Below, one piece after another: positions 1-64,000 of a stretch of 64,000 bases of DNA. Below the pieces are notes generated by a model. The model worked only from the letters and a program-made list of their open reading frames with translations. It made no database searches and was not told the origin of the DNA. Origin of the DNA: Lachnospiraceae bacterium 3-1 (lineage in GTDB: Bacteria; Bacillota; Clostridia; Lachnospirales; Lachnospiraceae); the NCBI GenBank assembly GCA_000403255.2, contig KE159571.1, positions 214,250-278,249 of the forward strand, in the 5' to 3' direction. Position 1 is the stretch's first letter. The number at the start of each line of letters is the position of its first letter. Position numbers and translations under genes: made by a program.

Positions 1-1551
1 TCGAACACTCTCATTAATCCGGTGCATGCTTTGAACGTCACTGGTAAGGATACCAGCCATCTCACCCATTTTATCTGTTGCTTCTTTTGCTCCAACCATG
101 ACTTCTGCCATACTTTCGGCTGTTTCATCTGCAATCGCAATTCCTTTATCCACAGCCATAATTGTTCTTTCAATTAATTTATCTGTCTCACCTGCTGCTT
201 TGGCAGACTCATCTGCTAAATTCTTCACTTGATCTGCTACAATTGCAAACCCTTTCCCGGCTTCTCCGGCTCTTGCCGCTTCAATTGCAGCATTTAATGA
301 CAAAAGATTTGTCTGGGAGGCAATCTCTTCAATTGTACTGATAATTTTGCCAATTTCCTCAGAACAACTACTGATTTCACTGATTGCTTCCTTTAATTCC
401 TGCATCTTTGTATTACCAGTTTGCAGTACATGTCCAGCATGGGTAGAAATTTCTACTGTTGCTGCTGCCTCTGATGCGCTGTTTTCCATACTTTCGTTCA
501 TATCCTTCATCAGACTCACCAAATCTGATACTTTACCAGCCTGTTCCATACTTCCTTCTGCCAAGTCAACTGCTGCACATGACAATTGCTCAGAACCACT
601 GTCAATCTGTAAAGAAACCTCCCGAATGGTAACCAGTGTTTCTTTCATCTTCTCACCGATTTTTAAAAATGATTCTTTGATCTGTCCATATTCTCCCACA
701 TATTCCTGAGCTATTTCAAAATCATAGTCTCCATTACCCATTTTTTCAAGAATTTCTGATATTTCTTGAATCATTTCCGTGATACTTGCTTTCATATGGA
801 TAATGGCGCCTGCCATTTTTCCTACTTCACTACTATCCTCTTTTACATCAAAATCCGCATGGAAATTTCCTTCTGCTAATGTAAGCATCTGATCTGATAC
901 TTTTATAATAGGAGACAATAATTCCTCTCTCGAAAACTTGACAATCTTCACAATCTGTGAAATCAAATACAAAAAAGAAAGAGCATACATAATCTCAATG
1001 ATTGCTTGAAATATTCTCAGGTTTGTTTTTGCTCCATTTACTCTTCCTTGAATCTGAGAAATTGTTTCGTCTGTCAAAGAACTAATCTGTTGTGTGATTT
1101 CTCCATATTCTGCTCCAAATACGTAGCTCTTTGCTCCTTCTACATCACCATTTCCTGCAAGCTCAAAAGCCTTCTCTTCTATTGGAACCAATCCATTGGA
1201 CAATTCCGCTATCTGATTCATGCTCTCCCATTCTTTTTTGGTGAGATTATTTTTTTCCAAACCAGCCCAAGCGATATCACGGTTCTTATCCTCATTCAAC
1301 TCCTTCATATAATCATCATAATATTTCTGATCTCCTGTGGCAGCATAAGACTGTACCGAATAAGTTAATGTCTTTGAACCAAGGCGATATTGATCTAAAT
1401 ATGTAGTAGTTTCTAACTGCTCGTCTGTTACCCGAGTCATCCAGACATTTGTCCCAATGGAAAGCAAAAGTAAAACCGCTCCTACCACAACTGCAATGAT
1501 TGATTGATTGACTATCTTTTTTAATTGAAATGATTGGCTATTCTTATTCAT
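1..1551 (-). CDS. Methyl-accepting chemotaxis protein (3' end cut by window)
   Basis: A transmembrane chemoreceptor that would relay a ligand signal to the CheA/CheW array. The protein begins MNKNSQSF and has an N-terminal membrane segment at about residues 15-34. An extracytoplasmic helical region of roughly 130 residues follows, then a second membrane segment, a HAMP-like stretch and the long cytoplasmic coiled coil. The conserved signalling hairpin tip is readable ([20 protein letters not shown], then [15 protein letters not shown]). The reading frame is open to base 1, so the C-terminus lies outside the window. The ATG at 1549-1551 is preceded by a purine-rich AGGGGGGC site. The ligand cannot be read from the sequence. 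It lies downstream of the fumarase genes on the same strand but has its own promoter-like sequence. Confidence 0.93.
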
Positions 1552-1596
1552 AATTTTTTAGCCCCCTATATTTTCTTCGCTGATTTACATGATAAT

Positions 1597-1625
1597 ATCT
1601 TACTTTATATTTACTATTTCGTCAA
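1597..1625 (-). promoter_or_regulatory. Sigma-A-like promoter for the chemoreceptor
   Basis: On the minus strand TTGACG (1625-1620) is separated by 17 bp from TAAGAT (1602-1597), about 46 bp upstream of the chemoreceptor start. This suggests the chemoreceptor can be transcribed independently of the fumarase genes. Motif match only. Confidence 0.5.
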
Positions 1626-1650
1626 GTTCAACCAATTACTTTCTTACAAT

Positions 1651-2298
1651 CTATATTATTTTAGCATATTGCCTAACTGCCGTTTCGTAGAGATTATTTC
1701 CCTCACTGTCTATCACCACAATAACCGGAAAGTTTTCTACTTCTAGTTTTAATACCGCCTCTGCGCCTAAATCTTCATAACAAACCAACTCTGATTTCTT
1801 AATGCATTTGGAGAGCAATGCTCCAGCCCCTCCTACTGCCGCAAAATAAACAGCCTGATTGCGGATAATTGCATCTATGACCTCCCTGGTTCGTTTCCCC
1901 TTTCCTATCATTGCTTTTTGCCCTAAATCAAGAAGCCTGGGTGCATATTTGTCCATACGACTTGCTGTTGTTGGTCCAGCAGAACCAATAGGCCGTCCCT
2001 CTCTGGCTGGAGATGGTCCCATATAATAAATAGAAGCATCCATAATTGGAAATGGAAGAGTTTCCCTTAATTTTTCATGTAACGCTTCCTTCTCCCTTCT
2101 AGTCAGGCTCCTGTTGTTTTTGTCTCTGTCTGACAATTGGGAACAAAATTCTGCTTCTTCTTTATCCAGTGCTTTTATGAGTCGTTGATGCGCCGCATCC
2201 CTTGCCACATAAAGGGTTCCTGTAATATATACATAATCTCCTGCGCAAAGCTCTTTTGTAACTTCTGCGGTAATTGGTGTTGTAATATATCTATCCAT
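1651..2298 (-). CDS. fumB: Fumarate hydratase class I, beta (C-terminal) subunit
   Basis: Beta subunit of the oxygen-sensitive [4Fe-4S] class I fumarase / L-tartrate dehydratase family, which interconverts fumarate and L-malate with the alpha subunit encoded just upstream. The family signature is clear: ARDAAH near residue 32, GPSPAREGRPIGSAGPTTAS at about 94-113, then MDKYAPRLLD. At 215 residues it is longer than the roughly 185 usual for this subunit. The extra length is a charged insertion at about residues 48-78, between the ARDAAH motif and the GPSPA motif. The symbol only marks the beta-subunit role; tartrate dehydratase cannot be excluded from sequence alone. It is 59 bp from the alpha gene and surely co-transcribed. 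Confidence 0.9.
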   Translation of the reverse strand: MDRYITTPITAEVTKELCAGDYVYITGTLYVARDAAHQRLIKALDKEEAEFCSQLSDRDKNNRSLTRREKEALHEKLRETLPFPIMDASIYYMGPSPAREGRPIGSAGPTTASRMDKYAPRLLDLGQKAMIGKGKRTREVIDAIIRNQAVYFAAVGGAGALLSKCIKKSELVCYEDLGAEAVLKLEVENFPVIVVIDSEGNNLYETAVRQYAKII

Positions 2299-2357
2299 TG
2301 CGCCAGCCTTTCTTTCTCCTTTTCAATTATTCATTTCTATTATTTCTTCCCAACAGC

Positions 2358-3203
2358 TTACCATTCTCTTACTGCATGACGATTGACATGACAGCAGATA
2401 TTGACAGCAACCGGAAGTCCTGCAATATGAGTAGGATAGGTATTGATATTCACAGCAAGAGCCGTTGTTGTACCTCCCAATCCCCCAGGTCCTATTCCAA
2501 GCATATTAATTTTATCTAACATTTCCTGTTCCAGTTCCTTCACATAGGGAATGGAAGAATTCTCATTTATTGGTCTTGTCAACGCTTTTTTTGCAAGAAA
2601 CGCACATTTTTCAAATGTTCCTCCAATTCCTACCCCCACAACCATAGGCGGACAGGCATTTGGTCCCGCTTCCCTTACCGAAGTCAAAATTGCATCCTTC
2701 ACTCCTTCGATTCCATCAGATGGTTTCAACATAAATATCCGGCTCATATTCTCACTTCCGAATCCCTTGGGAGCCAAAGTGATTTTTATCTTGTCTCCTG
2801 CCACAATATCATAATAAATCACCGCCGGCGTGTTATCCCTAGTATTTTCCCTAATCAACGGATCTCCTACTACAGATTTTCTCAAAAACCCTTCTGAATA
2901 TCCCAGGCGCACCCCTTCGTGGATGGCATTCTCCAGCAATCCTCCCTCAACATGAACATCCTGTCCTATTTCCACAAAAACAACTGCCATTCCAGTATCC
3001 TGACAAATTGGAATCATTTCCTGTCCTGCAGTCAGCAGATTTTCCTGAAGCTGGGCTAATATTTTCTTCCCCAACTCTGACTCTTCCTGATCAGCCGCCT
3101 TTTTTAAAGCCGTCTCCATATCTTTTGACAGATAATGGTTTGCTTCTATACACATTTCCTTGATATTATTTGTAATCTCTTTCGCTGAAATCTTACGAAT
3201 CAT
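2358..3203 (-). CDS. fumA: Fumarate hydratase class I, alpha (N-terminal) subunit
   Basis: Iron-sulfur subunit of the two-subunit class I fumarase. Cluster-ligand cysteines are visible in the expected contexts: PICQDTG (C67), GPNACPPMVVGVGIGG, and NICCHVNRHA near the C-terminus. At 281 residues it is the normal length for the separate alpha subunit. The ATG is preceded by a good AGGAGA site. A promoter-like sequence lies about 90 bp upstream. With the beta gene it forms a two-gene unit for the reductive or oxidative C4 branch in an anaerobe. Confidence 0.93.
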   Translation of the reverse strand: MIRKISAKEITNNIKEMCIEANHYLSKDMETALKKAADQEESELGKKILAQLQENLLTAGQEMIPICQDTGMAVVFVEIGQDVHVEGGLLENAIHEGVRLGYSEGFLRKSVVGDPLIRENTRDNTPAVIYYDIVAGDKIKITLAPKGFGSENMSRIFMLKPSDGIEGVKDAILTSVREAGPNACPPMVVGVGIGGTFEKCAFLAKKALTRPINENSSIPYVKELEQEMLDKINMLGIGPGGLGGTTTALAVNINTYPTHIAGLPVAVNICCHVNRHAVREW

Positions 3204-3291
3204 GATGTGTCTCCTTTAGACCATTCGACTTTTATTATGATTAATATCCATGCTGTCCGCCAAAAGGCAGACGAAACACGGTGACAGTTTA

Positions 3292-3320
3292 ATAATAATA
3301 GATAACCATTTATCTGTAAA
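3292..3320 (-). promoter_or_regulatory. Sigma-A-like promoter for the fumarase genes
   Basis: Minus strand TTTACA (3320-3315), 17-bp spacer, TATTAT (3297-3292), upstream of the alpha subunit at 3203. The leader contains a small imperfect hairpin (GTCTGCC / GGCGGAC) of unknown role. No clear terminator for the upstream DUF4173 gene was seen between 3320 and 3339. Confidence 0.45.
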
Positions 3321-3338
3321 TCCTTTTCTTACCAAAAA

Positions 3339-4952
3339 TTATTTTTGATTATCAAAATATTCCATTGCTGCTTTTTTTGCCATGTATTTTGAGATATGAA
3401 ACGTCCTAACATTCATGTCCTCTGTATGATTTAAAATTTCTTCAAAATACTGATCCAATCTGCATTTTCTACATCCCGATATATATGTTCTTTGTTCCTG
3501 TTGTTCATAGTTCTCATATCTATTTTCCGTATATCTTTGATACGAATAAAAATCCTGGGAATGGTGATGCTCAAATTTATATTGTTTCAAGACAGGAGCT
3601 GCATCTACAGATAAATTTGCCAGATAAACCACATCCCCATAGCTGATATCAGCTCCTAATTGGGACACATTATAAGAAGCAACCACAGCATCTACTCTGC
3701 CAAAAGAAAAAATTAAATAGCACACTGTAACAACAATCAGGCCATAACGAAACAGTTCAAACTCACTCTTTCTGATATTAATTAGAACACCTGCCATAAG
3801 AAACGCCAGCATAACAAGAAACCAAAGCGCCAATACCCGAAGAAAACTCAAATGATATGCCTCAATATAAAGCAGCATTCGAAATCCGCTGGAAGCAATC
3901 ATAGCATATGTACACCCGGAAAAAACCGCCAAAAGAATCTTAAGAAATTTATTTTGCCAAAAAATTCCAAGACACAGAACTACAAGAATCAGATTGAAGA
4001 TACATACAAAGAGCAGTTGAAAAAATCCTTGACGGGCATATTCTGCATAGGTATATTCCTTTGGTAACAGCCTTCCTCCAGTAAAAAGAAATATCACTTG
4101 AATCATACAAAAAATCAAATATACTGCTGTTATCATAGATAGAAATGTAATGGCTGTTACAGGATTATTCTTTTTTCCTTTGGATTTCCACTCTGGCATA
4201 TTATTTAATGACAGAGCAGAAAAGAAACAGTATATTCCAAAAAATCCCAAAACAATTAGAAAAGTAATCAAAAATCTATTGGGAGAAAACAAACTCTGTA
4301 TTGACAAATTGTGAAAAACTCTCCCCACAACCCTGGAAAAAATTTGATCCGCACTGCTTAAAAGCCCAATCACCAGCAACAGCATTGGCAGTCCAATTAA
4401 TATGCCTGCTAGAATGTACTTGATGTTTTTATGTTTTCTTTCTTGTTTTTTATATTTTTTTAAATAACCTGCAATGTGAATCAAAGGCCGGGCAAGTTCT
4501 GGCGCCATACACAAATAAAAATAGAAAATATTACAAAAATATTGAACCAGTCCCCATCTCCTGTCATCATAAATCTGCCGAATCATAAATACAGTAATCA
4601 ATAAAAGAACTCCCACGGTATTAAATAATATTACAAATCCATTGGCTGTAAGAACAGTGCTGATTCCCAGCAGCATGCTCCCTCCCACATACCACCAGTT
4701 TGATCTTTTCCACAAAACCTTACACTTTTTTAGAAATAATCCACAAGCTGCCAAAGTTATCAATATAATAACTGGATAGGTGATTCCCATAAAATTTCTA
4801 TAAAATGCCACTGCAAAACAAATACCATAAATCAATGCCATTCCCCAAAAATAAAGAACGTTTTCTTGCATCACAGGATTGGGTTCTCTATCATTCATAA
4901 GAAAATCGCCTTGGGCATGATTCACCATGGAATTAGATTCATTCTGATTCAT
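3339..4952 (-). CDS. DUF4173-family polytopic membrane protein
   Basis: Integral membrane protein of about 537 residues with roughly ten or more hydrophobic segments and a cytosolic C-terminal tail rich in Tyr, Arg and Glu. The stretch LLSSADQIFSRVVG and the general layout match the DUF4173 family, whose function is unknown. The start is taken at 4952 (MNQNES) because GGAGG lies 7 bp upstream there; an ATG two codons earlier is too close to that site. Its start overlaps the end of the XRE regulator, so the two are translationally coupled. Confidence 0.75.
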   Translation of the reverse strand: MNQNESNSMVNHAQGDFLMNDREPNPVMQENVLYFWGMALIYGICFAVAFYRNFMGITYPVIILITLAACGLFLKKCKVLWKRSNWWYVGGSMLLGISTVLTANGFVILFNTVGVLLLITVFMIRQIYDDRRWGLVQYFCNIFYFYLCMAPELARPLIHIAGYLKKYKKQERKHKNIKYILAGILIGLPMLLLVIGLLSSADQIFSRVVGRVFHNLSIQSLFSPNRFLITFLIVLGFFGIYCFFSALSLNNMPEWKSKGKKNNPVTAITFLSMITAVYLIFCMIQVIFLFTGGRLLPKEYTYAEYARQGFFQLLFVCIFNLILVVLCLGIFWQNKFLKILLAVFSGCTYAMIASSGFRMLLYIEAYHLSFLRVLALWFLVMLAFLMAGVLINIRKSEFELFRYGLIVVTVCYLIFSFGRVDAVVASYNVSQLGADISYGDVVYLANLSVDAAPVLKQYKFEHHHSQDFYSYQRYTENRYENYEQQEQRTYISGCRKCRLDQYFEEILNHTEDMNVRTFHISKYMAKKAAMEYFDNQK

Positions 4953-5154
4953 TTTCATTCCTCCACTCTAAAATATCCCCTGGTTGACAGTCTAATGCTT
5001 TGCAGACCTTATCCAGAGTATCAATCTTAATTGCCTTCGCCTTTCCATTTTTTAAAATAGAAATATTTGCCATTGTAATTCCCACTCGTTCGGAAAGCTC
5101 TGTTACACTCATCTTCCGTTTGGCAAGCATTACATCTATATTAATCACAATCAC
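4939..5154 (-). CDS. XRE/Cro-type small helix-turn-helix regulator
   Basis: A 71-residue DNA-binding protein consisting almost only of the HTH: MSVTELSERVGITMANISIL in the first two helices, then the recognition region and LDCQPGDILEW, which is typical of the YozG/Cro subgroup. The GTG start at 5154 is preceded by AGGAGG. It sits between a DUF2975 protein and a DUF4173 protein. DUF2975 plus small XRE pairs are common in Firmicutes, where the membrane protein is presumed to modulate the regulator; that link is inference. Confidence 0.88.
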   Translation of the reverse strand: MIVINIDVMLAKRKMSVTELSERVGITMANISILKNGKAKAIKIDTLDKVCKALDCQPGDILEWRNENESE

Positions 5155-5185
5155 CAGTTTTCCTCCTTTTCTGCTGTTTTTCCTT

Positions 5186-5668
5186 TTATATGGTCAATTC
5201 ATTTTCCTGTTGTATCTTAGCTGCTTTCTGTACCAAATGAGAAAGAGTGGCAGCCGCCACTGTTACGGCCACACCTGCAAATTCTACCAACAAAGAACCC
5301 AAAAAAATTGCTGGATGGTTCATATTCAGTAACAGCAATACCAGATTGGCCAGAAAAAAGTATCCACTGTCTGACAGGGCTAAGATAGAAATAGCCTTTA
5401 GATACTTGGCATTTTCCATGGAAAAAGAGTGATCTCTTCCTATTTCCACAGCAATTTTCCACCCAAAATACAGTATTAGGTAACAGGGTATTGCGGTCAG
5501 CCAGATTACAATCAGCCATGGCATATAACAATTGGAAAACTCGGGATACATATTTACCAAATCTTTTCCAAAAACAGGAATTAAATAAAAATAAACCACA
5601 GCTCCACAAACTGCAATCCCTCCCATTACCACTTTTAACCATCTGCTTAAACTCATCTGTGTCATCAT
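5186..5668 (-). CDS. DUF2975-family membrane protein
   Basis: A 160-residue protein with four predicted membrane segments (near residues 12-30, 48-68, 92-115 and 122-145) and the family-typical central stretch around FSMENAKYLKAISILAL. Function is unknown. Such proteins are typically encoded next to a YozG-like XRE regulator, as here. It is the first gene of a three-gene operon with its own strong promoter. Start at ATG 5668 or the adjacent ATG 5665, both under a GGGAGG site. Confidence 0.8.
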   Translation of the reverse strand: MMTQMSLSRWLKVVMGGIAVCGAVVYFYLIPVFGKDLVNMYPEFSNCYMPWLIVIWLTAIPCYLILYFGWKIAVEIGRDHSFSMENAKYLKAISILALSDSGYFFLANLVLLLLNMNHPAIFLGSLLVEFAGVAVTVAAATLSHLVQKAAKIQQENELTI

Positions 5669-5697
5669 CGTACCTCCCTATTTTTTAGTTTTACATT

Positions 5698-5726
5698 ATT
5701 ATATACGCAGTATTCTATATAGTCAA
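5698..5726 (-). promoter_or_regulatory. Sigma-A-like promoter of the DUF2975-XRE-DUF4173 operon
   Basis: Minus strand TTGACT (5726-5721), 17-bp spacer, perfect TATAAT (5703-5698), about 30 bp upstream of the DUF2975 start. It diverges from the B12 operon promoter at 5849-5876. Confidence 0.65.
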
Positions 5727-5808
5727 TATATTTTTATTGAGATTCAATAAATTATTATTGATAAACATATTTTAAAAAATAATAAGAAGAATAAACGCCA
5801 TATTGCTG

Positions 5809-5824
5809 TGTAACAGTTCAGCCC
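5809..5824. repeat. 16-nt sequence shared with the edge of the large palindrome
   Basis: TGTAACAGTTCAGCCC here is identical to 35287-35302, at the left edge of the 683-bp palindrome. In both places a TTATTCAAA string follows within 15-35 bp. It lies just upstream of the promoter of the B12 operon. It could be a remnant of the same repeat family; its role is unknown. Confidence 0.5.
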
Positions 5825-5848
5825 CGTCTTATTCAAAATTTTAACATC

Positions 5849-5876
5849 TTGACATTTAACAACAATATGATATACT
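5849..5876 (+). promoter_or_regulatory. Sigma-A-like promoter of the cobalamin operon
   Basis: TTGACA (5849-5854), 16-bp spacer, TATACT (5871-5876), about 25 bp before the start of the riboswitch. This is probably the main promoter for the 27-kb B12 operon. Confidence 0.7.
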
Positions 5877-5899
5877 TTAACCAGTTGAATAAATAAGCA

Positions 5900-6061
5900 T
5901 ACAGGTGTCAAAGCAATTGCAACATTGCTTTGGTGAAAAGGGAAATAGGTGTAAGTCCTATACGAACTCGTCACCGTAATCAGGGAGCAGAAGCCGATAT
6001 ATCACTGGGAAACTGGGAAGATGGCTGCTGTGATGATCTTTAAGTCGGGATACCTGCCTGG
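5900..6061 (+). promoter_or_regulatory. Cobalamin (AdoCbl-type) riboswitch
   Basis: Conserved blocks of the cobalamin riboswitch appear in order: ACAGGTGTC at the 5' side of P1/P2, AAAAGGGAA, GGTGTAAGTCC, CAGGGAGC, the CACTGGGAAACTGGGAAG region, GATGAT, and the B12 box AAGTCGGGATACCTGCC (6042-6058). It lies directly downstream of a promoter and upstream of cobalamin biosynthesis and transport genes, so it should turn expression down when cobamide is plentiful. No second copy was seen upstream of the pdu operon or the importer at 55.7 kb. Confidence 0.93.
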
Positions 6062-6180
6062 ATGTTGTACAGAAAAGTTTTTCAAACCACGAGTAATTGG
6101 TTGTCTGTCTGGATTTACAGAAAGCATGAAGAGCAGTTATCTGCATCCGTGTATTTCGTGAATTTATTCTGTGTACAAGT

Positions 6181-6217
6181 CCTTTACTGTAGTTTCGATT
6201 ATAGTAAGGGATTTTTT
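6181..6217 (+). terminator. Rho-independent terminator in the riboswitch leader
   Basis: CCTTtACTGTA and TATAGTAAGG form a stem with one bulge and one G-U pair, followed by G and ATTTTTTAT. It lies about 120 nt after the B12 box and 270 nt before the first large gene, which fits transcriptional attenuation. Just upstream, TTGTACAGAA (6065-6074) can pair with TTCTGTGTACAA (6167-6178). An obvious antiterminator could not be worked out by eye. Confidence 0.6.
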
Positions 6218-6375
6218 ATATACACATATAGAAAATTCGACCTTAAATGGGTTTTTGAGAAATATTTTGTACATACGCAGGTATAACAAACAGATGATAG
6301 TTAAGAAGTAGCAAGTACAAAAATTTTCCTCAAATTCACCGTCACCAAGTTCATCATTCACAATGAATTCTTATC

Positions 6376-6489
6376 ATGGAACAAGACAGTACAAAAAGCA
6401 ACTTCTTAGATTTTCCCACCGAAAAATTATTGTATGATATTTCTTATGAATTACTAACCTTGTGGAATGCAAAAGAGAAAAGGAGATAA
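6376..6489 (+). CDS. Possible 37-residue leader peptide ORF
   Basis: ATG at 6376 opens a 37-codon frame (begins MEQDSTKSNF, ends NAKEKRR) whose stop at 6487-6489 lies inside the ribosome binding region of the CbiK gene, one base before its ATG. No Shine-Dalgarno sequence is visible upstream and I recognise no family. It fills the end of the otherwise gene-free 6218-6490 leader. It may be chance, or a peptide coupled to cbiK translation. Confidence 0.2.
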   Translation: MEQDSTKSNFLDFPTEKLLYDISYELLTLWNAKEKRR

Positions 6490-6490
6490 A

Positions 6491-7660
6491 ATGAAAAAGA
6501 AATTAATCACTATTTTCTTAGCAGGCACTATGACCTGTTCATTGATATTTACAGGCTGCGGAAAGGAAGCCCAAGAACCATCCAAACCTACGGAACAGAC
6601 CACACCCGATGAGGTTGCCGCATTGATTGATGCAATTTATGTGCAAAAGAGAACAGAGGATACGGACGCTCAGTGTATCCAAGCAAAAGAAGCATGGGAT
6701 GCACTCACAGATGCCCAAAAAGGATTAGTAGAAGGTGAATACGCTGATCCAGATTATTTTGGCAGGTACACCGGAGATGCTTCCAAAGACGATCCAAGAA
6801 ACCAGGATGACATTGGCGAAAATGAGATTTTAGTCGTCAGCTTCGGCACCTCATTTAACGACAGTCGTTCCAAAGATATCAAAAGTATTGAGGATGCACT
6901 GCAAAGAGCCTATCCTGACTGGTCTGTAAGAAGAGCTTTTACGTCACAGATTATCATCAATCATGTACAAGCGCGTGATGGAGAAGCCATAGACAATATG
7001 GATCAGGCGCTGGAACGTGCGGTAGCAAATGGAGTAAAGAATTTAGTGGTACAGCCCACCCATCTGATGCATGGCGCAGAGTATGATGAATTGATCGAAG
7101 CAGTGGAGGCCTATCAAGATAAGTTTGAAATCATAAAAGTAGCAGAACCCCTTTTCGGTGAAGTGGGCGAAGACGCCACCGTAATTAATGCAGACAAAGA
7201 AACCGTTGCGAAAGCTCTCACAGAAGCAGCCGTAAAGGATGCAGGATATGACAGTCTGGATGCAGCAGAGGAAGACAGATCCGCCTTTGTATTTCTGGGA
7301 CACGGCACCTCTCACACTGCAAAAGTATCCTATAGCCAGATGCAGTCCCAAGTACAAACGTTAGGATATGAGAATGTATTTATCGGCACAGTAGAAGGAG
7401 AACCGGAAGAAACCTCCTGCGAAGCAGTTATAGATGCAGTAACACAGGCAGGCTACACAAAAGTAATTCTCCGTCCCCTGATGGTTGTAGCAGGTGACCA
7501 TGCCAATAATGATATGGCAGGGGAAGACGAAGGTTCATGGCTTAGCATGTTCCAATCCTCTGGTAACTTTGACAGTATATCTACACAGATTACCGGCCTT
7601 GGTTCCATTGAAGCAATCCAACAGCTTTATATTGAGCATACTGCAGCTATCATAAACTAG
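6491..7660 (+). CDS. cbiK: CbiK-type sirohydrochlorin cobaltochelatase, predicted lipoprotein
   Basis: Inserts Co2+ into sirohydrochlorin, the committing step of the anaerobic B12 pathway. The first 23 residues form a lipoprotein signal (hydrophobic core, then FTGC with C23), so the protein is predicted to be anchored outside the membrane. Residues about 25-108 are a linker/accessory segment and about 110-389 the chelatase. Metal-site histidines are present: GHGTSH (H271) and GDHANND (H337), with the HLMHGAEYDEL segment carrying the expected acidic residue. The ATG at 6491 is chosen over an upstream TTG because AGGAG lies just ahead and the signal peptide then starts with MKKK. An exported chelatase is odd in a Gram-positive cell; periplasmic CbiK is known in Desulfovibrio, where it may bind or hand over metal or tetrapyrrole. 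Confidence 0.88.
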   Translation: MKKKLITIFLAGTMTCSLIFTGCGKEAQEPSKPTEQTTPDEVAALIDAIYVQKRTEDTDAQCIQAKEAWDALTDAQKGLVEGEYADPDYFGRYTGDASKDDPRNQDDIGENEILVVSFGTSFNDSRSKDIKSIEDALQRAYPDWSVRRAFTSQIIINHVQARDGEAIDNMDQALERAVANGVKNLVVQPTHLMHGAEYDELIEAVEAYQDKFEIIKVAEPLFGEVGEDATVINADKETVAKALTEAAVKDAGYDSLDAAEEDRSAFVFLGHGTSHTAKVSYSQMQSQVQTLGYENVFIGTVEGEPEETSCEAVIDAVTQAGYTKVILRPLMVVAGDHANNDMAGEDEGSWLSMFQSSGNFDSISTQITGLGSIEAIQQLYIEHTAAIIN

Positions 7661-7720
7661 GAAACCAAAAATTAGAAAAAAATCATATTCTATTTGTGTT
7701 TCGATGAATCGGAAGGAAAA

Positions 7721-9772
7721 ATGAAAATGAGAAAACAGATGCGAATGGCTGCGATTCTCCTTTCCGCTGTATTGTTAAGCGGTTGTGGGGAAAACAGCAG
7801 TACACAAGAAAAAAACACGGAAACATCAGCAAAAAACTTACCAGAAGCATCATCTGAAGGTGTGTTAAAGGAGGGAGATCTTTCCGATGGCACATATCTG
7901 GCAGAATTTGATACAGACAGCGGTATGTTTCACGTAAGCGAAGCCTGCGACGGCAAGGGAACTTTAACGGTAGAAAATGGAACAATGACCATTCATATCT
8001 CCCTTGCTTCAAAAAATATCGTAAATCTATATCCGGGTCTTGCCAAGGATGCTGCCAAAGAGGGAGCAGAACTGCTTTCACCTACAGAGGATACTGTTAC
8101 CTACAGTGATGGAATGACAGAAGAAGTCTATGGCTTTGACGTACCCGTTCCTGCCCTGGGAACGGAATTTGATCTGGCATTGATTGGAACAAAGGGAAAA
8201 TGGTATGACCACAAAGTTAGTGTTTCCAATCCAGTTCCCACAGAAAATGATAACCAATCAAAAAATACAGATGATTCCAAAAAGAACACAGAAGCAAATA
8301 GTGCAGATAATTCCAAAAATATAGATACCTTAGAAAACGGTACCTATCACATGGAAATCACTTTGGAAGGGGGAAGCGGCAAAGCAGAAATTTTATCTCC
8401 TGTAACGGTTACGGTAACCGATCAAAGGGCAATGGCAACCCTTAAATGGAATAGTCCCAATTACGATTATATGATCGTGAATGGAGAAAAATATCTTCCA
8501 GTCAATACAACGGGCAATTCCGAATTTGAACTTCCTGTTTCTCAATTTGACCAGCCAATGGATGTCATCGGGGATACTGTGGCTATGAGTAAGCCCCATG
8601 AAGTAGAATATACATTAACCTTCCATTCTGACACAATGAAACTGGCAGATGCAAATACAGCAGAAGAGCCCAAAGCAAAGGCAACCTTAAAAACAACAGC
8701 AGAAACTGGTACAACACAAGAGAAAAATACAGATTTGCTTTATGCCAAAAATTTTACGATAGAACATTATGAAGGCGGATATACATTACTAACTACAACC
8801 AGGGATGGCAGGCAATTTTTTATTGTGCCAGAAGGGAAGGAAGCGCCCAAAAATATAAATACTATCATCGGAGATGCAAAAGCAAAAGATCATAACGTCT
8901 TAATTCTACAACGTCCAATCAAAGACATTTATCTGGTAGCCTCCTCTGTCATGGATATGTTTCGGGAACTGGATGGACTTTCTTCCATTACCTTTTCTGG
9001 CCAAAAAGAAAGCGGCTGGTATATTGAAGAAGCCCGGGAAGCCATGAAAAAGGGTGAGATTCTTTATGCTGGAAAATATAACCGGCCAGACTATGAAATG
9101 ATTGTCTCTAATCATTGTTCCCTTGCCATCGAAAATATGATGATTTCCCATACTCCTGAAGTGATTGAAAAACTAGAAGATTTTGACATTCCGATTCTGA
9201 TCGATTATTCCAGTTATGAATCCCATCCCCTAGGCCGTGTAGAATGGGTGAAATTTTATGGCGCACTACTTGGAAAAGAAAAGGAAGCAGAACAAATATT
9301 TAAAAAACAGGCAGAAATCCTTGAAAGAGTAGATGCAGATGAAAAAACCGAAAAGACAGTTGCCTTCTTCTATATTACCTCCAACGGCTTGGTGCAAGTA
9401 CGGCAATCTTCAGACTATATTCCAAAAATGATAGGACTTGCAGGCGGAACTTATATTTTTGAAAATTTAGGTGATACCGACCAAAAACGTTCCACCATGA
9501 ACATGCAGATAGAAGAATTTTATGCTGGCGCAAAGGATGCAGACTTTTTGATTTACAACAGCTCCATTGACGGTGGTATATCCAGTGTAAAAGAGCTTCT
9601 TGATAAATGTGAGCTTTTGGCAGATTTCAAGGCGGTAAAAGAAGGAAATGTCTTTTGTACTACAAATGATCTATACCAGCAGTCCCTTTCCATGGGCTAC
9701 TTGCTGGAAGATATTCACGCAATGATTCATAAAGAAAAAGGTACTATGAACTATCTTTTTCACTTAGATTAA
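7721..9772 (+). CDS. Lipoprotein with two Shp/NEAT-like domains fused to an ABC substrate-binding domain
   Basis: A 683-residue surface lipoprotein (signal ending LLSGC, C22). Residues about 45-165 contain one beta-rich domain (SDGTYLAEFD to KWYDHKVSVSNP). Residues about 200-305 contain a second one (ENGTYHMEITLEGGSGKA to DTVAMSKPHEVEYTL). Residues about 340-683 are a class III periplasmic-binding fold as in FecB/BtuF. The second domain resembles Shp/NEAT-type heme-binding domains and is clearly homologous to the small protein at 28563. It is followed by matching permease and ATPase genes, so it is the receptor of an importer. In this operon the cargo could be heme, a corrinoid or a cobalt chelate; the sequence does not decide. 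The start ATG has GGAAGGA upstream; the TTG at 7694 is rejected. Confidence 0.8.
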   Translation: MKMRKQMRMAAILLSAVLLSGCGENSSTQEKNTETSAKNLPEASSEGVLKEGDLSDGTYLAEFDTDSGMFHVSEACDGKGTLTVENGTMTIHISLASKNIVNLYPGLAKDAAKEGAELLSPTEDTVTYSDGMTEEVYGFDVPVPALGTEFDLALIGTKGKWYDHKVSVSNPVPTENDNQSKNTDDSKKNTEANSADNSKNIDTLENGTYHMEITLEGGSGKAEILSPVTVTVTDQRAMATLKWNSPNYDYMIVNGEKYLPVNTTGNSEFELPVSQFDQPMDVIGDTVAMSKPHEVEYTLTFHSDTMKLADANTAEEPKAKATLKTTAETGTTQEKNTDLLYAKNFTIEHYEGGYTLLTTTRDGRQFFIVPEGKEAPKNINTIIGDAKAKDHNVLILQRPIKDIYLVASSVMDMFRELDGLSSITFSGQKESGWYIEEAREAMKKGEILYAGKYNRPDYEMIVSNHCSLAIENMMISHTPEVIEKLEDFDIPILIDYSSYESHPLGRVEWVKFYGALLGKEKEAEQIFKKQAEILERVDADEKTEKTVAFFYITSNGLVQVRQSSDYIPKMIGLAGGTYIFENLGDTDQKRSTMNMQIEEFYAGAKDADFLIYNSSIDGGISSVKELLDKCELLADFKAVKEGNVFCTTNDLYQQSLSMGYLLEDIHAMIHKEKGTMNYLFHLD

Positions 9773-9790
9773 AGTCAGGAGAATACGATT

Positions 9791-10873
9791 GTGGTTTGTA
9801 AAGAGAAAGAACTCTCCAGGCATTTTCACCTACCTGGAACATGGAGTGACAAAAAAAGAAACAGAACATACCGTTATCTTATGGTCCTTATATTTCTTGG
9901 AATTGGCGCATTGCTCTTTTTCCTTTTGAATATTTGTATTGGCAGCATCCAAATTCCCCTTTCAAATACCATAAGGATACTTGCAGGACAAAAAGCCAAT
10001 GAAACCATCGCAAAGATTCTTTGGGATATCCGGCTTCCCAGAGCAGCAGCCGTTTTAATACTTGGCGGAGCCCTTTCTCTGGCAGGATATCTTTTGCAGA
10101 CGTTTTTCAATAATCCAATTGCAGGTCCCTTTGTCCTTGGAATTTCTTCTGGCGCTAAAATGGTAGTAGCCCTGGTGATGGTCTTTTTTATGGGAAAAAA
10201 TATCAGGGTTACATCCACAACTATGATTCTTGCTGCATTTATTGGGTCTATGATATCCATGGGATTTGTCTTATTGGTATCCCGCAGAATCAACAGTATG
10301 TCAATGTTAGTGGTCAGTGGCGTTATGATTGGCTATATCTGTTCCGCCATCACAGAGCTGGTTATCACCTTTGCAGATGACGCAGATATTGTAAATCTTC
10401 ACAATTGGTCCCGGGGAAGTTTCTCAGGGATGACATGGGAAAATGTAAAAGTAATGGCGGTAGTGGTTTTTCTTACATTTTTTGCTATTTTTCTTATGTC
10501 AAAGCCCTTAAGCGCTTATCAGCTGGGAGATGCTTATGCCAGAAGCATGGGTGTGAACATCCGGATTCTTCGGATATGTATTGTACTTTTTTCCAGTATT
10601 CTATCCGCATGCATTGTAGCATTTGCAGGGCCTATTTCCTTTGTTGGAATCGCTGCCCCTCATTTAGTAAAAAAACTTCTAAATACCATAGAGCCCATTT
10701 GGATGATACCTACTTGTTTTCTTGGGGGAAGCGTTTTCTGTTTATTTTGTGATCTGCTTGCAAAGACAATTCTGGCGCCCACAGAACTAAGTATCAGTAC
10801 TGTTACCGCTATTTTCGGCGCGCCAGTGGTGCTCTGGATTATGATCAAAAAACGAAAAGGCAATCATGGATAA
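9791..10873 (+). CDS. FecCD/BtuC-type ABC transporter permease
   Basis: Membrane subunit of a metal-chelate/corrinoid importer, about 360 residues with around ten hydrophobic segments. Family landmarks include IRLPRAAAVLILGGALSLAG, NPIAGPFVLGISSGAKM and GPISFVGIAAPHLVKKL near the ATPase coupling helix. The GTG start follows AGGAG by about 9 bp. It sits 18 bp after the receptor gene and 15 bp before the ATPase gene, so the three form one importer. The riboswitch ahead of the operon favours a corrinoid or cobalt-related cargo. Confidence 0.9.
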   Translation: MVCKEKELSRHFHLPGTWSDKKRNRTYRYLMVLIFLGIGALLFFLLNICIGSIQIPLSNTIRILAGQKANETIAKILWDIRLPRAAAVLILGGALSLAGYLLQTFFNNPIAGPFVLGISSGAKMVVALVMVFFMGKNIRVTSTTMILAAFIGSMISMGFVLLVSRRINSMSMLVVSGVMIGYICSAITELVITFADDADIVNLHNWSRGSFSGMTWENVKVMAVVVFLTFFAIFLMSKPLSAYQLGDAYARSMGVNIRILRICIVLFSSILSACIVAFAGPISFVGIAAPHLVKKLLNTIEPIWMIPTCFLGGSVFCLFCDLLAKTILAPTELSISTVTAIFGAPVVLWIMIKKRKGNHG

Positions 10874-10888
10874 GTAAGGATAAAAATT

Positions 10889-11677
10889 ATGAAAGACTAT
10901 TATTTTTCCACAAAAAAAATGTGTGTAGGATATGAGAATAAACCGCTGATTAAAGAAATTGAGCTTGCTTTGCCCAAGGGAGAAATTCTAACCCTAATCG
11001 GTCCCAACGGCGCCGGAAAATCCACAGTCCTAAAAAGCATTACCGGCCAATTACAGCTTATCGGCGGAACTGTATTTTTTGGAAAAAACAGTTTGGCAGA
11101 GATGAAAACAAATGAATTGGCACGCAAAATGTCAGTGGTACTTACACAAAAGCTAAAGGCGGAATTGAAAAGCTGTCGGGATGTGGTTGCCACAGGCAGA
11201 TATCCCTATACTGGATGGTTTGGCATCCTGTCAAAAGAAGATGAACAAATCATAGATGAAGTCATGGAGCTTACACATACGGCTGATATAAAGGAACAGG
11301 AATTTGACAAAATCAGCGACGGCCAGAAGCAACGGGTAATGCTTGCAAGGGCCATCTGCCAGGAACCAGAAATTGTAATATTGGATGAACCCACTTCTTA
11401 TCTGGATATCCGATACAAACTTGATTTTTTATCTATTTTACAGGAAATGCGAGAAAAAAAGGGGCTTACAGTAATTATGTCTTTACATGAATTGGAACTT
11501 GCAAAAATTGTCTCCGATAAAATACTCTGCTTAAAAGGAGAATATGTAAAACGGTATGGTACCCCAGAAGAAATTTTTGAATCTGATTTTATCCAAGAGC
11601 TTTTTGATATGAAAGAGGGAGATTTTTTGAAAAACAAAAAATTTTCCGCCTATATCAAACAGTTGGAGTGTATGTAA
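10889..11677 (+). CDS. ABC transporter ATP-binding protein (BtuD/FhuC type)
   Basis: Energises the importer made of the two preceding gene products. Walker A is [15 protein letters not shown], the signature motif is [15 protein letters not shown] (DGQKQ in place of the usual SGGQ), Walker B is [13 protein letters not shown], and the switch histidine is in SLHELELA. At 262 residues it is the normal size for the family. The divergent signature motif is common in Clostridial FecE-like proteins. Confidence 0.9.
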
Positions 11678-11700
11678 AATCATCGATGGAGGAGGAAACT

Positions 11701-13188
11701 ATGGCAAAAGTAATTATGATCCAGGGCACCATGTCCGGAGCTGGAAAAAGCCTTCTGGTGGCAGGACTGTGCAGAATCATGAAACGGGACGGATACAGGG
11801 TAGCTCCTTTTAAGTCACAGAATATGGCTCTAAATTCCTATATTACCGCAGAAGGACTTGAAATGGGACGGGCACAGGTAATGCAGGCTGAAGCGGCAGG
11901 GATTGCACCTTTGGCTTGTATGAATCCCATCTTGCTAAAGCCTACCAACCACACAGGCTCTCAGGTGATTGTCAACGGAACAGTCGTTGGAAACATGAGC
12001 GCAAGAGAATATTTTAACTACAAAAAAAGCCTGATTCCAGAGATCAAAAAAGCCTTCCACAAACTGGAGGAAATTGCTGATATCATTGTGGTGGAAGGAG
12101 CAGGAAGCCCAGCAGAAATCAATTTGCGGGAAAACTGTATTGTCAATATGGGACTGGCAGAAATGATTGACGCTCCAGTGCTGTTGGTGGGGGATATTGA
12201 CAGAGGCGGCGTGTTTGCCCAGCTTTTGGGAACACTGATGCTGCTTACAGAAGGAGAAAAGAAGAGAATCCAAGGACTTATCATCAACAAATTCCGGGGG
12301 GATGTGTCCTTACTGGACTCTGGTATTCAAATATTGGAGGAAAAAGGGGGTATTAAAGTTGCAGGCGTGGTTCCCTATATGGAGGAGATAGACCTGGAGG
12401 ATGAAGACAGCCTCACTGGTCGGTTTGACCGAAAGCAAAAGGGAAAGATTGATCTTGCAGTAATCCGATATCCCAGAATTTCTAATTTTACAGATTTTAA
12501 TGTATTTGAGCAAATGTCAGATGTATCCGTTCGCTATGTAACAACGGCAGCAGAATTAGGCTGCCCAGATCTGATATTTTTGCCGGGCAGTAAAAATACC
12601 ATGGAGGACTTAAGCTGGACTCGTCAAAATGGTCTGGAGAACGCGATAAAAGCACTGGCAGGAAAAGTTCCAATCTGCGGTATCTGCGGCGGATACCAAA
12701 TGATGGGAATGGAAATCTCAGACCCAGAAAACATGGAAGCAGGAGGGTGCATCAAAGGGATGGAGCTTTTACCTGTTTTCACAGAACTGCAAAATCAAAA
12801 AGTACGGCGTCAGATACAAGGGAAAATCAATCACATCAACGGATTCTTTTCGGTATGTTCCGGTCTTGATTTTGAAGGATATGAAATACATATGGGACAA
12901 AGTATAAAAAAAGACTCCCAAAAGGGAGAAATCGAAGGGCCCCTTGTAGCAGGGCGCAAAAAAAATGTATGTGGAACTTATGTCCACGGAATATTTGACA
13001 AAGGTGCAATTGCCGCATCCCTTGTGAAATCCTTGGCAAATCAAAAGGGGATTGCCATACAAGAAGAAAGCTGCATGGACTATAAAGACTATAAAGAAAC
13101 ACAGTATGAGAAGCTAGCAGATATTTTATCAGAATATCTCAACATGGAGGAGATTTATGGAATACTTAGAGAAGCACATGTTAGATAA
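11701..13188 (+). CDS. cobQ: Cobyric acid synthase (glutamine-dependent amidase)
   Basis: Amidates four side chains of adenosylcobyrinic acid a,c-diamide to give cobyric acid, also called CbiP. The N-terminal dethiobiotin-synthetase-like domain carries the [13 protein letters not shown]-loop. The C-terminal type-1-like glutamine amidotransferase domain has the nucleophile in CGICGGYQ (C329) and the catalytic His in GTYVHGIFD. About 495 residues, the usual length. The start is the ATG after GGAGGAGGAAACT. Its 3' end overlaps cobT by 32 bp. Confidence 0.96.
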
Positions 13189-14248
13189 CCCCACAAAAGA
13201 AACCTTAGAAAAGATTTCCATAGATGCACCAGATAAGAACGTCTATCAAAAAGTATTAAAAAACTGGGATGGTATCGCAAAACCCTTAGATGGTATGGGG
13301 AAATTTGAAACAATTACAGCACAGATAGGCGCAATCCTAAGAACAGATGATATTGACATATCGAAAAAAGCCGTCCTTATCATGTGTGCAGACAATGGAA
13401 TTGTAGAAGAAGGCATCAGCCAGTCTGGGCAGGAGGTTACCCTGGCTGTAGCAAAGGAGATGGCCATATGTGTCTCTTCCGTAGGAAAAATGGCAGCAGC
13501 CATTGGCGCAGACACATTTCCTGTGGATATTGGAATTAACTGCCAGGAACAAATTGATGGGGTCCTTGATAAAAAAGTCTGCCCTGGCACCAGAAATTTT
13601 TGCAAAGAACCTGCAATGACCGAGGAGGAAGCAATTAAGGCAATTTTTACCGGAATTTCATTGGTCGCAGACTGTAAAGAAAAGGGGTATCAGATTCTTG
13701 CCACAGGTGAAATGGGAATTGGAAATACCACCACAAGCAGCGCCGTTGCTGCTGCCTTGTTAAAATGTGAAGCGGAGGAAGTAACTGGAAGAGGCGCAGG
13801 TCTTTGTGATGAGAAATTACAACGGAAAAAAAAGGTAATTGCTAAAGCAATTGAAAGGTATAAGCTTTATGAGGCCGCCCCCCTTACGATACTTCAAACC
13901 GTGGGAGGACTGGATATTGCAGGGCTTTGTGGCGTCTGTATTGGTGGAGCAATTTTCCATATCCCAGTAGTCTTAGACGGCGTCATCAGTATGGTGGCCG
14001 CACTCCTTGCCGAAAACCTTGTTCCAGGAACCATGGAATATTTGATTCCATCCCATAAAGGCAAAGAACCAGCAGTAGAAAAAATGGTGAAAGAGCTGAA
14101 TATCGACCCTGTCATCCATGGAAATATGGCATTGGGGGAAGGAACGGGAGCCGTTATGATGATGTCTTTGTTAGACATGGCATTATACGTTTACAGTGAA
14201 AAGACTTCCTTCGAGGATATTCAGGTAGAACAATACGAACGGTATTGA
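13157..14248 (+). CDS. cobT: Nicotinate-nucleotide-dimethylbenzimidazole phosphoribosyltransferase
   Basis: Activates the lower-ligand base by transferring phosphoribose from nicotinate mononucleotide, giving alpha-ribazole phosphate for the nucleotide loop. Family features: [14 protein letters not shown] near residues 75-90, the [19 protein letters not shown] block, [14 protein letters not shown], and the catalytic Glu region in [14 protein letters not shown]. About 363 residues, typical. The ATG at 13157 is preceded by GGAGGAGATTT inside the end of cobQ. No benzimidazole-synthesis genes (bza or bluB) are in the window, so the natural lower ligand cannot be told. Confidence 0.95.
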
Positions 14249-14265
14249 GGGAAAGGTTGAGAGCG

Positions 14266-14826
14266 ATGATGGTACTGGTCATTGGAGGGAGTGGAAGTGG
14301 AAAATCTTCTTATGCAGAGGAGGTTGCCGTTTCACTTTCCAAACCCCAAAAGAAAAAATATTATCTTGCCACAATGCAGGTATATGACGACGAAGGACAG
14401 CGCAGAATAGCGCGCCACAGAGCTCTCCGACAGGGCAAAGGATTTGTTACTATTGAGCAGCCAGTAAACATTCAAAAATCCCTTAAGGAAATGGAATCAG
14501 GGGAACGGACTGCCCTGCTGGAGTGTATTTCCAATCTCACGGCAAATGAAATGTTTACCCAAGAAAAAACCACATCCGAGGCACAGGTTACAGAAGACAT
14601 TATAAAAGGCATTACCATGTTGAAAGAAGAGACAACACATTTGGTTGTGGTGAGCAACAATGTATTTGAAGATGGCATGGTCTATGATAAAGCAACCATG
14701 GAATACATTCATGCAATGGGTGTAATCAACCAGCAGCTTGCTCTGTTGGCTGACCAGGTAGTAGAAGTGGTGGTTGGAATTCCAGTCATAGTCAAAGGAA
14801 TGAAAATTATTAACCCATCGTCCTGA
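14266..14826 (+). CDS. cobU: Adenosylcobinamide kinase / adenosylcobinamide-phosphate guanylyltransferase
   Basis: Phosphorylates adenosylcobinamide and then attaches GMP, preparing it for joining to alpha-ribazole. Walker A GGSGSGKSS (residues 7-15) and the guanylylation motif QRRIARHR with H51 are both present, so both activities are expected. About 186 residues. ATG 14266 or the adjacent 14269 follows GAGGGAAAGG. It is followed by cobS, its direct partner in nucleotide-loop assembly. Confidence 0.92.
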   Translation: MMVLVIGGSGSGKSSYAEEVAVSLSKPQKKKYYLATMQVYDDEGQRRIARHRALRQGKGFVTIEQPVNIQKSLKEMESGERTALLECISNLTANEMFTQEKTTSEAQVTEDIIKGITMLKEETTHLVVVSNNVFEDGMVYDKATMEYIHAMGVINQQLALLADQVVEVVVGIPVIVKGMKIINPSS

Positions 14827-14838
14827 AAGGAGACCGAT

Positions 14839-15612
14839 ATGCGGATAATAAAATCCTTTTTTATAGCATTTTCCATGTACTCGAAAATTCCAGTTCCACA
14901 ATTCCCATGGAAGGAGGAGGATATGAAGTATATTTTCTGCTTCTTTCCATGGATTGGCGCATTGATTGGCGTCTGCATGTATGCTTGGAGTTACTTCTGT
15001 AATATATACCATGTCGGCGCCATGTGCCGCACTGCCATCTATGCAGCCATTCCGCTCCTCATTACTGGAGGCATCCATGTGGATGGCTACATGGATACCA
15101 TGGACGCCATACATTCTTATAGTCCAAAGGAAAAAAAGCTGGAAATTCTAAAGGACTCCCATATTGGAGCTTTTTCTGTGATTATGCTTGTAATATATGG
15201 AATTGTATTTTTGGGGGCATTTTCAGAAATAACAGAAGATCCCTTATTGAAAATTGTATGCAGCGGCTTTTTCCTCTCACGCTGCCTCTGTGGAATCAGT
15301 GTGGTTTCTTTTCCACTGGCGAAAAAAGACGGAATGCTATTCACCTTTGCAGACAGCTCCCACAAAAAAATTGTGAAAGGCTCCTTATATCTGCAAAGCA
15401 TCATCTGCATTGGGCTTATGCTCTTCTGGTCATTTTTTGCAGGCTTATTTGTAACTCTTGCGGCTGTTTTATTCCTTTTTTATTATTATTACCGAAGCAA
15501 AAAGGAATTTGGCGGGGTCACCGGAGATACTGCTGGATGGTTTGGCGTCCTCTGTGAAGGATGCATCGTTGTTACAACGGCCTTTATCCATATCCTATGG
15601 TACCAGAATTAG
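14839..15612 (+). CDS. cobS: Adenosylcobinamide-GDP ribazoletransferase (cobalamin synthase)
   Basis: Integral membrane enzyme joining adenosylcobinamide-GDP and alpha-ribazole(-phosphate), the last assembly step. Several hydrophobic segments, the family motifs FSMYSKIPVPQFPW near residue 12-25, TGGIHVDGYMDTMDAI near 74-89 and the C-terminal GGVTGDTAGW, which mark the active site. At 257 residues it has the normal size. It starts 12 bp after cobU. Confidence 0.95.
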   Translation: MRIIKSFFIAFSMYSKIPVPQFPWKEEDMKYIFCFFPWIGALIGVCMYAWSYFCNIYHVGAMCRTAIYAAIPLLITGGIHVDGYMDTMDAIHSYSPKEKKLEILKDSHIGAFSVIMLVIYGIVFLGAFSEITEDPLLKIVCSGFFLSRCLCGISVVSFPLAKKDGMLFTFADSSHKKIVKGSLYLQSIICIGLMLFWSFFAGLFVTLAAVLFLFYYYYRSKKEFGGVTGDTAGWFGVLCEGCIVVTTAFIHILWYQN

Positions 15613-15672
15613 AAAATTATGGAACCTGTCACAAGACAGATTGGGTGAAAGAATCATTAATTTGGGAGAAAG

Positions 15673-16092
15673 ATGAAAATGAAATTAATTATAGGCGGAT
15701 ATGCACAAGGGAAGCTGGATTATGTGCTATCAAAAGATCAGTTGCAGGAACATGTTGTATGGGACGGCGCCTTGTTGGATGACATATTATCAAATGACGG
15801 ACCCTTTTCCACCAAAGGACCAGACAGGCAGGTGGTGATCAACCATTTTCACCAATGGGTGAGACAGCGTATGCAAAAGGGCAGACGCCCCGAAGAAGAA
15901 ATCCTTTTATTCCTGGAGCGCTGTGAAGATTGTATGATCATCAGTGATGAAATTGGAAATGGGATTGTCCCAATGGACCCCTTTGAACGGGAATACAGAG
16001 AACGTGTAGGCAGAATTCTGATTCAGCTTGCGCAAAAGGCCCAGGAGGTCTGGCGCGTCACCTGCGGAATCGGACAAAAGATTAAAGGATAA
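15673..16092 (+). CDS. Small CobU-like P-loop protein without the guanylylation motif
   Basis: A 139-residue protein related to CobU. Near the N-terminus is a P-loop-like GGYAQGK (residues 8-14) followed by Leu instead of Ser/Thr. The C-terminal half matches the end of CobU (SDEIGNGIVPMDPFEREYRE, then VGRILIQLAQKAQEVWRVTCG). It lacks the RIxxHR block that carries the GMP-accepting histidine. A complete cobU is encoded just upstream, so this is probably a paralogue with a different or auxiliary role (a kinase-only or binding protein) rather than a duplicate. Similar short proteins occur in Clostridial cob clusters, but I know of no defined function. Confidence 0.7.
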   Translation: MKMKLIIGGYAQGKLDYVLSKDQLQEHVVWDGALLDDILSNDGPFSTKGPDRQVVINHFHQWVRQRMQKGRRPEEEILLFLERCEDCMIISDEIGNGIVPMDPFEREYRERVGRILIQLAQKAQEVWRVTCGIGQKIKG

Positions 16093-16096
16093 TACT

Positions 16097-17089
16097 ATGA
16101 AATATCATATCATTGCTTTTTTTCTGGGCTTTTTGTTGGATTTACTTTTTGGGGACCCCCATTGGCTTCCCCATCCAATCCAGTTGATTGGAAAGCTAAT
16201 CGCCCAAACAGAAAAAAGTATACGAAATTTATGTAGAAAAAAAACTGACAAAAATAAAGCGGAGCTTTGGCAAGGAATCGGTCTGGTATCAGTTGTACTC
16301 ATCACCGTTATGGCAGTATCCATTTCCCTTTTGCTTTTTGCATACTGGCTGCATCCATACATGGGAACAGCAGTGGAATCCATTATGACTTATCAAATTC
16401 TTGCTGCAAAATGCCTGAAAGTTGAAAGCATGAAAGTCTGTCAGTGTTTAAAAAACGGTGATTTAGAACAGGCAAGAGCCGCTGTTTCCATGATTGTGGG
16501 CAGGGATACCGAATGTTTGGATGAAAAAGGAGTGGCGAAAGCGGCAATCGAAACCGTGGCAGAAAACACCTCTGACGGCGTCATTGCTCCTATGCTGTAT
16601 CTGGCAATTGGCGGCCCGGTACTTGGATTTTTTTACAAAACAGTAAATACCATGGATTCTATGGTTGGCTATAAAAATGATACCTATTTATATTTTGGAA
16701 GGGCAGCCGCTAAGCTGGATGACGTTATGAATTACATTCCAGCAAGAATCAGCGCCTTTTTGATGATTCTTTGTTCCTTTCTTCTTGGCAGCAGCTTTTC
16801 CGGGAAGGGTGCATGGAGCATCTACCAGCGGGACCGTAGAAAACACCCAAGCCCCAACTCCGCCCAGACGGAGGCAGTATGTGCTGGAGCCCTTGGCATT
16901 CAGCTTGCAGGGGATGCCAGATATTTTGGGAAAATTGTAAAAAAGCCTTACATTGGAGAAGCCCTGCGCAGCGTAGAGCAAGAAGACATCACTCGTGCCA
17001 ATCGCCTGCTGTATGCTGCTGCATGGATGTGTGAGTTATTATGTCTGTTACTAATGGTAATCTTATCGGTTGGAAAGGGTTTGGTATGA
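16097..17089 (+). CDS. cbiB: Adenosylcobinamide-phosphate synthase
   Basis: Membrane protein that attaches (R)-1-amino-2-propanol phosphate to adenosylcobyric acid. The N-terminus FLLDLLFGDPHWLPHPIQLIG is the family hallmark. AIETVAENTSDGVIAPMLYL, NTMDSMVGYKN and RDRRKHPSPNSAQTEAV are conserved blocks. About 330 residues. The ATG is chosen for the AAAGGAT site upstream and the fit of the family N-terminus; longer in-frame extensions are rejected. Its stop overlaps the start of cobD as ATGATG/TGA. Confidence 0.95.
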   Translation: MKYHIIAFFLGFLLDLLFGDPHWLPHPIQLIGKLIAQTEKSIRNLCRKKTDKNKAELWQGIGLVSVVLITVMAVSISLLLFAYWLHPYMGTAVESIMTYQILAAKCLKVESMKVCQCLKNGDLEQARAAVSMIVGRDTECLDEKGVAKAAIETVAENTSDGVIAPMLYLAIGGPVLGFFYKTVNTMDSMVGYKNDTYLYFGRAAAKLDDVMNYIPARISAFLMILCSFLLGSSFSGKGAWSIYQRDRRKHPSPNSAQTEAVCAGALGIQLAGDARYFGKIVKKPYIGEALRSVEQEDITRANRLLYAAAWMCELLCLLLMVILSVGKGLV

Positions 17090-18102
17090 TGGGAATTCAT
17101 GGCGGTGATATTTACAGAAATTTTGTAACTCTTGATTTTTCAGTGAACGTAAATCCCCTTGGCATACCGGAAAAAGCAAAAGAGGCTCTCCACCAGGCAG
17201 TAGAGCTTTGTGGCAGATACCCGGATATGAAAGCGGAGAATCTAAAAAAGGCAGTGGGAGAAATGCTTGCTATCCCAGAGAAATATCTTTTATTTGGAAA
17301 TGGTGCATCTGAGCTTTTCATGGCAGTTGCCCATGGGATAAAAGCAAAAAAAATAATTCTCCCAGTTCCCTCCTTTTATGGATATGAATATGCAGCAAAA
17401 GCCACAGGAAGCGAAATTATTTATTATGAAATGAATCAAAAAAACAGTTTTGCTCTCACAAAGGAGATTGAACATTTCCTGACAGAAGATACAGATATTC
17501 TTTTCCTTGCCAATCCCAACAATCCAACCGGGCATCTACTTCCTCAGGAGACACTGAAATTTCTTCTGCATCGATGCAGGGACAAAGGAATTACCGTCCT
17601 AATGGATGAATGCTTTATTGAATTTGCTGGAAGTCAATTTTCTATGGTTTCTCAGATAGAGGAATTTGACAATCTTATGATTATCCGGGCATTTACGAAA
17701 ATATTTTCCATTCCCGGTGTACGATTGGGATATTTGATTTGTAAAAATCCCTTGATTCTTACAAAAATAGCCTGTCAGCTTCCCGAATGGAATTTATCCT
17801 GTTTTGCCCAGGAAGCAGGCTGCGCTTGTGCCAAGGAGACAGACTTTATTCAAAAAACCGTAAATTACATTACAATGGAACGACAGTTTCTAGAACAAGG
17901 GCTGCTGCAAAAGGGATTTCAGATTTTTCCCTCTACAGCAAATTTCATTCTGCTTTACAGTGAAGAGCCTTTATATGAAAAGCTGCTGGCAAAAGGAATT
18001 TTAATTCGGGACTGTGGAAATTTCAGGGGGTTGAAAAAAGGCTTTTACCGAATTGCAGTCAAAACTAGAAAAGAAAATGAGATTTTATTAGAAAGTTTGT
18101 GA
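17086..18102 (+). CDS. cobD: L-threonine-O-3-phosphate decarboxylase (PLP, class I aminotransferase fold)
   Basis: Makes (R)-1-amino-2-propanol O-2-phosphate, the linker used by CbiB. The start HGGDIYR, the FSVNVNPLG block, the PNNPTGHLL motif and the PLP lysine in AFTKIFSIPGVRLGY (K205) place it in the CobD/HisC group. Its position directly after cbiB argues for CobD rather than histidinol-phosphate aminotransferase. About 338 residues. No threonine kinase (PduX or BluE) is visible in the window to supply threonine phosphate. Confidence 0.92.
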   Translation: MMGIHGGDIYRNFVTLDFSVNVNPLGIPEKAKEALHQAVELCGRYPDMKAENLKKAVGEMLAIPEKYLLFGNGASELFMAVAHGIKAKKIILPVPSFYGYEYAAKATGSEIIYYEMNQKNSFALTKEIEHFLTEDTDILFLANPNNPTGHLLPQETLKFLLHRCRDKGITVLMDECFIEFAGSQFSMVSQIEEFDNLMIIRAFTKIFSIPGVRLGYLICKNPLILTKIACQLPEWNLSCFAQEAGCACAKETDFIQKTVNYITMERQFLEQGLLQKGFQIFPSTANFILLYSEEPLYEKLLAKGILIRDCGNFRGLKKGFYRIAVKTRKENEILLESL

Positions 18103-18114
18103 GGTGATAAGAAA

Positions 18115-18750
18115 ATGGAACATTCCAACATTGAATATGTGTTACCAGGAGAAATCGAAACGCGCAGTTTTGAAATAATTGGGGAAGAATTGGCCCAAAG
18201 GAACATTCATATACCTAAGGAGCAGGAGGCAATTGTAAAACGAGTGATCCATACCAGCGCGGATTTTGATTATGCAAAGACTCTTTGTTTTTCCAAGGGA
18301 GCAGTTGAAATCATAAAAGAATTGATCAAAAACGGCGCCGATATTGTAACAGATACAAATATGGGGTTGGCAGGAATCAATAAAAAAGCTCTCGCAAGAT
18401 TCGGCGGAAAGGCCCACTGCTTTATGGCAGAGGAAGAGGTTGCCCTCCAGGCAAAACAAAAAAATACCACACGAGCCTCCGTCTGTATGGAACAGGCAGC
18501 GGCGATTGAAAAACCTGTGATTTTTGCCATCGGCAATGCCCCCACTGCATTGATAAAATTATATGAAATGTCAAAGGAACAAAGCTGGAAGCCAGCCTTT
18601 ATCATTGGGGTTCCAGTAGGATTTGTCAATGTGGAAGCATCCAAAGAACTGATTCTTAACACAGAAATTCCCCATATCATAAACAGGGGAAGAAAAGGTG
18701 GCAGCAACATTGCGGCGGCTATCTGCAATGCAGTTCTATACCAACTATAA
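18115..18750 (+). CDS. cbiC: Cobalt-precorrin-8 methylmutase
   Basis: Moves the C11 methyl group to C12, converting cobalt-precorrin-8 to cobyrinic acid. Typical elements: KRVIHTSADFDYA with the catalytic histidine, NGADIVTDTNMGLAGI, FAIGNAPTAL and IGVPVGFVNVEASKE, with GRKGGSNIAAAICNA at the end. 211 residues, normal length. GAGGTGAT precedes the ATG. Confidence 0.95.
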   Translation: MEHSNIEYVLPGEIETRSFEIIGEELAQRNIHIPKEQEAIVKRVIHTSADFDYAKTLCFSKGAVEIIKELIKNGADIVTDTNMGLAGINKKALARFGGKAHCFMAEEEVALQAKQKNTTRASVCMEQAAAIEKPVIFAIGNAPTALIKLYEMSKEQSWKPAFIIGVPVGFVNVEASKELILNTEIPHIINRGRKGGSNIAAAICNAVLYQL

Positions 18751-18765
18751 GAAAGGGACAGAAAC

Positions 18766-19875
18766 ATGCGATACGGTTTTACAACCGGAAGCTGTGCGGC
18801 TGCGGCGGCAAAAGCGGCGGCTTACATGCTCCTCATGGGACGTAAAAAAACAGAAATTACCATAGAAACACCAAAGGGAATCCTATATCATGCAAAAATC
18901 TTGGACATTGACCTCAAAGAAAATCAAGTAAGCTGTGCGGTGGAAAAGGATGGCGGAGATGATCCAGATATTACCACAGGCACATGGATTTATGCAAAGG
19001 TTTCTTATGGAAAAGAAGGGGAAAAATTTTTAATCGAGGGCGGAACAGGCGTCGGGAGAGTAACAAGACCGGGTCTTGACCAACCATTGCACCATGCCGC
19101 CATCAATCATGTCCCACGGGAAATGATTCAACGGGAAGTAATGGAGGTCTGTAGGGCGGCCGACTATGAGGGAAGCCTTCGAATTGAAATTTCCGTACCA
19201 GAGGGAGAAAAATTAAGCAAACACACCTTTAATCCAAGGCTTGGGATTGTGGGAGGTATTTCCATCCTGGGAACCAGTGGAATTGTGGAACCTATGAGCA
19301 GTCAAGCTCTTTTGGATACCATTCAGGTGGAGTTGCGTCAAAGAAAAGCATTGGGGTTTGACTACGTTGCTGTTTCACCAGGAAATTATGGTCTGGCATT
19401 TATGAAGAACACTTACGGCTATGACTTGGACAGAAGTGTAAAATGCAGTAATTTTATTGGAGAAACCATTGATATGGCAGTGGAACTAGAGTTTCAGAAT
19501 TTACTTCTCACTGGCCATATCGGTAAGCTAATCAAGGTTGCTGGAGGAATTATGAATACACATTCCAGGGAAGCAGACTGCCGGATGGAGCTTTTGGCAG
19601 CATTTTCCATCCAAGAAGATATGGAAAGCTGCCAAGTCAAAAGAATCCTGGAATGTGTCACTACCGAAGAAGCAATTCCCATCTTAAAAGAAAGTGGAAA
19701 ACTACAAGATATTATGAATAAAATTGTGGAAAAAATTTGTTACTATATGGAATACCGTGGAAAAGGCAAGATAAAAACAGATTGTATTTTATATGCCAAT
19801 GAATTCGGAGAACTGGCAAAAAGCAGGGAGGCAGAGAAATGGTTTACTTTGTTGGAGCAGGAACAGGAGCAGTAG
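18766..19875 (+). CDS. cbiD: Cobalt-precorrin-5B C1-methyltransferase
   Basis: Methylates C1 of the corrin ring in the anaerobic pathway. The family signature RYGFTTGSCAAAAAKAA is at the N-terminus, followed by DGGDDPDITTG, GGTGVGRVTRPGL and the GIVGGISILGTSGIVEPMS block. 369 residues, as expected. The anaerobic-type cbiD supports the oxygen-independent route. Its end overlaps cbiF by 37 bp. Confidence 0.96.
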   Translation: MRYGFTTGSCAAAAAKAAAYMLLMGRKKTEITIETPKGILYHAKILDIDLKENQVSCAVEKDGGDDPDITTGTWIYAKVSYGKEGEKFLIEGGTGVGRVTRPGLDQPLHHAAINHVPREMIQREVMEVCRAADYEGSLRIEISVPEGEKLSKHTFNPRLGIVGGISILGTSGIVEPMSSQALLDTIQVELRQRKALGFDYVAVSPGNYGLAFMKNTYGYDLDRSVKCSNFIGETIDMAVELEFQNLLLTGHIGKLIKVAGGIMNTHSREADCRMELLAAFSIQEDMESCQVKRILECVTTEEAIPILKESGKLQDIMNKIVEKICYYMEYRGKGKIKTDCILYANEFGELAKSREAEKWFTLLEQEQEQ

Positions 19876-20597
19876 ATTTGATTACCGTCAGAGGAATGCG
19901 TTTATTGGAGCAGGCGGATGTTATCATTTATGCAGGTTCCCTAGTGAACCCAGAATTGCTCACATATGCAAGAGAGAGCTGTGAGATACACAACAGCGCA
20001 AAATTAACGCTGGAAGAAGTAATTGAGATTATAGAGACTGCACAAAGGGAAGGAAAACTTACGGTTCGGCTTCACACGGGAGAACCAAGTGTTTACGGAG
20101 CGGTAAGAGAACAAATGGATGAGCTGGACAAGCTTAAGATTCCCTATGAAAGCTGTCCAGGGGTAAGCGCCTGTTTTGGAGCCGCAGCATCCTTGAACCT
20201 GGAATATACCCTGCCAGGGGTTTCTCAGTCTTTGATTATCACAAGGATGGAAGGAAGAACAGAGGTCCCAAAAAAAGAAAGTATCGAAAGTTTTGCAGCA
20301 CATCAAGCATCCATGGCAATCTATTTAAGCGCAGGGATGATTGAAGAATTAAGTAAGCGGCTCATTGAGGGAGGATATGAAAAAACCACCCCTGCTGCCC
20401 TTGTCTATAAAGCAACATGGCCAGAGGAAGAAGCATACATCTGTACTATTGAAACACTTTATGAAACATCCTCAGCACATGGGATTACCTCAACTGCCTT
20501 AATCTTGGTGGGAGATGCCATTGCCCACCAGCATTATCAGAAATCAAGATTATATGCTTCTGATTTTTCAACCGGATTCCGGGAGGCAAAAGAATGA
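19839..20597 (+). CDS. cbiF: Cobalt-precorrin-4 C11-methyltransferase
   Basis: SAM-dependent tetrapyrrole methylase. The N-terminal YFVGAGTGAVDLITVRG is the family SAM-binding loop. RLHTGEPSVYGAVREQMD and CPGVSACFGAAASLNLEYTL are the CbiF/CobM-specific blocks. 252 residues. The start lies inside the end of cbiD and has a strong GGGAGG upstream, implying coupled translation. Confidence 0.95.
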   Translation: MVYFVGAGTGAVDLITVRGMRLLEQADVIIYAGSLVNPELLTYARESCEIHNSAKLTLEEVIEIIETAQREGKLTVRLHTGEPSVYGAVREQMDELDKLKIPYESCPGVSACFGAAASLNLEYTLPGVSQSLIITRMEGRTEVPKKESIESFAAHQASMAIYLSAGMIEELSKRLIEGGYEKTTPAALVYKATWPEEEAYICTIETLYETSSAHGITSTALILVGDAIAHQHYQKSRLYASDFSTGFREAKE

Positions 20598-21679
20598 AGT
20601 TAAGCATCATCAGCTTTACGGAAAATGGCAAAAGGCTTTCCGAGCATATCCAAAAAGTATTAGACAAAGATATGTCAGTCTGCCTCTATACAAAATGCAA
20701 CGCCTGCCAAAACCAGGAGTCATCTTCTGTTTCATTTGTAACAGTTCCAGTAGGAAATTGGGCCAGGAAGCAAATGGAGGAAAAAAACGCCCTGCTGTTT
20801 GTGGGAGCTTGCGGAATTGCTGTTCGGGCAATTGCCCCCTCTCTTACTGATAAGCTCCATGATTCACCAGTACTGGTTATGGATGAGAAGGGAACCTATG
20901 TGATTCCCATTTTATCCGGACATGTGGGGGGCGCCAATGAGCTGGCCCATAGGATTGGGGAAAAAACAGGTGCAGAGCCAGTAATTACCACAGCAACCGA
21001 CATCAACCAGGCTTTTGCCGTAGATGTATTTGCAAAAAGAAACGGTCTGTCCATTGAAAATAAAGATGGAATTGTAAAGGTTTCCTCAAAAATATTAGCA
21101 GGAGCATCCGTTACTATGTCCATCGAGACAGGACATACAACAACAAAAAAAGATTGTGCCACAAGAAACCACCTCCCAGATGCCATACAGCTTATCCCCT
21201 ATCCTCCCACAGAAGCAGTTGATATCGTAATTACATCCGAGGAAGGAACCTTTGATACGACCATTTTGTTAAAACCAAAAGAATATATCATAGGATTGGG
21301 CTGCAAAAAAGGAAAAAGCCTAGAGGAAATCCAGAATTTTATTCAAAAAAAGACAGAGGAGCTTGGCATTAAAAACCAGGAGATTTTTGCCCTTGCTTCG
21401 ATTTCACAAAAAAGTAAGGAGCCAGGCATTCTTACATGGTGCCAAAAAGAAAGAATTCCCTTTTTCACCTATACGGCAGAGGAATTACAAAAGGTAGAAG
21501 GGAGCTTTCAATCATCTGCATTTGTTAAGGAACAGGTGGGGGTTGACAATGTATGTGAACGGGCAGCATTAAAAGCCTGTCAGGAAGGCGGATATCTGAT
21601 TTCTTCCAAACACGCGGAACATGGAATGACAATTGCAGTAGCAAAAAGAAAATGGAGGATATATTTTTATGACAAATAG
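20594..21679 (+). CDS. cbiG: Cobalt-precorrin-5A hydrolase
   Basis: Opens the delta-lactone and releases the C20 fragment as acetaldehyde, contracting the ring. The N-terminal and central regions include FVGACGIAVRAIAPSLTDK and VIPILSGHVGGANELA, both characteristic. The C-terminal domain has the GLGCKKGKSLEEI and LASISQKSKEPGI blocks. 361 residues. It overlaps cbiF by 4 bp and cbiH by 11 bp. Confidence 0.94.
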   Translation: MKLSIISFTENGKRLSEHIQKVLDKDMSVCLYTKCNACQNQESSSVSFVTVPVGNWARKQMEEKNALLFVGACGIAVRAIAPSLTDKLHDSPVLVMDEKGTYVIPILSGHVGGANELAHRIGEKTGAEPVITTATDINQAFAVDVFAKRNGLSIENKDGIVKVSSKILAGASVTMSIETGHTTTKKDCATRNHLPDAIQLIPYPPTEAVDIVITSEEGTFDTTILLKPKEYIIGLGCKKGKSLEEIQNFIQKKTEELGIKNQEIFALASISQKSKEPGILTWCQKERIPFFTYTAEELQKVEGSFQSSAFVKEQVGVDNVCERAALKACQEGGYLISSKHAEHGMTIAVAKRKWRIYFYDK

Positions 21680-22430
21680 AATTTATATTGTAGGAATGGG
21701 GCCAGGAATCGAAGAGATGATGACAGGCGAAGCCATTCATGCCTTGGAGCAGTCCGATGTCATTATCGGCTATACCGTATATTTGGACTTGCTCAGTGAA
21801 CGTTTCAAAGAAAAGGAACTGATGTCCACACCCATGCGTCAGGAAGAAAAACGGTGCCGCCTCTGCTTTGAGGAAGCAAAAAAAGGAAAGAAGGTATCCC
21901 TTGTTTGCAGCGGCGATGCAGGAATTTATGGAATGGCTTCCCTCATGTACGAAATTGGAAAATCCTATCCAGACACGGAGCTTTTTGTCATTCCAGGCGT
22001 TACAGCAGCAAACAGCGGAGCAGCTCTTTTGGGCGCGCCCTTGAATCATGATTTTTGCGTCATCAGCTTAAGTGATTTGCTGACCCCCTGGGACAAAATT
22101 GAACGAAGATTACAGGCAGCCGCAGAAGGTGACTTTGCCATTGTACTCTACAACCCCTCCAGCCATAAGAGGAAAGATTATCTGCTTAAGGCTTGCGATA
22201 TTTTACTTGGCGCCATCGAAAAAGAACGGGCCTGCGGATACGTAGAAAATATTGGAAGGGAAGGCACAAAGGTGGTAACCTGCACTCTGGAAGAATTAAG
22301 AAATCGGGAAGTAAATATGTTTACTACTGTATTCATTGGCAATTCCGGTTCTGAAATCACAAATGGGAAACTAATCACGAAACGAGGATATCAAATTGAG
22401 AGAAATACTGATATTTGCAGGGACAACTGA
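21669..22430 (+). CDS. cbiH: Cobalt-precorrin-3B C17-methyltransferase
   Basis: SAM-dependent methylase performing C17 methylation with ring contraction. The N-terminus YIVGMGPGIEEMMTGEAIHA, then VCSGDAGIYGMASLMYE and VIPGVTAANSGAALLGAPL, match CbiH/CobJ. DFCVISLSDLLTPW is a specific block. 253 residues without the extra ferredoxin-like C-terminal domain found in some homologues. Confidence 0.95.
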   Translation: MTNRIYIVGMGPGIEEMMTGEAIHALEQSDVIIGYTVYLDLLSERFKEKELMSTPMRQEEKRCRLCFEEAKKGKKVSLVCSGDAGIYGMASLMYEIGKSYPDTELFVIPGVTAANSGAALLGAPLNHDFCVISLSDLLTPWDKIERRLQAAAEGDFAIVLYNPSSHKRKDYLLKACDILLGAIEKERACGYVENIGREGTKVVTCTLEELRNREVNMFTTVFIGNSGSEITNGKLITKRGYQIERNTDICRDN

Positions 22431-24489
22431 AGGAAGAACCTTATCGGAATCTCTTGCGAAAGCAAAAATCCCCCATATCATCTGTGTGGCCACTGGATAT
22501 GGTGAACTTGTCTTAGAACCGAATCCCTTTGTAACCATACATCGGGGAAGAATGACCCAAGAGGAAATAAAAAATTTTTTGTTAAGCATAAAGCCCCTTG
22601 CCGTTGTGGACGCCACACATCCTTTCGCAACAGAGATTACCGCCAGTATCCAATCTGCATTAAAAGAAATTAACAAACCAGGAAAAGAGATTCCTTATCT
22701 TAGACTGAATCGGGAAAATATTGCGCAAAACGAAAGCGCTCCTTATCATATGAAATTTTTTTCCACAAATGAAGCATGTGCAAAAGCGCTGGAGGAGACA
22801 ACAGGTAATATTCTCCTTACCACTGGCAGTAAAGAATTACCCTCCTATTGTATCTCTGAACATGTCAAAAGCCGACTATATGTAAGGATACTTCCAAGCC
22901 CAGAAAGTCTTTCCCTTTGTGCCAAGCAGGGGATTTATGGAAAACATGTGATTGCTATGCAAGGACCATTTTCTAGGGAACTAAATGAAGCAATCATCCG
23001 GCAATTTCATATCTCTTGTCTAGTGACAAAGGAAACTGGAAAAACTGGAGGTTACCAGGAAAAACTGGAAGCTGCAAAAAAAACAGGGACACAGGTATTT
23101 GTCATCGCATGTCCCCAAGAAACAAAAGGACACTCCTTTGTTGATATTTGCCATAAATTAGAAGAACTCTGTGGAAAAAAGATTTCCACAAAAGACCATA
23201 TGGAAACACTCTATGCACATTCTACCTTCCCCAAAGGGCAGAATTGTAAGATGGAGATTATTCTGGCAGGCATTGGCATGGGAAACGAAAGCTGCCTCAC
23301 AAAGGAAGCAGAACAAGCAATTACAGACGCAGATATCCTCTTAGGCGCCAAAAGGCTGTTAGAACATGTATCTGCAAAGGCCAAAAAGCTCCCCTACTAT
23401 CAGACAGAGCAGATCCTTCCCTATTTGCGCAACCTGCAAAAGGAAGAAACCTCTGACAAAAAAATAACCGTCCTTTTTTCTGGGGACAGCGGATGTTACA
23501 GTGGATGCCAGTCCTTGTATACTGCTTTGGAAAAAGAAATTGAAGAAAAGAGGTTACAGGCATCGGTTCACATCCTGCCAGGTATTTCCTCGGTATCCTA
23601 TTTATCTGCATGTATCGGAGAAAGCTATCAGGATGCAGCAATTTACAGCATACACGGAAAAAAATTGCACAATCTGGCACATAGAATTCAACACAGTCCC
23701 AAAACCTTTTTGCTTACCTCCGGCGTTTTAGACGTGAACTGGCTGGGCAAAATGCTATTGGACGCTGGATTGACCCAATGTGAAATTACCACCGGATACC
23801 GCTTATCCTATGAAGGACAGCGGGTAGAAAAGCATACCCCTCTGGAATGCTGTGAATTAAAGGAGGAAGGCTTGTACACCTGCTTTATCAAAAATCCCTC
23901 TGCCAGCAAAAAGAGGCTGACCCATGGTATGCCAGATCAAGAATTTATTCGAGACAAGGTTCCCATGACAAAGGAAGAAGTAAGGGAAGTCAGTATTTGT
24001 AAACTTCACCTAGAGGAAGGAGCCATACTCTACGATATTGGCAGCGGCACTGGTTCCATTGCGGTGGAAGCAGCAGCCCTTTCTCACGATATTAAGGTAT
24101 ATGCCATCGAACACAAAAAAGAAGCCATTGCCCTCATTGAAAAAAATAAAGGGAAAAACGGACTGCAAAATATCACCATCCTTGAAGGTATGGCGCCAGA
24201 AGTACTATCTGGGCTTCCAGCAGCCACACACGCATTTATCGGGGGAAGCAGCGGCAAGTTAAAGGAAATTTTAGAAACTCTAAGACAGATAAATCCTAAC
24301 ATGCGGATTGTAATCAATGCCATCAGCATGGAAACCATCTGTGAAATCAAAGAGATTCTATCCATGGATAAAATAAAAGAAAAAGAAACGGTGCAATTAC
24401 AGGTAAACAGGGTAAGAGAAGTAGGAAACTATCATTTGATGCAGTCAGAAAATCCCGTCTTTATCTGTGCATTTGATTTTTGTGAATGA
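22396..24489 (+). CDS. CbiJ-CbiE-CbiT fusion: cobalt-precorrin-6A reductase plus cobalt-precorrin-7 (C5) / C15 methyltransferase
   Basis: Three pathway enzymes in one 697-residue chain. Residues about 1-260 are CbiJ/CobK (IFAGTTEGRTLSESLAKAKI, DATHPFATEITASIQ). About 283-490 are the SAM methylase CbiE (ILAGIGMGNESCLTKEA, FSGDSGCYSGCQSLY). About 500-697 are the Rossmann-type CbiT (PMTKEEVRE, then YDIGSGTGSIAVEAA near residue 545). The CbiE-CbiT join is common (CobL); having CbiJ in front as well is less so. The start is TTG at 22396, with GAGG 8 bp upstream, inside the end of cbiH. Confidence 0.92.
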   Translation: MREILIFAGTTEGRTLSESLAKAKIPHIICVATGYGELVLEPNPFVTIHRGRMTQEEIKNFLLSIKPLAVVDATHPFATEITASIQSALKEINKPGKEIPYLRLNRENIAQNESAPYHMKFFSTNEACAKALEETTGNILLTTGSKELPSYCISEHVKSRLYVRILPSPESLSLCAKQGIYGKHVIAMQGPFSRELNEAIIRQFHISCLVTKETGKTGGYQEKLEAAKKTGTQVFVIACPQETKGHSFVDICHKLEELCGKKISTKDHMETLYAHSTFPKGQNCKMEIILAGIGMGNESCLTKEAEQAITDADILLGAKRLLEHVSAKAKKLPYYQTEQILPYLRNLQKEETSDKKITVLFSGDSGCYSGCQSLYTALEKEIEEKRLQASVHILPGISSVSYLSACIGESYQDAAIYSIHGKKLHNLAHRIQHSPKTFLLTSGVLDVNWLGKMLLDAGLTQCEITTGYRLSYEGQRVEKHTPLECCELKEEGLYTCFIKNPSASKKRLTHGMPDQEFIRDKVPMTKEEVREVSICKLHLEEGAILYDIGSGTGSIAVEAAALSHDIKVYAIEHKKEAIALIEKNKGKNGLQNITILEGMAPEVLSGLPAATHAFIGGSSGKLKEILETLRQINPNMRIVINAISMETICEIKEILSMDKIKEKETVQLQVNRVREVGNYHLMQSENPVFICAFDFCE

Positions 24490-24525
24490 CAGCAAATGAT
24501 AGGAAAAGAAAGGCAAGGTATCCCA

Positions 24526-25950
24526 TTGAACATAAAAAGAATAATGGTTGCCGCACCAAAAAGCGGAAGCGGAAAAACAATGGTCACATGTGCTTTGCTT
24601 TGGACCCTGAAAGAAAACGGCTACCAAGTGGCTTCCTACAAATGCGGACCAGATTATATTGATCCTATGTTCCATGAAAAAGCTATAAATGTTCCAGCTA
24701 AAAATCTGGATACTTTTTTCACGGATGAGGAAAAGACAAGGGAACTTTTCCAAAAGAGTGCAAAAGATATGGACTTTGCCCTTTTGGAAGGAGTTATGGG
24801 ACTCTATGACGGATTGGGAGGAGTCCGGGAAGAAGGCTCCTCCTACCATCTGGCAAAGGTAACAAAAACACCTATTGTTCTTGTTGTGGACGCCAAAGGC
24901 ATGGGCCGTTCTATTCTCCCCTTAATTGCAGGATTTCTCTCCTATGACAAAGAGCATTTGATTCAGGGTATCATACTCAATAAGATTTCAAAGGGATATT
25001 ATACAATCATAAAGCCCTTGATTGAGCAGAAACTAAGGATTACCGTAGCAGGATTTTTACCAGAAAAGAAGGAATGCCACATAGAAAGCCGTCATTTAGG
25101 ACTTGTTATGCCAGGGGAGCTTGATGATATTCAAAAAAAGCTACAAATAGCCGCCCAAGAATTCCAAGAGACAGTTCCCCTTGAAAATCTCATAAAAATA
25201 GCAGAACAAGCAGAAGAGTTTACTATGAAAAGCAGTAGAGCGGAAGAATCCAACAAAAAATTTTTATCAGAATCTTCCACTGGAATCATACAAACCGCCA
25301 ATTTAACAAATCAAACGGTAATTGCAGTTGCAAAGGATGAAGCATTTTGTTTTTACTATGAAGACAATCTCCAATTGTTGAAAGAAAACGGAGCAAAAAT
25401 AACCTTTTTTTCTCCATTACGAGACAAAAAACTGCCAGAAGAATGCCATGGCTTATTGATTGGCGGCGGATACCCAGAGCTCTATGCAAAGGAATTGAGT
25501 GAGAATGCCACTCTTCGCGCCGCAATCCAACATGCGCAAGCTCTCGGCATGCCTGTGGTGGCAGAGTGCGGCGGCTTTATGTATTTACATTCCGCTATCA
25601 CAGACAAAGAAGGAAACAGCTACCCCATGTGCGGCGTCCTTCCAGGAACCTGCTTCTACACTGGAAAACTAGTTCGCTTTGGTTATATTGAGCTTCTGGA
25701 AAAGCAAAGCTGTTTTCTGCCAAAAGGACAATGGATCAAAGGCCATGAATTTCATTATTATGACAGCACTGACAATGGAAGGGACGTCACTGCCATCAAA
25801 CCAGTGACCAGAAAAGAATATCCTTGTACAATAGTCAGCGAAAATTGCTGGATGGGATTCCCTCATTTATATTACCCATCCAATCCAGAATTTGCTATGT
25901 CATTTGTTGAAAAAGCAAAAAGATATCAGAAAGAAATGGGAGGAAAGTAA
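24526..25950 (+). CDS. cbiA: Cobyrinic acid a,c-diamide synthase
   Basis: Glutamine-dependent ATP amidase acting on the a and c side chains. The N-terminus has KRIMVAAPKSGSGKTMV (P-loop), then YKCGPDYIDPMFHE. The C-terminal amidotransferase domain has the nucleophile in VAECGGFMYLH (about C348) and a catalytic His in KGHEFHYYDS. About 474 residues. I prefer TTG 24526, with AAGG 7 bp ahead and the usual family start; the in-frame ATG at 24496 has no visible Shine-Dalgarno sequence but remains possible. Confidence 0.94.
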   Translation: MNIKRIMVAAPKSGSGKTMVTCALLWTLKENGYQVASYKCGPDYIDPMFHEKAINVPAKNLDTFFTDEEKTRELFQKSAKDMDFALLEGVMGLYDGLGGVREEGSSYHLAKVTKTPIVLVVDAKGMGRSILPLIAGFLSYDKEHLIQGIILNKISKGYYTIIKPLIEQKLRITVAGFLPEKKECHIESRHLGLVMPGELDDIQKKLQIAAQEFQETVPLENLIKIAEQAEEFTMKSSRAEESNKKFLSESSTGIIQTANLTNQTVIAVAKDEAFCFYYEDNLQLLKENGAKITFFSPLRDKKLPEECHGLLIGGGYPELYAKELSENATLRAAIQHAQALGMPVVAECGGFMYLHSAITDKEGNSYPMCGVLPGTCFYTGKLVRFGYIELLEKQSCFLPKGQWIKGHEFHYYDSTDNGRDVTAIKPVTRKEYPCTIVSENCWMGFPHLYYPSNPEFAMSFVEKAKRYQKEMGGK

Positions 25951-25952
25951 CC

Positions 25953-26222
25953 ATGGAGCATTCCTATCGTTTTTTTGAAAACAGGGCCTGCAAATATTTT
26001 CCCTGTCATCAGGGATTACAGGACTTTAACTGTTTGTTTTGTTACTGCCCCTTCTATACAAGGGAACATTGCCTGGGAAATCCCCAATACATGGAGAAAA
26101 ATGGAAAAGTAATAAAAGTTTGTACAAACTGTACCTTTCCTCACCAACCGGAAAATTATGATACAATCATTCAGGTTTTACAGGGAAAGAACGTTGATAC
26201 CCAAGGAAAAAATGAAAAATAA
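25953..26222 (+). CDS. Cysteine-rich small-domain protein (PF04071 type)
   Basis: An 89-residue protein with cysteines at 13, 18, 27, 30, 32, 40, 57 and 60, the spacing expected of the cysteine-rich small domain found in many cobalamin clusters, alone or fused to other cob proteins. The NCLFCYCPFY and CTNCTFPH segments suggest metal or iron-sulfur binding. No biochemical role is established to my knowledge. It starts 2 bp after cbiA, so coupled expression is likely. Confidence 0.75.
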   Translation: MEHSYRFFENRACKYFPCHQGLQDFNCLFCYCPFYTREHCLGNPQYMEKNGKVIKVCTNCTFPHQPENYDTIIQVLQGKNVDTQGKNEK

Positions 26223-26248
26223 CAGAATTTTTCTGTCATATTTTTATT
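26222..26248 (+). terminator. Weak hairpin with T-rich tail between the Cys-rich gene and cbiL
   Basis: ACAGAA (26222-26227) and TTCTGT (26231-26236) form a 6-bp stem with a 3-nt loop, followed by CATATTTTTATT. It is too weak to be a certain terminator but could give partial attenuation within the long operon. Confidence 0.25.
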
Positions 26249-26279
26249 GAAAAATATACGAAAAGAGGTTTAATATATT

Positions 26280-26966
26280 ATGAACGGAATATTATATGGA
26301 GCAGGGGTTGGCCCTGGAGACCCAGAGCTTATGACATTAAAGGTTGTGAGACTAATCAAGGAAAATGACATTATCGCCTTACCGGGAAGTAACCCTAAGG
26401 AAACTGTGGCATACAAGATTGCAGTAGCTGCAGTCCCAGATCTTAAGGAAAAGCAATTACTCCCTGTTTATATGCCTATGACCCATGACAAAGAAGAACA
26501 AAAAAGATGTCACAGAAAAGGCGCAGATCTTGTAGAAACCTATTTAAAACAAGGAAAAAATGTTGTGTTTCTCACCTTGGGAGACTCTTCTGTTTATTCT
26601 ACCTTTGCATATATCCAGCAAATTGTAGAAGCAGATGGATTCCACACGCAATTAATCAGCGGAATTCCCTCTTTTTGCGCTGCTGCAGCAAGAATGAATA
26701 TTCCCTTGGCCCTTTGGAATGAACAGATTCATATTCTTCCAGCAGTCCATAATTTATCAGAAACCCTACCAGATTCTGGGACTTGTGTTCTGATGAAATC
26801 AGGAAGTAAAATGAGCCAGGTGAAAGAAATTTTAAAAAGAAGCGGACGGGAAGCAGTTATGATAGAAAATTGCGGGACAAGCAAGGAACATGTCTATTTT
26901 CATGTAGATGAAATACCCGACACCGCAGGCTACTATTCCCTGATTATCTCAAAAGAAGCGGAGTAA
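26280..26966 (+). CDS. cbiL: Cobalt-precorrin-2 C20-methyltransferase
   Basis: SAM-dependent methylase acting right after cobalt insertion. The N-terminal YGAGVGPGDPELMTLKVVRL, LTLGDSSVYSTFAYIQQIVE and ISGIPSFCAAAARMNIPLA blocks are typical of CbiL/CobI. 228 residues, normal length. The ATG follows AAAGAGG. It is separated from the previous gene by 57 bp. Confidence 0.94.
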   Translation: MNGILYGAGVGPGDPELMTLKVVRLIKENDIIALPGSNPKETVAYKIAVAAVPDLKEKQLLPVYMPMTHDKEEQKRCHRKGADLVETYLKQGKNVVFLTLGDSSVYSTFAYIQQIVEADGFHTQLISGIPSFCAAAARMNIPLALWNEQIHILPAVHNLSETLPDSGTCVLMKSGSKMSQVKEILKRSGREAVMIENCGTSKEHVYFHVDEIPDTAGYYSLIISKEAE

Positions 26967-26968
26967 TT

Positions 26969-27808
26969 ATGATTGTTTTAAAAAATTTGACAAAAAAGTT
27001 CGATCAGTTTACAGCCGTAGATTCCATCAATCTGACCATTGAAACAGGAGAATTTTTTGGATTGCTAGGCTTAAACGGAGCAGGAAAGACTACCACAATC
27101 GGTATGCTCTCAACCCTGCTTCTTCCAACCCAAGGTGAAATTTTTGTAAATGGGGAGCTGCTTACAAGACAAAGAACTGACTTAAAACGAAAAATCAGCG
27201 TGATTACCCAGGAATATTCCATGCGCCAAGATATGAATATGAACGAAATTATGGAATACCAGGGCCGTCTCTACTACATGCCCAAAAAAGAAATCCGAAG
27301 AAAAACCGAAGAGCTATTAGAATTCTGTGGTCTTATTAACGATCGGAAGAAAACAGTCCGAAAATTATCAGGAGGAATGAAACGAAAACTTATGGTATGC
27401 AGGGCCTTGCTAACCGATCCAGAGATTTTGCTGCTGGATGAACCAACGGCTGGAATGGACGCCGTATCCCGAAGGCAAATGTGGAACCTGCTTCGGCAGT
27501 TAAACGAAAAAAAGCTAACCATCCTCTTAACCACACATTATATGGAGGAAGCAGAAAACCTATGCGCCAGAGTAGCAATGATGAACCATGGAAAGATAGA
27601 AGAAATCAATACTCCCAGAAATTTTATTGATGAATTGGGACAATTTGCAATGGATGAAACCACAGAATCCAAAACTATAACACATTACTTCCATACAAAA
27701 GAGGAAGCTTTGGCGCTTGCAGCCCAAACAAACGCCAATTTCCAGTTGCGGGATACTACATTGGAGGATGTGTTTGTGGAACGGGCAAAAAAAGATGAAG
27801 ACAGGTGA
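26969..27808 (+). CDS. ABC-2-type transporter ATP-binding protein
   Basis: ATPase of the DrrA/ABC-2 class. Walker A is LNGAGKTTTIGML, signature LSGGMKRKLMVCRAL, Walker B ILLLDEPTAGMDAV and the switch His is in LTTHYMEEAE. 279 residues. It overlaps the permease gene by 4 bp and starts 2 bp after cbiL. This class is most often an exporter or channel-type transporter, so its place in a B12 operon is unusual. Its cargo (heme, corrinoid or metal) cannot be read from sequence. Confidence 0.9.
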   Translation: MIVLKNLTKKFDQFTAVDSINLTIETGEFFGLLGLNGAGKTTTIGMLSTLLLPTQGEIFVNGELLTRQRTDLKRKISVITQEYSMRQDMNMNEIMEYQGRLYYMPKKEIRRKTEELLEFCGLINDRKKTVRKLSGGMKRKLMVCRALLTDPEILLLDEPTAGMDAVSRRQMWNLLRQLNEKKLTILLTTHYMEEAENLCARVAMMNHGKIEEINTPRNFIDELGQFAMDETTESKTITHYFHTKEEALALAAQTNANFQLRDTTLEDVFVERAKKDEDR

Positions 27809-28545
27809 AAAAGATGGGAATCATTACAATTTTATGGGAAAAATGGGTGGAATTTCGCAGAGATTTTTATAAAATTACATTAGCTGCCATGATTGCACCC
27901 TTAATGTATCTTTTGGTATTTGGACTGGGAATCCAAACCATGTCGCATGGAAAGCCTTATCTTCATTATTTGATTCCAGGCGTAATATCTTTGACCACAA
28001 TGAATGGAAGCTTTAATGCAATTGCACAAAACCTCAATGTCCAAAGGCTCTATGAAAAAGCCTTTGACCAGATTATGATTTCACCTACACCATTGTGGCA
28101 GTTTATGATTGGCCAGATCCTTGCAGGTTCTTTTCGGGGTCTCTATGCAGGGGCCATAATTTTACTGCTGGTAGCTCCAATACACACGGGCCTTATTTTT
28201 AACGGATTTTCCTTTTTTATCTTGTTTTTAAATGGAGCTGTATTTTCAGCTCTTGGTGTAGTCGTTTCCTTTTTGGCAAGGAACCATGCAGATGTGCCAA
28301 GATTTTCTAATTATTTTATTATGCCCATGGCCTATTTATGCAATACATTTTTTTCAACGGAAAATATGCCCAAGGGAATTCGGGACGCCATCGGTATTTT
28401 GCCATTATCAGAAACCAGTGGCATGGTAAGAAACATTGCCTATGGGGAGCCGTGGAATCCCTCAGGGATTTTGGTACTCCTTGTTTATCTCTTTAGCCTT
28501 TGGGCCATTGGATTATGGTTTGTTTACCGGAAACAAAATCTTTAA
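27805..28545 (+). CDS. ABC-2-type transporter permease
   Basis: Membrane partner of the preceding ATPase, 246 residues with about six hydrophobic segments and the DrrB/NodJ-like order (LMYLLVFGLGIQTM, then FDQIMISPTPLWQFMIGQIL, then the RFSNYFIMPMAYLCNTFFS region). GTG start overlapping the ATPase stop. The next gene encodes a membrane-anchored Shp/NEAT-like protein, so the three may work as one unit at the cell surface. Confidence 0.88.
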   Translation: MKKMGIITILWEKWVEFRRDFYKITLAAMIAPLMYLLVFGLGIQTMSHGKPYLHYLIPGVISLTTMNGSFNAIAQNLNVQRLYEKAFDQIMISPTPLWQFMIGQILAGSFRGLYAGAIILLLVAPIHTGLIFNGFSFFILFLNGAVFSALGVVVSFLARNHADVPRFSNYFIMPMAYLCNTFFSTENMPKGIRDAIGILPLSETSGMVRNIAYGEPWNPSGILVLLVYLFSLWAIGLWFVYRKQNL

Positions 28546-28562
28546 TAGGAGCGGAAAAGGGT

Positions 28563-29099
28563 ATGTTTAAAAAAGTGTATATAGAACAAAAGAAAAACAG
28601 CAAAGGAAGTATTAAAAAAGCTGTATTTATATTGCTGACGCTCCTGTCAACGGCATTTTTGTGTGGGTTTCAAATGAAGGATGGGACATACAGTGTGTCT
28701 GTAGATATCAGTGGCGGCAGCGGAAAAGCCTCTGTTACATCTCCCACACTTCTAACGGTTGAGAATGGAACACCAATTGCCAGAATTCAGTGGAGCAGCG
28801 CCAATTATGATTATATGATCGTAGATGGTGTTACGTATTATAATCAGAGTGAAGAAGGCATGCATTCCGTCTTTGAAATACCAGTTCTTTGCTGGGATCA
28901 GGAAATGGATGTGATTGCAGATACAACCGCTATGGGACATCCTGTAGAAGTTAATTATCAATTTTTCTTTTACCAGGATTCCATCGGAAGTAAAAACGAA
29001 TTGCCTCAGGAGGCAGCAAAGAGAGTTTTGTTTGTAGCTTTTGCAATTATTGTAATCGGCGGTCTGCTGAATTATATATTGAAAAAGAAAAATTCATAA
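28563..29099 (+). CDS. Membrane-anchored Shp/NEAT-like domain protein
   Basis: About 178 residues: an N-terminal signal or anchor segment (VFILLTLLSTAFLCGFQ), one extracytoplasmic beta-rich domain, and a C-terminal membrane helix (FVAFAIIVIGGLLNYIL) followed by a Lys-rich end. The domain (KDGTYSVSVDISGGSGKASV, NYDYMIVDGVTYY, DVIADTTAMGHPVEVNY) is clearly homologous to the second domain of the lipoprotein at 7721-9772. This fold type usually binds heme by a Tyr or Met axial ligand; Tyr and Met candidates are present. A surface relay for a tetrapyrrole is the likeliest role, by inference. Confidence 0.7.
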   Translation: MFKKVYIEQKKNSKGSIKKAVFILLTLLSTAFLCGFQMKDGTYSVSVDISGGSGKASVTSPTLLTVENGTPIARIQWSSANYDYMIVDGVTYYNQSEEGMHSVFEIPVLCWDQEMDVIADTTAMGHPVEVNYQFFFYQDSIGSKNELPQEAAKRVLFVAFAIIVIGGLLNYILKKKNS

Positions 29100-29142
29100 C
29101 AAAAACAATTTTCAAACATGTTTCAGAAAAAGGAGAAGGCTT

Positions 29143-30369
29143 ATGGAGTTTGGAGTTGTGGGGATAAATTATAAAAAGGCACAGCTTGATGTCAGGGATA
29201 AAACATCTTTCACAGACGGGATGAAACTGGATTTTTTGGAGAAAGCAGCATCCATAGGAGTGGAACAGATGATGATTCTCTCCACCTGTAACCGAAGTGA
29301 AGTATACTATTTTTGTGAACAGGAAAAACAGCGGATACAGATACAAACCATTTATGAAGAAATGTTTCCAGGCGTATGTCTGGACCAATATCTGATTACG
29401 CTGTTTGGAAAAGAGGCCATTGCCTATCTGTTTCGAATTGCGGCAGGGCTTGAGTCTCTTGTGTTAGGAGAAAATCAAATTTTAGGACAGGTGAAAGAAG
29501 CCTTGGAATATTCCGTAACCATGGGGCATAGCGGAAAAGAACTGAATAAAATTGTAAGGGATGCCGTAACCTGCGCCAAAAAGATACAGACAAAATTAAA
29601 AATCAGCGAAAAGCCGCTCTCTGTCAGCTATGTAGGCATTCAAAGGCTCAATGAAGTCTGTGGAATTGCAGGAAAAAATGTCTTAGTCATTGGAAGCGGA
29701 AAAACGGCAACACTGGCATTGAAATACATATTTGAGTATCAGGCAAAACATGTAACTGCCTGCAGCCGGAATTACGCCCATGCCAGATTGCTTCGGGAAG
29801 AATTTCCAACCATCCAACTGATTCCTTATGAAGAACGATATGGTGTGATGGAGGAATGCGATATTGTGATTTCTGCCACTGCTTCCCCCCATCTGGTGGT
29901 AAGAAGAGACGGTTTTTCTCCAACCAGCCCTTTGGTCTTTTTAGACCTGGCAACTCCAAGGGATATTGACATGGCATTTGCAAAAGAACCATTGGTAGAA
30001 TTAATCAATTTAGATGAACTACAAACAATCGTAAAAGAGAACGAAGAGGAACGCAAGAAGCTGGTGAAGGAAGGAAGAAAATTGATTGAGGAGGATTTAG
30101 AAGAAACCATGAACTGGTTCCTTTCCAGCCGCATGGACCCTACCATCGCATCCTTACAACAAAGATGCAATACCATTGTGGAAGACAGTTACGGATATTT
30201 AAACCGGAAAATGGAACTCAATCAGAGGGAACAGAAGCTCTTGCGAAAAGTGCTAAATGCCTCTCTACAACGACTGCTGCGAGAACCCATCCGAGAATTA
30301 AAGCACTTAAATACAAAAGATGAGCAGGAAGAATTTAAGAAACTGGTAGAACAACTATTTCAAATTTAG
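29143..30369 (+). CDS. hemA: Glutamyl-tRNA reductase
   Basis: Reduces glutamyl-tRNA to glutamate-1-semialdehyde, the first tetrapyrrole-specific step of the C5 route. The nucleophile is C49 in ILSTCNRSEVYY; ESLVLGENQILGQVKEA and VIGSGKTATLAL (NADPH domain) follow, with a C-terminal dimerisation helix. 408 residues. AGGAGAAGG precedes the ATG. Placing hemA in the B12 operon lets precursor supply follow the riboswitch. The partner hemL and hemB are not in the window. Confidence 0.95.
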   Translation: MEFGVVGINYKKAQLDVRDKTSFTDGMKLDFLEKAASIGVEQMMILSTCNRSEVYYFCEQEKQRIQIQTIYEEMFPGVCLDQYLITLFGKEAIAYLFRIAAGLESLVLGENQILGQVKEALEYSVTMGHSGKELNKIVRDAVTCAKKIQTKLKISEKPLSVSYVGIQRLNEVCGIAGKNVLVIGSGKTATLALKYIFEYQAKHVTACSRNYAHARLLREEFPTIQLIPYEERYGVMEECDIVISATASPHLVVRRDGFSPTSPLVFLDLATPRDIDMAFAKEPLVELINLDELQTIVKENEEERKKLVKEGRKLIEEDLEETMNWFLSSRMDPTIASLQQRCNTIVEDSYGYLNRKMELNQREQKLLRKVLNASLQRLLREPIRELKHLNTKDEQEEFKKLVEQLFQI

Positions 30370-30384
30370 TATGGGAGACAGACT

Positions 30385-32760
30385 ATGAAGTATATCATTG
30401 GAACAAGAAAATCCAAGCTGGCCATGGCACAGGCAAATTTTGTCTGCAAAACATTGAAGCAATCCTATCCAGAAGATGAGTTTATTATTCAGATTGTACA
30501 GACAAAAGGCGATTTGATTCTGGATCGTCCATTGCACGAGATTGGCGATAAGGGCTTATTTGTAAAGGAAATTGAAGAGAGAATTTTAAGCCATGAAATA
30601 GACATTGGCGTCCACAGTATGAAAGATATGCCGGCATTTCCAGCCTCCGGCCTTATCTTTAGCAAACCATGGAAACGGGAGGACCCCAGAGATGTCTTGA
30701 TTTTGCGTGAGAAAAACTCCTTGGAAGAACTGGCCCCTGGTTCTGTCATTGGCACTGGAAGCAAACGTCGGGAATTTCAATTAAAACAGCTACGGCCAGA
30801 TTTAACAGTCATAAATATCCGTGGAAATATTGATACCAGACTTCGGAAAATGGAAGAACAAAAGCTAGATGGTATTGTATTGGCAGCCGCAGGCTTGCAT
30901 CGTCTTGGTATGCAGGAGAGAATAACAATGTATTTTGATGGAAACCAAATGATTTCCGCTCCTGCCCAGGGAGCTCTTGCATTGGAGATCCGAGAAGGAG
31001 AAGAAAAAATCCTTGGAATGCTGGATGCTTTTGCAGACGAGGAAACCGCAAACCAGATCGAAGCAGAACGAGGCTTTTTACAAGAAATTGGCGGAGACTG
31101 CCATATTCCGGTAGGAGCTGTCTGTAAAAAGTTAAAAGACGAAACTTATGAGCTGTATACCATGTTTGGGAATGAAACAGGAAGCAGACAGGCATATGCC
31201 GTTGTACAGGGCGCCAAGCCAAGTGAACTTGCAAAAAAAGCTGCAACGCAAATACGCCAGCAAATGGCAGGGTTTGTTTCCCTGGTAGGGGCAGGACCGG
31301 GGGATGCCAAGCTCATTACCTTGCGAGGACAAAAGGCCATTCAGGAAGCAGATTGTATCGTATACGACAGACTTTCTTCCCCAGAGCTGTTACATGAGGC
31401 AAAGCCAGGATGTGAATTTATCTATGTGGGAAAAGCGAGCCATAACCACACCATGAAGCAATCAGAGATTAACAAGCTGCTGGTACAAATGAGTATGAAA
31501 TATGAAAAAACAGTCCGCTTAAAAGGCGGTGACGTCTATGTATTCGGCCGTGGCGGTGAGGAGGGATTGTATTTACGAGAAAAGGGTGTTCCCTTTGAAA
31601 TTATTCCTGGAATCAGCTCTGCTATTGCAGGGCTTGCTTATGCTGGAATTCCCATCACCCATCGTGGCATTGCTCAGGGCTTCCGGGTGGTAACAGCCCA
31701 CGATAAAGACGATAAATTAGCAGATATTGACTTTGCATCTATGGCCACAGGAAAAGAAACCTGTGTATTTCTGATGGGATTTAGCAAAGTAAAAGAAATT
31801 TCTGAAAAACTAATGGAAGCAGGGATGCTGCCTCATACAAAAGCAGCCGTAATTTCCTGTGCAGCTACACCAGAACAAAAAACCTGCGTATCTGATTTGG
31901 CACATATTGCAGATGACGTCAAAGAGTCCCATCTGACTTCACCAGCAATTATTGTAGTAGGAGATGTGATTGCCCTTCGGGAAAAACTTGATTTCTTTGA
32001 AAGCCGCCCTCTATTTGGAAAACGGTATCTTCTTCCAGCAATTGGAGAGAAATCCACCAAATTGGGAGAGCTTTTACAAAAACAGGGAGCTTACGTAAAA
32101 GAGATACAAGTAGGACAAATTGTAAATCAGGAAATTCCATTTACTGCAGATGAATTAAAGGCCGTTGATTGGATGATCTTTACCAGTAAAAACGGGGTAA
32201 ATGCATTTTTCTCCAGCATGTCCTCCAGTAAACTTGATGTGCGAAATCTGGCTGAATGTAAAATTGCAGCCATCGGAGATAAAACCTCAGAGCTTTTAAA
32301 AAGCTACGGAATTTATCCAGATTTAATTCCAAAGGAATTTCATAGTGATGCCCTTACCCAAGAATTAAGAAAGGTATTGGGCAAAGAAGAAAAAGTCTGG
32401 TATTTTAAGGCAAAAAATGCAGATGATCACTTGAAAAAATCTCTGCAAGGATACTGCAAATTTGAAGAAATTATTGTTTATGAAAACAAGAGCGTGTCAC
32501 TGGAGCAAAAAGAATTCCCAGATATCAAAGATTATGATGGCGTAATCTTTACCTGCGCTTCTTCTGCCACCCGGTTGATACAAAAATCAGGAAAAGAATG
32601 GGGAAGCTCCGTGGCATCTTACAGCATTGGACCAAAAACTACCGAATGTTTAAAGAAGCTTGGGATAGAAAACATACAAGAAGCAAAGAGAGCAGATTAT
32701 GACGCATTATGTGAATTGATCTGCTGTTCCTGTGGACAGTCCCATACAAATATGGTATGA
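30385..32760 (+). CDS. HemC-CobA-HemD fusion: hydroxymethylbilane synthase, uroporphyrinogen-III methyltransferase and uroporphyrinogen-III synthase
   Basis: A 791-residue chain covering three consecutive steps from porphobilinogen to precorrin-2. Residues 1-290 are porphobilinogen deaminase (IGTRKSKLAMAQA; dipyrromethane cofactor cysteine C239 in GGDCHIPVGA). About 295-535 are the SAM methylase (SLVGAGPGDAKLITLRG, RLKGGDVYVFGRGGEE, IPGISSAIAGLAYAGIPITH). About 544-791 are HemD (IFTSKNGVNAFFSSM, FTCASSATRLI). CobA-HemD fusions are common in Clostridia; all three together should channel unstable intermediates. A precorrin-2 dehydrogenase (CysG-N/SirC) is not seen nearby. Confidence 0.94.
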   Translation: MKYIIGTRKSKLAMAQANFVCKTLKQSYPEDEFIIQIVQTKGDLILDRPLHEIGDKGLFVKEIEERILSHEIDIGVHSMKDMPAFPASGLIFSKPWKREDPRDVLILREKNSLEELAPGSVIGTGSKRREFQLKQLRPDLTVINIRGNIDTRLRKMEEQKLDGIVLAAAGLHRLGMQERITMYFDGNQMISAPAQGALALEIREGEEKILGMLDAFADEETANQIEAERGFLQEIGGDCHIPVGAVCKKLKDETYELYTMFGNETGSRQAYAVVQGAKPSELAKKAATQIRQQMAGFVSLVGAGPGDAKLITLRGQKAIQEADCIVYDRLSSPELLHEAKPGCEFIYVGKASHNHTMKQSEINKLLVQMSMKYEKTVRLKGGDVYVFGRGGEEGLYLREKGVPFEIIPGISSAIAGLAYAGIPITHRGIAQGFRVVTAHDKDDKLADIDFASMATGKETCVFLMGFSKVKEISEKLMEAGMLPHTKAAVISCAATPEQKTCVSDLAHIADDVKESHLTSPAIIVVGDVIALREKLDFFESRPLFGKRYLLPAIGEKSTKLGELLQKQGAYVKEIQVGQIVNQEIPFTADELKAVDWMIFTSKNGVNAFFSSMSSSKLDVRNLAECKIAAIGDKTSELLKSYGIYPDLIPKEFHSDALTQELRKVLGKEEKVWYFKAKNADDHLKKSLQGYCKFEEIIVYENKSVSLEQKEFPDIKDYDGVIFTCASSATRLIQKSGKEWGSSVASYSIGPKTTECLKKLGIENIQEAKRADYDALCELICCSCGQSHTNMV

Positions 32761-32804
32761 TTTTACCAGACAAAACAAGTGATTCTACATAATGAGGTAT
32801 CCTT

Positions 32805-33770
32805 ATGAACAATTATACCTTTCTTCAGACAATGAACAGAGGCCGTCACCCACAAGATGCAGGCATTGAGGAAAGCTCCTATTGTATTTTTTCCTGCCCG
32901 ATCGAAGATTCCATTGTGCGCCAGCGGATTTTTGGGGATGAATCTTCCCTAACCCTGGAGCTCAACTACGGGGAAGGAGATGTAATCAACGATCTTCGTC
33001 TTCGTCAAGATGGAACAAATCTGGTACTGGAGGAATCCCAAACAGGCTTGTTTCAGGCTTTCCTGGCAGACAAAGACGTCAAATATATTGGTCAGGCTTA
33101 CATGTATGCTCTCCTGTTTAAAATCGCTAATCTGAATGAATTAATTGAATACAGTATCAAGGATATGAAGGTTCTGGAAGATTCGTTAGATAACCGCATT
33201 GACAACAGTGGCACATATGAAATTCTTGATTTTCGCCGCCGTTACACAGAATACGGTAACCAGATCATTGCCCTGAAGGAAATTATTACCCGTATCGACA
33301 AAGGCTACTACCCGATACAAATGCAAAACAGCTACGTACTACAAGGACAGATGGCATTGGATTTTCGTTTTCTGGAAGAGCGTTATGAACTCAATAAGAA
33401 TACAATTATCAAAGATTTAGACACCTATACCTCCATTGTCAACAACAACCTAAGCCGCAACACAAGACTTTTAACTTTGGTTTCCCTTGGAGCTGTATCA
33501 TTAAACTTTATGTTTGGAAGCCTATTGGCAGTCAGCCCGGCAATTGGTGTCACAGGCGGACTTCTCATTGGCGGATTAACTGCAGGAGCTGCTGTTTTAT
33601 ATCGCACCAATGGCAGTCGGCGTTTCCCACAGCTTCACGACAGCCATATACTTTCAGACGCCTTGGAAGAAAAACCTGCCAACCGCCCATATCCTTTGGA
33701 AGATCAGCAGGAAACATCTGCACCTTTGGAAAAATCCAAAGAAGCTGCTACAAACTCTACAGAGCATTAA
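32805..33770 (+). CDS. CorA-like membrane protein lacking the GMN motif
   Basis: A 321-residue protein with a long, charged, largely helical N-terminal region and two hydrophobic segments near residues 222-266 (LLTLVSLGAVSLNFMFGSLL and the IGVTGGLLIGGLTAGA stretch). The DTYTSIVNNNLSRNTRLLTL segment before the first helix resembles the end of the CorA cytoplasmic domain, but the GMN selectivity motif is absent. It is the last gene of the B12 operon, 44 bp after the hemC fusion, so a link to cobalt or Mg2+ movement is tempting but unproven. The C-terminal 40 residues are acidic and low in complexity. Confidence 0.6.
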   Translation: MNNYTFLQTMNRGRHPQDAGIEESSYCIFSCPIEDSIVRQRIFGDESSLTLELNYGEGDVINDLRLRQDGTNLVLEESQTGLFQAFLADKDVKYIGQAYMYALLFKIANLNELIEYSIKDMKVLEDSLDNRIDNSGTYEILDFRRRYTEYGNQIIALKEIITRIDKGYYPIQMQNSYVLQGQMALDFRFLEERYELNKNTIIKDLDTYTSIVNNNLSRNTRLLTLVSLGAVSLNFMFGSLLAVSPAIGVTGGLLIGGLTAGAAVLYRTNGSRRFPQLHDSHILSDALEEKPANRPYPLEDQQETSAPLEKSKEAATNSTEH

Positions 33771-33785
33771 GAAGCTGCTCCCACA

Positions 33786-33846
33786 AAAATTCTACAACAT
33801 ATTGTTACAGTAAAACAAATACTTGTCTCATATGTTGTAGAATTTT
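33786..33846. terminator. Bidirectional terminator-like inverted repeat
   Basis: A perfect 17-bp inverted repeat, AAAATTCTACAACATAT (33786-33802) and its complement (33830-33846), with a 27-nt loop. T-rich ends face both ways between the convergent CorA-like and LRR genes. It probably ends the B12 operon and the LRR transcript. The loop is long for a simple terminator. Confidence 0.6.
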
Positions 33847-33896
33847 CTTATGTTGCATTTAGAAAACAATTCAAACAATTTTGTCAGAATATCTCA

Positions 33897-35189
33897 TTAA
33901 GACAGCTTTTTATACACAGCTTCTTTCCCTATCCCTTTCCTTTTCAGCATATTCCTATATGTGTTAAATTTGCTTTTTGGAACCTTTATGGTTGCTTTTT
34001 TATAGATTCCCTTAAATGCATTTGCACCAACCTTGGAAGAAGTTAGTTTTGTAGTTTTTATAATCACTGATTTCAAATTCTTACAGTTATAAAATGCCTG
34101 TTTACCGATACTTTTCACATTTACAGGAATTGTAATGCTTCTTAATCCTGTACATTTATAAAATGCACTAGTTCCAATGGAAGTCACATTTTTGCCGATG
34201 ATAACTTTTTTCAGTCTGCCATTCCCTTTGAACGCTTTGGATGCAATCGCCGTCACCTTATAGGTAATATTATCAATCTTAACTGTTGCTGGAACAGTGA
34301 TAGATGTTTTCACGCCGTTCATAGATTTCTGATAAGTAACTGTGCCGCCTTTTGTTCCTGCCTTCGTCACCTTATACTGTGCCTGGTTTTTGGAATCCAC
34401 CAGGAGATCTCCCTTTGCAGGTATTATCTCATTAAACTGACAGGTATAGGTTCCACCGCGAATACCTCCAACCTTTATATAATAAACTCCAGAAGTCAAC
34501 TCTAATTCCTTACTTATTGTCTTCTCATTCCAACTGTTCATACTATGCAGCTCTGACAGATTTCTATCATACAGATTGCACTGTATAAAATTGTTGGAGC
34601 ATTGAAGGATATATTTATATTTTCTAGCGGAAGAAATTGTCACCTTATACCAGTCCTCTTGATTGGAATTAGTAAGCACACCAGATACCTTACCATTCAT
34701 TCTCAAATTCTGCGGTGAATCATAAGAATCCATTTCTGCCGCTGTCATTCCACTGGTAGAAAAAGAAGTACACAGCTTATAATTTCCACCCCTTCCAAAA
34801 TTGTCGGAAATAGACACATAATATGTGCCTTGGGAAAGCCACTCTGCTATGGAATCCATACGGGGAGATGTTTCACTTCCTTCCAAGGGAGTTGCAGTAT
34901 CAATTTCTTTAAAATTGGAATCATACAGGGTAGCATATATATTTGGCGCATATGCCATTAGCTTTACATCCACTTGTCCTGCTGTTACAATCGTAAACTT
35001 GTAATAATCTGCAGTGTTGGGCCCCAATTCACATTTTCCGCTCCATACTCCATTTGTAGGCAGCGTAGTTGCAGTAGTAAAATCGCCAGCATACGCCGGA
35101 ACTGCCTTTGATGCTGTAATCACCGCCATTACCATTGCCATGTATAAGACAAACCTTTTCCATGCTTTTTCAAATCCTAGTTTTTTCAC
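33897..35189 (-). CDS. Secreted leucine-rich-repeat protein with PPC-like domains
   Basis: About 430 residues. A signal peptide (positively charged start, hydrophobic core, cleavage near VPAYAG, residue 34) is followed by two beta-rich segments similar to bacterial pre-peptidase C-terminal domains (about 35-145 and 150-260). A BspA/LRR_5-type repeat region follows from about 290 (IASKAFKGNGRLKKVIIGKN, VTSIGTSAFYKCTGLRSITI, then VKSIGKQAFYNCKNLKSVII). No LPXTG anchor is seen. The GTG start at 35189 has GGAGGAGAAATCTT upstream. A TATAAT box lies at 35235-35230 on the same strand with a poor -35. Such proteins are usually surface adhesins; this role is inferred. Confidence 0.82.
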   Translation of the reverse strand: MKKLGFEKAWKRFVLYMAMVMAVITASKAVPAYAGDFTTATTLPTNGVWSGKCELGPNTADYYKFTIVTAGQVDVKLMAYAPNIYATLYDSNFKEIDTATPLEGSETSPRMDSIAEWLSQGTYYVSISDNFGRGGNYKLCTSFSTSGMTAAEMDSYDSPQNLRMNGKVSGVLTNSNQEDWYKVTISSARKYKYILQCSNNFIQCNLYDRNLSELHSMNSWNEKTISKELELTSGVYYIKVGGIRGGTYTCQFNEIIPAKGDLLVDSKNQAQYKVTKAGTKGGTVTYQKSMNGVKTSITVPATVKIDNITYKVTAIASKAFKGNGRLKKVIIGKNVTSIGTSAFYKCTGLRSITIPVNVKSIGKQAFYNCKNLKSVIIKTTKLTSSKVGANAFKGIYKKATIKVPKSKFNTYRNMLKRKGIGKEAVYKKLS

Positions 35190-35280
35190 AAGATTTCTCC
35201 TCCTTTTTATGTCTCTTTTATCCTTTGTAATTATACTCCATTCCCATAAAAAAATCTAGTATATTGACCACTTCCACTTG

Positions 35281-35304
35281 AAGGGCTGTAACAGTTCAGC
35301 CCTT
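35281..35304. repeat. Small hairpin overlapping the left edge of the large palindrome
   Basis: AAGGGCTG (35281-35288), loop TAACAGTT, CAGCCCTT (35297-35304), followed by TT. The 3' half is also the outermost arm of the 683-bp palindrome, so the two pairings exclude each other. AAGGGCTG occurs four times across the element (near 35281, 35613, 35722 and 35972). Confidence 0.7.
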
Positions 35305-35979
35305 TTGGCTTTCTACATTACTTTATTCAAAGGATTCTTCAATGTAAGAATAAAAATATGGATGGGAGCTTCTATTGTTTTTTACAAATTTTCCTACTTT
35401 CACTTCCACAAGGAAACGCGGCTGGATTTCTAGTATTTCCAGTTCCAGGGATGGAAGGATGCTATTAATTCCCTCCAATTTAAACTCGGTTTTCCAGCCG
35501 ATGGGAGGATATCGAGGGGCGGGGCTGTTTTTCTGAGATTCGGAAGTCCTTCGTATGTTTTCCTTGCCAGCGGCAGAAAAGCCCCAATGGGTATGCCAAG
35601 CTGACCTGTTTGAAGGGCTGCTGCGCCAAGCCTTTTGAGTCTTTTCTATTCTATGGGGCAGTCCTGAGTTTCAGCGGCATACCCAAATCGAAGGGGCTTT
35701 TAGCGCTGTTAGGAAAACCAGAAGGGCTGTCCGTGAAGAAAAACAGCCCCGCACCATGATAATTTCCCACGCGGCGGAAAATCTCAAACAGTGAAATTGG
35801 AGGGAATACACTTCTTCCATCCCTAGAAGCAGAAAATACACGAAATCCACCGAATGTTTCCTTTCTTGGAAATGAAAGCAGGAAAATTTGTCTCAAATAT
35901 GGAAATACCCATCCATATTTTTATACTGTCAGTATGAAAATCCTTTGAATAAAGCTCTATTTCAGAGTCAAAAGGGCTG
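35297..35979. repeat. 683-bp imperfect palindrome (giant hairpin element)
   Basis: The two halves are reverse complements around a centre near 35638. Exactly matching blocks at equal distance from the centre include 35297-35306 with 35970-35979, 35321-35336 with 35939-35954, 35351-35366 with 35908-35923, 35384-35395 with 35880-35891, 35447-35457 with 35814-35824, 35468-35481 with 35794-35807, 35519-35534 with 35737-35752, and 35589-35597 with 35676-35684. Stretches between blocks are diverged but aligned, giving perhaps 65-75% identity by eye. It holds no convincing gene; frames of 72-81 codons on the minus strand are probably by-products. It separates the B12 and LRR region from the pdu operon, whose minus-strand transcript would read into it. 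It could be a structured non-coding RNA, a MITE-like element, or a long terminator. Confidence 0.88.
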
Positions 35980-36162
35980 ATACATAAAAAGCCATCGGGA
36001 AATAATAGTTTCATACAATACATAGACGCCATTATAAACACATGTGCTACCTACTGTAAGAAATATAACATTTTCCGACAGCTCTTAATTTTTATCCTTT
36101 TACTTTTCACTATCATCTTATCAAGCCTGATATTTGGCTGGGCATACCTCCACCAAAATTAA
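35953..36162 (+). pseudogene. Start-less open frame ending in a membrane segment
   Basis: Between an in-frame stop at 35950-35952 and the stop at 36160-36162 there are 69 sense codons with no ATG, GTG or TTG. The end encodes a convincing membrane helix (FILLLFTIILSSLIFGWAYL). It begins inside the right edge of the palindrome. It could be the 3' remnant of a small membrane protein gene whose 5' end was replaced by the element, or chance. Otherwise 35980-36171 shows nothing recognisable. Confidence 0.2.
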
Positions 36163-36171
36163 TGAATAGCA

Positions 36172-36678
36172 TTATAATTTTCCATATTTATTGGAAATCA
36201 CTGTACGTGGACGTTCCGCATCCTCTTCTGAATCCCAGGGAAGTTCATCTCCTGGCTCCCTTAAATAATTAAGAACCTGCCAAAGCCCTTCCCCTGTATA
36301 AGCGCTAACTCGAAACACTGGCCTGCACCCTGCCATTTCCAGCCATTGATGCGCCCGATCGGGATGGCCGTCTTCCCGGTCAATCTGTGTCACAATTCCA
36401 ATGACAGGCCGGTTACACGCAGCCGCACAGCAAGGCGGATAAATGGAATAAGGCTCTGCTGCATTCAACAGAAGACCAACCACGTCTGCCTCATAAGAAT
36501 ACAAGGCCAATGCACGCGCTAAGGTAGTAGTTTCCGCATATTCTCCCGGCGTGTCAATCACAACGTCATAGTGATTAATATATTGTGTCTTGTGATATGA
36601 AATCACGTCACCCTTAAGGGCTTGTGTCAAAGTAGTTTTCCCACATTCACTGCGCCCCATTAAAATAATCTTTTTCAT
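36172..36678 (-). CDS. pduV: PduV/EutP-type small GTPase-like microcompartment protein
   Basis: A 168-residue Ras-like P-loop protein. G1 is GRSECGKTT, G3 is DTPGEY, and the base-specifying motif is VTQIDRED. PduV/EutP proteins associate with the microcompartment shell, reportedly through PduU, and may help its placement in the cell. It is the last gene of the pdu operon and overlaps pduU by 4 bp. The cysteine-rich PPCCAAACNRP loop is a family feature. Confidence 0.9.
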   Translation of the reverse strand: MKKIILMGRSECGKTTLTQALKGDVISYHKTQYINHYDVVIDTPGEYAETTTLARALALYSYEADVVGLLLNAAEPYSIYPPCCAAACNRPVIGIVTQIDREDGHPDRAHQWLEMAGCRPVFRVSAYTGEGLWQVLNYLREPGDELPWDSEEDAERPRTVISNKYGKL

Positions 36679-37061
36679 GTTCTTGTAATCTCACAAACTG
36701 TAAAGCCTAAATTATTTTTCAAATAGGCTAAAATATTAGAAACTGCAGATTGAACATTAGAAATTCTTCCCGTAAAAATCAATGTTCCGCTAAAACGGTC
36801 AATAAATCCAATTTCAATCGGAGCAGTTTTCATTGCAATATCACCAGCAATTACAGATATCTCAGATGGACACATACTTAAAATTCCAATCGCTGACTGC
36901 TTGTAATCCAACTCTGGGTTCAAACCCAGTTTCTGATAGATAATCTCGCCAGGACTGGCAATAATATGTGCCAAGGTGACCTGTTTACCAGGAACTGTCT
37001 CCTGAATGATACGCATCTTGCCCTCCGCAGATGCACCAATATCCAAAAGATTCATATCCAT
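36675..37061 (-). CDS. pduU: PduU/EutS-type permuted BMC shell protein
   Basis: About 128 residues with the circularly permuted single BMC domain; RIIQETVPGKQVTLAHIIAS followed by YQKLGL is the PduU/EutS signature at the beta-barrel pore. It forms hexagonal shell tiles and likely docks PduV. The start is at 37061 (MDMNLL), preceded by AAAGGGAG; the ATG 8 codons upstream lacks a ribosome binding site. Confidence 0.92.
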   Translation of the reverse strand: MDMNLLDIGASAEGKMRIIQETVPGKQVTLAHIIASPGEIIYQKLGLNPELDYKQSAIGILSMCPSEISVIAGDIAMKTAPIEIGFIDRFSGTLIFTGRISNVQSAVSNILAYLKNNLGFTVCEITRT

Positions 37062-37098
37062 TGCCAACTCACTCCCTTTCTTCATGCCACGCTGTTGA

Positions 37099-37653
37099 TT
37101 ACATCAGCTTTTCCAACAAACCTTTATGTGGCGACGGAATTACACAACTACTTGTAATATCGCCAGTTTCCGCCAACTGAGTGAGACAGGAATTTAATGC
37201 TGATTTTACGGCAGAAACTTCACCTGTAAAAATCAGATATCCTTTTCCTCCCAACCCTCGGGCTACCCGAACTTCCATAAGGGTAATGTTGGATGCCTTG
37301 GCAGCAATATCTGCTGCCTGCACCACTGTCAATGCTGACATAGTCTCCAGCATACCCAGAGCAGTGATATGTTCTACATCAACTGTGCCCACCAGAGCTG
37401 ATGGTACTGATGCATGGACATTATTGATGGTATGATGGCAGATAAGGAAAGTCCCCGCAACCTGTCTGCCTTTTTCCATAGAGCTCTTTACCGCTCCTAC
37501 CTGCCCGTTGATGATAATAATATATTTTCCTGGACAGATAGCAGTAGCCACCAACAGCTCCACATTCGCAGCCTTAAGCATTTCATCCGCAGACTGTACG
37601 CCTACAGGAATACTTTTCAGCTCCAATAATCCAATTGACTTTCCCATACGCAT
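37099..37653 (-). CDS. pduT: PduT tandem-BMC shell protein with a predicted Fe-S pore site
   Basis: 184 residues with two BMC domains in tandem, giving trimers that look hexagonal. C40 in VATAICPGKYIIIINGQVG corresponds to the pore cysteine of PduT that holds a [4Fe-4S] cluster at the three-fold axis, thought to pass electrons to PduS inside. It lies between pduS and pduU in the operon, consistent with that electron path. Confidence 0.93.
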   Translation of the reverse strand: MRMGKSIGLLELKSIPVGVQSADEMLKAANVELLVATAICPGKYIIIINGQVGAVKSSMEKGRQVAGTFLICHHTINNVHASVPSALVGTVDVEHITALGMLETMSALTVVQAADIAAKASNITLMEVRVARGLGGKGYLIFTGEVSAVKSALNSCLTQLAETGDITSSCVIPSPHKGLLEKLM

Positions 37654-37674
37654 ATCCTTTCTAAAATCTATCTC

Positions 37675-39000
37675 TTATGCTTGAATCACAATACTGTCAC
37701 CATTGACAGTTATTACTGTACCAGAAATACTAGCGTGGAGATTTGCCCCCAATTTACCTTCTGGAATTCGGGCAATTAAATCACCCTTTTCCACCTGGCT
37801 GCCTTCTTCTACCACCGGTTCTGCTGGCGCTCCCACATTTTGTCGAAGGGGCAATGTAACCTTTCCAAAAGCGGGAAGCTGTGCCTCCTCCATAGGTGCA
37901 TCAACATCGTAAGAGGTAAGACCTAATTGATGAATAAGCTTATGCACTGGATAGCGCTTAAACTCCCGGAAGGGCGCACCATGCTCTGGCTTATGATTCA
38001 GGCTGTTGCGGATACCCTGTTCACCTAAAATACTCTTAAGGTTGCCATTTAGCTTCCAGGGCTGAAGTCCCATTACACAAGCATATTCACATAGCCGACA
38101 TCCACAACAAAGATAAGCATTCATTGGCGTCTGCGCTGGGTCACACATGCTTCCATAGGCTGCAATACGCATCAGCTTATGAGGCTGAATGCGATGTCCA
38201 AGTAACCCTCGTGGACAAACTTCAGAACATAAAGAGCACTGCATACATGCAGTCGCTGCCTGACGCAAAGACACACCTAAGGGGCGTTCTAAGCTGTGCA
38301 AGAGAGGATGTCCTGCTGGAATTACAATAAGCCCCTTGGTGGTCTTGGTAATCGCACTTTCCGGCGAAACCAAACGTCCCATCATAGGACCACCGTTTAC
38401 GATATGGTAATCTGCCACAGAAGGGCCCCCTGCCAGCTCTAAAGCCTCTGCTACAGTGATACCCAATGGAACCTTAACGGTTTTTGGCGTACCCACAGCG
38501 CCAGTCAATGTTACATATTTTTCGGTAACTGGATGACCCTCTACAGCATCCAGTACATTTAAGGCCGTTTCTACATTTGTCACTACAACGCCTACATTTA
38601 TGGGAATGCCTCCTTCTGGGACAACCCTTCCTGTAACCTCATAGACAATCACCTGCTCATCACCTGCCGGGTAAAAAGCTCCCAGCAGATGCAGGCGCAG
38701 CTTGGGATAATTTACTAACTCACGCTGCAAGGCCAAAGCTGCAATGTGGTAATGCTCCTTTAATGCCACAATGCCCTCCTTTGCCTCCAAATGTGTGACA
38801 ATCCTATCCAAAGCTGCAAGCAGCCGTCCGGCCTGCCTTGCCATAAGCTGCTGGTCTACCCGTAACAGCGGTTCACACTCAGCGCCGTTAATAATTACGG
38901 TATCTGCTTTGGCATTCAGCTTTACATGGGTGGGGAAGCCTGCACCTCCCGCGCCGACGATACCAGCGCTTTCCACCAAAGCTGTTAAATTTTCCTGCAT
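37675..39000 (-). CDS. pduS: PduS cobalamin reductase (RnfC-like flavo-iron-sulfur protein)
   Basis: Reduces cob(II)alamin or cob(III)alamin towards cob(I)alamin so PduO can re-adenosylate it. 441 residues. Near the start is the RnfC/NuoF-like GAGGAGFPTHVKL nucleotide region. Two [4Fe-4S] motifs follow, CMQCSLCSEVCPRG and CCGCRLCEYACVMG, and the C-terminus has a barrel-sandwich-type domain (PVVEEGSQVEKGDLIARIPE). Neighbours pduP, pduO and pduT agree with a role inside the compartment. Confidence 0.93.
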   Translation of the reverse strand: MQENLTALVESAGIVGAGGAGFPTHVKLNAKADTVIINGAECEPLLRVDQQLMARQAGRLLAALDRIVTHLEAKEGIVALKEHYHIAALALQRELVNYPKLRLHLLGAFYPAGDEQVIVYEVTGRVVPEGGIPINVGVVVTNVETALNVLDAVEGHPVTEKYVTLTGAVGTPKTVKVPLGITVAEALELAGGPSVADYHIVNGGPMMGRLVSPESAITKTTKGLIVIPAGHPLLHSLERPLGVSLRQAATACMQCSLCSEVCPRGLLGHRIQPHKLMRIAAYGSMCDPAQTPMNAYLCCGCRLCEYACVMGLQPWKLNGNLKSILGEQGIRNSLNHKPEHGAPFREFKRYPVHKLIHQLGLTSYDVDAPMEEAQLPAFGKVTLPLRQNVGAPAEPVVEEGSQVEKGDLIARIPEGKLGANLHASISGTVITVNGDSIVIQA

Positions 39001-39016
39001 AGGAGCACCTCCCTAA

Positions 39017-40432
39017 TCAGCGTACATCCATTCCTCCGACTAACACACATCTGCGTCGCCGTGCAAAGGATTTTGCTGAAGTCAGTCCCTCTCCAGTAGG
39101 CCCTGCGATGGTAAATGTCGTATGACCTTCGCCGCCCACACCGATTCCAGCATAAGAAGGACCGTTCTTTACAAAAATTGTTGTCTGGATAAGCTTTGCC
39201 ATTTTAGTCAGCTTATCTACATTGCGGGAATGCATCATAGCTGTATGGCGGTTGCCGTGTTCCACACGAACAGCCATTTCAATACCTGCATCCACATCTG
39301 GCACCCGTACAATTGGAAGAATCGGCATCATCAGCTCCACTTGCACAAAGGGATGATCTTCAGTGGTCTGCATTATGATAACTTTTACCTCATCGCCCAC
39401 TGAAATACCTACTTTGTCCAGAATATACTTTGCGCTTTTTCCTACAAAAGATGTGACTGGACTCTTCCCATTCTCTTGAACCACCAGCTTCACAAGTTTG
39501 TCAATGATTTCTGGATCCTTTACCTCATAAGCGCCATTTTTCTTCATATTGAAGATTAAATAATCTGCTGCAGAATCCACGACAATAACTTCTTTTTCTG
39601 CAATGCAAGGCAAATTATTATCAAAACAGCAACCATCAATGATATCTTTTCCTGCTTTTTCAATATTAGCAGTTTCATCTACCACAACCGGAGGATTTCC
39701 TGCACCTGCACCGATGGCCTTCTTTCCACTGGAAAGTACCGTTTTTACAATACCAGGACCACCAGTTGCTACAAGCATCCTTACCAAAGGATGGTTCATC
39801 ATAGCATTTGTATTCTCTATGGAAGGCTCTGACACAGTAACTACCAAATTTGCTGGCGCGCCAGCCTCCATCAAAGCACGATTAATCAAACGAACCAGAT
39901 GTAATGAAACATTTTTTGCCCTTGGATGAGGGCTGAACACTACACTGTTACCTGCAGCCAACATTCCAATGGAATTACAAATAATCGTCTCAGTAGGATT
40001 TGTAGTAGGTGTAATGGCCCCTATCACTCCAAAGGGAGAATATTCTACCAAAGTAAGGCCGTCATCCCCTGTCATTGCATCTGTAGTCAAATCCTCTATT
40101 CCCGGCGTTTTTGTAGCTGCAAGCCGATTTTTAATTAATTTATGTTCATAATTTCCCATTCCAGTTTCTTCTGCAGATTGACGGGAAATATATTCCAAAT
40201 TCTCCTGATTGAGCACTACATCACGAATTGCCTGTACATAAGCTGCCCGATCATGCATGGTACGGTTTAAGTACTCCCGCTGTGCACAGGCAGCGGCCTC
40301 TACCGCATCATCCATATTTTCAAAAATACCCCACTGTTCTGCTCCCGCTTCTGCGTATGGACTGGAAATATCATCCAATTTACCCAAAACCGCATTTACT
40401 ATGCCCGCTACCATGCGTTCATCTATATTCAT
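39017..40432 (-). CDS. pduP: PduP CoA-acylating propionaldehyde dehydrogenase
   Basis: Converts propionaldehyde (or 3-hydroxypropionaldehyde) with CoA and NAD+ to acyl-CoA. 471 residues. The catalytic cysteine is C276 in DNNLPCIAEKEVI, and GAITPTTNPTETIICN forms part of the CoA/NAD region. The N-terminus MNIDERMVAGIVNAVLGKL is an amphipathic helix followed by a linker, typical of a microcompartment encapsulation peptide. NADH made here can be reoxidised by PduQ. Confidence 0.95.
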   Translation of the reverse strand: MNIDERMVAGIVNAVLGKLDDISSPYAEAGAEQWGIFENMDDAVEAAACAQREYLNRTMHDRAAYVQAIRDVVLNQENLEYISRQSAEETGMGNYEHKLIKNRLAATKTPGIEDLTTDAMTGDDGLTLVEYSPFGVIGAITPTTNPTETIICNSIGMLAAGNSVVFSPHPRAKNVSLHLVRLINRALMEAGAPANLVVTVSEPSIENTNAMMNHPLVRMLVATGGPGIVKTVLSSGKKAIGAGAGNPPVVVDETANIEKAGKDIIDGCCFDNNLPCIAEKEVIVVDSAADYLIFNMKKNGAYEVKDPEIIDKLVKLVVQENGKSPVTSFVGKSAKYILDKVGISVGDEVKVIIMQTTEDHPFVQVELMMPILPIVRVPDVDAGIEMAVRVEHGNRHTAMMHSRNVDKLTKMAKLIQTTIFVKNGPSYAGIGVGGEGHTTFTIAGPTGEGLTSAKSFARRRRCVLVGGMDVR

Positions 40433-40444
40433 TGCTTTCCCTCC

Positions 40445-41428
40445 TTACATAGACATTGCATAACGTGCAATCTCCATATCCTGTTCTACTGTTCCGCCGG
40501 ATACACCAATCCCTCCTACGACCTGGCCATCCACGATATAAGGAAAACCGCCCCCGAACAGGATAATTTTTCCCGGCGCAGCATTCTCTATTCCATAGAG
40601 AGGGCCGTCCGGCCGTGCTGCCTGACCCAATTCATGGGTTGGCATATGAAACGCATTCGCAGTATACGCTTTACCAGCTGACACCTCTACGCTTCCTGGC
40701 AGCGCACCTTCCATTCGCTCCAGTAAAAGAAGATTACCTCCGCCATCAACGGCAGAAAAAACCACCGGAACCCCAAGCTCCCGTGATTTTTCCTTGGCTC
40801 TTCCTGCCATATGCTCAAGAACCTCCAAAGAAATGGGAGGAAGGCCGCCCGTATACTTTGTCAATACACCTTTTACCATATCCGTCACCTTCTCCCGCAT
40901 TTCTGCCTGGGCCACCAACTCCTCCTGGAGACGTGCCATAGCATAAACAGCATCTGATAAACGGTTGACATAACGCATCAGCACTTCACGTACCGGACGA
41001 ATTTCTGCCAAATCCACCATGCGCCGCTCTGCGCGCCGTACGATAGTTCTGGCCACATGCAGAGCAGAGGATGCGGGATCTACACCAGGAACTACAAAAT
41101 GAGTCATTTTCCCGGTTGTCTCTGTACATGTATCCACCACATGCTCCAAAAAGGAAACATCTTCCTCAGAAATCAAACTTTCCAGCTTTGAGGCTCCTTC
41201 CCCATCACTGGCCAATTCTGCCCCTAAAGTAAACAGCCTTCCCTGAATTGCGTGCACGGTAGTTCTGATATATTCCTGACATGTATTAGAATAAGCCAGA
41301 CCCAGCATGGAGTTTGCCTCATCAATAGTGCCATAGCACTCTACTTGAAGATCAGACTTTCTAACCCTCGAGCCTCCTACCAGACTAGTCTGACCCTTAT
41401 CGCCGGTTTTGGTGTACAAATTTGCCAT
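40445..41428 (-). CDS. pduO: PduO adenosyltransferase with C-terminal GlcG/PduOC domain
   Basis: ATP:cob(I)alamin adenosyltransferase regenerating AdoCbl. Residues 1-180 are the helical enzyme domain (YTKTGDKGQTSLVGGSRVRK, VRRAERRMVDLAEI, RYVNRLSDAVYAMAR). Residues about 190-327 are the heme-binding-type PduOC/HbpS domain (VVFSAVDGGGNLLLLERM, FGGGFPYIVDGQVVGGIGVS). The ATG at 41428 overlaps the pduN stop, and GGAGG precedes it. It is the only adenosyltransferase seen in the window, so it may also serve the biosynthetic operon. Confidence 0.94.
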   Translation of the reverse strand: MANLYTKTGDKGQTSLVGGSRVRKSDLQVECYGTIDEANSMLGLAYSNTCQEYIRTTVHAIQGRLFTLGAELASDGEGASKLESLISEEDVSFLEHVVDTCTETTGKMTHFVVPGVDPASSALHVARTIVRRAERRMVDLAEIRPVREVLMRYVNRLSDAVYAMARLQEELVAQAEMREKVTDMVKGVLTKYTGGLPPISLEVLEHMAGRAKEKSRELGVPVVFSAVDGGGNLLLLERMEGALPGSVEVSAGKAYTANAFHMPTHELGQAARPDGPLYGIENAAPGKIILFGGGFPYIVDGQVVGGIGVSGGTVEQDMEIARYAMSM

Positions 41429-41694
41429 CAACTCACCTCCACATTATCAACGATACCTACGATGGACGTATCCACCGGAGCTGAGCCATCGCCAAAGACA
41501 TAACGGGCTGAACTTCCCTTACAAACAATTACAATTTCACCTGTACCAGCTCCTACAGAATCCACAGCAATCTCTGTTGAGCCTTCCCGTTCTAAACGTT
41601 CCGTCAGTTTTTCAACCATCAAAAGCTTCATACCAATCAGATTCTCGTTTTTACTGGTAGAAACTACGGTTCCAATCACTCTTCCTAGATACAT
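41428..41694 (-). CDS. pduN: PduN/EutN BMC vertex (pentamer) protein
   Basis: About 88 residues. MYLGRVIGTVVSTSKNENLI, then VDSVGAGTGEIVIVCKGSSA, is the EutN/CcmL family pattern; the pentamer caps the vertices of the shell. The start at 41694 has AGGTGG upstream; the longer frame to 41718 runs into the previous gene. It overlaps pduO by 1 bp (ATGA). Confidence 0.93.
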   Translation of the reverse strand: MYLGRVIGTVVSTSKNENLIGMKLLMVEKLTERLEREGSTEIAVDSVGAGTGEIVIVCKGSSARYVFGDGSAPVDTSIVGIVDNVEVS

Positions 41695-41707
41695 TTTTCC
41701 ACCTGCC

Positions 41708-42547
41708 TCATGATTCAATCTCTATGCGGATGTCTCGTCTGCGGGCCTCATCAGATACCAGTTGGGTGATGATTGTCCGTTTTGGAACGATGATTGTAGC
41801 ATGATCTGGATAAGATTTTATGTGCTTTCCGCTAAACACACGTCCCTCCAGCTCTGCCCGGAATGTTCCGGCACCTATCCTTTGTTCCTGCTTGCTCTCT
41901 ACCTGCTTGTTGGGTTCCGGCTTACCAGAATCAAATCCAGAAGCAAAACTCATAATTGCTTTTTTCGCCGCTTCCTGTAACTGTTCTGAAGTTGTCAACA
42001 ACGCGCCAAAATCCTTTAAAGCATTCTTATTTTCCCGCAATTTTCTTTTCAGGGCTTCTGTCATGGAAAATCCCCGTTTCATACGCTCAGGATTATCAGG
42101 ACAACAGCCATCCACAGCCACTACTACATTTTTTCCTCTCATCAGTCCATCCAGAATAATAGCAGCGGCTGGAGTGTCCGCCATACATGCAGCCACATGC
42201 GCTGCGGTATTTACCGTCAAGGCAGGAACTAGAATGGTATCGTATCGGGCAGTAAGAGCTTCTGGTGAATCTGTGGGCTTTTCTACCCAAAATTCCTCCG
42301 GTTCCAGGGCGGAACAAATTGCCGATGTATCCAACAGCTCAGCCGCGCTCCTAGTCAACAGTACCCGAAAGGTAAATCCATCTTCCTGGCGTAGCTTTTG
42401 CAGACATTTCAAACCAGGCTCTATACCCATATTTGAACCGGTATAGACTACTAGCGCTTGTTTTTGGCGTTCCAAAAGCTTTTGTACCACCCGTTCTGCA
42501 AGCACCTGCGCTACAATGCTATGGATAGATTGTTCCTGCTCAGTCAA
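41708..42547 (-). CDS. PduM-like protein with a flavoprotein-like N-terminal part
   Basis: About 279 residues. The C-terminal 45 residues (GRVFSGKHIKSYPDHATIIV, then RTIITQLVSDEARRRDIRIE) match the end of enterobacterial PduM, a structural microcompartment protein. The N-terminal 170 residues look like a flavoprotein of the phosphopantothenoylcysteine decarboxylase group (VVYTGSNMGIEPGL; TILVPALTVNTAAHVAACMA; GLMRGKNVVVAVDGC). Enterobacterial PduM is only about 160 residues, so this is larger. Such proteins recur in Firmicute BMC loci without a known reaction. The TTG at 42547 has GGAGG 9 bp ahead; a GTG at 42556 is possible but too close. Confidence 0.75.
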   Translation of the reverse strand: MTEQEQSIHSIVAQVLAERVVQKLLERQKQALVVYTGSNMGIEPGLKCLQKLRQEDGFTFRVLLTRSAAELLDTSAICSALEPEEFWVEKPTDSPEALTARYDTILVPALTVNTAAHVAACMADTPAAAIILDGLMRGKNVVVAVDGCCPDNPERMKRGFSMTEALKRKLRENKNALKDFGALLTTSEQLQEAAKKAIMSFASGFDSGKPEPNKQVESKQEQRIGAGTFRAELEGRVFSGKHIKSYPDHATIIVPKRTIITQLVSDEARRRDIRIEIES

Positions 42548-42563
42548 CGTCCACACCCTCCTC

Positions 42564-43391
42564 TCACTCTGTACAATTCATGGCAATACCTAATGGTGTC
42601 ACCAACAAAGGCGCCGCTGGCTTTACCACAGAAATACCAAGATATTTTTCAAAGACTGCCTCAAACTGAGTAAAGCAGCATGCGCCGCCTACCACATAAA
42701 CTGTATCCACAGGGTATTTTTCCAAACTCCGTTTGACAATTGCAGCCATTTTTTCTACTACAGGTTTCACTACCGGAAATACATTTGACTCTTGAGACGG
42801 GTCACGTTTCATTATCTCAGCATCCTGGGTACTGCATCCATAAAAACCTGCCAATACCAGTGTCATATGGGTACCGCCCGTAGGCTCGTCACTTGTATAA
42901 ATGACTTTCCCATTCTCCAAAATACTAATTCCAGTAGTTCCACCACCCACATCCACAACCGCACCATCTGTAATCCCCAACACAGCGGCAGCAGCAGTAG
43001 GTTCATCTACAATTTCAGTCAGCCGAAATCCTGCTGACTCTACTACATTACCAATTGCTTTTACATTACCTGACAAAATCCCTGGCGGAATTGCGCAAGC
43101 TCCTGCATCCAGTGTTTCACCCAGAAGCTCCTCCAGTTGATCTTTCAGTTTTGTCACGGCCTGTACAGCCCCTACATAATCTACTACAATGCCATCCCGA
43201 ACTACAGTTGATGGAAAAGTGGCGCCTGCCACTGGCTGGTTCTCCTCATCGACTACTGCCAAAACAATGTTTGCTGTACCCAAGTCTACGCCAGTACGCA
43301 GAGTGCCTTTCCAATGTTTTTTTTCTCTATTCTCAATCAATTGCTCAAATTCCAACAGTTTTTCATTGCATTGTATGATATCGCAACCCAT
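42564..43391 (-). CDS. eutJ: EutJ-type Hsp70-like chaperone of a microcompartment operon
   Basis: About 275 residues with an actin/Hsp70 ATPase fold: TGVDLGTANIVLAVVDEENQ for the phosphate-1 loop, VDVGGGTTGISILENGK for phosphate-2, and VYVVGGACCFTQFEAVFE for the adenosine region. EutJ is normally in ethanolamine operons; here it sits between pduL and the pduM-like gene, presumably helping assembly of the dehydratase or shell. Start at 43391 (MGCDII), 8 bp after GGAGG. Confidence 0.88.
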   Translation of the reverse strand: MGCDIIQCNEKLLEFEQLIENREKKHWKGTLRTGVDLGTANIVLAVVDEENQPVAGATFPSTVVRDGIVVDYVGAVQAVTKLKDQLEELLGETLDAGACAIPPGILSGNVKAIGNVVESAGFRLTEIVDEPTAAAAVLGITDGAVVDVGGGTTGISILENGKVIYTSDEPTGGTHMTLVLAGFYGCSTQDAEIMKRDPSQESNVFPVVKPVVEKMAAIVKRSLEKYPVDTVYVVGGACCFTQFEAVFEKYLGISVVKPAAPLLVTPLGIAMNCTE

Positions 43392-43411
43392 ATGCATTTC
43401 CTCCACTGGCC

Positions 43412-44059
43412 TTAATCCAAGATAATGTATGCTCGGTCGCTATTTTTTACACCTAAAGCATTGGCCTCTTCCACGTCAATGTGCATCTCGGGAGCAAACT
43501 TATCAGACACGCGTAACAACGCATTGTCCAATATTGCGCCACGCTGACCTTCGATCTTTACCTGAACAAATTGCCCGTCATGTACACCCATACGTTCTGC
43601 AGTTACAAGATCAAGATGAATATGACGAAGAGCAGCGATAACACCTCTTTCAAGCTCCACTTCTCCTTTCGGGCCAATCACTTTTATGCCCGGCGTTCCC
43701 TCCAGCTTACCAGATTCCCGAACAGGAGGGTGTACACCAAGCACAAAACTATCACCAATGGAAATTTCTACCTGAGATTCCTTACGTAGAGGACCAAGCA
43801 CACGCACACGTTTCAATTCACCCTTTGGACCTTGGATAGTCACTGTCTCCTTAGCAGCATACTGACCTGGTTGTAAATCTTTGATTGGTGTCAATTCACT
43901 GCCAACCCCAAACAAAACATCCATTTCCGCCCGACTTAGGTGAATGTGACGGTTAGAAATACCGATAGGAACAGAACGCTCCCATTTAGATAATTCTTCT
44001 ACCACTAATTTTATTATAAGACGCAGAAACTCTTCCTGCGTGTATTGGCTTTTCTCCAC
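43412..44059 (-). CDS. pduL: PduL phosphate propanoyltransferase
   Basis: Converts acyl-CoA plus phosphate to acyl-phosphate and CoA inside the compartment, recycling CoA for PduP. 215 residues. The two zinc-binding repeats are visible as PIGISNRHIHLSRAE and VIAALRHIHLDLVTAERMG, with VHPPVRESGKLEGTPGI between. The N-terminal helix (MEKSQYTQEEFLRLIIKLVV) is a likely encapsulation peptide. GTG start after GGGAGG. The acyl-phosphate would feed an acetate/propionate kinase not present here. Confidence 0.94.
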   Translation of the reverse strand: MEKSQYTQEEFLRLIIKLVVEELSKWERSVPIGISNRHIHLSRAEMDVLFGVGSELTPIKDLQPGQYAAKETVTIQGPKGELKRVRVLGPLRKESQVEISIGDSFVLGVHPPVRESGKLEGTPGIKVIGPKGEVELERGVIAALRHIHLDLVTAERMGVHDGQFVQVKIEGQRGAILDNALLRVSDKFAPEMHIDVEEANALGVKNSDRAYIILD

Positions 44060-44074
44060 GGCTTATTCCTCCCC

Positions 44075-44350
44075 TCACAGATCCTTTGGAAGGATTCTTT
44101 CCACATCTGTGTGTGGACGCGGAATAACATGCTGTGAAACAATCTCGCCTACTTTTTCAGCGGCTGCCGCACCTGCATCCACAGATGCTTTTACTGCACC
44201 CACGTCGCCGCGGACCATTACGGTCACCAGCCCTGAACCAATCTTTTCATAACCAATCAGCGTTACATTTGCTGATTTTGTCATGGCATCGGCTGCTTCA
44301 ATAGCTCCAACAAGGCCCTTTGTCTCAATCATGCCAAGAGCTTCTCCCAT
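44075..44350 (-). CDS. pduJ: PduJ/PduA-type BMC hexamer shell protein
   Basis: About 91 residues, a single BMC domain ([40 protein letters not shown]). It is nearly identical to the PduA-like protein at 51192-51470, differing mainly at the ends, so both form the main hexamer facets. The start at 44350 has GGAGG 8 bp upstream. Calling this one PduJ and the other PduA is by position in the operon. Confidence 0.92.
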
Positions 44351-44371
44351 AACGATAACCTCCAATCTATC

Positions 44372-45184
44372 TTATTCTGTAGTCTCATTCTTATTGCTGC
44401 GCTTTCCTCCCTTGCGTCCCTTCGCAGCTCCCCGCTTGGTCTGCTTCGGAGTAGCAGGCTCCTTAAGTTCTTGTTCTGGAGAAGCTTCTCCTTCTTCTCC
44501 TTCAGAATTTCCTGCATCCTGCGCTTCCTCTGTTGGCTCTTCTATTCCTTCTGGTTCTGCTTCCTTAGAATCTATTACAGATGCTTCCCCTTCCGGCATA
44601 GAAGCCTTTTCCTCTTCTTCTATCTCCACTTCCACGTCTTCTGTCTCTGCTTCCTTAGAATCTGTTGCAGATGCTTCTGCTTCCGACACAGGAGCCTTCT
44701 CCGTCTCCTCTGTCTCTACCAGCGTTTCTGCAGGTTTGGACTCTGTTACAGATACTTCTGGATCTGAAACTGGTTGTGTTTCTTCTATTTTATTTTCTTG
44801 TCCGTCCGATTCTGCTGCCTCTTCCTCCTTCACCTTCTTTGAGCCTTTCGGTGGTGTGGGAGGTTTTGGCATATCCGATCCTTTGGAAGACTGTGCATCT
44901 CCGACAGTATCTGGATTATGCACCAGGATGTCAAGTCCGGCAGAGGGACGGGGAATCACCCGGGTACTTACCACCTGGTTCACTTTAGCGGCTGCCATCC
45001 GAGCTGCATCTACGGCAGCTTTTACTGCCCCAACATCACCTTGAACCTTAATGGTCGTCCAGCCTCCGCCTTTTGTCAGCTCATAACCGATCAGTTCTAC
45101 ATTGGCCGACTTCACTGCTGCATCTGCTGCTTCAATGCCGGCAGCCAAACCCGCTGTCTCTATGAGCCCTAAACTTTTCTTCAT
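44372..45184 (-). CDS. pduK: PduK-like BMC shell protein with a long acidic repeat tail
   Basis: 270 residues. The first 90 form a normal BMC domain ([40 protein letters not shown]). A Pro/Lys linker (PKPPTPPKGSKKVKEEE) follows, then about 110 residues very rich in Glu, Ser, Ala and Thr with three imperfect repeats of roughly 27-30 residues, and finally a basic tail (TPKQTKRGAAKGRKGGKRSN). Enterobacterial PduK also has a C-terminal extension, but there it is short and carries a possible Fe-S site. Here the tail is acidic, likely disordered, and ends with a positively charged patch, which may bind cargo, DNA/RNA or other compartments. Confidence 0.85.
   Translation of the reverse strand: MKKSLGLIETAGLAAGIEAADAAVKSANVELIGYELTKGGGWTTIKVQGDVGAVKAAVDAARMAAAKVNQVVSTRVIPRPSAGLDILVHNPDTVGDAQSSKGSDMPKPPTPPKGSKKVKEEEAAESDGQENKIEETQPVSDPEVSVTESKPAETLVETEETEKAPVSEAEASATDSKEAETEDVEVEIEEEEKASMPEGEASVIDSKEAEPEGIEEPTEEAQDAGNSEGEEGEASPEQELKEPATPKQTKRGAAKGRKGGKRSNKNETTE
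44555..44790 (-). repeat. Tandem DNA repeats coding for the PduK-like tail
   Basis: Blocks beginning TTCTGCTTCCTTAGAATCT (44555-44573) and TCTCTGCTTCCTTAGAATCT (44644-44663) recur about 90 bp apart, with a more diverged third copy from about 44725. They encode the acidic repeats. Such repeats allow length variation by slippage between strains. Confidence 0.7.
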
Positions 45185-45188
45185 GCCT

Positions 45189-45551
45189 TCACCTCCCTTC
45201 TAAAGGTTTTAATGGCAACTTTTTCACTAACCGCGCTGCATTCGCTCCTAAAATACGCGTCTTCTCTCCAGACCGAACTGAAATCTGATACAGAGGTTTC
45301 TCACGGTTTAATTTAGAAATATGTAAAACCGCTGTCTGTCTGTCCATTCCAACTCCTACTCCCAGTCGGGAAGCCTGCGCACCCTTCCACGCTAATGCCA
45401 GCGCATCTTTATTTTCTTCTGTCCAAATTTCACAAGGAATGCCCTCTTCCTCCAAGCCATAAAGTAGCTGCTGCACAGCATTTTCTGGTACATCTGAACT
45501 GCACAACACATGAACTGTAGGCTTTGTCATTACGCTTTGGGCAACATTCAT
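45189..45551 (-). CDS. pduH: PduH diol dehydratase reactivase small subunit
   Basis: 120-residue beta-type reactivase subunit, structurally like the dehydratase medium subunit and exchanged with it to release damaged cobalamin. TVHVLCSSDVPENAVQQLLY, ASRLGVGVGMDRQTAVLHIS and GANAARLVKKLPLKPL are family-like. It is 1 bp from pduG, whose product it binds. Confidence 0.93.
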   Translation of the reverse strand: MNVAQSVMTKPTVHVLCSSDVPENAVQQLLYGLEEEGIPCEIWTEENKDALALAWKGAQASRLGVGVGMDRQTAVLHISKLNREKPLYQISVRSGEKTRILGANAARLVKKLPLKPLEGR

Positions 45552-45552
45552 A

Positions 45553-47373
45553 TCAGTTCCCCCTTTCCGTCAAGGAAAGTACCAGTCCTGTTGCCACCGC
45601 GTTACGGGGACCTTCCGTTCCACGGATATTACCACGGCCCGCCACAACTTTATACTGTGAAAGTGCGTCCGTAACCATCTGCGGCACCTCAAAATCCAAA
45701 GCAGAACCACCTACCAGTACAACAAACTGAATATCACGAACATTGCCTGTAGGACTAACCCTGGCCAACGCCCGCAAAGCATTTGTTACAAATACCTTCT
45801 GCTTCGCCTGACGTCTGATAAGACGAATTTTTTCCATGGACCAGTCACCCTCTAAAGGAATCATATTGCCCTCCTTTAGTATGACTGTTTTAGCAAAAAT
45901 ATTAGGATCCAGTGGTTCAGAGAAAAACTCCACTGTTCCATTTTCATGCCGAATATGGAAAAAACTTTCCACTTTAGCTAATGGATATTTCTTCACATCT
46001 TCTGCAATATCAAAACTATCTAAACCCATCTCCGACTGAATCAGAAGCGTTACCATATTACCTGCGCCTGCCAGATGGATCGAATGGATTTCCCCTTCTT
46101 TATTAATAATTGATGCATCCGTAGAACCTGCACCCATATCCAAAATAGCTAAGGGCTTATTGGTGCCCGGTGTCGTCAACGCCCCCCGAATCGCCATGTC
46201 AGCCTCTACGCCCCCAACCTGGACTGGAATATTAATCTGTTCAGAAAATTCCTTGGCAATTGCTTCCATCTGTAGACGGTCAGCTTTCACCATGGCAGCA
46301 ATGCCCACTGCATTTTCCTGTGAAAACTCATTGGCAAGGCCACCCTGGACCTTCTGTGGCGTAAATGTATCTACTGCCAATAAATCCTGAATATGAATAT
46401 CTTTTGGATGCTGTTTCGTTAGATTCGCCATGACCTGACGGACCTTCTCTAACATGCCGCCTGCGTTTGTCCCTGGCTCTCCTCGGACATCCTCCAGGAC
46501 AGGAAGAGATTCCACGGCCTGCATAATTTTTTCGCCCCCAGCATCTACATCTACTTTTACTGTCCGGTTCTGTCCATAAAATTCAATCATGCCTGCCGGG
46601 ATTTTTCGCTCTTTGACATCACCTGCAGGAGTTTTAATTACCACAGCAGAACGGTTACCAATCAATGCACGAGCAATAGGAACCACCTGCCGCGTCTCTT
46701 CCGAAGACAATCCAAAAAGCGTTGCAATCCCATATGGATTAGAGAGTACTTCCACCACGCCGCCTACACCAGCAACTTCCACTGCTGAGCGCATGCCTAT
46801 AGGAACTTTATCCACCAAAGCCACTTCATCCACAATGGGAATTTTATGATTTAGACGATTGTGAATCAGTACACCATCATCCCGCTGAACAATCGCTGCT
46901 GTCACCTGTCGTGTTCCCGTAGAACCTTCATTGATCAATCTTGCAGCATCTTCAAAATCTACGCTGGCAGGTATTACTACAATGTAGTCTTTTCCTCCTG
47001 CCGCTGCAGCAAGCTGCGTGATTAGAATGGTCTCTCCTACGCCAACGCCCATACCGCCAGGCGTAGAAGGATTATGTCCAATCATCGTAGATTCTGTGAT
47101 GATGGTCTCCGTAATGGTCTCCATAGCTACGTCGCCGATAACTGGAGCCGCCTCATTCAGACAAACTTGTGAGAGCTCTGTTATCTCAATGCCCACCTTT
47201 TCCATTGCATTGGTCAAGGAATGGACCACGCCATTGATGTTCTGCCGGGTTCCTTTGATACCTGTTGTGGGTACTGTGCCGCTGGCTAAAAATTCTACTT
47301 TATTTCCTTCAATTCTTGCCAGAGCTGTTTCTGTTGTCGCATTTCCGATATCAATGCCTGCAACAATTTTCAT
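45553..47373 (-). CDS. pduG: PduG diol dehydratase reactivase large subunit
   Basis: ATP-dependent reactivase that frees inactivated cobalamin from PduCDE. About 606 residues with an Hsp70-like ATPase core: VAGIDIGNATTETALARIEG at the N-terminus, LDMGAGSTDASIINKEG near residue 410 and VVLVGGSALDFEVPQMVTDA near the end. The start at 47373 (MKIVAG) follows GGGAGG; a GTG/ATG further up is less likely. Typical length. Confidence 0.95.
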   Translation of the reverse strand: MKIVAGIDIGNATTETALARIEGNKVEFLASGTVPTTGIKGTRQNINGVVHSLTNAMEKVGIEITELSQVCLNEAAPVIGDVAMETITETIITESTMIGHNPSTPGGMGVGVGETILITQLAAAAGGKDYIVVIPASVDFEDAARLINEGSTGTRQVTAAIVQRDDGVLIHNRLNHKIPIVDEVALVDKVPIGMRSAVEVAGVGGVVEVLSNPYGIATLFGLSSEETRQVVPIARALIGNRSAVVIKTPAGDVKERKIPAGMIEFYGQNRTVKVDVDAGGEKIMQAVESLPVLEDVRGEPGTNAGGMLEKVRQVMANLTKQHPKDIHIQDLLAVDTFTPQKVQGGLANEFSQENAVGIAAMVKADRLQMEAIAKEFSEQINIPVQVGGVEADMAIRGALTTPGTNKPLAILDMGAGSTDASIINKEGEIHSIHLAGAGNMVTLLIQSEMGLDSFDIAEDVKKYPLAKVESFFHIRHENGTVEFFSEPLDPNIFAKTVILKEGNMIPLEGDWSMEKIRLIRRQAKQKVFVTNALRALARVSPTGNVRDIQFVVLVGGSALDFEVPQMVTDALSQYKVVAGRGNIRGTEGPRNAVATGLVLSLTERGN

Positions 47374-47400
47374 AGTGGAACCTCCCAACTTTGCAGAATC

Positions 47401-47910
47401 TTAGAATTTCTTCAACCTGCCTCGCTGTTCATAAACATCAGCCGCTTCACGTACAAGGGTTGCTGCTGCTTTTGCACCATACTTTTGATCCAATTCATTT
47501 GCAATATCAATCAAATCCTGTTTACTTGAACGGTAAGGACGCAATGCATTGTAAATCTCCAACAAACGATCATCTGGTACAGCAATCAACTCGGCTGCAC
47601 GACGCAAATTTCCTGCAAATGCTTCACGGTTTACAGACTCGGCTACCTGAGCCTGCATTTCCAAGGTTTCTGGAGAAATACGCATATCATCTGCGGTAAG
47701 TTCACCGGAAATTACCTTATCATAACTTAAAGAAGTGAAAGGCTTGCCGGTAGGTGTTTTAATCTTATCAGCCATATTCTCAGCAAGAGGATAATTATTG
47801 GCTGTAACCTTGCCGCCAGTAAAAGCAGCAGGTGTTGGTGCAGATCCGCCATTCTTCATGGCCTGCATCACTTGTTCTACAATCTGTTCCATCAAACGTT
47901 CCTGATCCAT
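47401..47910 (-). CDS. pduE: PduE diol dehydratase small subunit
   Basis: About 169 residues. YPLAENMADKIKTPTGKPF then LSYDKVISGELTADDMRISP is the family core. The N-terminal helix MDQERLMEQIVEQVMQAM is a probable encapsulation or association peptide. Start at 47910 with AGGAGG just upstream. It follows pduD at 14 bp. Completes the alpha2-beta2-gamma2 dehydratase. Confidence 0.95.
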   Translation of the reverse strand: MDQERLMEQIVEQVMQAMKNGGSAPTPAAFTGGKVTANNYPLAENMADKIKTPTGKPFTSLSYDKVISGELTADDMRISPETLEMQAQVAESVNREAFAGNLRRAAELIAVPDDRLLEIYNALRPYRSSKQDLIDIANELDQKYGAKAAATLVREAADVYEQRGRLKKF

Positions 47911-47924
47911 TATTCTACCTCCTT

Positions 47925-48584
47925 TCACTGAAATGAAACTGTCACAGCCTGTGGCCGTTTATCGTTATCAACATGTTCGGTCTCTTTGATATGTAATAAC
48001 GCTGCAATTGCCTGATAGGTAGGACGAGCCATCTGGTCATTACGAACTGGTACTGGCGTAGGAGCCTCACCCTTTGCATATTTCGCAGCGTTTTTCCCAA
48101 TCTGACGGAATGTGTCCATTTCAATCAACGGAGCCTGTGAAAACAGTTCCAGGTTACTAAGAGGTGGAAGATCCTTCTGATGGATTACCGTAGTACCCTT
48201 AGACTGGATACCGATGCCGACACCTGAACCAGAATATTCTGCTGCATCATGTGCAATAAAGCAAACATCGGAGGTGCGGTATACACGTACCACACGCCAT
48301 TTCAATCCTTCCTCTTCGATACCAGCAATAATTTCACGCAACACCTTATCATGGGGCTGATGAATGATAGTTTCTTTCTGATATACGCCAAAAGCTGGAG
48401 CCAATCCAATTACAACCTCATCTGGAGCCACACCCTTTGGTGCATCTCCCTGTTCCGTCAAAGTCATCTTGCCTGCTGCAAGCTGGGTTGCAGGTACAGA
48501 CGCTGCTGCTGGAGCTGTCTGGCCAGCCATTTCTTTAACTACTTCTGCAATGACACTACGTAGTGTTTTTTCGTCAAAAGTCAT
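47925..48584 (-). CDS. pduD: PduD diol dehydratase medium subunit
   Basis: 219 residues. [20 protein letters not shown], then [19 protein letters not shown], is the cobalamin-contacting fold shared with PduH. The first 20 residues ([20 protein letters not shown]) form the amphipathic encapsulation helix known for PduD, followed by an Ala/Pro-rich linker. Start ATG with AGGAGG upstream. Confidence 0.95.
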
Positions 48585-48603
48585 TCTCTGTCACACCTCC
48601 TTC

Positions 48604-50265
48604 TTAAATATCTTCCGGCCGGATGGCATTCGGGATATCGCTAATCTGTTTCCATCTCTCTTCGCTGATTTGGTAACCAGTCATTGGTCCATGATAATCG
48701 TTTGGTGCATTAACAGCAGACAATACATGGAAATTATCTCCAAAGATGGAAGCTGTGTGCAGATAGTCACCTGCCACTTTCTGGCGAAGCATGTTATATA
48801 TATTCTGCGCTACATCTGGGAATCCAGCTTTGTCAAGAGCCTTAACAAAATCAACTCCTGTTACATTGCGCGCCATCATATCTTCAATAGCCTTCAAATC
48901 TTCGTTTACGTTACGATCTGGCATATCATTAGATCCATTTGCATAAGTAGCTGCTTCTACTTCTGCATCTGTAATAGGTGGAAGACCCAATTCACGGAAC
49001 AAGCCCTGAAGAGCACGAGCTGCTTTATTACGAGCTTTGAGAACATCATCTTCACGTACAGGCTGCAAACCACCATCAATCTTCATATCACGCTGGATAA
49101 TATTCCAGTCATCATAATCCTCTGCATCCCAGTTGGAGCCAGCGAACATATTATCATAGTTCGGTGTAGCAGAATAACCGGAGCAGATATAATCTGTACC
49201 AGAGAAGAACTGTGGTACACTACGAGCCACACGACGCAGATCAGAATGAGTAAAGGTCTGGTCATTGGATGTGGTGGATTCAAGATCCAGCAACATAGCA
49301 ATCAAGTTCTCTGCTGCGATTGCACGGATACCACCTGGCACTGCTGCAGGTACACCTACACATGATACGGAACCATTCTGTGTTCCCTGTACGCCTGCAC
49401 CCTTGGTAACAGCAAGACAACGTGCTTCCAGATACAGCATAGATTTGCCTTCTGCATAACCCATCTGAACTTCAGAACCTGTACCAGAAGTAAAACGCAT
49501 TTTCAAACCACGACTTGCATAGCAGCTTGCCAAAAACGCTTTTGAATAAGGTGTATCATCACCATCCATAAATACTGGCTCTGTACCATATACAGAAATT
49601 GTCTCAGCATATGTAGTGAAACCACGCATACCAAGCAACAGCTCTGTAGCTTCTTCCAAAGCACACTGTGTCATAACACCGGGACGTCCTACCTGAGCGC
49701 CTACCATAATAGCAATTGCATTAAATGGTGCATAACGAGCGATACCAACAGTTGTCTCCATCTCTGCAAATCCACGTACGCCAGCCTCTGCTGCGTCTGC
49801 TGCAATCTGAACAGGATTATCCTTTACGTTTGTAACATGACACTGGTTTGCAGGCATCAGGCGGGCACGCATCTTTGTCATACCCATCATGATTTCTACG
49901 ATTGTCATCTTTCCTACAACCTCAGTTAATTTTGCAGGTGTAATGGAAAGTGTAATATCAAGAATTTCCTGACGTGAAACATTGATATCTACAATCTTAC
50001 GTGCAATTTCCAAGGAATCCAATGCCATAGCCTTCTCTGCATTTTCCAAGCGGATTGCATGATCTGCAATAAAGGTGTCTAACATATCAAAATCAGCGCG
50101 GCATTTTCCATCTAATTCTGTTACGCGCCCATTTTCAATCTTGATACTGGGAGTCGGGTCGAAAGGACTATTCATAGCAATCAGACCAACTTCCGGCCAC
50201 TCCTTAACGTAACCATCCTTATTTACCGGACGGTTCGCCAAAACTTCAAAACGTTTTGATTTCAT
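48604..50265 (-). CDS. pduC: PduC diol/glycerol dehydratase large (catalytic) subunit
   Basis: Adenosylcobalamin-dependent radical enzyme turning 1,2-propanediol into propionaldehyde (or glycerol into 3-hydroxypropionaldehyde). 553 residues, TIM-barrel. MKSKRFEVLANRPVNKDGYV at the N-terminus, RARLMPANQCHVTNVKDNPV and TSGTGSEVQMGYAEGKSML contain residues that bind substrate, K+ and Ca2+ in the family. Glycerol and propanediol enzymes are too similar to separate by eye. The pdu context favours propanediol, but both may be used. Confidence 0.96.
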   Translation of the reverse strand: MKSKRFEVLANRPVNKDGYVKEWPEVGLIAMNSPFDPTPSIKIENGRVTELDGKCRADFDMLDTFIADHAIRLENAEKAMALDSLEIARKIVDINVSRQEILDITLSITPAKLTEVVGKMTIVEIMMGMTKMRARLMPANQCHVTNVKDNPVQIAADAAEAGVRGFAEMETTVGIARYAPFNAIAIMVGAQVGRPGVMTQCALEEATELLLGMRGFTTYAETISVYGTEPVFMDGDDTPYSKAFLASCYASRGLKMRFTSGTGSEVQMGYAEGKSMLYLEARCLAVTKGAGVQGTQNGSVSCVGVPAAVPGGIRAIAAENLIAMLLDLESTTSNDQTFTHSDLRRVARSVPQFFSGTDYICSGYSATPNYDNMFAGSNWDAEDYDDWNIIQRDMKIDGGLQPVREDDVLKARNKAARALQGLFRELGLPPITDAEVEAATYANGSNDMPDRNVNEDLKAIEDMMARNVTGVDFVKALDKAGFPDVAQNIYNMLRQKVAGDYLHTASIFGDNFHVLSAVNAPNDYHGPMTGYQISEERWKQISDIPNAIRPEDI

Positions 50266-50286
50266 AGTTTTACGGCTCCTTCCTGA

Positions 50287-51099
50287 TTAAAGAATATAAG
50301 GGGTAGTGGTTGATTTCAGTTCTTCATCCGGCTCCAAAGTCTTCAGCAACTGAAGTCCTACATCACGAGCTGCAATAATTGCCTGCTTAACTGCTCCAGA
50401 ATCACCAGAGAAGAAATAATTCACTTCGTTAGAGAAGCTGGTTCCACCATTGCCTGGTGTTGCAAGGGTTACAGCATCAATAGTTGCTGCTTTAGAAGCT
50501 GCATCGGCCAAAACTACTCCAATACCTGCCGGCGCACCTACTGTAATACCAAATGCTTTTCCAAGAGGCGCACCCCAAACTTTATTCAATACATGGGAAG
50601 CACGAGCGCTATACTGGAATTCCAAATGTCCAGCGCTGTTACCGTAAACATCACCCATTGTACGTGGAATTTCACGTAAACAAACTTCTACTGCACGACG
50701 AGCATCCGATACATCCTCAGCTCCAAAAATAATCAAAGAACCGTGACCTGCTCCTCCTTCAGTGTCACGCGGGCACTCTACCAGAAGACATTCACTGTTG
50801 GTTGCTTTTACTGCTTCATCAGCCGCAAAAATCTGTGGACCTGCTCCTACACGGTCACTAATAATACCGATCGCACGGTACTTTGGATCAATTTTAAGCG
50901 CTTCGTGAACCTGATGGTCAACGTTTGCAATTACCAAACCGATTGTATGTCCCATTGCTGTACCTACAAATTCTGTCAGGTTGCAAGCTGGTGCACTAGC
51001 CGCAGGCTCACAGCATGTTTCTGGTGCAGGAGAAGCTGCAACAGCGGCGCCAAGCCTTTTCATAACTTCTTCCACGATGTTGTTGTTCAATTCATCCAT
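50287..51099 (-). CDS. pduB: PduB tandem-BMC trimer shell protein
   Basis: About 270 residues with two BMC domains (EFVGTAMGHTIGLVIANVDH; YFFSGDSGAVKQAIIAARDV). The N-terminal extension MDELNNNIVEEVMKRLGAAV is a helix known in PduB to connect cargo to the shell. Start at 51099, 7-8 bp after GGAGGG. Lies between pduA and pduC, as in Salmonella. Confidence 0.95.
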   Translation of the reverse strand: MDELNNNIVEEVMKRLGAAVAASPAPETCCEPAASAPACNLTEFVGTAMGHTIGLVIANVDHQVHEALKIDPKYRAIGIISDRVGAGPQIFAADEAVKATNSECLLVECPRDTEGGAGHGSLIIFGAEDVSDARRAVEVCLREIPRTMGDVYGNSAGHLEFQYSARASHVLNKVWGAPLGKAFGITVGAPAGIGVVLADAASKAATIDAVTLATPGNGGTSFSNEVNYFFSGDSGAVKQAIIAARDVGLQLLKTLEPDEELKSTTTPYIL

Positions 51100-51191
51100 G
51101 TGTTTTCCCTCCAATAATAATTTTTTTGCTTATTTAGCATTCTCACAAAGGTGGTGGGTTTCCTCCAAAATCCCTATTAAACTTCCGTAGC

Positions 51192-51470
51192 TTATTCCAT
51201 ATGAGGAAGGATCTTCTCCACATCCGTATGTGGTCTTGGGATTACGTGGCAGGAAACAACTGTTCCGACTTTTTCAGCGGCAATAGAGCCAGCATCTACA
51301 GACGCTTTCACTGCGCCTACATCACCACGTACCATTACAGTAACCAAGCCGGACCCGATCTTTTCATAGCCGACCAAGGCAACATTTGCAGACTTAACCA
51401 TGGCATCAGCAGCCTCAATAGCGCCAACCAAACCTTTTGTCTCCACCATACCAAGGGCTTCTTTTTGCAT
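51192..51470 (-). CDS. pduA: PduA BMC hexamer shell protein (first gene of operon)
   Basis: About 92 residues, single BMC domain ([40 protein letters not shown]; ending [13 protein letters not shown]). Its KIGSGLVT segment lines the central pore through which diol enters. The ATG at 51470 is preceded by AAGGAGGAATCAAA. It heads the roughly 15-kb pdu operon, 135 bp downstream of the promoter/operator region. Confidence 0.95.
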
Positions 51471-51605
51471 TTTGATTCCTCCTTGTAATATTCTGCAGCG
51501 TATCCGGCAATCCCTATATTCCCACTCTCTGATTCCAATCTTCAGCAACTCGCTAAAACAGATTGCGGGATACGCATACAATTGGTTAACTTGTTGCTAT
51601 TTTTT

Positions 51606-51659
51606 ATTATACTAAAAGCTGGCTTGTACTTTCTTGTCATAATCAGAGACTTTTTTGTC
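51606..51659 (-). promoter_or_regulatory. pdu operon promoter with two direct-repeat activator sites
   Basis: On the minus strand a perfect TATAAT (51611-51606) has no recognisable -35 at 16-18 bp. Instead GACAAGAAAGT (51638-51628) occupies that place, and a near-identical GACAAAAAAGT (51659-51649) lies exactly 21 bp further upstream. Two direct repeats two helical turns apart, with the nearer one over the -35, is the usual layout for an AraC-family class II activator. The AraC-type regulator at 53053-54114 is the obvious candidate. Confidence 0.6.
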
Positions 51660-51745
51660 TGATGCTTTGTTTGATTTGCACAATTACTTTTTCTACATAA
51701 AACGTCATTTCTAAACTTAATAGATAGATTGGAAAAATATAATAA

Positions 51746-51789
51746 CAAACCGTCCAAGTCCCTCATGAATAAGGGACTTGGACGGTTTG
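51746..51789 (-). terminator. Strong hairpin downstream of pduQ
   Basis: A perfect 18-bp inverted repeat, CAAACCGTCCAAGTCCCT at 51746-51763 and its complement at 51772-51789, with an 8-nt loop. On the minus strand it is followed by TTATTATATTTTTCC. It should end the sensor-regulator-pduQ transcript before the pdu promoter. A small GTCAC-GCA-GTGAC hairpin lies at 51804-51816; the rest of 51790-51868 is unremarkable. Confidence 0.7.
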
Positions 51790-51868
51790 CTGCGCCGAGT
51801 GGGGTCACGCAGTGACATCTTCTACTGGCATAAGTGTTCATATTATTTTTTATCTAGGATTTTCTAAA

Positions 51869-53008
51869 CTACCCCGTCACCTGATCAATCAAGTTTCCAA
51901 CCGCTGTCTCATCTGCTCTGCGAGGATTGGTGGCATAGGTAGCGTCTGCCAAAGCCGTTGTTATTAATTCCTGACGCATTTCTCTTACTTGTACCATATC
52001 AACTCCCAACTCTCTAAGAGTAGAAGGAATTCTAAGCTTATGATTAAGATGTTCTATTTCCTGAATTAAGTTTGCCACTCCTAGCCGGACAGTCGCAGCC
52101 GGAAAATCCATAATTCTTGCAATCCTCTGATATTTTTTTGCCGCCAAAGAATACTCTCCTCCTGATACACAGGACAAATTAGCGTTAAATGCTAAAATTT
52201 TTGGCAAAAGCATTGCATTAATACGTCCATGAGCAATATGAAATTTCCCGCCAATCGCATGAGCCAAACTATGATTGATACCCAAGCCAGCAGAATTAAA
52301 TGCCAAACCAGCCATACAAGAAGCATTCTGCATTTCCGTTCGGGCAAGCAAATCTTCACCATCAATATAAGCCAAAGGTAAAAAGCGAAAAACCAGGGAT
52401 ATTGCTTTCTCGCACATTGCATCAGAAAAATCATTGGCATTGGTTGAAACATAAGCCTCCAAAGCATGTGTCAGTACATCCATGCCTGCATCGGCTGTTA
52501 CAGATGCAGGAGCGCTAGCCGTAAGGGATGGATCAAGGATGGCAACTGGCGGACGCAATGCCTGACTATCCAAGGGATATTTCACTCCCTGGGCTTTATC
52601 CGTAATCACAGCATAATCCGTAACCTCAGAACCAGTACCGCTGGTAGTAGGCACAGCGAAGCACTCCATCTTATCCGTCTCAATATTTAAAATTTTCTTT
52701 GCAATCGCTCGAATGGCCTTTGCCGCATCAATCGTAGAGCCGCCTCCCACAGCAATCACAGTTTCTGCCTGACATTTTTCAAAGGCATTGACTCCCTCAG
52801 CCACTACCTCAATCGGCGGATCTGGAACCACGCCGTCAAATACGCTGACCTCACATTCTGTCAAATAGGAAATTACTCTGTCTATTGCTCCTATTTGTAC
52901 CATAAAACGATCTGTAACAATAAAAACTTTTCGATTTTTCACCCGACGCAAACGCTCCAGGGCACCTTCCCCAAAAAATATTCTGGTACTGAAACTAAAT
53001 TCTTGCAT
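51869..53008 (-). CDS. pduQ: PduQ iron-containing alcohol dehydrogenase
   Basis: Reduces propionaldehyde to 1-propanol, regenerating NAD+ for PduP. 379 residues of the Fe-dependent family. GGGSTIDAAKA is the nucleotide loop, PTTSGTGSEVT the conserved turn, and likely metal ligands are D177, H181, H246 and H260 (GMDVLTHALEAY, INHSLAHAIGG, HIAHGR). It is outside the main pdu operon, 44 bp after the response regulator gene, so it seems to be expressed with the regulators. Could also reduce 3-hydroxypropionaldehyde. Confidence 0.9.
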   Translation of the reverse strand: MQEFSFSTRIFFGEGALERLRRVKNRKVFIVTDRFMVQIGAIDRVISYLTECEVSVFDGVVPDPPIEVVAEGVNAFEKCQAETVIAVGGGSTIDAAKAIRAIAKKILNIETDKMECFAVPTTSGTGSEVTDYAVITDKAQGVKYPLDSQALRPPVAILDPSLTASAPASVTADAGMDVLTHALEAYVSTNANDFSDAMCEKAISLVFRFLPLAYIDGEDLLARTEMQNASCMAGLAFNSAGLGINHSLAHAIGGKFHIAHGRINAMLLPKILAFNANLSCVSGGEYSLAAKKYQRIARIMDFPAATVRLGVANLIQEIEHLNHKLRIPSTLRELGVDMVQVREMRQELITTALADATYATNPRRADETAVGNLIDQVTG

Positions 53009-53052
53009 GATAACCCTCCATTCCCAATGATCCGAAAACTCTCAATTCCGGT

Positions 53053-54114
53053 TCACACCTTCTCCTTCCCAGCGCAATGAAGTTCCCGATACTCCATAGG
53101 CGTCATTCCTACCTTCCGCTTAAATGCTTTGCTGAAATAATTTGCTTCACTGTAAGAAAGCTCATAAGCAATACTGCTGACAGGCAGATCTGTATTCACA
53201 AGCATTTCCTGAGCAACTACAATTTTACAGTCTGTAACATATGTAATAAAATTAACCCCAGTAATCTTTTTAAAAACCCTGCTAAAATAGTAAGAGCTCA
53301 TGTTGGCGTATTCTGCTGCCTGGTCTAAACTGATACCATCTTTGATATTACGATCAATATAATTTAGAACTTTCTGCTCACTGTCAACCTGATAACTGCT
53401 GTCCTCATCAAAAGCAGCAAAAATAATATTGATCATCTTCTTAATCACAAGATAAGTATCATACTTTTGCACCTGTTGGTCAAACCGAAGCTTAAACTGT
53501 TCCACAATGCATGTCAGTCTCATCTGAACAGCAGGACCTAAAGGATCTCCCAACTGTGCAAGCCCCTCAGCAAACCGAAGGGTCTGGAACCGAATTACAC
53601 TTTTATTATGTATTTCCTGATAAAGAGAATCAAGGTAATCTTTTGCAACATCTATGGATTTTTTGTAACAAAAGGCTCTCATCTGCTCTGCCAAAAGCTT
53701 CAAATACTGCTCCCGCCGCTGTTCCTCCCTGTCATTGGATGCAATAGCGGCATCCCTTTTCAATGCACGAACTGCCGCCAAAAGCCAAGTAGGGCGGCAA
53801 GGTTTTAACAAATAATCCTGCAAACCCAGCCGCCAAACATGAGGCGCAATATCCGTACGCACACCTACAGAAGTCACCAAAATAGGGGTATCTGGTGACA
53901 CCTGCCTGGCCTGCGTCATCATATCGCAATGGCGCAAATCGAATCTGGGCACATCTGCAATCAGCAAATCCACATCTCCTTCCCGGAGAATTCTTATGGC
54001 AGATTCTTCCTCCGGTGCAAGAACAATTTCTTCTGACTCCAACCCTTCTGACAGAATACTTCTCGTAATCTCTCGTTCCAACTGGTTTTCATTCAATACT
54101 AAAATTTGGCCCAT
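53053..54114 (-). CDS. Response regulator with AraC-type DNA-binding domain
   Basis: 353 residues. Residues 1-115 are a receiver domain with probable phosphoacceptor D54 (LLIADVPRF), T81 and K104 (YLLKP); the acidic pair is reduced to E9 (LNENQ). A helical linker of about 130 residues follows. The C-terminal 100 residues are a double HTH of the AraC family (ISLDQAAEYANMSSYYFSRV, then LPVSSIAYELSYSEANYFSK). Encoded 15 bp after the PocR-domain sensor, so the pair is the likely diol-responsive activator of the pdu operon. Confidence 0.9.
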   Translation of the reverse strand: MGQILVLNENQLEREITRSILSEGLESEEIVLAPEEESAIRILREGDVDLLIADVPRFDLRHCDMMTQARQVSPDTPILVTSVGVRTDIAPHVWRLGLQDYLLKPCRPTWLLAAVRALKRDAAIASNDREEQRREQYLKLLAEQMRAFCYKKSIDVAKDYLDSLYQEIHNKSVIRFQTLRFAEGLAQLGDPLGPAVQMRLTCIVEQFKLRFDQQVQKYDTYLVIKKMINIIFAAFDEDSSYQVDSEQKVLNYIDRNIKDGISLDQAAEYANMSSYYFSRVFKKITGVNFITYVTDCKIVVAQEMLVNTDLPVSSIAYELSYSEANYFSKAFKRKVGMTPMEYRELHCAGKEKV

Positions 54115-54129
54115 TCGCTACGCGCCTCC

Positions 54130-55338
54130 TTATCCCTCTTTCTTTTGAGGCAGACGAAAACAAATAGTATGTCCCGCCTGACCATCCTTTCTAGCTCTAA
54201 CAGAAAGTCCGTACTGTTTCCCAAAAATCCGTTTCAAACTTCGATCCGAATCATGGAGAGAAAATCCTTCCCCTTGAGAATAATCACCAACCCTGGCATT
54301 CATCTCTTCCAATGTCATTTCCCCATTATCACTGACTACCTGTATTAACACATCTCCCCTCTCTTCTTCAGCAAATATTTCTATCCCATGCTTCTCTCCA
54401 GCCTCACAGCCCTGAACAGAAAGTCCTACCAACGGCTCTAATACCATATATGGACAGTTCACATCCCAATACTCCTTCGGCACCGATATGCTGTAACTTA
54501 GTGTATCTCCCAGCCATGCTTTTTGAATGCGAAGCAAGGCTTCTACATAATGCAATTCCTCTCCCAATGTAGAAATCTCATGATCGGATTCCGTAACATA
54601 ACGCATTACATCTGCAAAATCATAAGCTACTGCCTCTGTTCTGGTTGCTTTTTCTTGAAAAGCGAGCTGGGAAACAATATTCATCACAAAGAAAAAGTAA
54701 CGAAGCTTTCCCTGCTGCTTCATATTTACAATTTCACGCTTTTGAAAAGAAAATTCCATATGAGGACAAGATTTCCATTCTGCTTCTATACCAGCCTCTT
54801 CCACAATCTGCCCCGTCTGCCCCCCATTTTGCATCATAGACAAGATTAAATCATGAAGTAAAGTAACTGCTGATTTTATTTTTTCATAAGAAACTGTCTG
54901 TGTCTCATGATAGGCTTGATCCAAAGCCTTATCCTTACGCCAATCCGTCTGTACAGGAAGAATGCATTCTAATTCCCCTTTTTCCTCCTGATCTAAACGA
55001 ATCTGTCCCCCCATCAATGATCCCATATAAATGCCATCGCAAATCAGCGGCAGCGCAAAATCCACAAGCCCTGCATGACAACGATAAATATGAGGCTGCC
55101 CAGTAATTGCAGCCTGAAGGCCGCCGTGAGCATCGCATTGCTTACACATTTCAAAAAACCCCTGATTTTCCCGCCCCAGCCTACAATAAGGAGTAAAACC
55201 ACTGTAATGTGTAATAGGGCATCCCCTGTAATCTACCGTTACAAAAGCCAACCCCATAGCCTTGGAGCAATTATCCTGAAGCATTTGAAGAAAACTAACA
55301 TCAAGATAATCGGATATTTTTTTCGATTCTTCCAACAT
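54130..55338 (-). CDS. PocR-domain sensor with degenerate LytS/YesM-type kinase domain
   Basis: About 402 residues. Residues 5-110 form a PocR sensory domain (ISDYLDVSFLQMLQDNCSKA; FFEMCKQCDAHGGLQAAITG; IYRCHAGLVDFALPLICDG) with three conserved-type cysteines. PocR domains are linked to sensing of propanediol and related small molecules. The C-terminal half aligns with LytS-family kinases, but where PHFLFN should be it reads LRYFFFVMN (His replaced by Tyr), and the N-box reads LVGLSVQGCEAGEKHG without the essential Asn. A DNG motif and a GFSLHDSDRSL segment persist. It may therefore act without phosphotransfer. Start at 55338 has GGGAG upstream. Confidence 0.82.
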   Translation of the reverse strand: MLEESKKISDYLDVSFLQMLQDNCSKAMGLAFVTVDYRGCPITHYSGFTPYCRLGRENQGFFEMCKQCDAHGGLQAAITGQPHIYRCHAGLVDFALPLICDGIYMGSLMGGQIRLDQEEKGELECILPVQTDWRKDKALDQAYHETQTVSYEKIKSAVTLLHDLILSMMQNGGQTGQIVEEAGIEAEWKSCPHMEFSFQKREIVNMKQQGKLRYFFFVMNIVSQLAFQEKATRTEAVAYDFADVMRYVTESDHEISTLGEELHYVEALLRIQKAWLGDTLSYSISVPKEYWDVNCPYMVLEPLVGLSVQGCEAGEKHGIEIFAEEERGDVLIQVVSDNGEMTLEEMNARVGDYSQGEGFSLHDSDRSLKRIFGKQYGLSVRARKDGQAGHTICFRLPQKKEG

Positions 55339-55529
55339 AATTCCATCTCCCAGCATAATCCCATTTTTCAACGCCCATAGGCAGGCAGAAACTACTTTCT
55401 GCAGGATTCGTTACAAAGGTTACATTAATTTCCTATTCTGTCAATTTTCGTCATTTTATCTAAAACAACTTTTTCATCTTTATATAAACTGACCACATAT
55501 ATTCTGTCATTTACTTTTTGTCACCTTAA

Positions 55530-55558
55530 ATTATAACAAAAAAATCCCACCTATACAA
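55530..55558 (-). promoter_or_regulatory. Sigma-A-like promoter for the sensor-regulator-pduQ unit
   Basis: Minus strand TTGTAT (55558-55553), 17-bp spacer, perfect TATAAT (55535-55530), about 190 bp upstream of the sensor start. A GACAAAAAGT-like sequence similar to the pdu operator lies at 55522-55513, just downstream, so autoregulation is conceivable but weakly supported. The remaining 55339-55680 region is AT-rich with no gene. Confidence 0.5.
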
Positions 55559-55677
55559 TTCTTTTTTTGTTTAAGAGATATTTTTTGTCCTTTTTGATAA
55601 GACATATCAAAGCTCTTACCACCCTCAATCTCATAAACACTCTTGAAGACAAAATTTTGCAGACAAAATTTTACATG

Positions 55678-55706
55678 TTGACATCACAATGGAACTAATC
55701 TACTAT
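55678..55706 (+). promoter_or_regulatory. Sigma-A-like promoter of the ABC importer genes
   Basis: TTGACA (55678-55683), 17-bp spacer, TACTAT (55701-55706), 21 bp before the ATG of the binding-protein gene. The leader is too short for a riboswitch. Confidence 0.55.
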
Positions 55707-55727
55707 AAAATAAAGGAGAAATTAAAC

Positions 55728-56690
55728 ATGAAGCAAAAATTTATTTACCTCTTTCTCATTTCCACAATACTTATTTTATGTGGCTGCGGAGGAACAAACA
55801 ATCAACCAAAGGAAAAGGATCGCAAAGAAAATTCCTCTTCTTCGAATCTTACCATGACTGATCCTAGCGGAGCGGAAATTACCGTTCCAGAACAGGTCAA
55901 TTCCATTATTACATTGTCCCCTTCTTTTTCTGAAATTGTGGCAGCTCTAGGATTAGGGGATAAAATTATAGCTTACGATATTTATAGCGAAGGTATCGAA
56001 GGCCTGCCGAAAGATGTTCCAACCTTTGACATTACAAACCCAGATATGGAAAAGCTGACAGCTCTTAATCCTGACATTATGTTAGTTACAGATGAGAGCT
56101 ATTTCGATCAGGAATCTCCTTACAAATCCCTGATTGACGCCGGAACCTGCGTGATCTGCATTCCAAACAGCATGGATATTGCAGGAATTCAGAAAAATAT
56201 AGAATTTCTTGCCTTGGCCCTTGGTGCATCCGAAGCAGGGGATGACCTGTTAGAAGACTTTAACCAGCAGCTTGACGAGCTGGCTGATGTTGCAGCAAGC
56301 ATTCCCAAGGAAGAACGCAAACGGGTTTACTTTGAAATTGCTCCTGCTCCCAACATGTATAGCTTTGGCAAAGGTGTTTTTCTAAACGACATGATAGAAT
56401 GGATTGGCGCCGAAAATATCCTGGCTGACCAAACAGACTGGATTACGGTAGAAGGTGAAACAATTGTAGCAGCTAATCCAGATGTTATTTTCACAAACGT
56501 TACTTATACTGAAGATCCTGTACAGGAAATCCTTGACAGGGAAGGCTGGGCTGGAATTTCCGCCATTGCCAATCAGGATGTCTACTCTATTGACAATAAT
56601 TCTTCTTCCCAGCCAACCCATAATATTTTAAAAGCCATGCGCCAGATGGCTGAAATTCTTTATCCAGATTATTATCTCACAACAGAATGA
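55728..56690 (+). CDS. ABC importer substrate-binding lipoprotein (BtuF/FecB type)
   Basis: About 320 residues. Lipoprotein signal with C20 (ILCGC), a Ser/Lys-rich linker, then a class III binding fold: INSIITLSPSFSEIVAALGL, LNPDIMLVTDESYF, and ANPDVIFTNVTY in the second lobe. BtuF and siderophore receptors look alike at this level. Position beside a B12-dependent catabolic locus makes corrinoid a reasonable guess, iron chelate the main alternative. The ATG is preceded by AAAGGAG; its stop overlaps the permease start (ATGA). Confidence 0.88.
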   Translation: MKQKFIYLFLISTILILCGCGGTNNQPKEKDRKENSSSSNLTMTDPSGAEITVPEQVNSIITLSPSFSEIVAALGLGDKIIAYDIYSEGIEGLPKDVPTFDITNPDMEKLTALNPDIMLVTDESYFDQESPYKSLIDAGTCVICIPNSMDIAGIQKNIEFLALALGASEAGDDLLEDFNQQLDELADVAASIPKEERKRVYFEIAPAPNMYSFGKGVFLNDMIEWIGAENILADQTDWITVEGETIVAANPDVIFTNVTYTEDPVQEILDREGWAGISAIANQDVYSIDNNSSSQPTHNILKAMRQMAEILYPDYYLTTE

Positions 56691-57709
56691 AATATCATAC
56701 CAAAATGATTGTGCTGTTTCTTGCAGCATTGGCCGTACTGCTTTTGGGGATCGGCATAGGCAGCGTATATGTGGCTCCTTCAGACATCCTAGCCATCATT
56801 GCAAACCACCTTTTTGGCACAGCGCTGCCAGAATCCTTGCCCTCCAGCTATCCGGCTATGGTGCTAAACATGCGTCTGCCACGGGTTATTCTGGCGTTTC
56901 TTACCGGAGCGGCATTGGCAATCAGCGGCACAGTCACCCAATCGATCCTGCAAAATCCACTGGCCTCTCCATTTGGTCTTGGGATATCTTCTGGAGCGGC
57001 ATTGGGAGCAGCCATTGTAATTATATTTGGCTTAACCGCAGCAGGCCTAGGTACATTCCTGTTGCCTAGCGTCAGCTTAGGATTTGCCCTGCTTACCATG
57101 TTCTTCGTCATTTTAATTTCCTCCCGCCTGGACAGAGGTGTATCAAATATAACAATTATACTGGTTGGTACAGTATTTTCTCTATTTTGCAACGCTATCA
57201 TGAATCTTATGGCAACCAGTACGCCAGACTACGCAGAACGTGTACAGCTCTGGCTGTTAGGCAGCTTTTCCATGAAAGAATGGAATGCCGTATGGGTACT
57301 GGCCCTGGCCACAATTTTGGGACTTATTTTCTTTTTATTTTATGCCCGGGAACTGGACGTAATGACTTTTGGTGAAGATTCTGCACAGGCAATGGGAGTG
57401 GATTTATTAAAAATCAAACGTATCCTGTTAGCTGCTATAGCAATCTTAACTGGCGCTGCAGTGGCTTTTGTAGGTGTCATTGGTTTTGTAGACCTGATTG
57501 CTCCCCATATTGTACGCCGCTGGTTTGGCGCCGCCCATAAAAAAATACTTCCTGCCAGCGCTCTATTTGGGGGCGCCTTTTTAGTACTATGCGATTTGGC
57601 AGCCAGAACATTACTCCCTGCCCGGGAGATTCCCATTGGTGCCATCACTGCACTTCTGGGAGCGCCTTTTTTCCTATACATCTTTTTTGCCGGACGCAAA
57701 AACTCATAA
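56687..57709 (+). CDS. ABC importer permease (BtuC/FecCD type)
   Basis: 340 residues with about ten membrane segments. LNMRLPRVILAFLTGAALAI, QNPLASPFGLGISSGAALGA and VAFVGVIGFVDLIAPHIVRR are the family blocks, the last being the coupling-helix region. Second FecCD-type permease of the window; it is only moderately similar to the one at 9791, so it is a distinct system rather than a recent duplicate. Confidence 0.92.
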   Translation: MKYHTKMIVLFLAALAVLLLGIGIGSVYVAPSDILAIIANHLFGTALPESLPSSYPAMVLNMRLPRVILAFLTGAALAISGTVTQSILQNPLASPFGLGISSGAALGAAIVIIFGLTAAGLGTFLLPSVSLGFALLTMFFVILISSRLDRGVSNITIILVGTVFSLFCNAIMNLMATSTPDYAERVQLWLLGSFSMKEWNAVWVLALATILGLIFFLFYARELDVMTFGEDSAQAMGVDLLKIKRILLAAIAILTGAAVAFVGVIGFVDLIAPHIVRRWFGAAHKKILPASALFGGAFLVLCDLAARTLLPAREIPIGAITALLGAPFFLYIFFAGRKNS

Positions 57710-57724
57710 AAAATGGAGATTACT

Positions 57725-58480
57725 ATGTTACAAGTAGAACATTTAAGCTGCGGCTATGGTGGGCCACCCATTATTCAAGACGTCTCTTTTCAAGTGAAAA
57801 AAGGAGAAAAATTTTGTATCTTAGGGCCCAATGGCTGCGGAAAAACCACACTTTTAAGGGCATTGGCATGCCTGCTGCCAAGCAAAGGCGCCATAGAACT
57901 GATGGGCAGTAGCCTACATTCAATTTCTGCCAAGCAACGGGCCCAAAAGCTGGCTTTGATGAGCCAATTTTCCCCAGCCACTTTTGATTATACTGTCTAT
58001 GAAGCCGTAATGTTAGGACGTTATGCCCATCAGGCAAGAAGTCTTCTAAAAGGAGAAAGTAAATCCGATCACGCTATCGTTGAAGAAAGCCTGCGTCTTA
58101 CTGGAACCTGGGATCTTCGGGAACATCTGGTCACCAGACTTTCTGGCGGACAGCTCCAACGTGTATTTCTTGCCCGAACCTTTGCTCAGGAACCACAGGT
58201 CATATTATTAGATGAGCCAACCAATCATTTAGATCTCCATTATCAAGTGGAGCTGATTGAAAGTCTGAAAACCTGGGCTGCCATTGGAGAACGCTGTGTC
58301 GTAGGAGTATTCCATGATATGAATCTTGCCTTATCCTTCGCAGATACCATACTTCTTTTGAACCATGGGAAAATACAAAGCTGCAGTAACATAAATGATT
58401 TTGATCTCTCCTTATTGGACCAGCTTTATCATATGGATGTACGAGGCCATATGGTGGCTTCCCTTCAACGCTGGCTTTAA
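57725..58480 (+). CDS. ABC importer ATP-binding protein (BtuD/FecE type)
   Basis: About 251 residues. Walker A is LGPNGCGKTTLLRAL, signature LSGGQLQRVFLARTF, Walker B VILLDEPTNHLDL, switch His in FHDMNLALSF. The start at 57725 (MLQVEH) lies 7 bp after GGAG. Its end is only 11 bp from the end of the convergent gene at 58492, with no terminator hairpin visible between them. Confidence 0.92.
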   Translation: MLQVEHLSCGYGGPPIIQDVSFQVKKGEKFCILGPNGCGKTTLLRALACLLPSKGAIELMGSSLHSISAKQRAQKLALMSQFSPATFDYTVYEAVMLGRYAHQARSLLKGESKSDHAIVEESLRLTGTWDLREHLVTRLSGGQLQRVFLARTFAQEPQVILLDEPTNHLDLHYQVELIESLKTWAAIGERCVVGVFHDMNLALSFADTILLLNHGKIQSCSNINDFDLSLLDQLYHMDVRGHMVASLQRWL

Positions 58481-58491
58481 AGAAATATTTT

Positions 58492-59163
58492 TCAAAGCTC
58501 ATTGATATCTTTGTCAAACTCTGTGGAAAACCCTCCTTGTTCCAGGATATCCTTGGCCTTTTTTGCATTTTTATATCCGTAAATTTCCATGTGCCCGCCT
58601 GTGATCTGGCAGGAATCTTTAAAAATTTCCTCAAGCTGGCTTTGATCCATACAGACAAGATTGCCAGGACTTTTTAAGATGCCAAAAATCTTTCCTTTTT
58701 TGCTATGTCCAAATGCATCTGTTATGGTGACCACCAATTCCTGCTCCATCCATTTTTTTATTTTTCTCTCACTGGGACTATGTCCATTCTTATCTGAAAA
58801 CATCCAAAAAACATCTGTTCCAAAAAACAAAGCAGACGTATTTCCCAGAACAATGGTATCTTTCGTTTTTTCCCAATCCAGAGGATACGTCTTCAAATCA
58901 ACTCCAATTAGCTTTGTCTCCAAGTTATACTCTTCCAGACTTATGCTAACCATTGTAGAAGATACTGGCTCAAATCCATAAATACCAGAAATTTTTTCAA
59001 ATTCTTCGATCTCATTTGTTGTCAGTTCCCTTTGGGATTGAATCAGAAAGCCATAAGATTTTTGTTCTCGCAAATAAACTTTGCACAGATTCATACAAAT
59101 ACTTGCCAAAAGGACAATAACTGTGCAGATTACAATATCCTTGTATCTATTGGGACTTTTCAT
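58492..59163 (-). CDS. Unknown single-pass membrane protein (MacB/FtsX periplasmic-domain-like)
   Basis: 223 residues: one N-terminal membrane helix (VICTVIVLLASICMNLCKVY) and an extracytoplasmic domain with alternating beta strands and helices. The pattern (LIGVDLKTYPLDWEKTKDTI, VLGNTSALFFG, GKIFGILKSPGNLVCMDQSQ) is reminiscent of the MacB core domain of FtsX-like proteins but without their other membrane helices. No firm family. Overlaps the 491-residue gene by 4 bp, so it is part of the same operon. Confidence 0.6.
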   Translation of the reverse strand: MKSPNRYKDIVICTVIVLLASICMNLCKVYLREQKSYGFLIQSQRELTTNEIEEFEKISGIYGFEPVSSTMVSISLEEYNLETKLIGVDLKTYPLDWEKTKDTIVLGNTSALFFGTDVFWMFSDKNGHSPSERKIKKWMEQELVVTITDAFGHSKKGKIFGILKSPGNLVCMDQSQLEEIFKDSCQITGGHMEIYGYKNAKKAKDILEQGGFSTEFDKDINEL

Positions 59164-60635
59164 AATTTTCTACCATTCAATATATTCCGATAATGCTTCA
59201 TTCTCAGATACAGCCAGATAATAATACAACACAATACCAAAAAAATTCCAACTAGAATAGTTATCCACCATTGATTGGTCTTTGGAACCTCTTTTTCCAC
59301 TTTCAATTCCACAATCTGAGGCTTTTTGATGGCAGTTTGAACCTCCTGACTGGTCTCCACTATTTCTCCTTGTTCATTTTCATAAGAAAATGTTACAATT
59401 CCCAATGTATTTCCATATTTTTTTTCATTTTCATCAATAATAGTTCCTTGGTTATCCATAGCCAAGTTTCCAGTAAACACTGAAATTTCCCCATCTGCAA
59501 AAGAGCCTGCCTCCAGATTTCCAACAAACAATTCCTTTTCTGGAAATAATCCCTTTCCTTCAAACTTTACCCTGACATTATAAATAATAGTAAGACCTGT
59601 ATTTTGAATTTGAAATGTTAGAAAATTTGTATCTGATTCATAGACGCTTTCTGGAAAAGAAATGTCTGCAAGCTCTGCCTTGGAAGCCTGGGTAACAAAT
59701 AGATTTACCATCTCTGTAGAGGTATAAGCAGTTCCTTTTTTATCTTCATATTCAAACTGAAATTGCACAGATACCGTATCCTCTGCCTTTTTTCCTGCTG
59801 TAATATTCTGAGACAGATCCATGACCGCTCCTGGCTGGGATCTTGCAAAATACCAGGATGTTTTTTCAAAAGAAATATTTTTATTTTCTGTGAGCATTGT
59901 AATTTTTACATTTTCCATAGACTGACTGCTGCTGCAATTTTTTACAGACAATGACCATAAAACTTCCGTTTCCGCCTGCAAAGAAGTTCCCTGCAAACTA
60001 TTTGTATTTATCATAACCCGAGGTTGATGGGTGACTGTTTCTTTCGGCTCTGAGTCTTGAAATGGCTGATTGTTTCCTTCCTCAGGCCCTGGTAGGATGA
60101 TATCCTCTGACATATCATTCTCCCCAAAAAAATCTTGTTTTTCATCTGATTGATTTCCTGGTAAAACCTTTGTGGCTCCATCTGTAATCTCCACATAAAT
60201 GGTAAATTCCTGCTGGATACTTTCTCCTGATACCTGAGCCTGCACAAGCAAATGCAAGGGATACTGACCATTGACCCTGTCCTTCTTTAGCTTTACCTTG
60301 CACTGATAAAGGTAAATTCCTTCCTCTGATTTTTTCACCCTCTTCTGATAATTTTTGTAATAGAAAGGACTGTTTTCCTCTCTCTCAAAAGAAACTCCCA
60401 CAAGAATCTTATTTCCCTCTGTTTTTTCCTTTATTACAAAGGGTATTACAAGGCTCATTGTATCTTTTTTTATGGACGGCTCGTATCCTTTGGAAAAAGA
60501 AGCGTTCATTCCTTCATACTTTCTATTGGCGTCAATGGTAATCATTCCTTCTGCCTGCACTGGAACAGAAAAAAACAAACCTACATATAAAATAAAACCA
60601 ACAAATAACATTTTCTGTTTCAGATATTTTTTCAT
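59160..60635 (-). CDS. Unknown secreted, C-terminally anchored protein with Ig-like/CARDB-type domains
   Basis: 491 residues. Signal peptide ending near VPVQAEG (residue 30), a long beta-rich extracytoplasmic region with an acidic/Gln/Asn-rich linker at about 155-200, and a C-terminal membrane helix (WWITILVGIFLVLCCIIIWL) with a short basic tail. The segments LWSLSVKNCSSSQSMENVKI and FLTFQIQNTGLTIIYNVRVK look like S-layer/CARDB-type adhesion modules (COG1361-like). Probably part of the ABC transporter complex encoded around it; cargo unknown. Confidence 0.6.
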   Translation of the reverse strand: MKKYLKQKMLFVGFILYVGLFFSVPVQAEGMITIDANRKYEGMNASFSKGYEPSIKKDTMSLVIPFVIKEKTEGNKILVGVSFEREENSPFYYKNYQKRVKKSEEGIYLYQCKVKLKKDRVNGQYPLHLLVQAQVSGESIQQEFTIYVEITDGATKVLPGNQSDEKQDFFGENDMSEDIILPGPEEGNNQPFQDSEPKETVTHQPRVMINTNSLQGTSLQAETEVLWSLSVKNCSSSQSMENVKITMLTENKNISFEKTSWYFARSQPGAVMDLSQNITAGKKAEDTVSVQFQFEYEDKKGTAYTSTEMVNLFVTQASKAELADISFPESVYESDTNFLTFQIQNTGLTIIYNVRVKFEGKGLFPEKELFVGNLEAGSFADGEISVFTGNLAMDNQGTIIDENEKKYGNTLGIVTFSYENEQGEIVETSQEVQTAIKKPQIVELKVEKEVPKTNQWWITILVGIFLVLCCIIIWLYLRMKHYRNILNGRKL

Positions 60636-61270
60636 ACCTCCTGTATCCTCCCTCCATCCATCTCGTAAACTTTATCACATAGAATACGGATATCCTCGCT
60701 GTTATGACTGGCCAGAATAATGGTTTTCCCTTGTTTCTTTAAGTCTAAAAGAAGATTCCTGATATCTTGTACTCCATGCTTATCCAACCCGTTAAAAGGC
60801 TCATCTAAAATCAAAAATTCTGGATTCTCCATAATTGCCTGGGCAATTCCAAGACGCTGACGCATTCCTAAGGAATATTTTGCTACAGATTTTTTTAAAT
60901 CTGGGTCTAATCCAGCCTTTTGAATAGCTGTTCGAATTTCTTCTTTTGAAATTTTTCCTTTCAGTCCAGCTAAAATTTCCAAGTTTCGCATTCCTCGCAA
61001 ATTTGTCAAAAATCCTGGAGTCTCAACAATCACGCCGACACTTTCCGGAAAATCAATTTCCATACCAATAATTTTTCCGCCCACCCGTATCATTCCTTCT
61101 GTTACAGGAAGAAATCCACAGATACATTTCATGAGAACCGTTTTCCCTGAACCATTGTTGCCGGAAATTCCATACACTTTTCCTTGTTCCATATTGATAT
61201 TAATATCATGTAAAATAATATCATCGCCAAATTTTTTTGTTACATGGTTTATCTCAATATAAGCATCCAT
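60632..61270 (-). CDS. ABC transporter ATP-binding protein
   Basis: 212 residues. Walker A is ISGNNGSGKTVLMK, signature YSLGMRQRLGIAQAI, Walker B FLILDEPFNGLDK, switch His in LASHNSEDI. The short length and SLGMRQRLGIA signature fit the lantibiotic-immunity/ABC-2 export group. Overlaps the 491-residue protein gene by 4 bp and follows two membrane protein genes, the probable permeases. Confidence 0.9.
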   Translation of the reverse strand: MDAYIEINHVTKKFGDDIILHDININMEQGKVYGISGNNGSGKTVLMKCICGFLPVTEGMIRVGGKIIGMEIDFPESVGVIVETPGFLTNLRGMRNLEILAGLKGKISKEEIRTAIQKAGLDPDLKKSVAKYSLGMRQRLGIAQAIMENPEFLILDEPFNGLDKHGVQDIRNLLLDLKKQGKTIILASHNSEDIRILCDKVYEMDGGRIQEV

Positions 61271-61342
61271 TTTTCTTTCTTAATCCTCACTCCTGTACCT
61301 ATCCTTGCATTTCGGGTAATCCATAAATCCACACCAAAACAT

Positions 61343-62071
61343 CTATATTTCTTTCAGCCGCCAGTATAATAGCAAGCTGTGAATCAACAGAACAGCCAGG
61401 GAAAACACCAGAAAAAATACCCAGATACCGCCGCTTTTTTCTCCCCAATTTTCTTTACATACCATCCATTCCCCTGGATACAAAGCATATAACTTGGGAA
61501 AGTATCGTTCTTTTAAAATAATCATCATATAATATATTACAAAGGGCAGTCCGTAAGCCATATAATAATTCTGAAATACGACTGCAAAAATCCCAGACAA
61601 CTGTGCAAAAATTCCTCCCATAAAGCTGATACGCAAAAGAATTTTTAAAACCAAACAAATCCCCTCCCAGGAAAAATCACCTTTTAGCTCTAAGGGGTAG
61701 AGAAACAAAAAACTTAAGGATAATCCCAAAATTCCTGCCAGTAAAAACGGTAAAAACCCTCCTGCATAAACACAAAATGTTTTTCTTTTGACATAATCCA
61801 TCCGGTTTGTTCTTGTCATATACAATTTTAAAAATCCACTGGAGGATTCCCGTACATAGGATGCTCCTGGTGAAAGCACTGCTGCAATTGGAATCAAAAA
61901 CAGTAGAACCTGAGCTTCCAGTCCAGTCTGATAAAATTTTAGAAAACTTCCTGGCTCTAAAGGAACCTTTATTTGATAAAAGGGAAATCCAGCCGTCATC
62001 CCAAAAAAACTTACTATCACAGCGGCCCAAAAACCTTTGTCTTTCCATAACTCTCTCATGCTTTCTATCAT
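61343..62071 (-). CDS. ABC-2-like membrane protein
   Basis: 242 residues with about six hydrophobic segments. It begins MIESMRELWKDKGFWAAVIV, like many ABC-2 permeases with a cytosolic helix before the first span, and the YVRESSSGFLKLYMTRTNRM segment between spans is typical of this group. No named family recognised. It is followed after 72 bp by the ATPase gene and is probably one of a permease pair. Confidence 0.65.
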   Translation of the reverse strand: MIESMRELWKDKGFWAAVIVSFFGMTAGFPFYQIKVPLEPGSFLKFYQTGLEAQVLLFLIPIAAVLSPGASYVRESSSGFLKLYMTRTNRMDYVKRKTFCVYAGGFLPFLLAGILGLSLSFLFLYPLELKGDFSWEGICLVLKILLRISFMGGIFAQLSGIFAVVFQNYYMAYGLPFVIYYMMIILKERYFPKLYALYPGEWMVCKENWGEKSGGIWVFFLVFSLAVLLIHSLLLYWRLKEI

Positions 62072-62080
62072 TCCTTTCCT

Positions 62081-62977
62081 TCACATTTCTCCAGTAAAAG
62101 AATTAAAATTATATTTTTTCAAGGTATAAAAAGAAAGAAATGCCAAAATCAGTAATATGATAAGAAAAACCATACAGGACTGCCCAATGGAAGGCAGTAC
62201 ATCATATCCAAAATCATGCATTCCATAGGTGGCATGGTTGAGAGGGCTGATCCATCCCGTAATTCTCCGCATCAAGAACATTTCATATTCATCTTTATGG
62301 AGTATTTTTGCTAAAATTTCCGGGTTTAACAAAAATCCAAATAAACTGTAAAACAATCCTGCACCGATGCCTGCTTTCTTTCCTGATTTCATTTGAAAAA
62401 GTAACATGAGAAAACTTAAAGTTAATGCATAACATACAAGAAGCATCATAATCTGTAAGCTGCAGGAAAAGGGACTGGCGCTTTCCATTACTTTCACTGT
62501 AGATGGAATAGAAAGATCTTTTCCCATTTTAGAATAGGCTAAAAGAGCCGCTGTTTTGCTCCAAATATTTCCAGGGTAAGTCTTTTTCATACAAAGCAGG
62601 CTGGTTACCAGAATCACATACACCATATAGAGAATTGTTACCAAAAAAATATAGAAAAACTGTGCCAGCAGCCACCTGCTTTTTTTCATGCGCAGCAGCA
62701 TGTAGGGAGTAAAAGGACTGAATTTTGGCAAGTCAAGGAACAGCAAAATCAAAAGCAAGGAGCATAGCAAAATAGATGTGGCATCTCCAAACGTCCAGAT
62801 AAAAGGCTCCAATGCCTGCATGGAAGAATCATAATAATCTGCTACCATCATTGCCCGGTCACTTAAAAAAAAGCAAAGGATAAACGAAAATAAAAAAGTA
62901 ATGATTACCCTGGAATTTTTAAAAAAACCAAGGAAGTTCCATCGAACTGCAGTGGCTGTCTGCTTCATTGCTTCCAT
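62081..62977 (-). CDS. ABC-2-like membrane protein
   Basis: 298 residues with about six hydrophobic segments and a cytosolic start (MEAMKQTATAVRWNFLGFFK). A large extracytoplasmic loop lies between spans three and four (about residues 125-165). Likely the second permease of the transporter encoded downstream. It starts 2 bp after the end of the preceding gene on this strand. Confidence 0.65.
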   Translation of the reverse strand: MEAMKQTATAVRWNFLGFFKNSRVIITFLFSFILCFFLSDRAMMVADYYDSSMQALEPFIWTFGDATSILLCSLLLILLFLDLPKFSPFTPYMLLRMKKSRWLLAQFFYIFLVTILYMVYVILVTSLLCMKKTYPGNIWSKTAALLAYSKMGKDLSIPSTVKVMESASPFSCSLQIMMLLVCYALTLSFLMLLFQMKSGKKAGIGAGLFYSLFGFLLNPEILAKILHKDEYEMFLMRRITGWISPLNHATYGMHDFGYDVLPSIGQSCMVFLIILLILAFLSFYTLKKYNFNSFTGEM

Positions 62978-62979
62978 AA

Positions 62980-64000
62980 CTAGTAACCCAGTTCCCGGTC
63001 AATCACGGTACCATCGATAGCGTTAATGGTCATAAAACTTTGTTGTGAATGTTCTCCTGAATTCTTTTCACTATATTCATTATTCTCTACATCGAATCCT
63101 CCAAAAAAATCCCAGACTGGAACTAAGATTCCAGATGTATTATCCACAGTGGGATCATAAATTCTGCTATAACCCAAGGTAATTTTCTTAATATGATAAG
63201 TTCTGCTTTTTTCAAATTCTGAAATATCTGCATTGGATATTTCCATCATCTGTTCATATATTTCTATGATACTTTCAAAATCCATCAGCTCTACATTTTC
63301 TGTCTGAATTTCTTCTATTTTGTAAGGATTATAAAGTTCCACCTTCTCAATCCCATCATCTCCCACAATCACTTCACATCTTTCATAACTCCAGGGAATC
63401 AGCGTGCTGTCCATATCCTCCAAACCTCCCCCGTAAGAATCTGTATACGTAATAGGCGCTCCATCTACCATTCTAGTAAAATAAAAGATGTATCCTGCAT
63501 CCAAAATATTACTTTCCTTCGCCCCTTCTTCCCCATGATAGAAAACGGAATAATCCCAAGCATTTACTTCCCAATCCCAACCTAATTGTTCTATTTTTTC
63601 CCTGGCGATTTTTTCTGCATCTTCATAAGAAATGCCGATTAAACTTTTTAATGTATCTTCTGACATCGCATGATAGCCTTCTCCTTCTCGATCCAAGAGA
63701 TATCTGCCCTCATGCCAAGTTGTAAATTCCTGGGGGTCTGGAATATCATCCCTTATCTTTTCAATATTAAATCTCAAATCTGCCGAAATATCTTCACTAT
63801 GGATTTGATAATCATAATTTCCCTGATCTGTTTCCACTACACCAAAGAAAGCATTTTCATCTACCCATATCTCAGCATCCTCTCCTTTACCACTCACCGA
63901 TTGTAACCCAAAAACTGGCTTTTCTAATTCTTCTTTTTTTACTTCGTCTGGTGCATTTTCCATCTTCTCTTCATCTCTTGCAATTACTTCGTCAATGTTA
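62980..64000 (-). CDS. Unknown extracytoplasmic protein (DUF6034-like), 5' end outside window
   Basis: The frame is open to base 64000 (upstream residues read NIDEVIARDEEK before the ATG at 63963), so the true start, probably with a lipoprotein signal, lies outside. The visible 339 residues are acidic and beta-rich with many aromatic residues (GISYEDAEKIAREKIEQLGW is PepSY-like). Similar to DUF6034-type proteins found next to ABC transporters in Clostridia; this assignment is tentative. Only 2 bp separate it from the next gene, so it heads or joins the same operon. Confidence 0.5.
   Translation of the reverse strand, partial: NIDEVIARDEEKMENAPDEVKKEELEKPVFGLQSVSGKGEDAEIWVDENAFFGVVETDQGNYDYQIHSEDISADLRFNIEKIRDDIPDPQEFTTWHEGRYLLDREGEGYHAMSEDTLKSLIGISYEDAEKIAREKIEQLGWDWEVNAWDYSVFYHGEEGAKESNILDAGYIFYFTRMVDGAPITYTDSYGGGLEDMDSTLIPWSYERCEVIVGDDGIEKVELYNPYKIEEIQTENVELMDFESIIEIYEQMMEISNADISEFEKSRTYHIKKITLGYSRIYDPTVDNTSGILVPVWDFFGGFDVENNEYSEKNSGEHSQQSFMTINAIDGTVIDRELGY

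What the first reader, a model, noticed from the sequence alone, without database searches (positions are those of the whole stretch)
35281..35980. A 683-bp imperfect palindrome between the B12 region and the pdu operon
Both halves match as reverse complements along their whole length, with eight or more perfectly complementary blocks (9-16 bp) at equal distance from a centre near 35638 and diverged sequence between. That is far longer than a terminator. Retention of matching blocks on both arms despite divergence suggests that pairing or symmetry is selected: a very long structured RNA, a MITE-like palindromic mobile element, or a recombination/replication-related structure. It has no credible gene and I recognise no known large RNA class in it. 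The pdu transcript would run into it.
Basis: seen in the sequence. Interest (0 to 1): 0.75.

Follow-up and report, generated by a model that had tools for sequence, protein, structure and literature searches.

The report
Hairpin transposon in gut Lachnospiraceae
The long palindrome is one of about thirty copies of a small non-coding jumping element whose two halves keep matching each other as it evolves, more likely through exchanges between the halves in DNA than because it makes an RNA.

Summary
The palindrome is real (window 35288-35983, 696 bp; fold z -20). It is one of 30 places found in the genome (7 near full length, the rest internally deleted or truncated), none inside an ORF. Copies end in GTAACAGTTCAGCC inverted repeats. 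Of the 23 with both ends, 16 have perfect 8-bp target duplications: a MITE. Broken IS66-family (ISBst12-like) transposase elements with the same or nearly the same ends occur in two congeners; one has a perfect 8-bp duplication. No such transposase was found in this genome. Five other genomes of the genus carry ~700-bp palindromic homologues. But arm mismatches show no G-U excess over A-C outside this genome (73:72; cross-clade 31:29), and six copies show inverted cores or switched arms. Best reading: a foldback MITE whose arms are kept alike at DNA level; arm overwriting itself is inferred. Against it: own copies lean to G-U (104:54), and two internal loops are conserved in 13 of 13 aligned elements.

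The parts
35288..35983 (.). Window copy of the full-length foldback MITE (696 bp)
   Evidence: 94.5-97.4% identical to six other near-full-length copies in the same genome; ends set by TIR comparison
35288..35305 (+). Left terminal inverted repeat GTAACAGTTCAGCCCTTT
   Evidence: Shared with other copies; exact 14-base core at 35288
35971..35983 (-). Right terminal inverted repeat, damaged by a 5-base deletion in this copy
   Evidence: Alignment A1 columns 713-717 are gapped in the window copy only, of 13
35288..35635 (+). Left arm
   Evidence: 80% identical to the reverse complement of the right arm
35636..35983 (-). Right arm
35482..35488 (+). Conserved internal-loop strand X (AAACTCG), outer loop, left arm
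   Evidence: Present in 13 of 13 aligned elements
35783..35791 (-). Conserved internal-loop strand Y (CTGTTTGAG on the - strand here), outer loop, right arm
   Evidence: CTGTCTGAG or a variant with 1-2 changes in 13 of 13
35606..35614 (+). Conserved internal-loop strand Y (CTGTTTGAA here), inner loop, left arm
   Evidence: CTGTCTGAG or a variant with 1-2 changes in 13 of 13
35666..35674 (-). Conserved internal-loop strand X (CTGAAACTC on the - strand), inner loop, right arm
   Evidence: Identical in 13 of 13

Best explanation
It is a non-autonomous foldback MITE, most likely moved in trans by an IS66-family transposase of the ISBst12-like (single-ORF) kind. SHOWN: dispersed copies, common terminal inverted repeats, 8-bp target duplications, internally deleted forms that themselves spread as sub-families, IS66-type elements with the same or nearly the same ends in congeners, and core inversions between the arms. 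INFERRED: a DDE transposase acts on the terminal repeats and inserts the element between genes; and the two arms stay alike because replication template switching (quasipalindrome correction) or recombination between inverted arms copies tracts from one arm to the other. On this view the co-variation of the arms is mainly a by-product of DNA metabolism, with some further constraint on the ends and on two internal-loop motifs.
For: Copies: 87 BLAST matches counting both orientations, resolved to 30 places. TIR pattern with up to one mismatch: 59 hits against 0 for the reversed control. Duplications in 23 two-ended copies: 16 at 8/8, 2 at 7/8, 3 at 6/8, 1 at 5/8, 1 at 0/8; chance of 8/8 about 3e-5. 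None of 30 copies inside an ORF by a simple rule; in four a neighbouring ORF overlaps the end by 3-23 bases. Shared deletion breakpoints: L018/L019, L021/L022, L030/L032, L033/L035. Partner: G306:C153 holds an internally deleted element (pieces matching the G306:C39 IS66-type protein at 70 and 83%) with ends GTAACAGTTCAGCC and GTAACAGTTTAGCC and duplication AATTTTTT 8/8. G306:C39 has an IS66-type gene, in two frames, with the TIR about 50 bases after it, sharing 23 end bases at 91% with an own copy. G310:C3 has an IS66-type element, also in two frames, with both ends GTAACAGTTCAGAC and a 9-base repeat. Profiles: PF03050 over its cut-off; NF033517 significant but under NCBI's cut-off. ISDge4, ISBst12 group: one end GTAACTGCTCAGCA (11 of 14 bases), 8-bp repeat (PMC12898284 passages). 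DNA level: arm mismatches in six non-own copies 73 G-U to 72 A-C types; cross-clade pairs 31:29 strict. Core inversions or arm switches in 6 of 26 copies examined: L020, L022, L023 here, L187, L191, L192 in G315. L014 has two double-sided changes 11 columns apart. Template switching is reported to homogenise inverted-repeat arms and invert spacers (PMC8604942 abstract) and to maintain hairpins (PMC8794818 abstract).
Against: The arm-switched copies show inversion, which by itself does not make arms alike; overwriting is only hinted at by L014 and by the matching end variants. L020, L022 and L023 share a switch point and may be one event. Of 29 variable pairs among the seven own copies 22 vary on one side only. 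The own copies show more G-U than A-C mismatches (104:54 summed), though they share ancestry. Two internal loops stay mismatched and conserved, and paired columns are more conserved than unpaired ones; passive homogenisation predicts neither. Double changes cluster along the helix against G315 and G308 only (0 and 2 of 2000 shuffles), not against four others. Between G314_L092 and G316_L095 there are 2 double against 26 one-sided changes. No transposase of this kind was found in the own genome at E 1e-10 (genome 96.75% complete), and the partner copies whose ends were seen are broken. The window copy has no recognisable duplication.
Confidence: 0.65

Rival explanations
1. The element encodes a very long hairpin RNA and pairing is selected at RNA level; mobility is how the RNA gene spreads.
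For: Strong covariation: 95.5% of cells paired against 86.1% shuffled, 263 double-changed cells against 86.5. Conserved internal loops. Own copies show G-U above A-C mismatches, 104:54, and counts on the RNAalifold pairs lean to G-U, a program that favours such pairs.
Against: No G-U excess in the six non-own copies (73:72) or across clades (31:29 strict; 59:60 loose). No Rfam match. Promoter-like sites at chance level in 35100-36250 (4 found, 2.7 expected).
Confidence: 0.12
2. The hairpin is selected as DNA: a cruciform or single-strand hairpin with two conserved internal loops is needed for spread or is bound by a protein.
For: Equal G-U and A-C mismatches outside the own genome with Watson-Crick pairing kept. 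Loops X/Y conserved at two places. Full-length copies of 694-702 bp in six genomes.
Against: Deleted forms of 117-160 bp without the loops have perfect 8-bp duplications (6 of 6: L030-L035), and two pairs of them share breakpoints, so they moved after the deletion.
Confidence: 0.18
3. Neutral relic: the palindrome formed once, shortly before the species split, and has not yet decayed.
For: Arm divergence (19-23%) is not larger than most divergence between elements of different genomes (14-43%).
Against: 85 of 207 pairs carry changes on both sides with pairing kept; slid controls give 18-35.
Confidence: 0.03

Closest known systems
IS66 family, ISBst12 group (for example ISDge4 of Deinococcus geothermalis, PMC12898284)
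   Same: End GTAACTGCTCAGCA matches 11 of 14 bases, 8-bp duplication; one transposase gene between the ends in the congeneric elements
   Different: The window element has no transposase; its body gave only short, weak matches to the IS loci beyond the ends
Bacterial MITEs in general (recalled; Correia elements, Nezha)
   Same: Short, non-coding, bounded by inverted repeats, multi-copy, target duplications, intergenic
   Different: About 700 bp and palindromic over the whole length, not only at the ends
REPINs (PMC3116915, passages)
   Same: Dispersed hairpin units; compensatory changes on the two sides described as common
   Different: REPINs are attributed to RAYT tyrosine transposases; here 8-bp duplications, and far longer
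PATEs of haloarchaea (recalled, not read)
   Same: Long palindromic non-coding mobile elements
   Different: Different hosts; relation not tested

Membership tests
MITE (non-autonomous DDE element) | Multiple dispersed copies with shared terminal inverted repeats | tested here: met
   30 places; 59 TIR hits against 0 control
MITE (non-autonomous DDE element) | Fixed-length target-site duplication | tested here: met
   16 of 23 two-ended copies at 8/8; 7 copies without two ends set aside
MITE (non-autonomous DDE element) | No transposase inside | tested here: met
   two short ORFs tested, no Pfam match
MITE (non-autonomous DDE element) | Autonomous partner with the same ends | tested here: inconclusive
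   Broken IS66-type copies in G306 and G310; none in the own genome at E 1e-10
IS66/ISBst12-type ends | GTAA start and 8-bp duplication | tested here: met
   own IS66 elements with determined ends start GTAAGCG and GTAAACG
IS66/ISBst12-type ends | Transposition by that transposase | not testable with these tools
   needs a bench assay
Structured ncRNA | Covarying base pairs | tested here: met
   DNA-level arm exchange could give the same signal
Structured ncRNA | G-U tolerated more than A-C on the expressed strand | tested here: inconclusive
   Not seen in six non-own copies (73:72) or across clades (31:29); seen in seven related own copies (104:54)
Structured ncRNA | Transcript | not testable with these tools
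   no RNA-seq
REPIN | No target duplication (recalled) | tested here: not met
   8-bp duplications
REPIN | Associated RAYT transposase | not tested
   no search made

The most novel reading that the evidence does not exclude
A ~700-bp mobile hairpin whose body is a conserved DNA (or RNA) structure: a rod of about 200 pairs with two copies of one internal loop (X opposite Y) in opposite orientation. The strands of the two loops are cross-complementary (X with X', Y with Y') and could kiss, giving a defined fold that a protein recognises and that is inherited with the element across species.
Probability: 0.15. Interest if true: 0.75.

Novelty: new variant of a known kind. Interest (0 to 1): 0.45.

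Why it matters
Covariation of the kind used to call structured RNAs appears here in a DNA transposon whose mismatch pattern, outside one genome, does not favour RNA. If that holds, covariation screens can be misled by long palindromes, and comparing G-U with A-C mismatches between arms is a simple check. It also ties a set of MITE families spread over most sampled genomes of one Lachnospiraceae genus to the little-studied ISBst12 group of IS66, and the conserved paired loops are an open question.

Tried and rejected
Plasmids and phages by distant blastn: no match. 299 genomes of the family: the own genome plus four short matches of 22-56 bp, which I take as chance; only two candidates per genome were scored, so sensitivity was low. 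Viral contigs: three matches to an 18-base motif, none with a wider match to the element, taken as chance. A 3.4-kb TIR pair in G306:C177 looked autonomous but encloses lepA-like and other ordinary genes, with a separate short TIR-bounded element at one end. Own IS66 elements: two types were delimited and have other ends; a third, fragmentary one (L103) has no TIR within 3 mismatches in its locus. Weak IS66-like loci L156, L157, L159 and L160 have no matching TIR pair. Only 30 of the places listed were held as loci and checked.

An idea that each arm was once a whole element with an inner end-like site near the apex was dropped: a 10-of-14 match is not unlikely over this length (my estimate, no call). 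Clustering of double changes was seen in two of six comparisons and is not relied on. Isolated mismatches within helices were too few (G-U:A-C 11:9, 8:6, 2:5 by flank length, seven representatives).

Literature: nine searches; no title or abstract start listed there describes this element. Opened: PMC8794818 (abstract, start of introduction, outline), PMC8604942 (abstract, outline), PMC12898284 and PMC3116915 (passages). All others: listing only.

On rechecking, one search shows core inversions rather than one arm overwriting the other; I therefore lowered the main confidence from 0.72 to 0.65 and raised the RNA and DNA-selection rivals slightly.

Full report
1. Window 35288-35983 is an imperfect palindrome with arms 80% identical. 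It folds far better than shuffled sequence (DNA, + strand, z -20.4; RNA, - strand, z -19.0; 20 shuffles each). It lies between the end of the pdu cluster (PduV/EutP gene ending at 36172) and a BspA-type LRR gene starting at 35189, both on the - strand.

2. It is a dispersed repeat. The own genome (5.08 Mb, 27 contigs) gave 87 matches counting both orientations, which I resolved to 30 places and fetched with flanks. Seven, the window copy included, are near full length; the six others are 94.5-97.4% identical to it. The rest are internally deleted or truncated. Pairs of copies share deletion breakpoints (L018/L019, L021/L022, L030/L032, L033/L035), so deleted forms spread as sub-families.

3. 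It has transposon ends. Copies end in GTAACAGTTCAGCC.... The 15-base form with up to one mismatch occurs 59 times, the reversed control 0 times. Twenty-three of 30 copies have both ends by my criterion: 16 have a perfect 8-bp direct repeat, 2 match at 7, 3 at 6, 1 at 5 and 1 at 0 of 8; random pairs reach 8/8 at about 3e-5. The 7 set aside are L009 (the window copy), L020, L027, L028, L029, L036 and L037. The window copy has lost 5 bases of its right end and shows no clear duplication. By a simple ORF rule none of the 30 lies inside an ORF; in four a neighbouring ORF overlaps the element's end by 3-23 bases.

4. Partner transposase. In the genus the pattern GTAACWRTTCAGCC occurs in 25 of 29 genomes, with 3 control hits in all. 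IS66-family domains (PF03050) occur in 16 of 29. Following these, three elements bear the ends. G306:C39: an IS66-type gene, in two frames, with the TIR about 50 bases beyond it; its other end was not found. G306:C153: two pieces matching the C39 protein at 70 and 83%, between ends GTAACAGTTCAGCC and GTAACAGTTTAGCC, with duplication AATTTTTT. G310:C3: an IS66-type element in two frames with ends GTAACAGTTCAGAC and a 9-base repeat. Twenty-three end bases of G306:C39 match an own copy at 91%. Profiles: PF03050 over its cut-off for C39, C51 and G310:C3; NF033517 significant but under NCBI's cut-off for C39 and C51, absent for the G310 piece tested. A published ISBst12-group element, ISDge4, has an end GTAACTGCTCAGCA and an 8-bp repeat (PMC12898284, passages). 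No homologue of the C39 protein reached E 1e-10 in the own genome. The kind of partner is well supported; the actual partner is not seen.

5. Homologues. By DNA search 8 of 29 genomes of the genus, the own included, match. Six (own, G308, G314, G315, G316, G321) have homologues of about 700 bp palindromic over their length; G322 and G323 hold a shorter relative. An exact-pattern scan of genome contigs gave 10 stretches, all in Lachnospiraceae assemblies, all matching the aligned elements. Such a scan misses diverged members, so the true range may be wider.

6. The arms co-vary. I aligned 13 elements (7 own, 6 from five other genomes); copies cut by contig ends or internally deleted were left out. 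RNAalifold found 207 pairs, 85 with at least one double-sided kept change. 95.5% of cells pair against 86.1% in shuffles and 39.5-53.2% in slid controls; double-changed cells are 263 against 86.5 shuffled and 27-60 slid. Shuffles ignore relatedness. Arm identity is 77-81% in each of 13; representatives from different genomes differ by 14-43%.

7. RNA or DNA? An RNA product should tolerate G-U and not A-C mismatches on its strand. With arms aligned symmetrically, six non-own copies have 73 G-U and 72 A-C types; seven own copies have 104 and 54. The own copies share ancestry, so that excess is roughly one observation, but it is against my reading. Pairs defined in one clade and counted in the other gave 31:29 (strict) and 59:60 (loose). 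Counts on the RNAalifold pairs lean to G-U, as expected of a program that favours such pairs.

8. Arm exchange. At sites where the arms differ I called each arm of 26 copies (17 own, 9 G315) as left-type or right-type. Most keep one type. L022 is left-type outside and right-type inside on one arm and the reverse on the other: an inverted core. L020 and L023 switch at about the same point, so the three may be one event. In G315, L191 and L192 also look like inverted cores and L187 switches on one arm. Inversion shows that the arms recombine; it does not by itself make them alike. Hints of overwriting: the variants CA and TG at columns 19-20 match between the two ends in 19 of 22 copies with both sites, of 24 placed (Fisher P 0.0015, ignoring relatedness), and L014 has two double-sided changes 11 columns apart, one half of one (492 C to T) also occurring without its partner in L010. 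Against fast overwriting, 22 of 29 variable pairs among the seven own copies vary on one side only. Template switching is reported to homogenise arms and invert spacers (PMC8604942 abstract) and to maintain hairpins (PMC8794818 abstract).

9. What does not fit a passive view. Two internal loops are conserved in 13 of 13 elements: one strand has AAACTC, the other CTGTCTGAG with at most two changes. The same two strands occur twice in opposite orientation, so strands of one loop could pair with strands of the other. Homogenisation should have erased these mismatches. Yet deleted copies of 117-160 bp without the loops (L030-L035) have perfect duplications in 6 of 6, so the loops are not needed for movement as such. 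I leave this unexplained.

10. Verdict. A foldback MITE with IS66/ISBst12-type ends; nine literature searches (listed in Tried and rejected) showed no description of it. The MITE claim is close to certain, an IS66-type partner likely, a DNA-level cause of the arm matching more likely than not, and its sufficiency without selection open.

Noticed in passing
window 5810-5824 (+): A single perfect copy of the element's end (GTAACAGTTCAGCCC) sits 76 bases upstream of the cobalamin riboswitch (5886-6075); no second end at up to 3 mismatches in the 8-kb locus L076.
   Followed up: partly
L077 (G000:C1:615061), L078, L079, L080, L082: Further solitary end copies in the own genome; by eye, L077 lies just before a tRNA-like sequence (no tRNA search made) and L082 holds two ends almost back to back, about 32 bases.
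   Followed up: partly
G317, G306, G322, G323: These congeners carry 111, 50, 43 and 47 TIR hits; many listed pairs lie within 200 bp of each other, so other MITE families with different bodies seem to share these ends (bodies read only for a few).
   Followed up: partly
L156 (G315:C45:14934-15872) and L160 (G306:C15): Other IS66-like transposase genes without this TIR.
   Followed up: no
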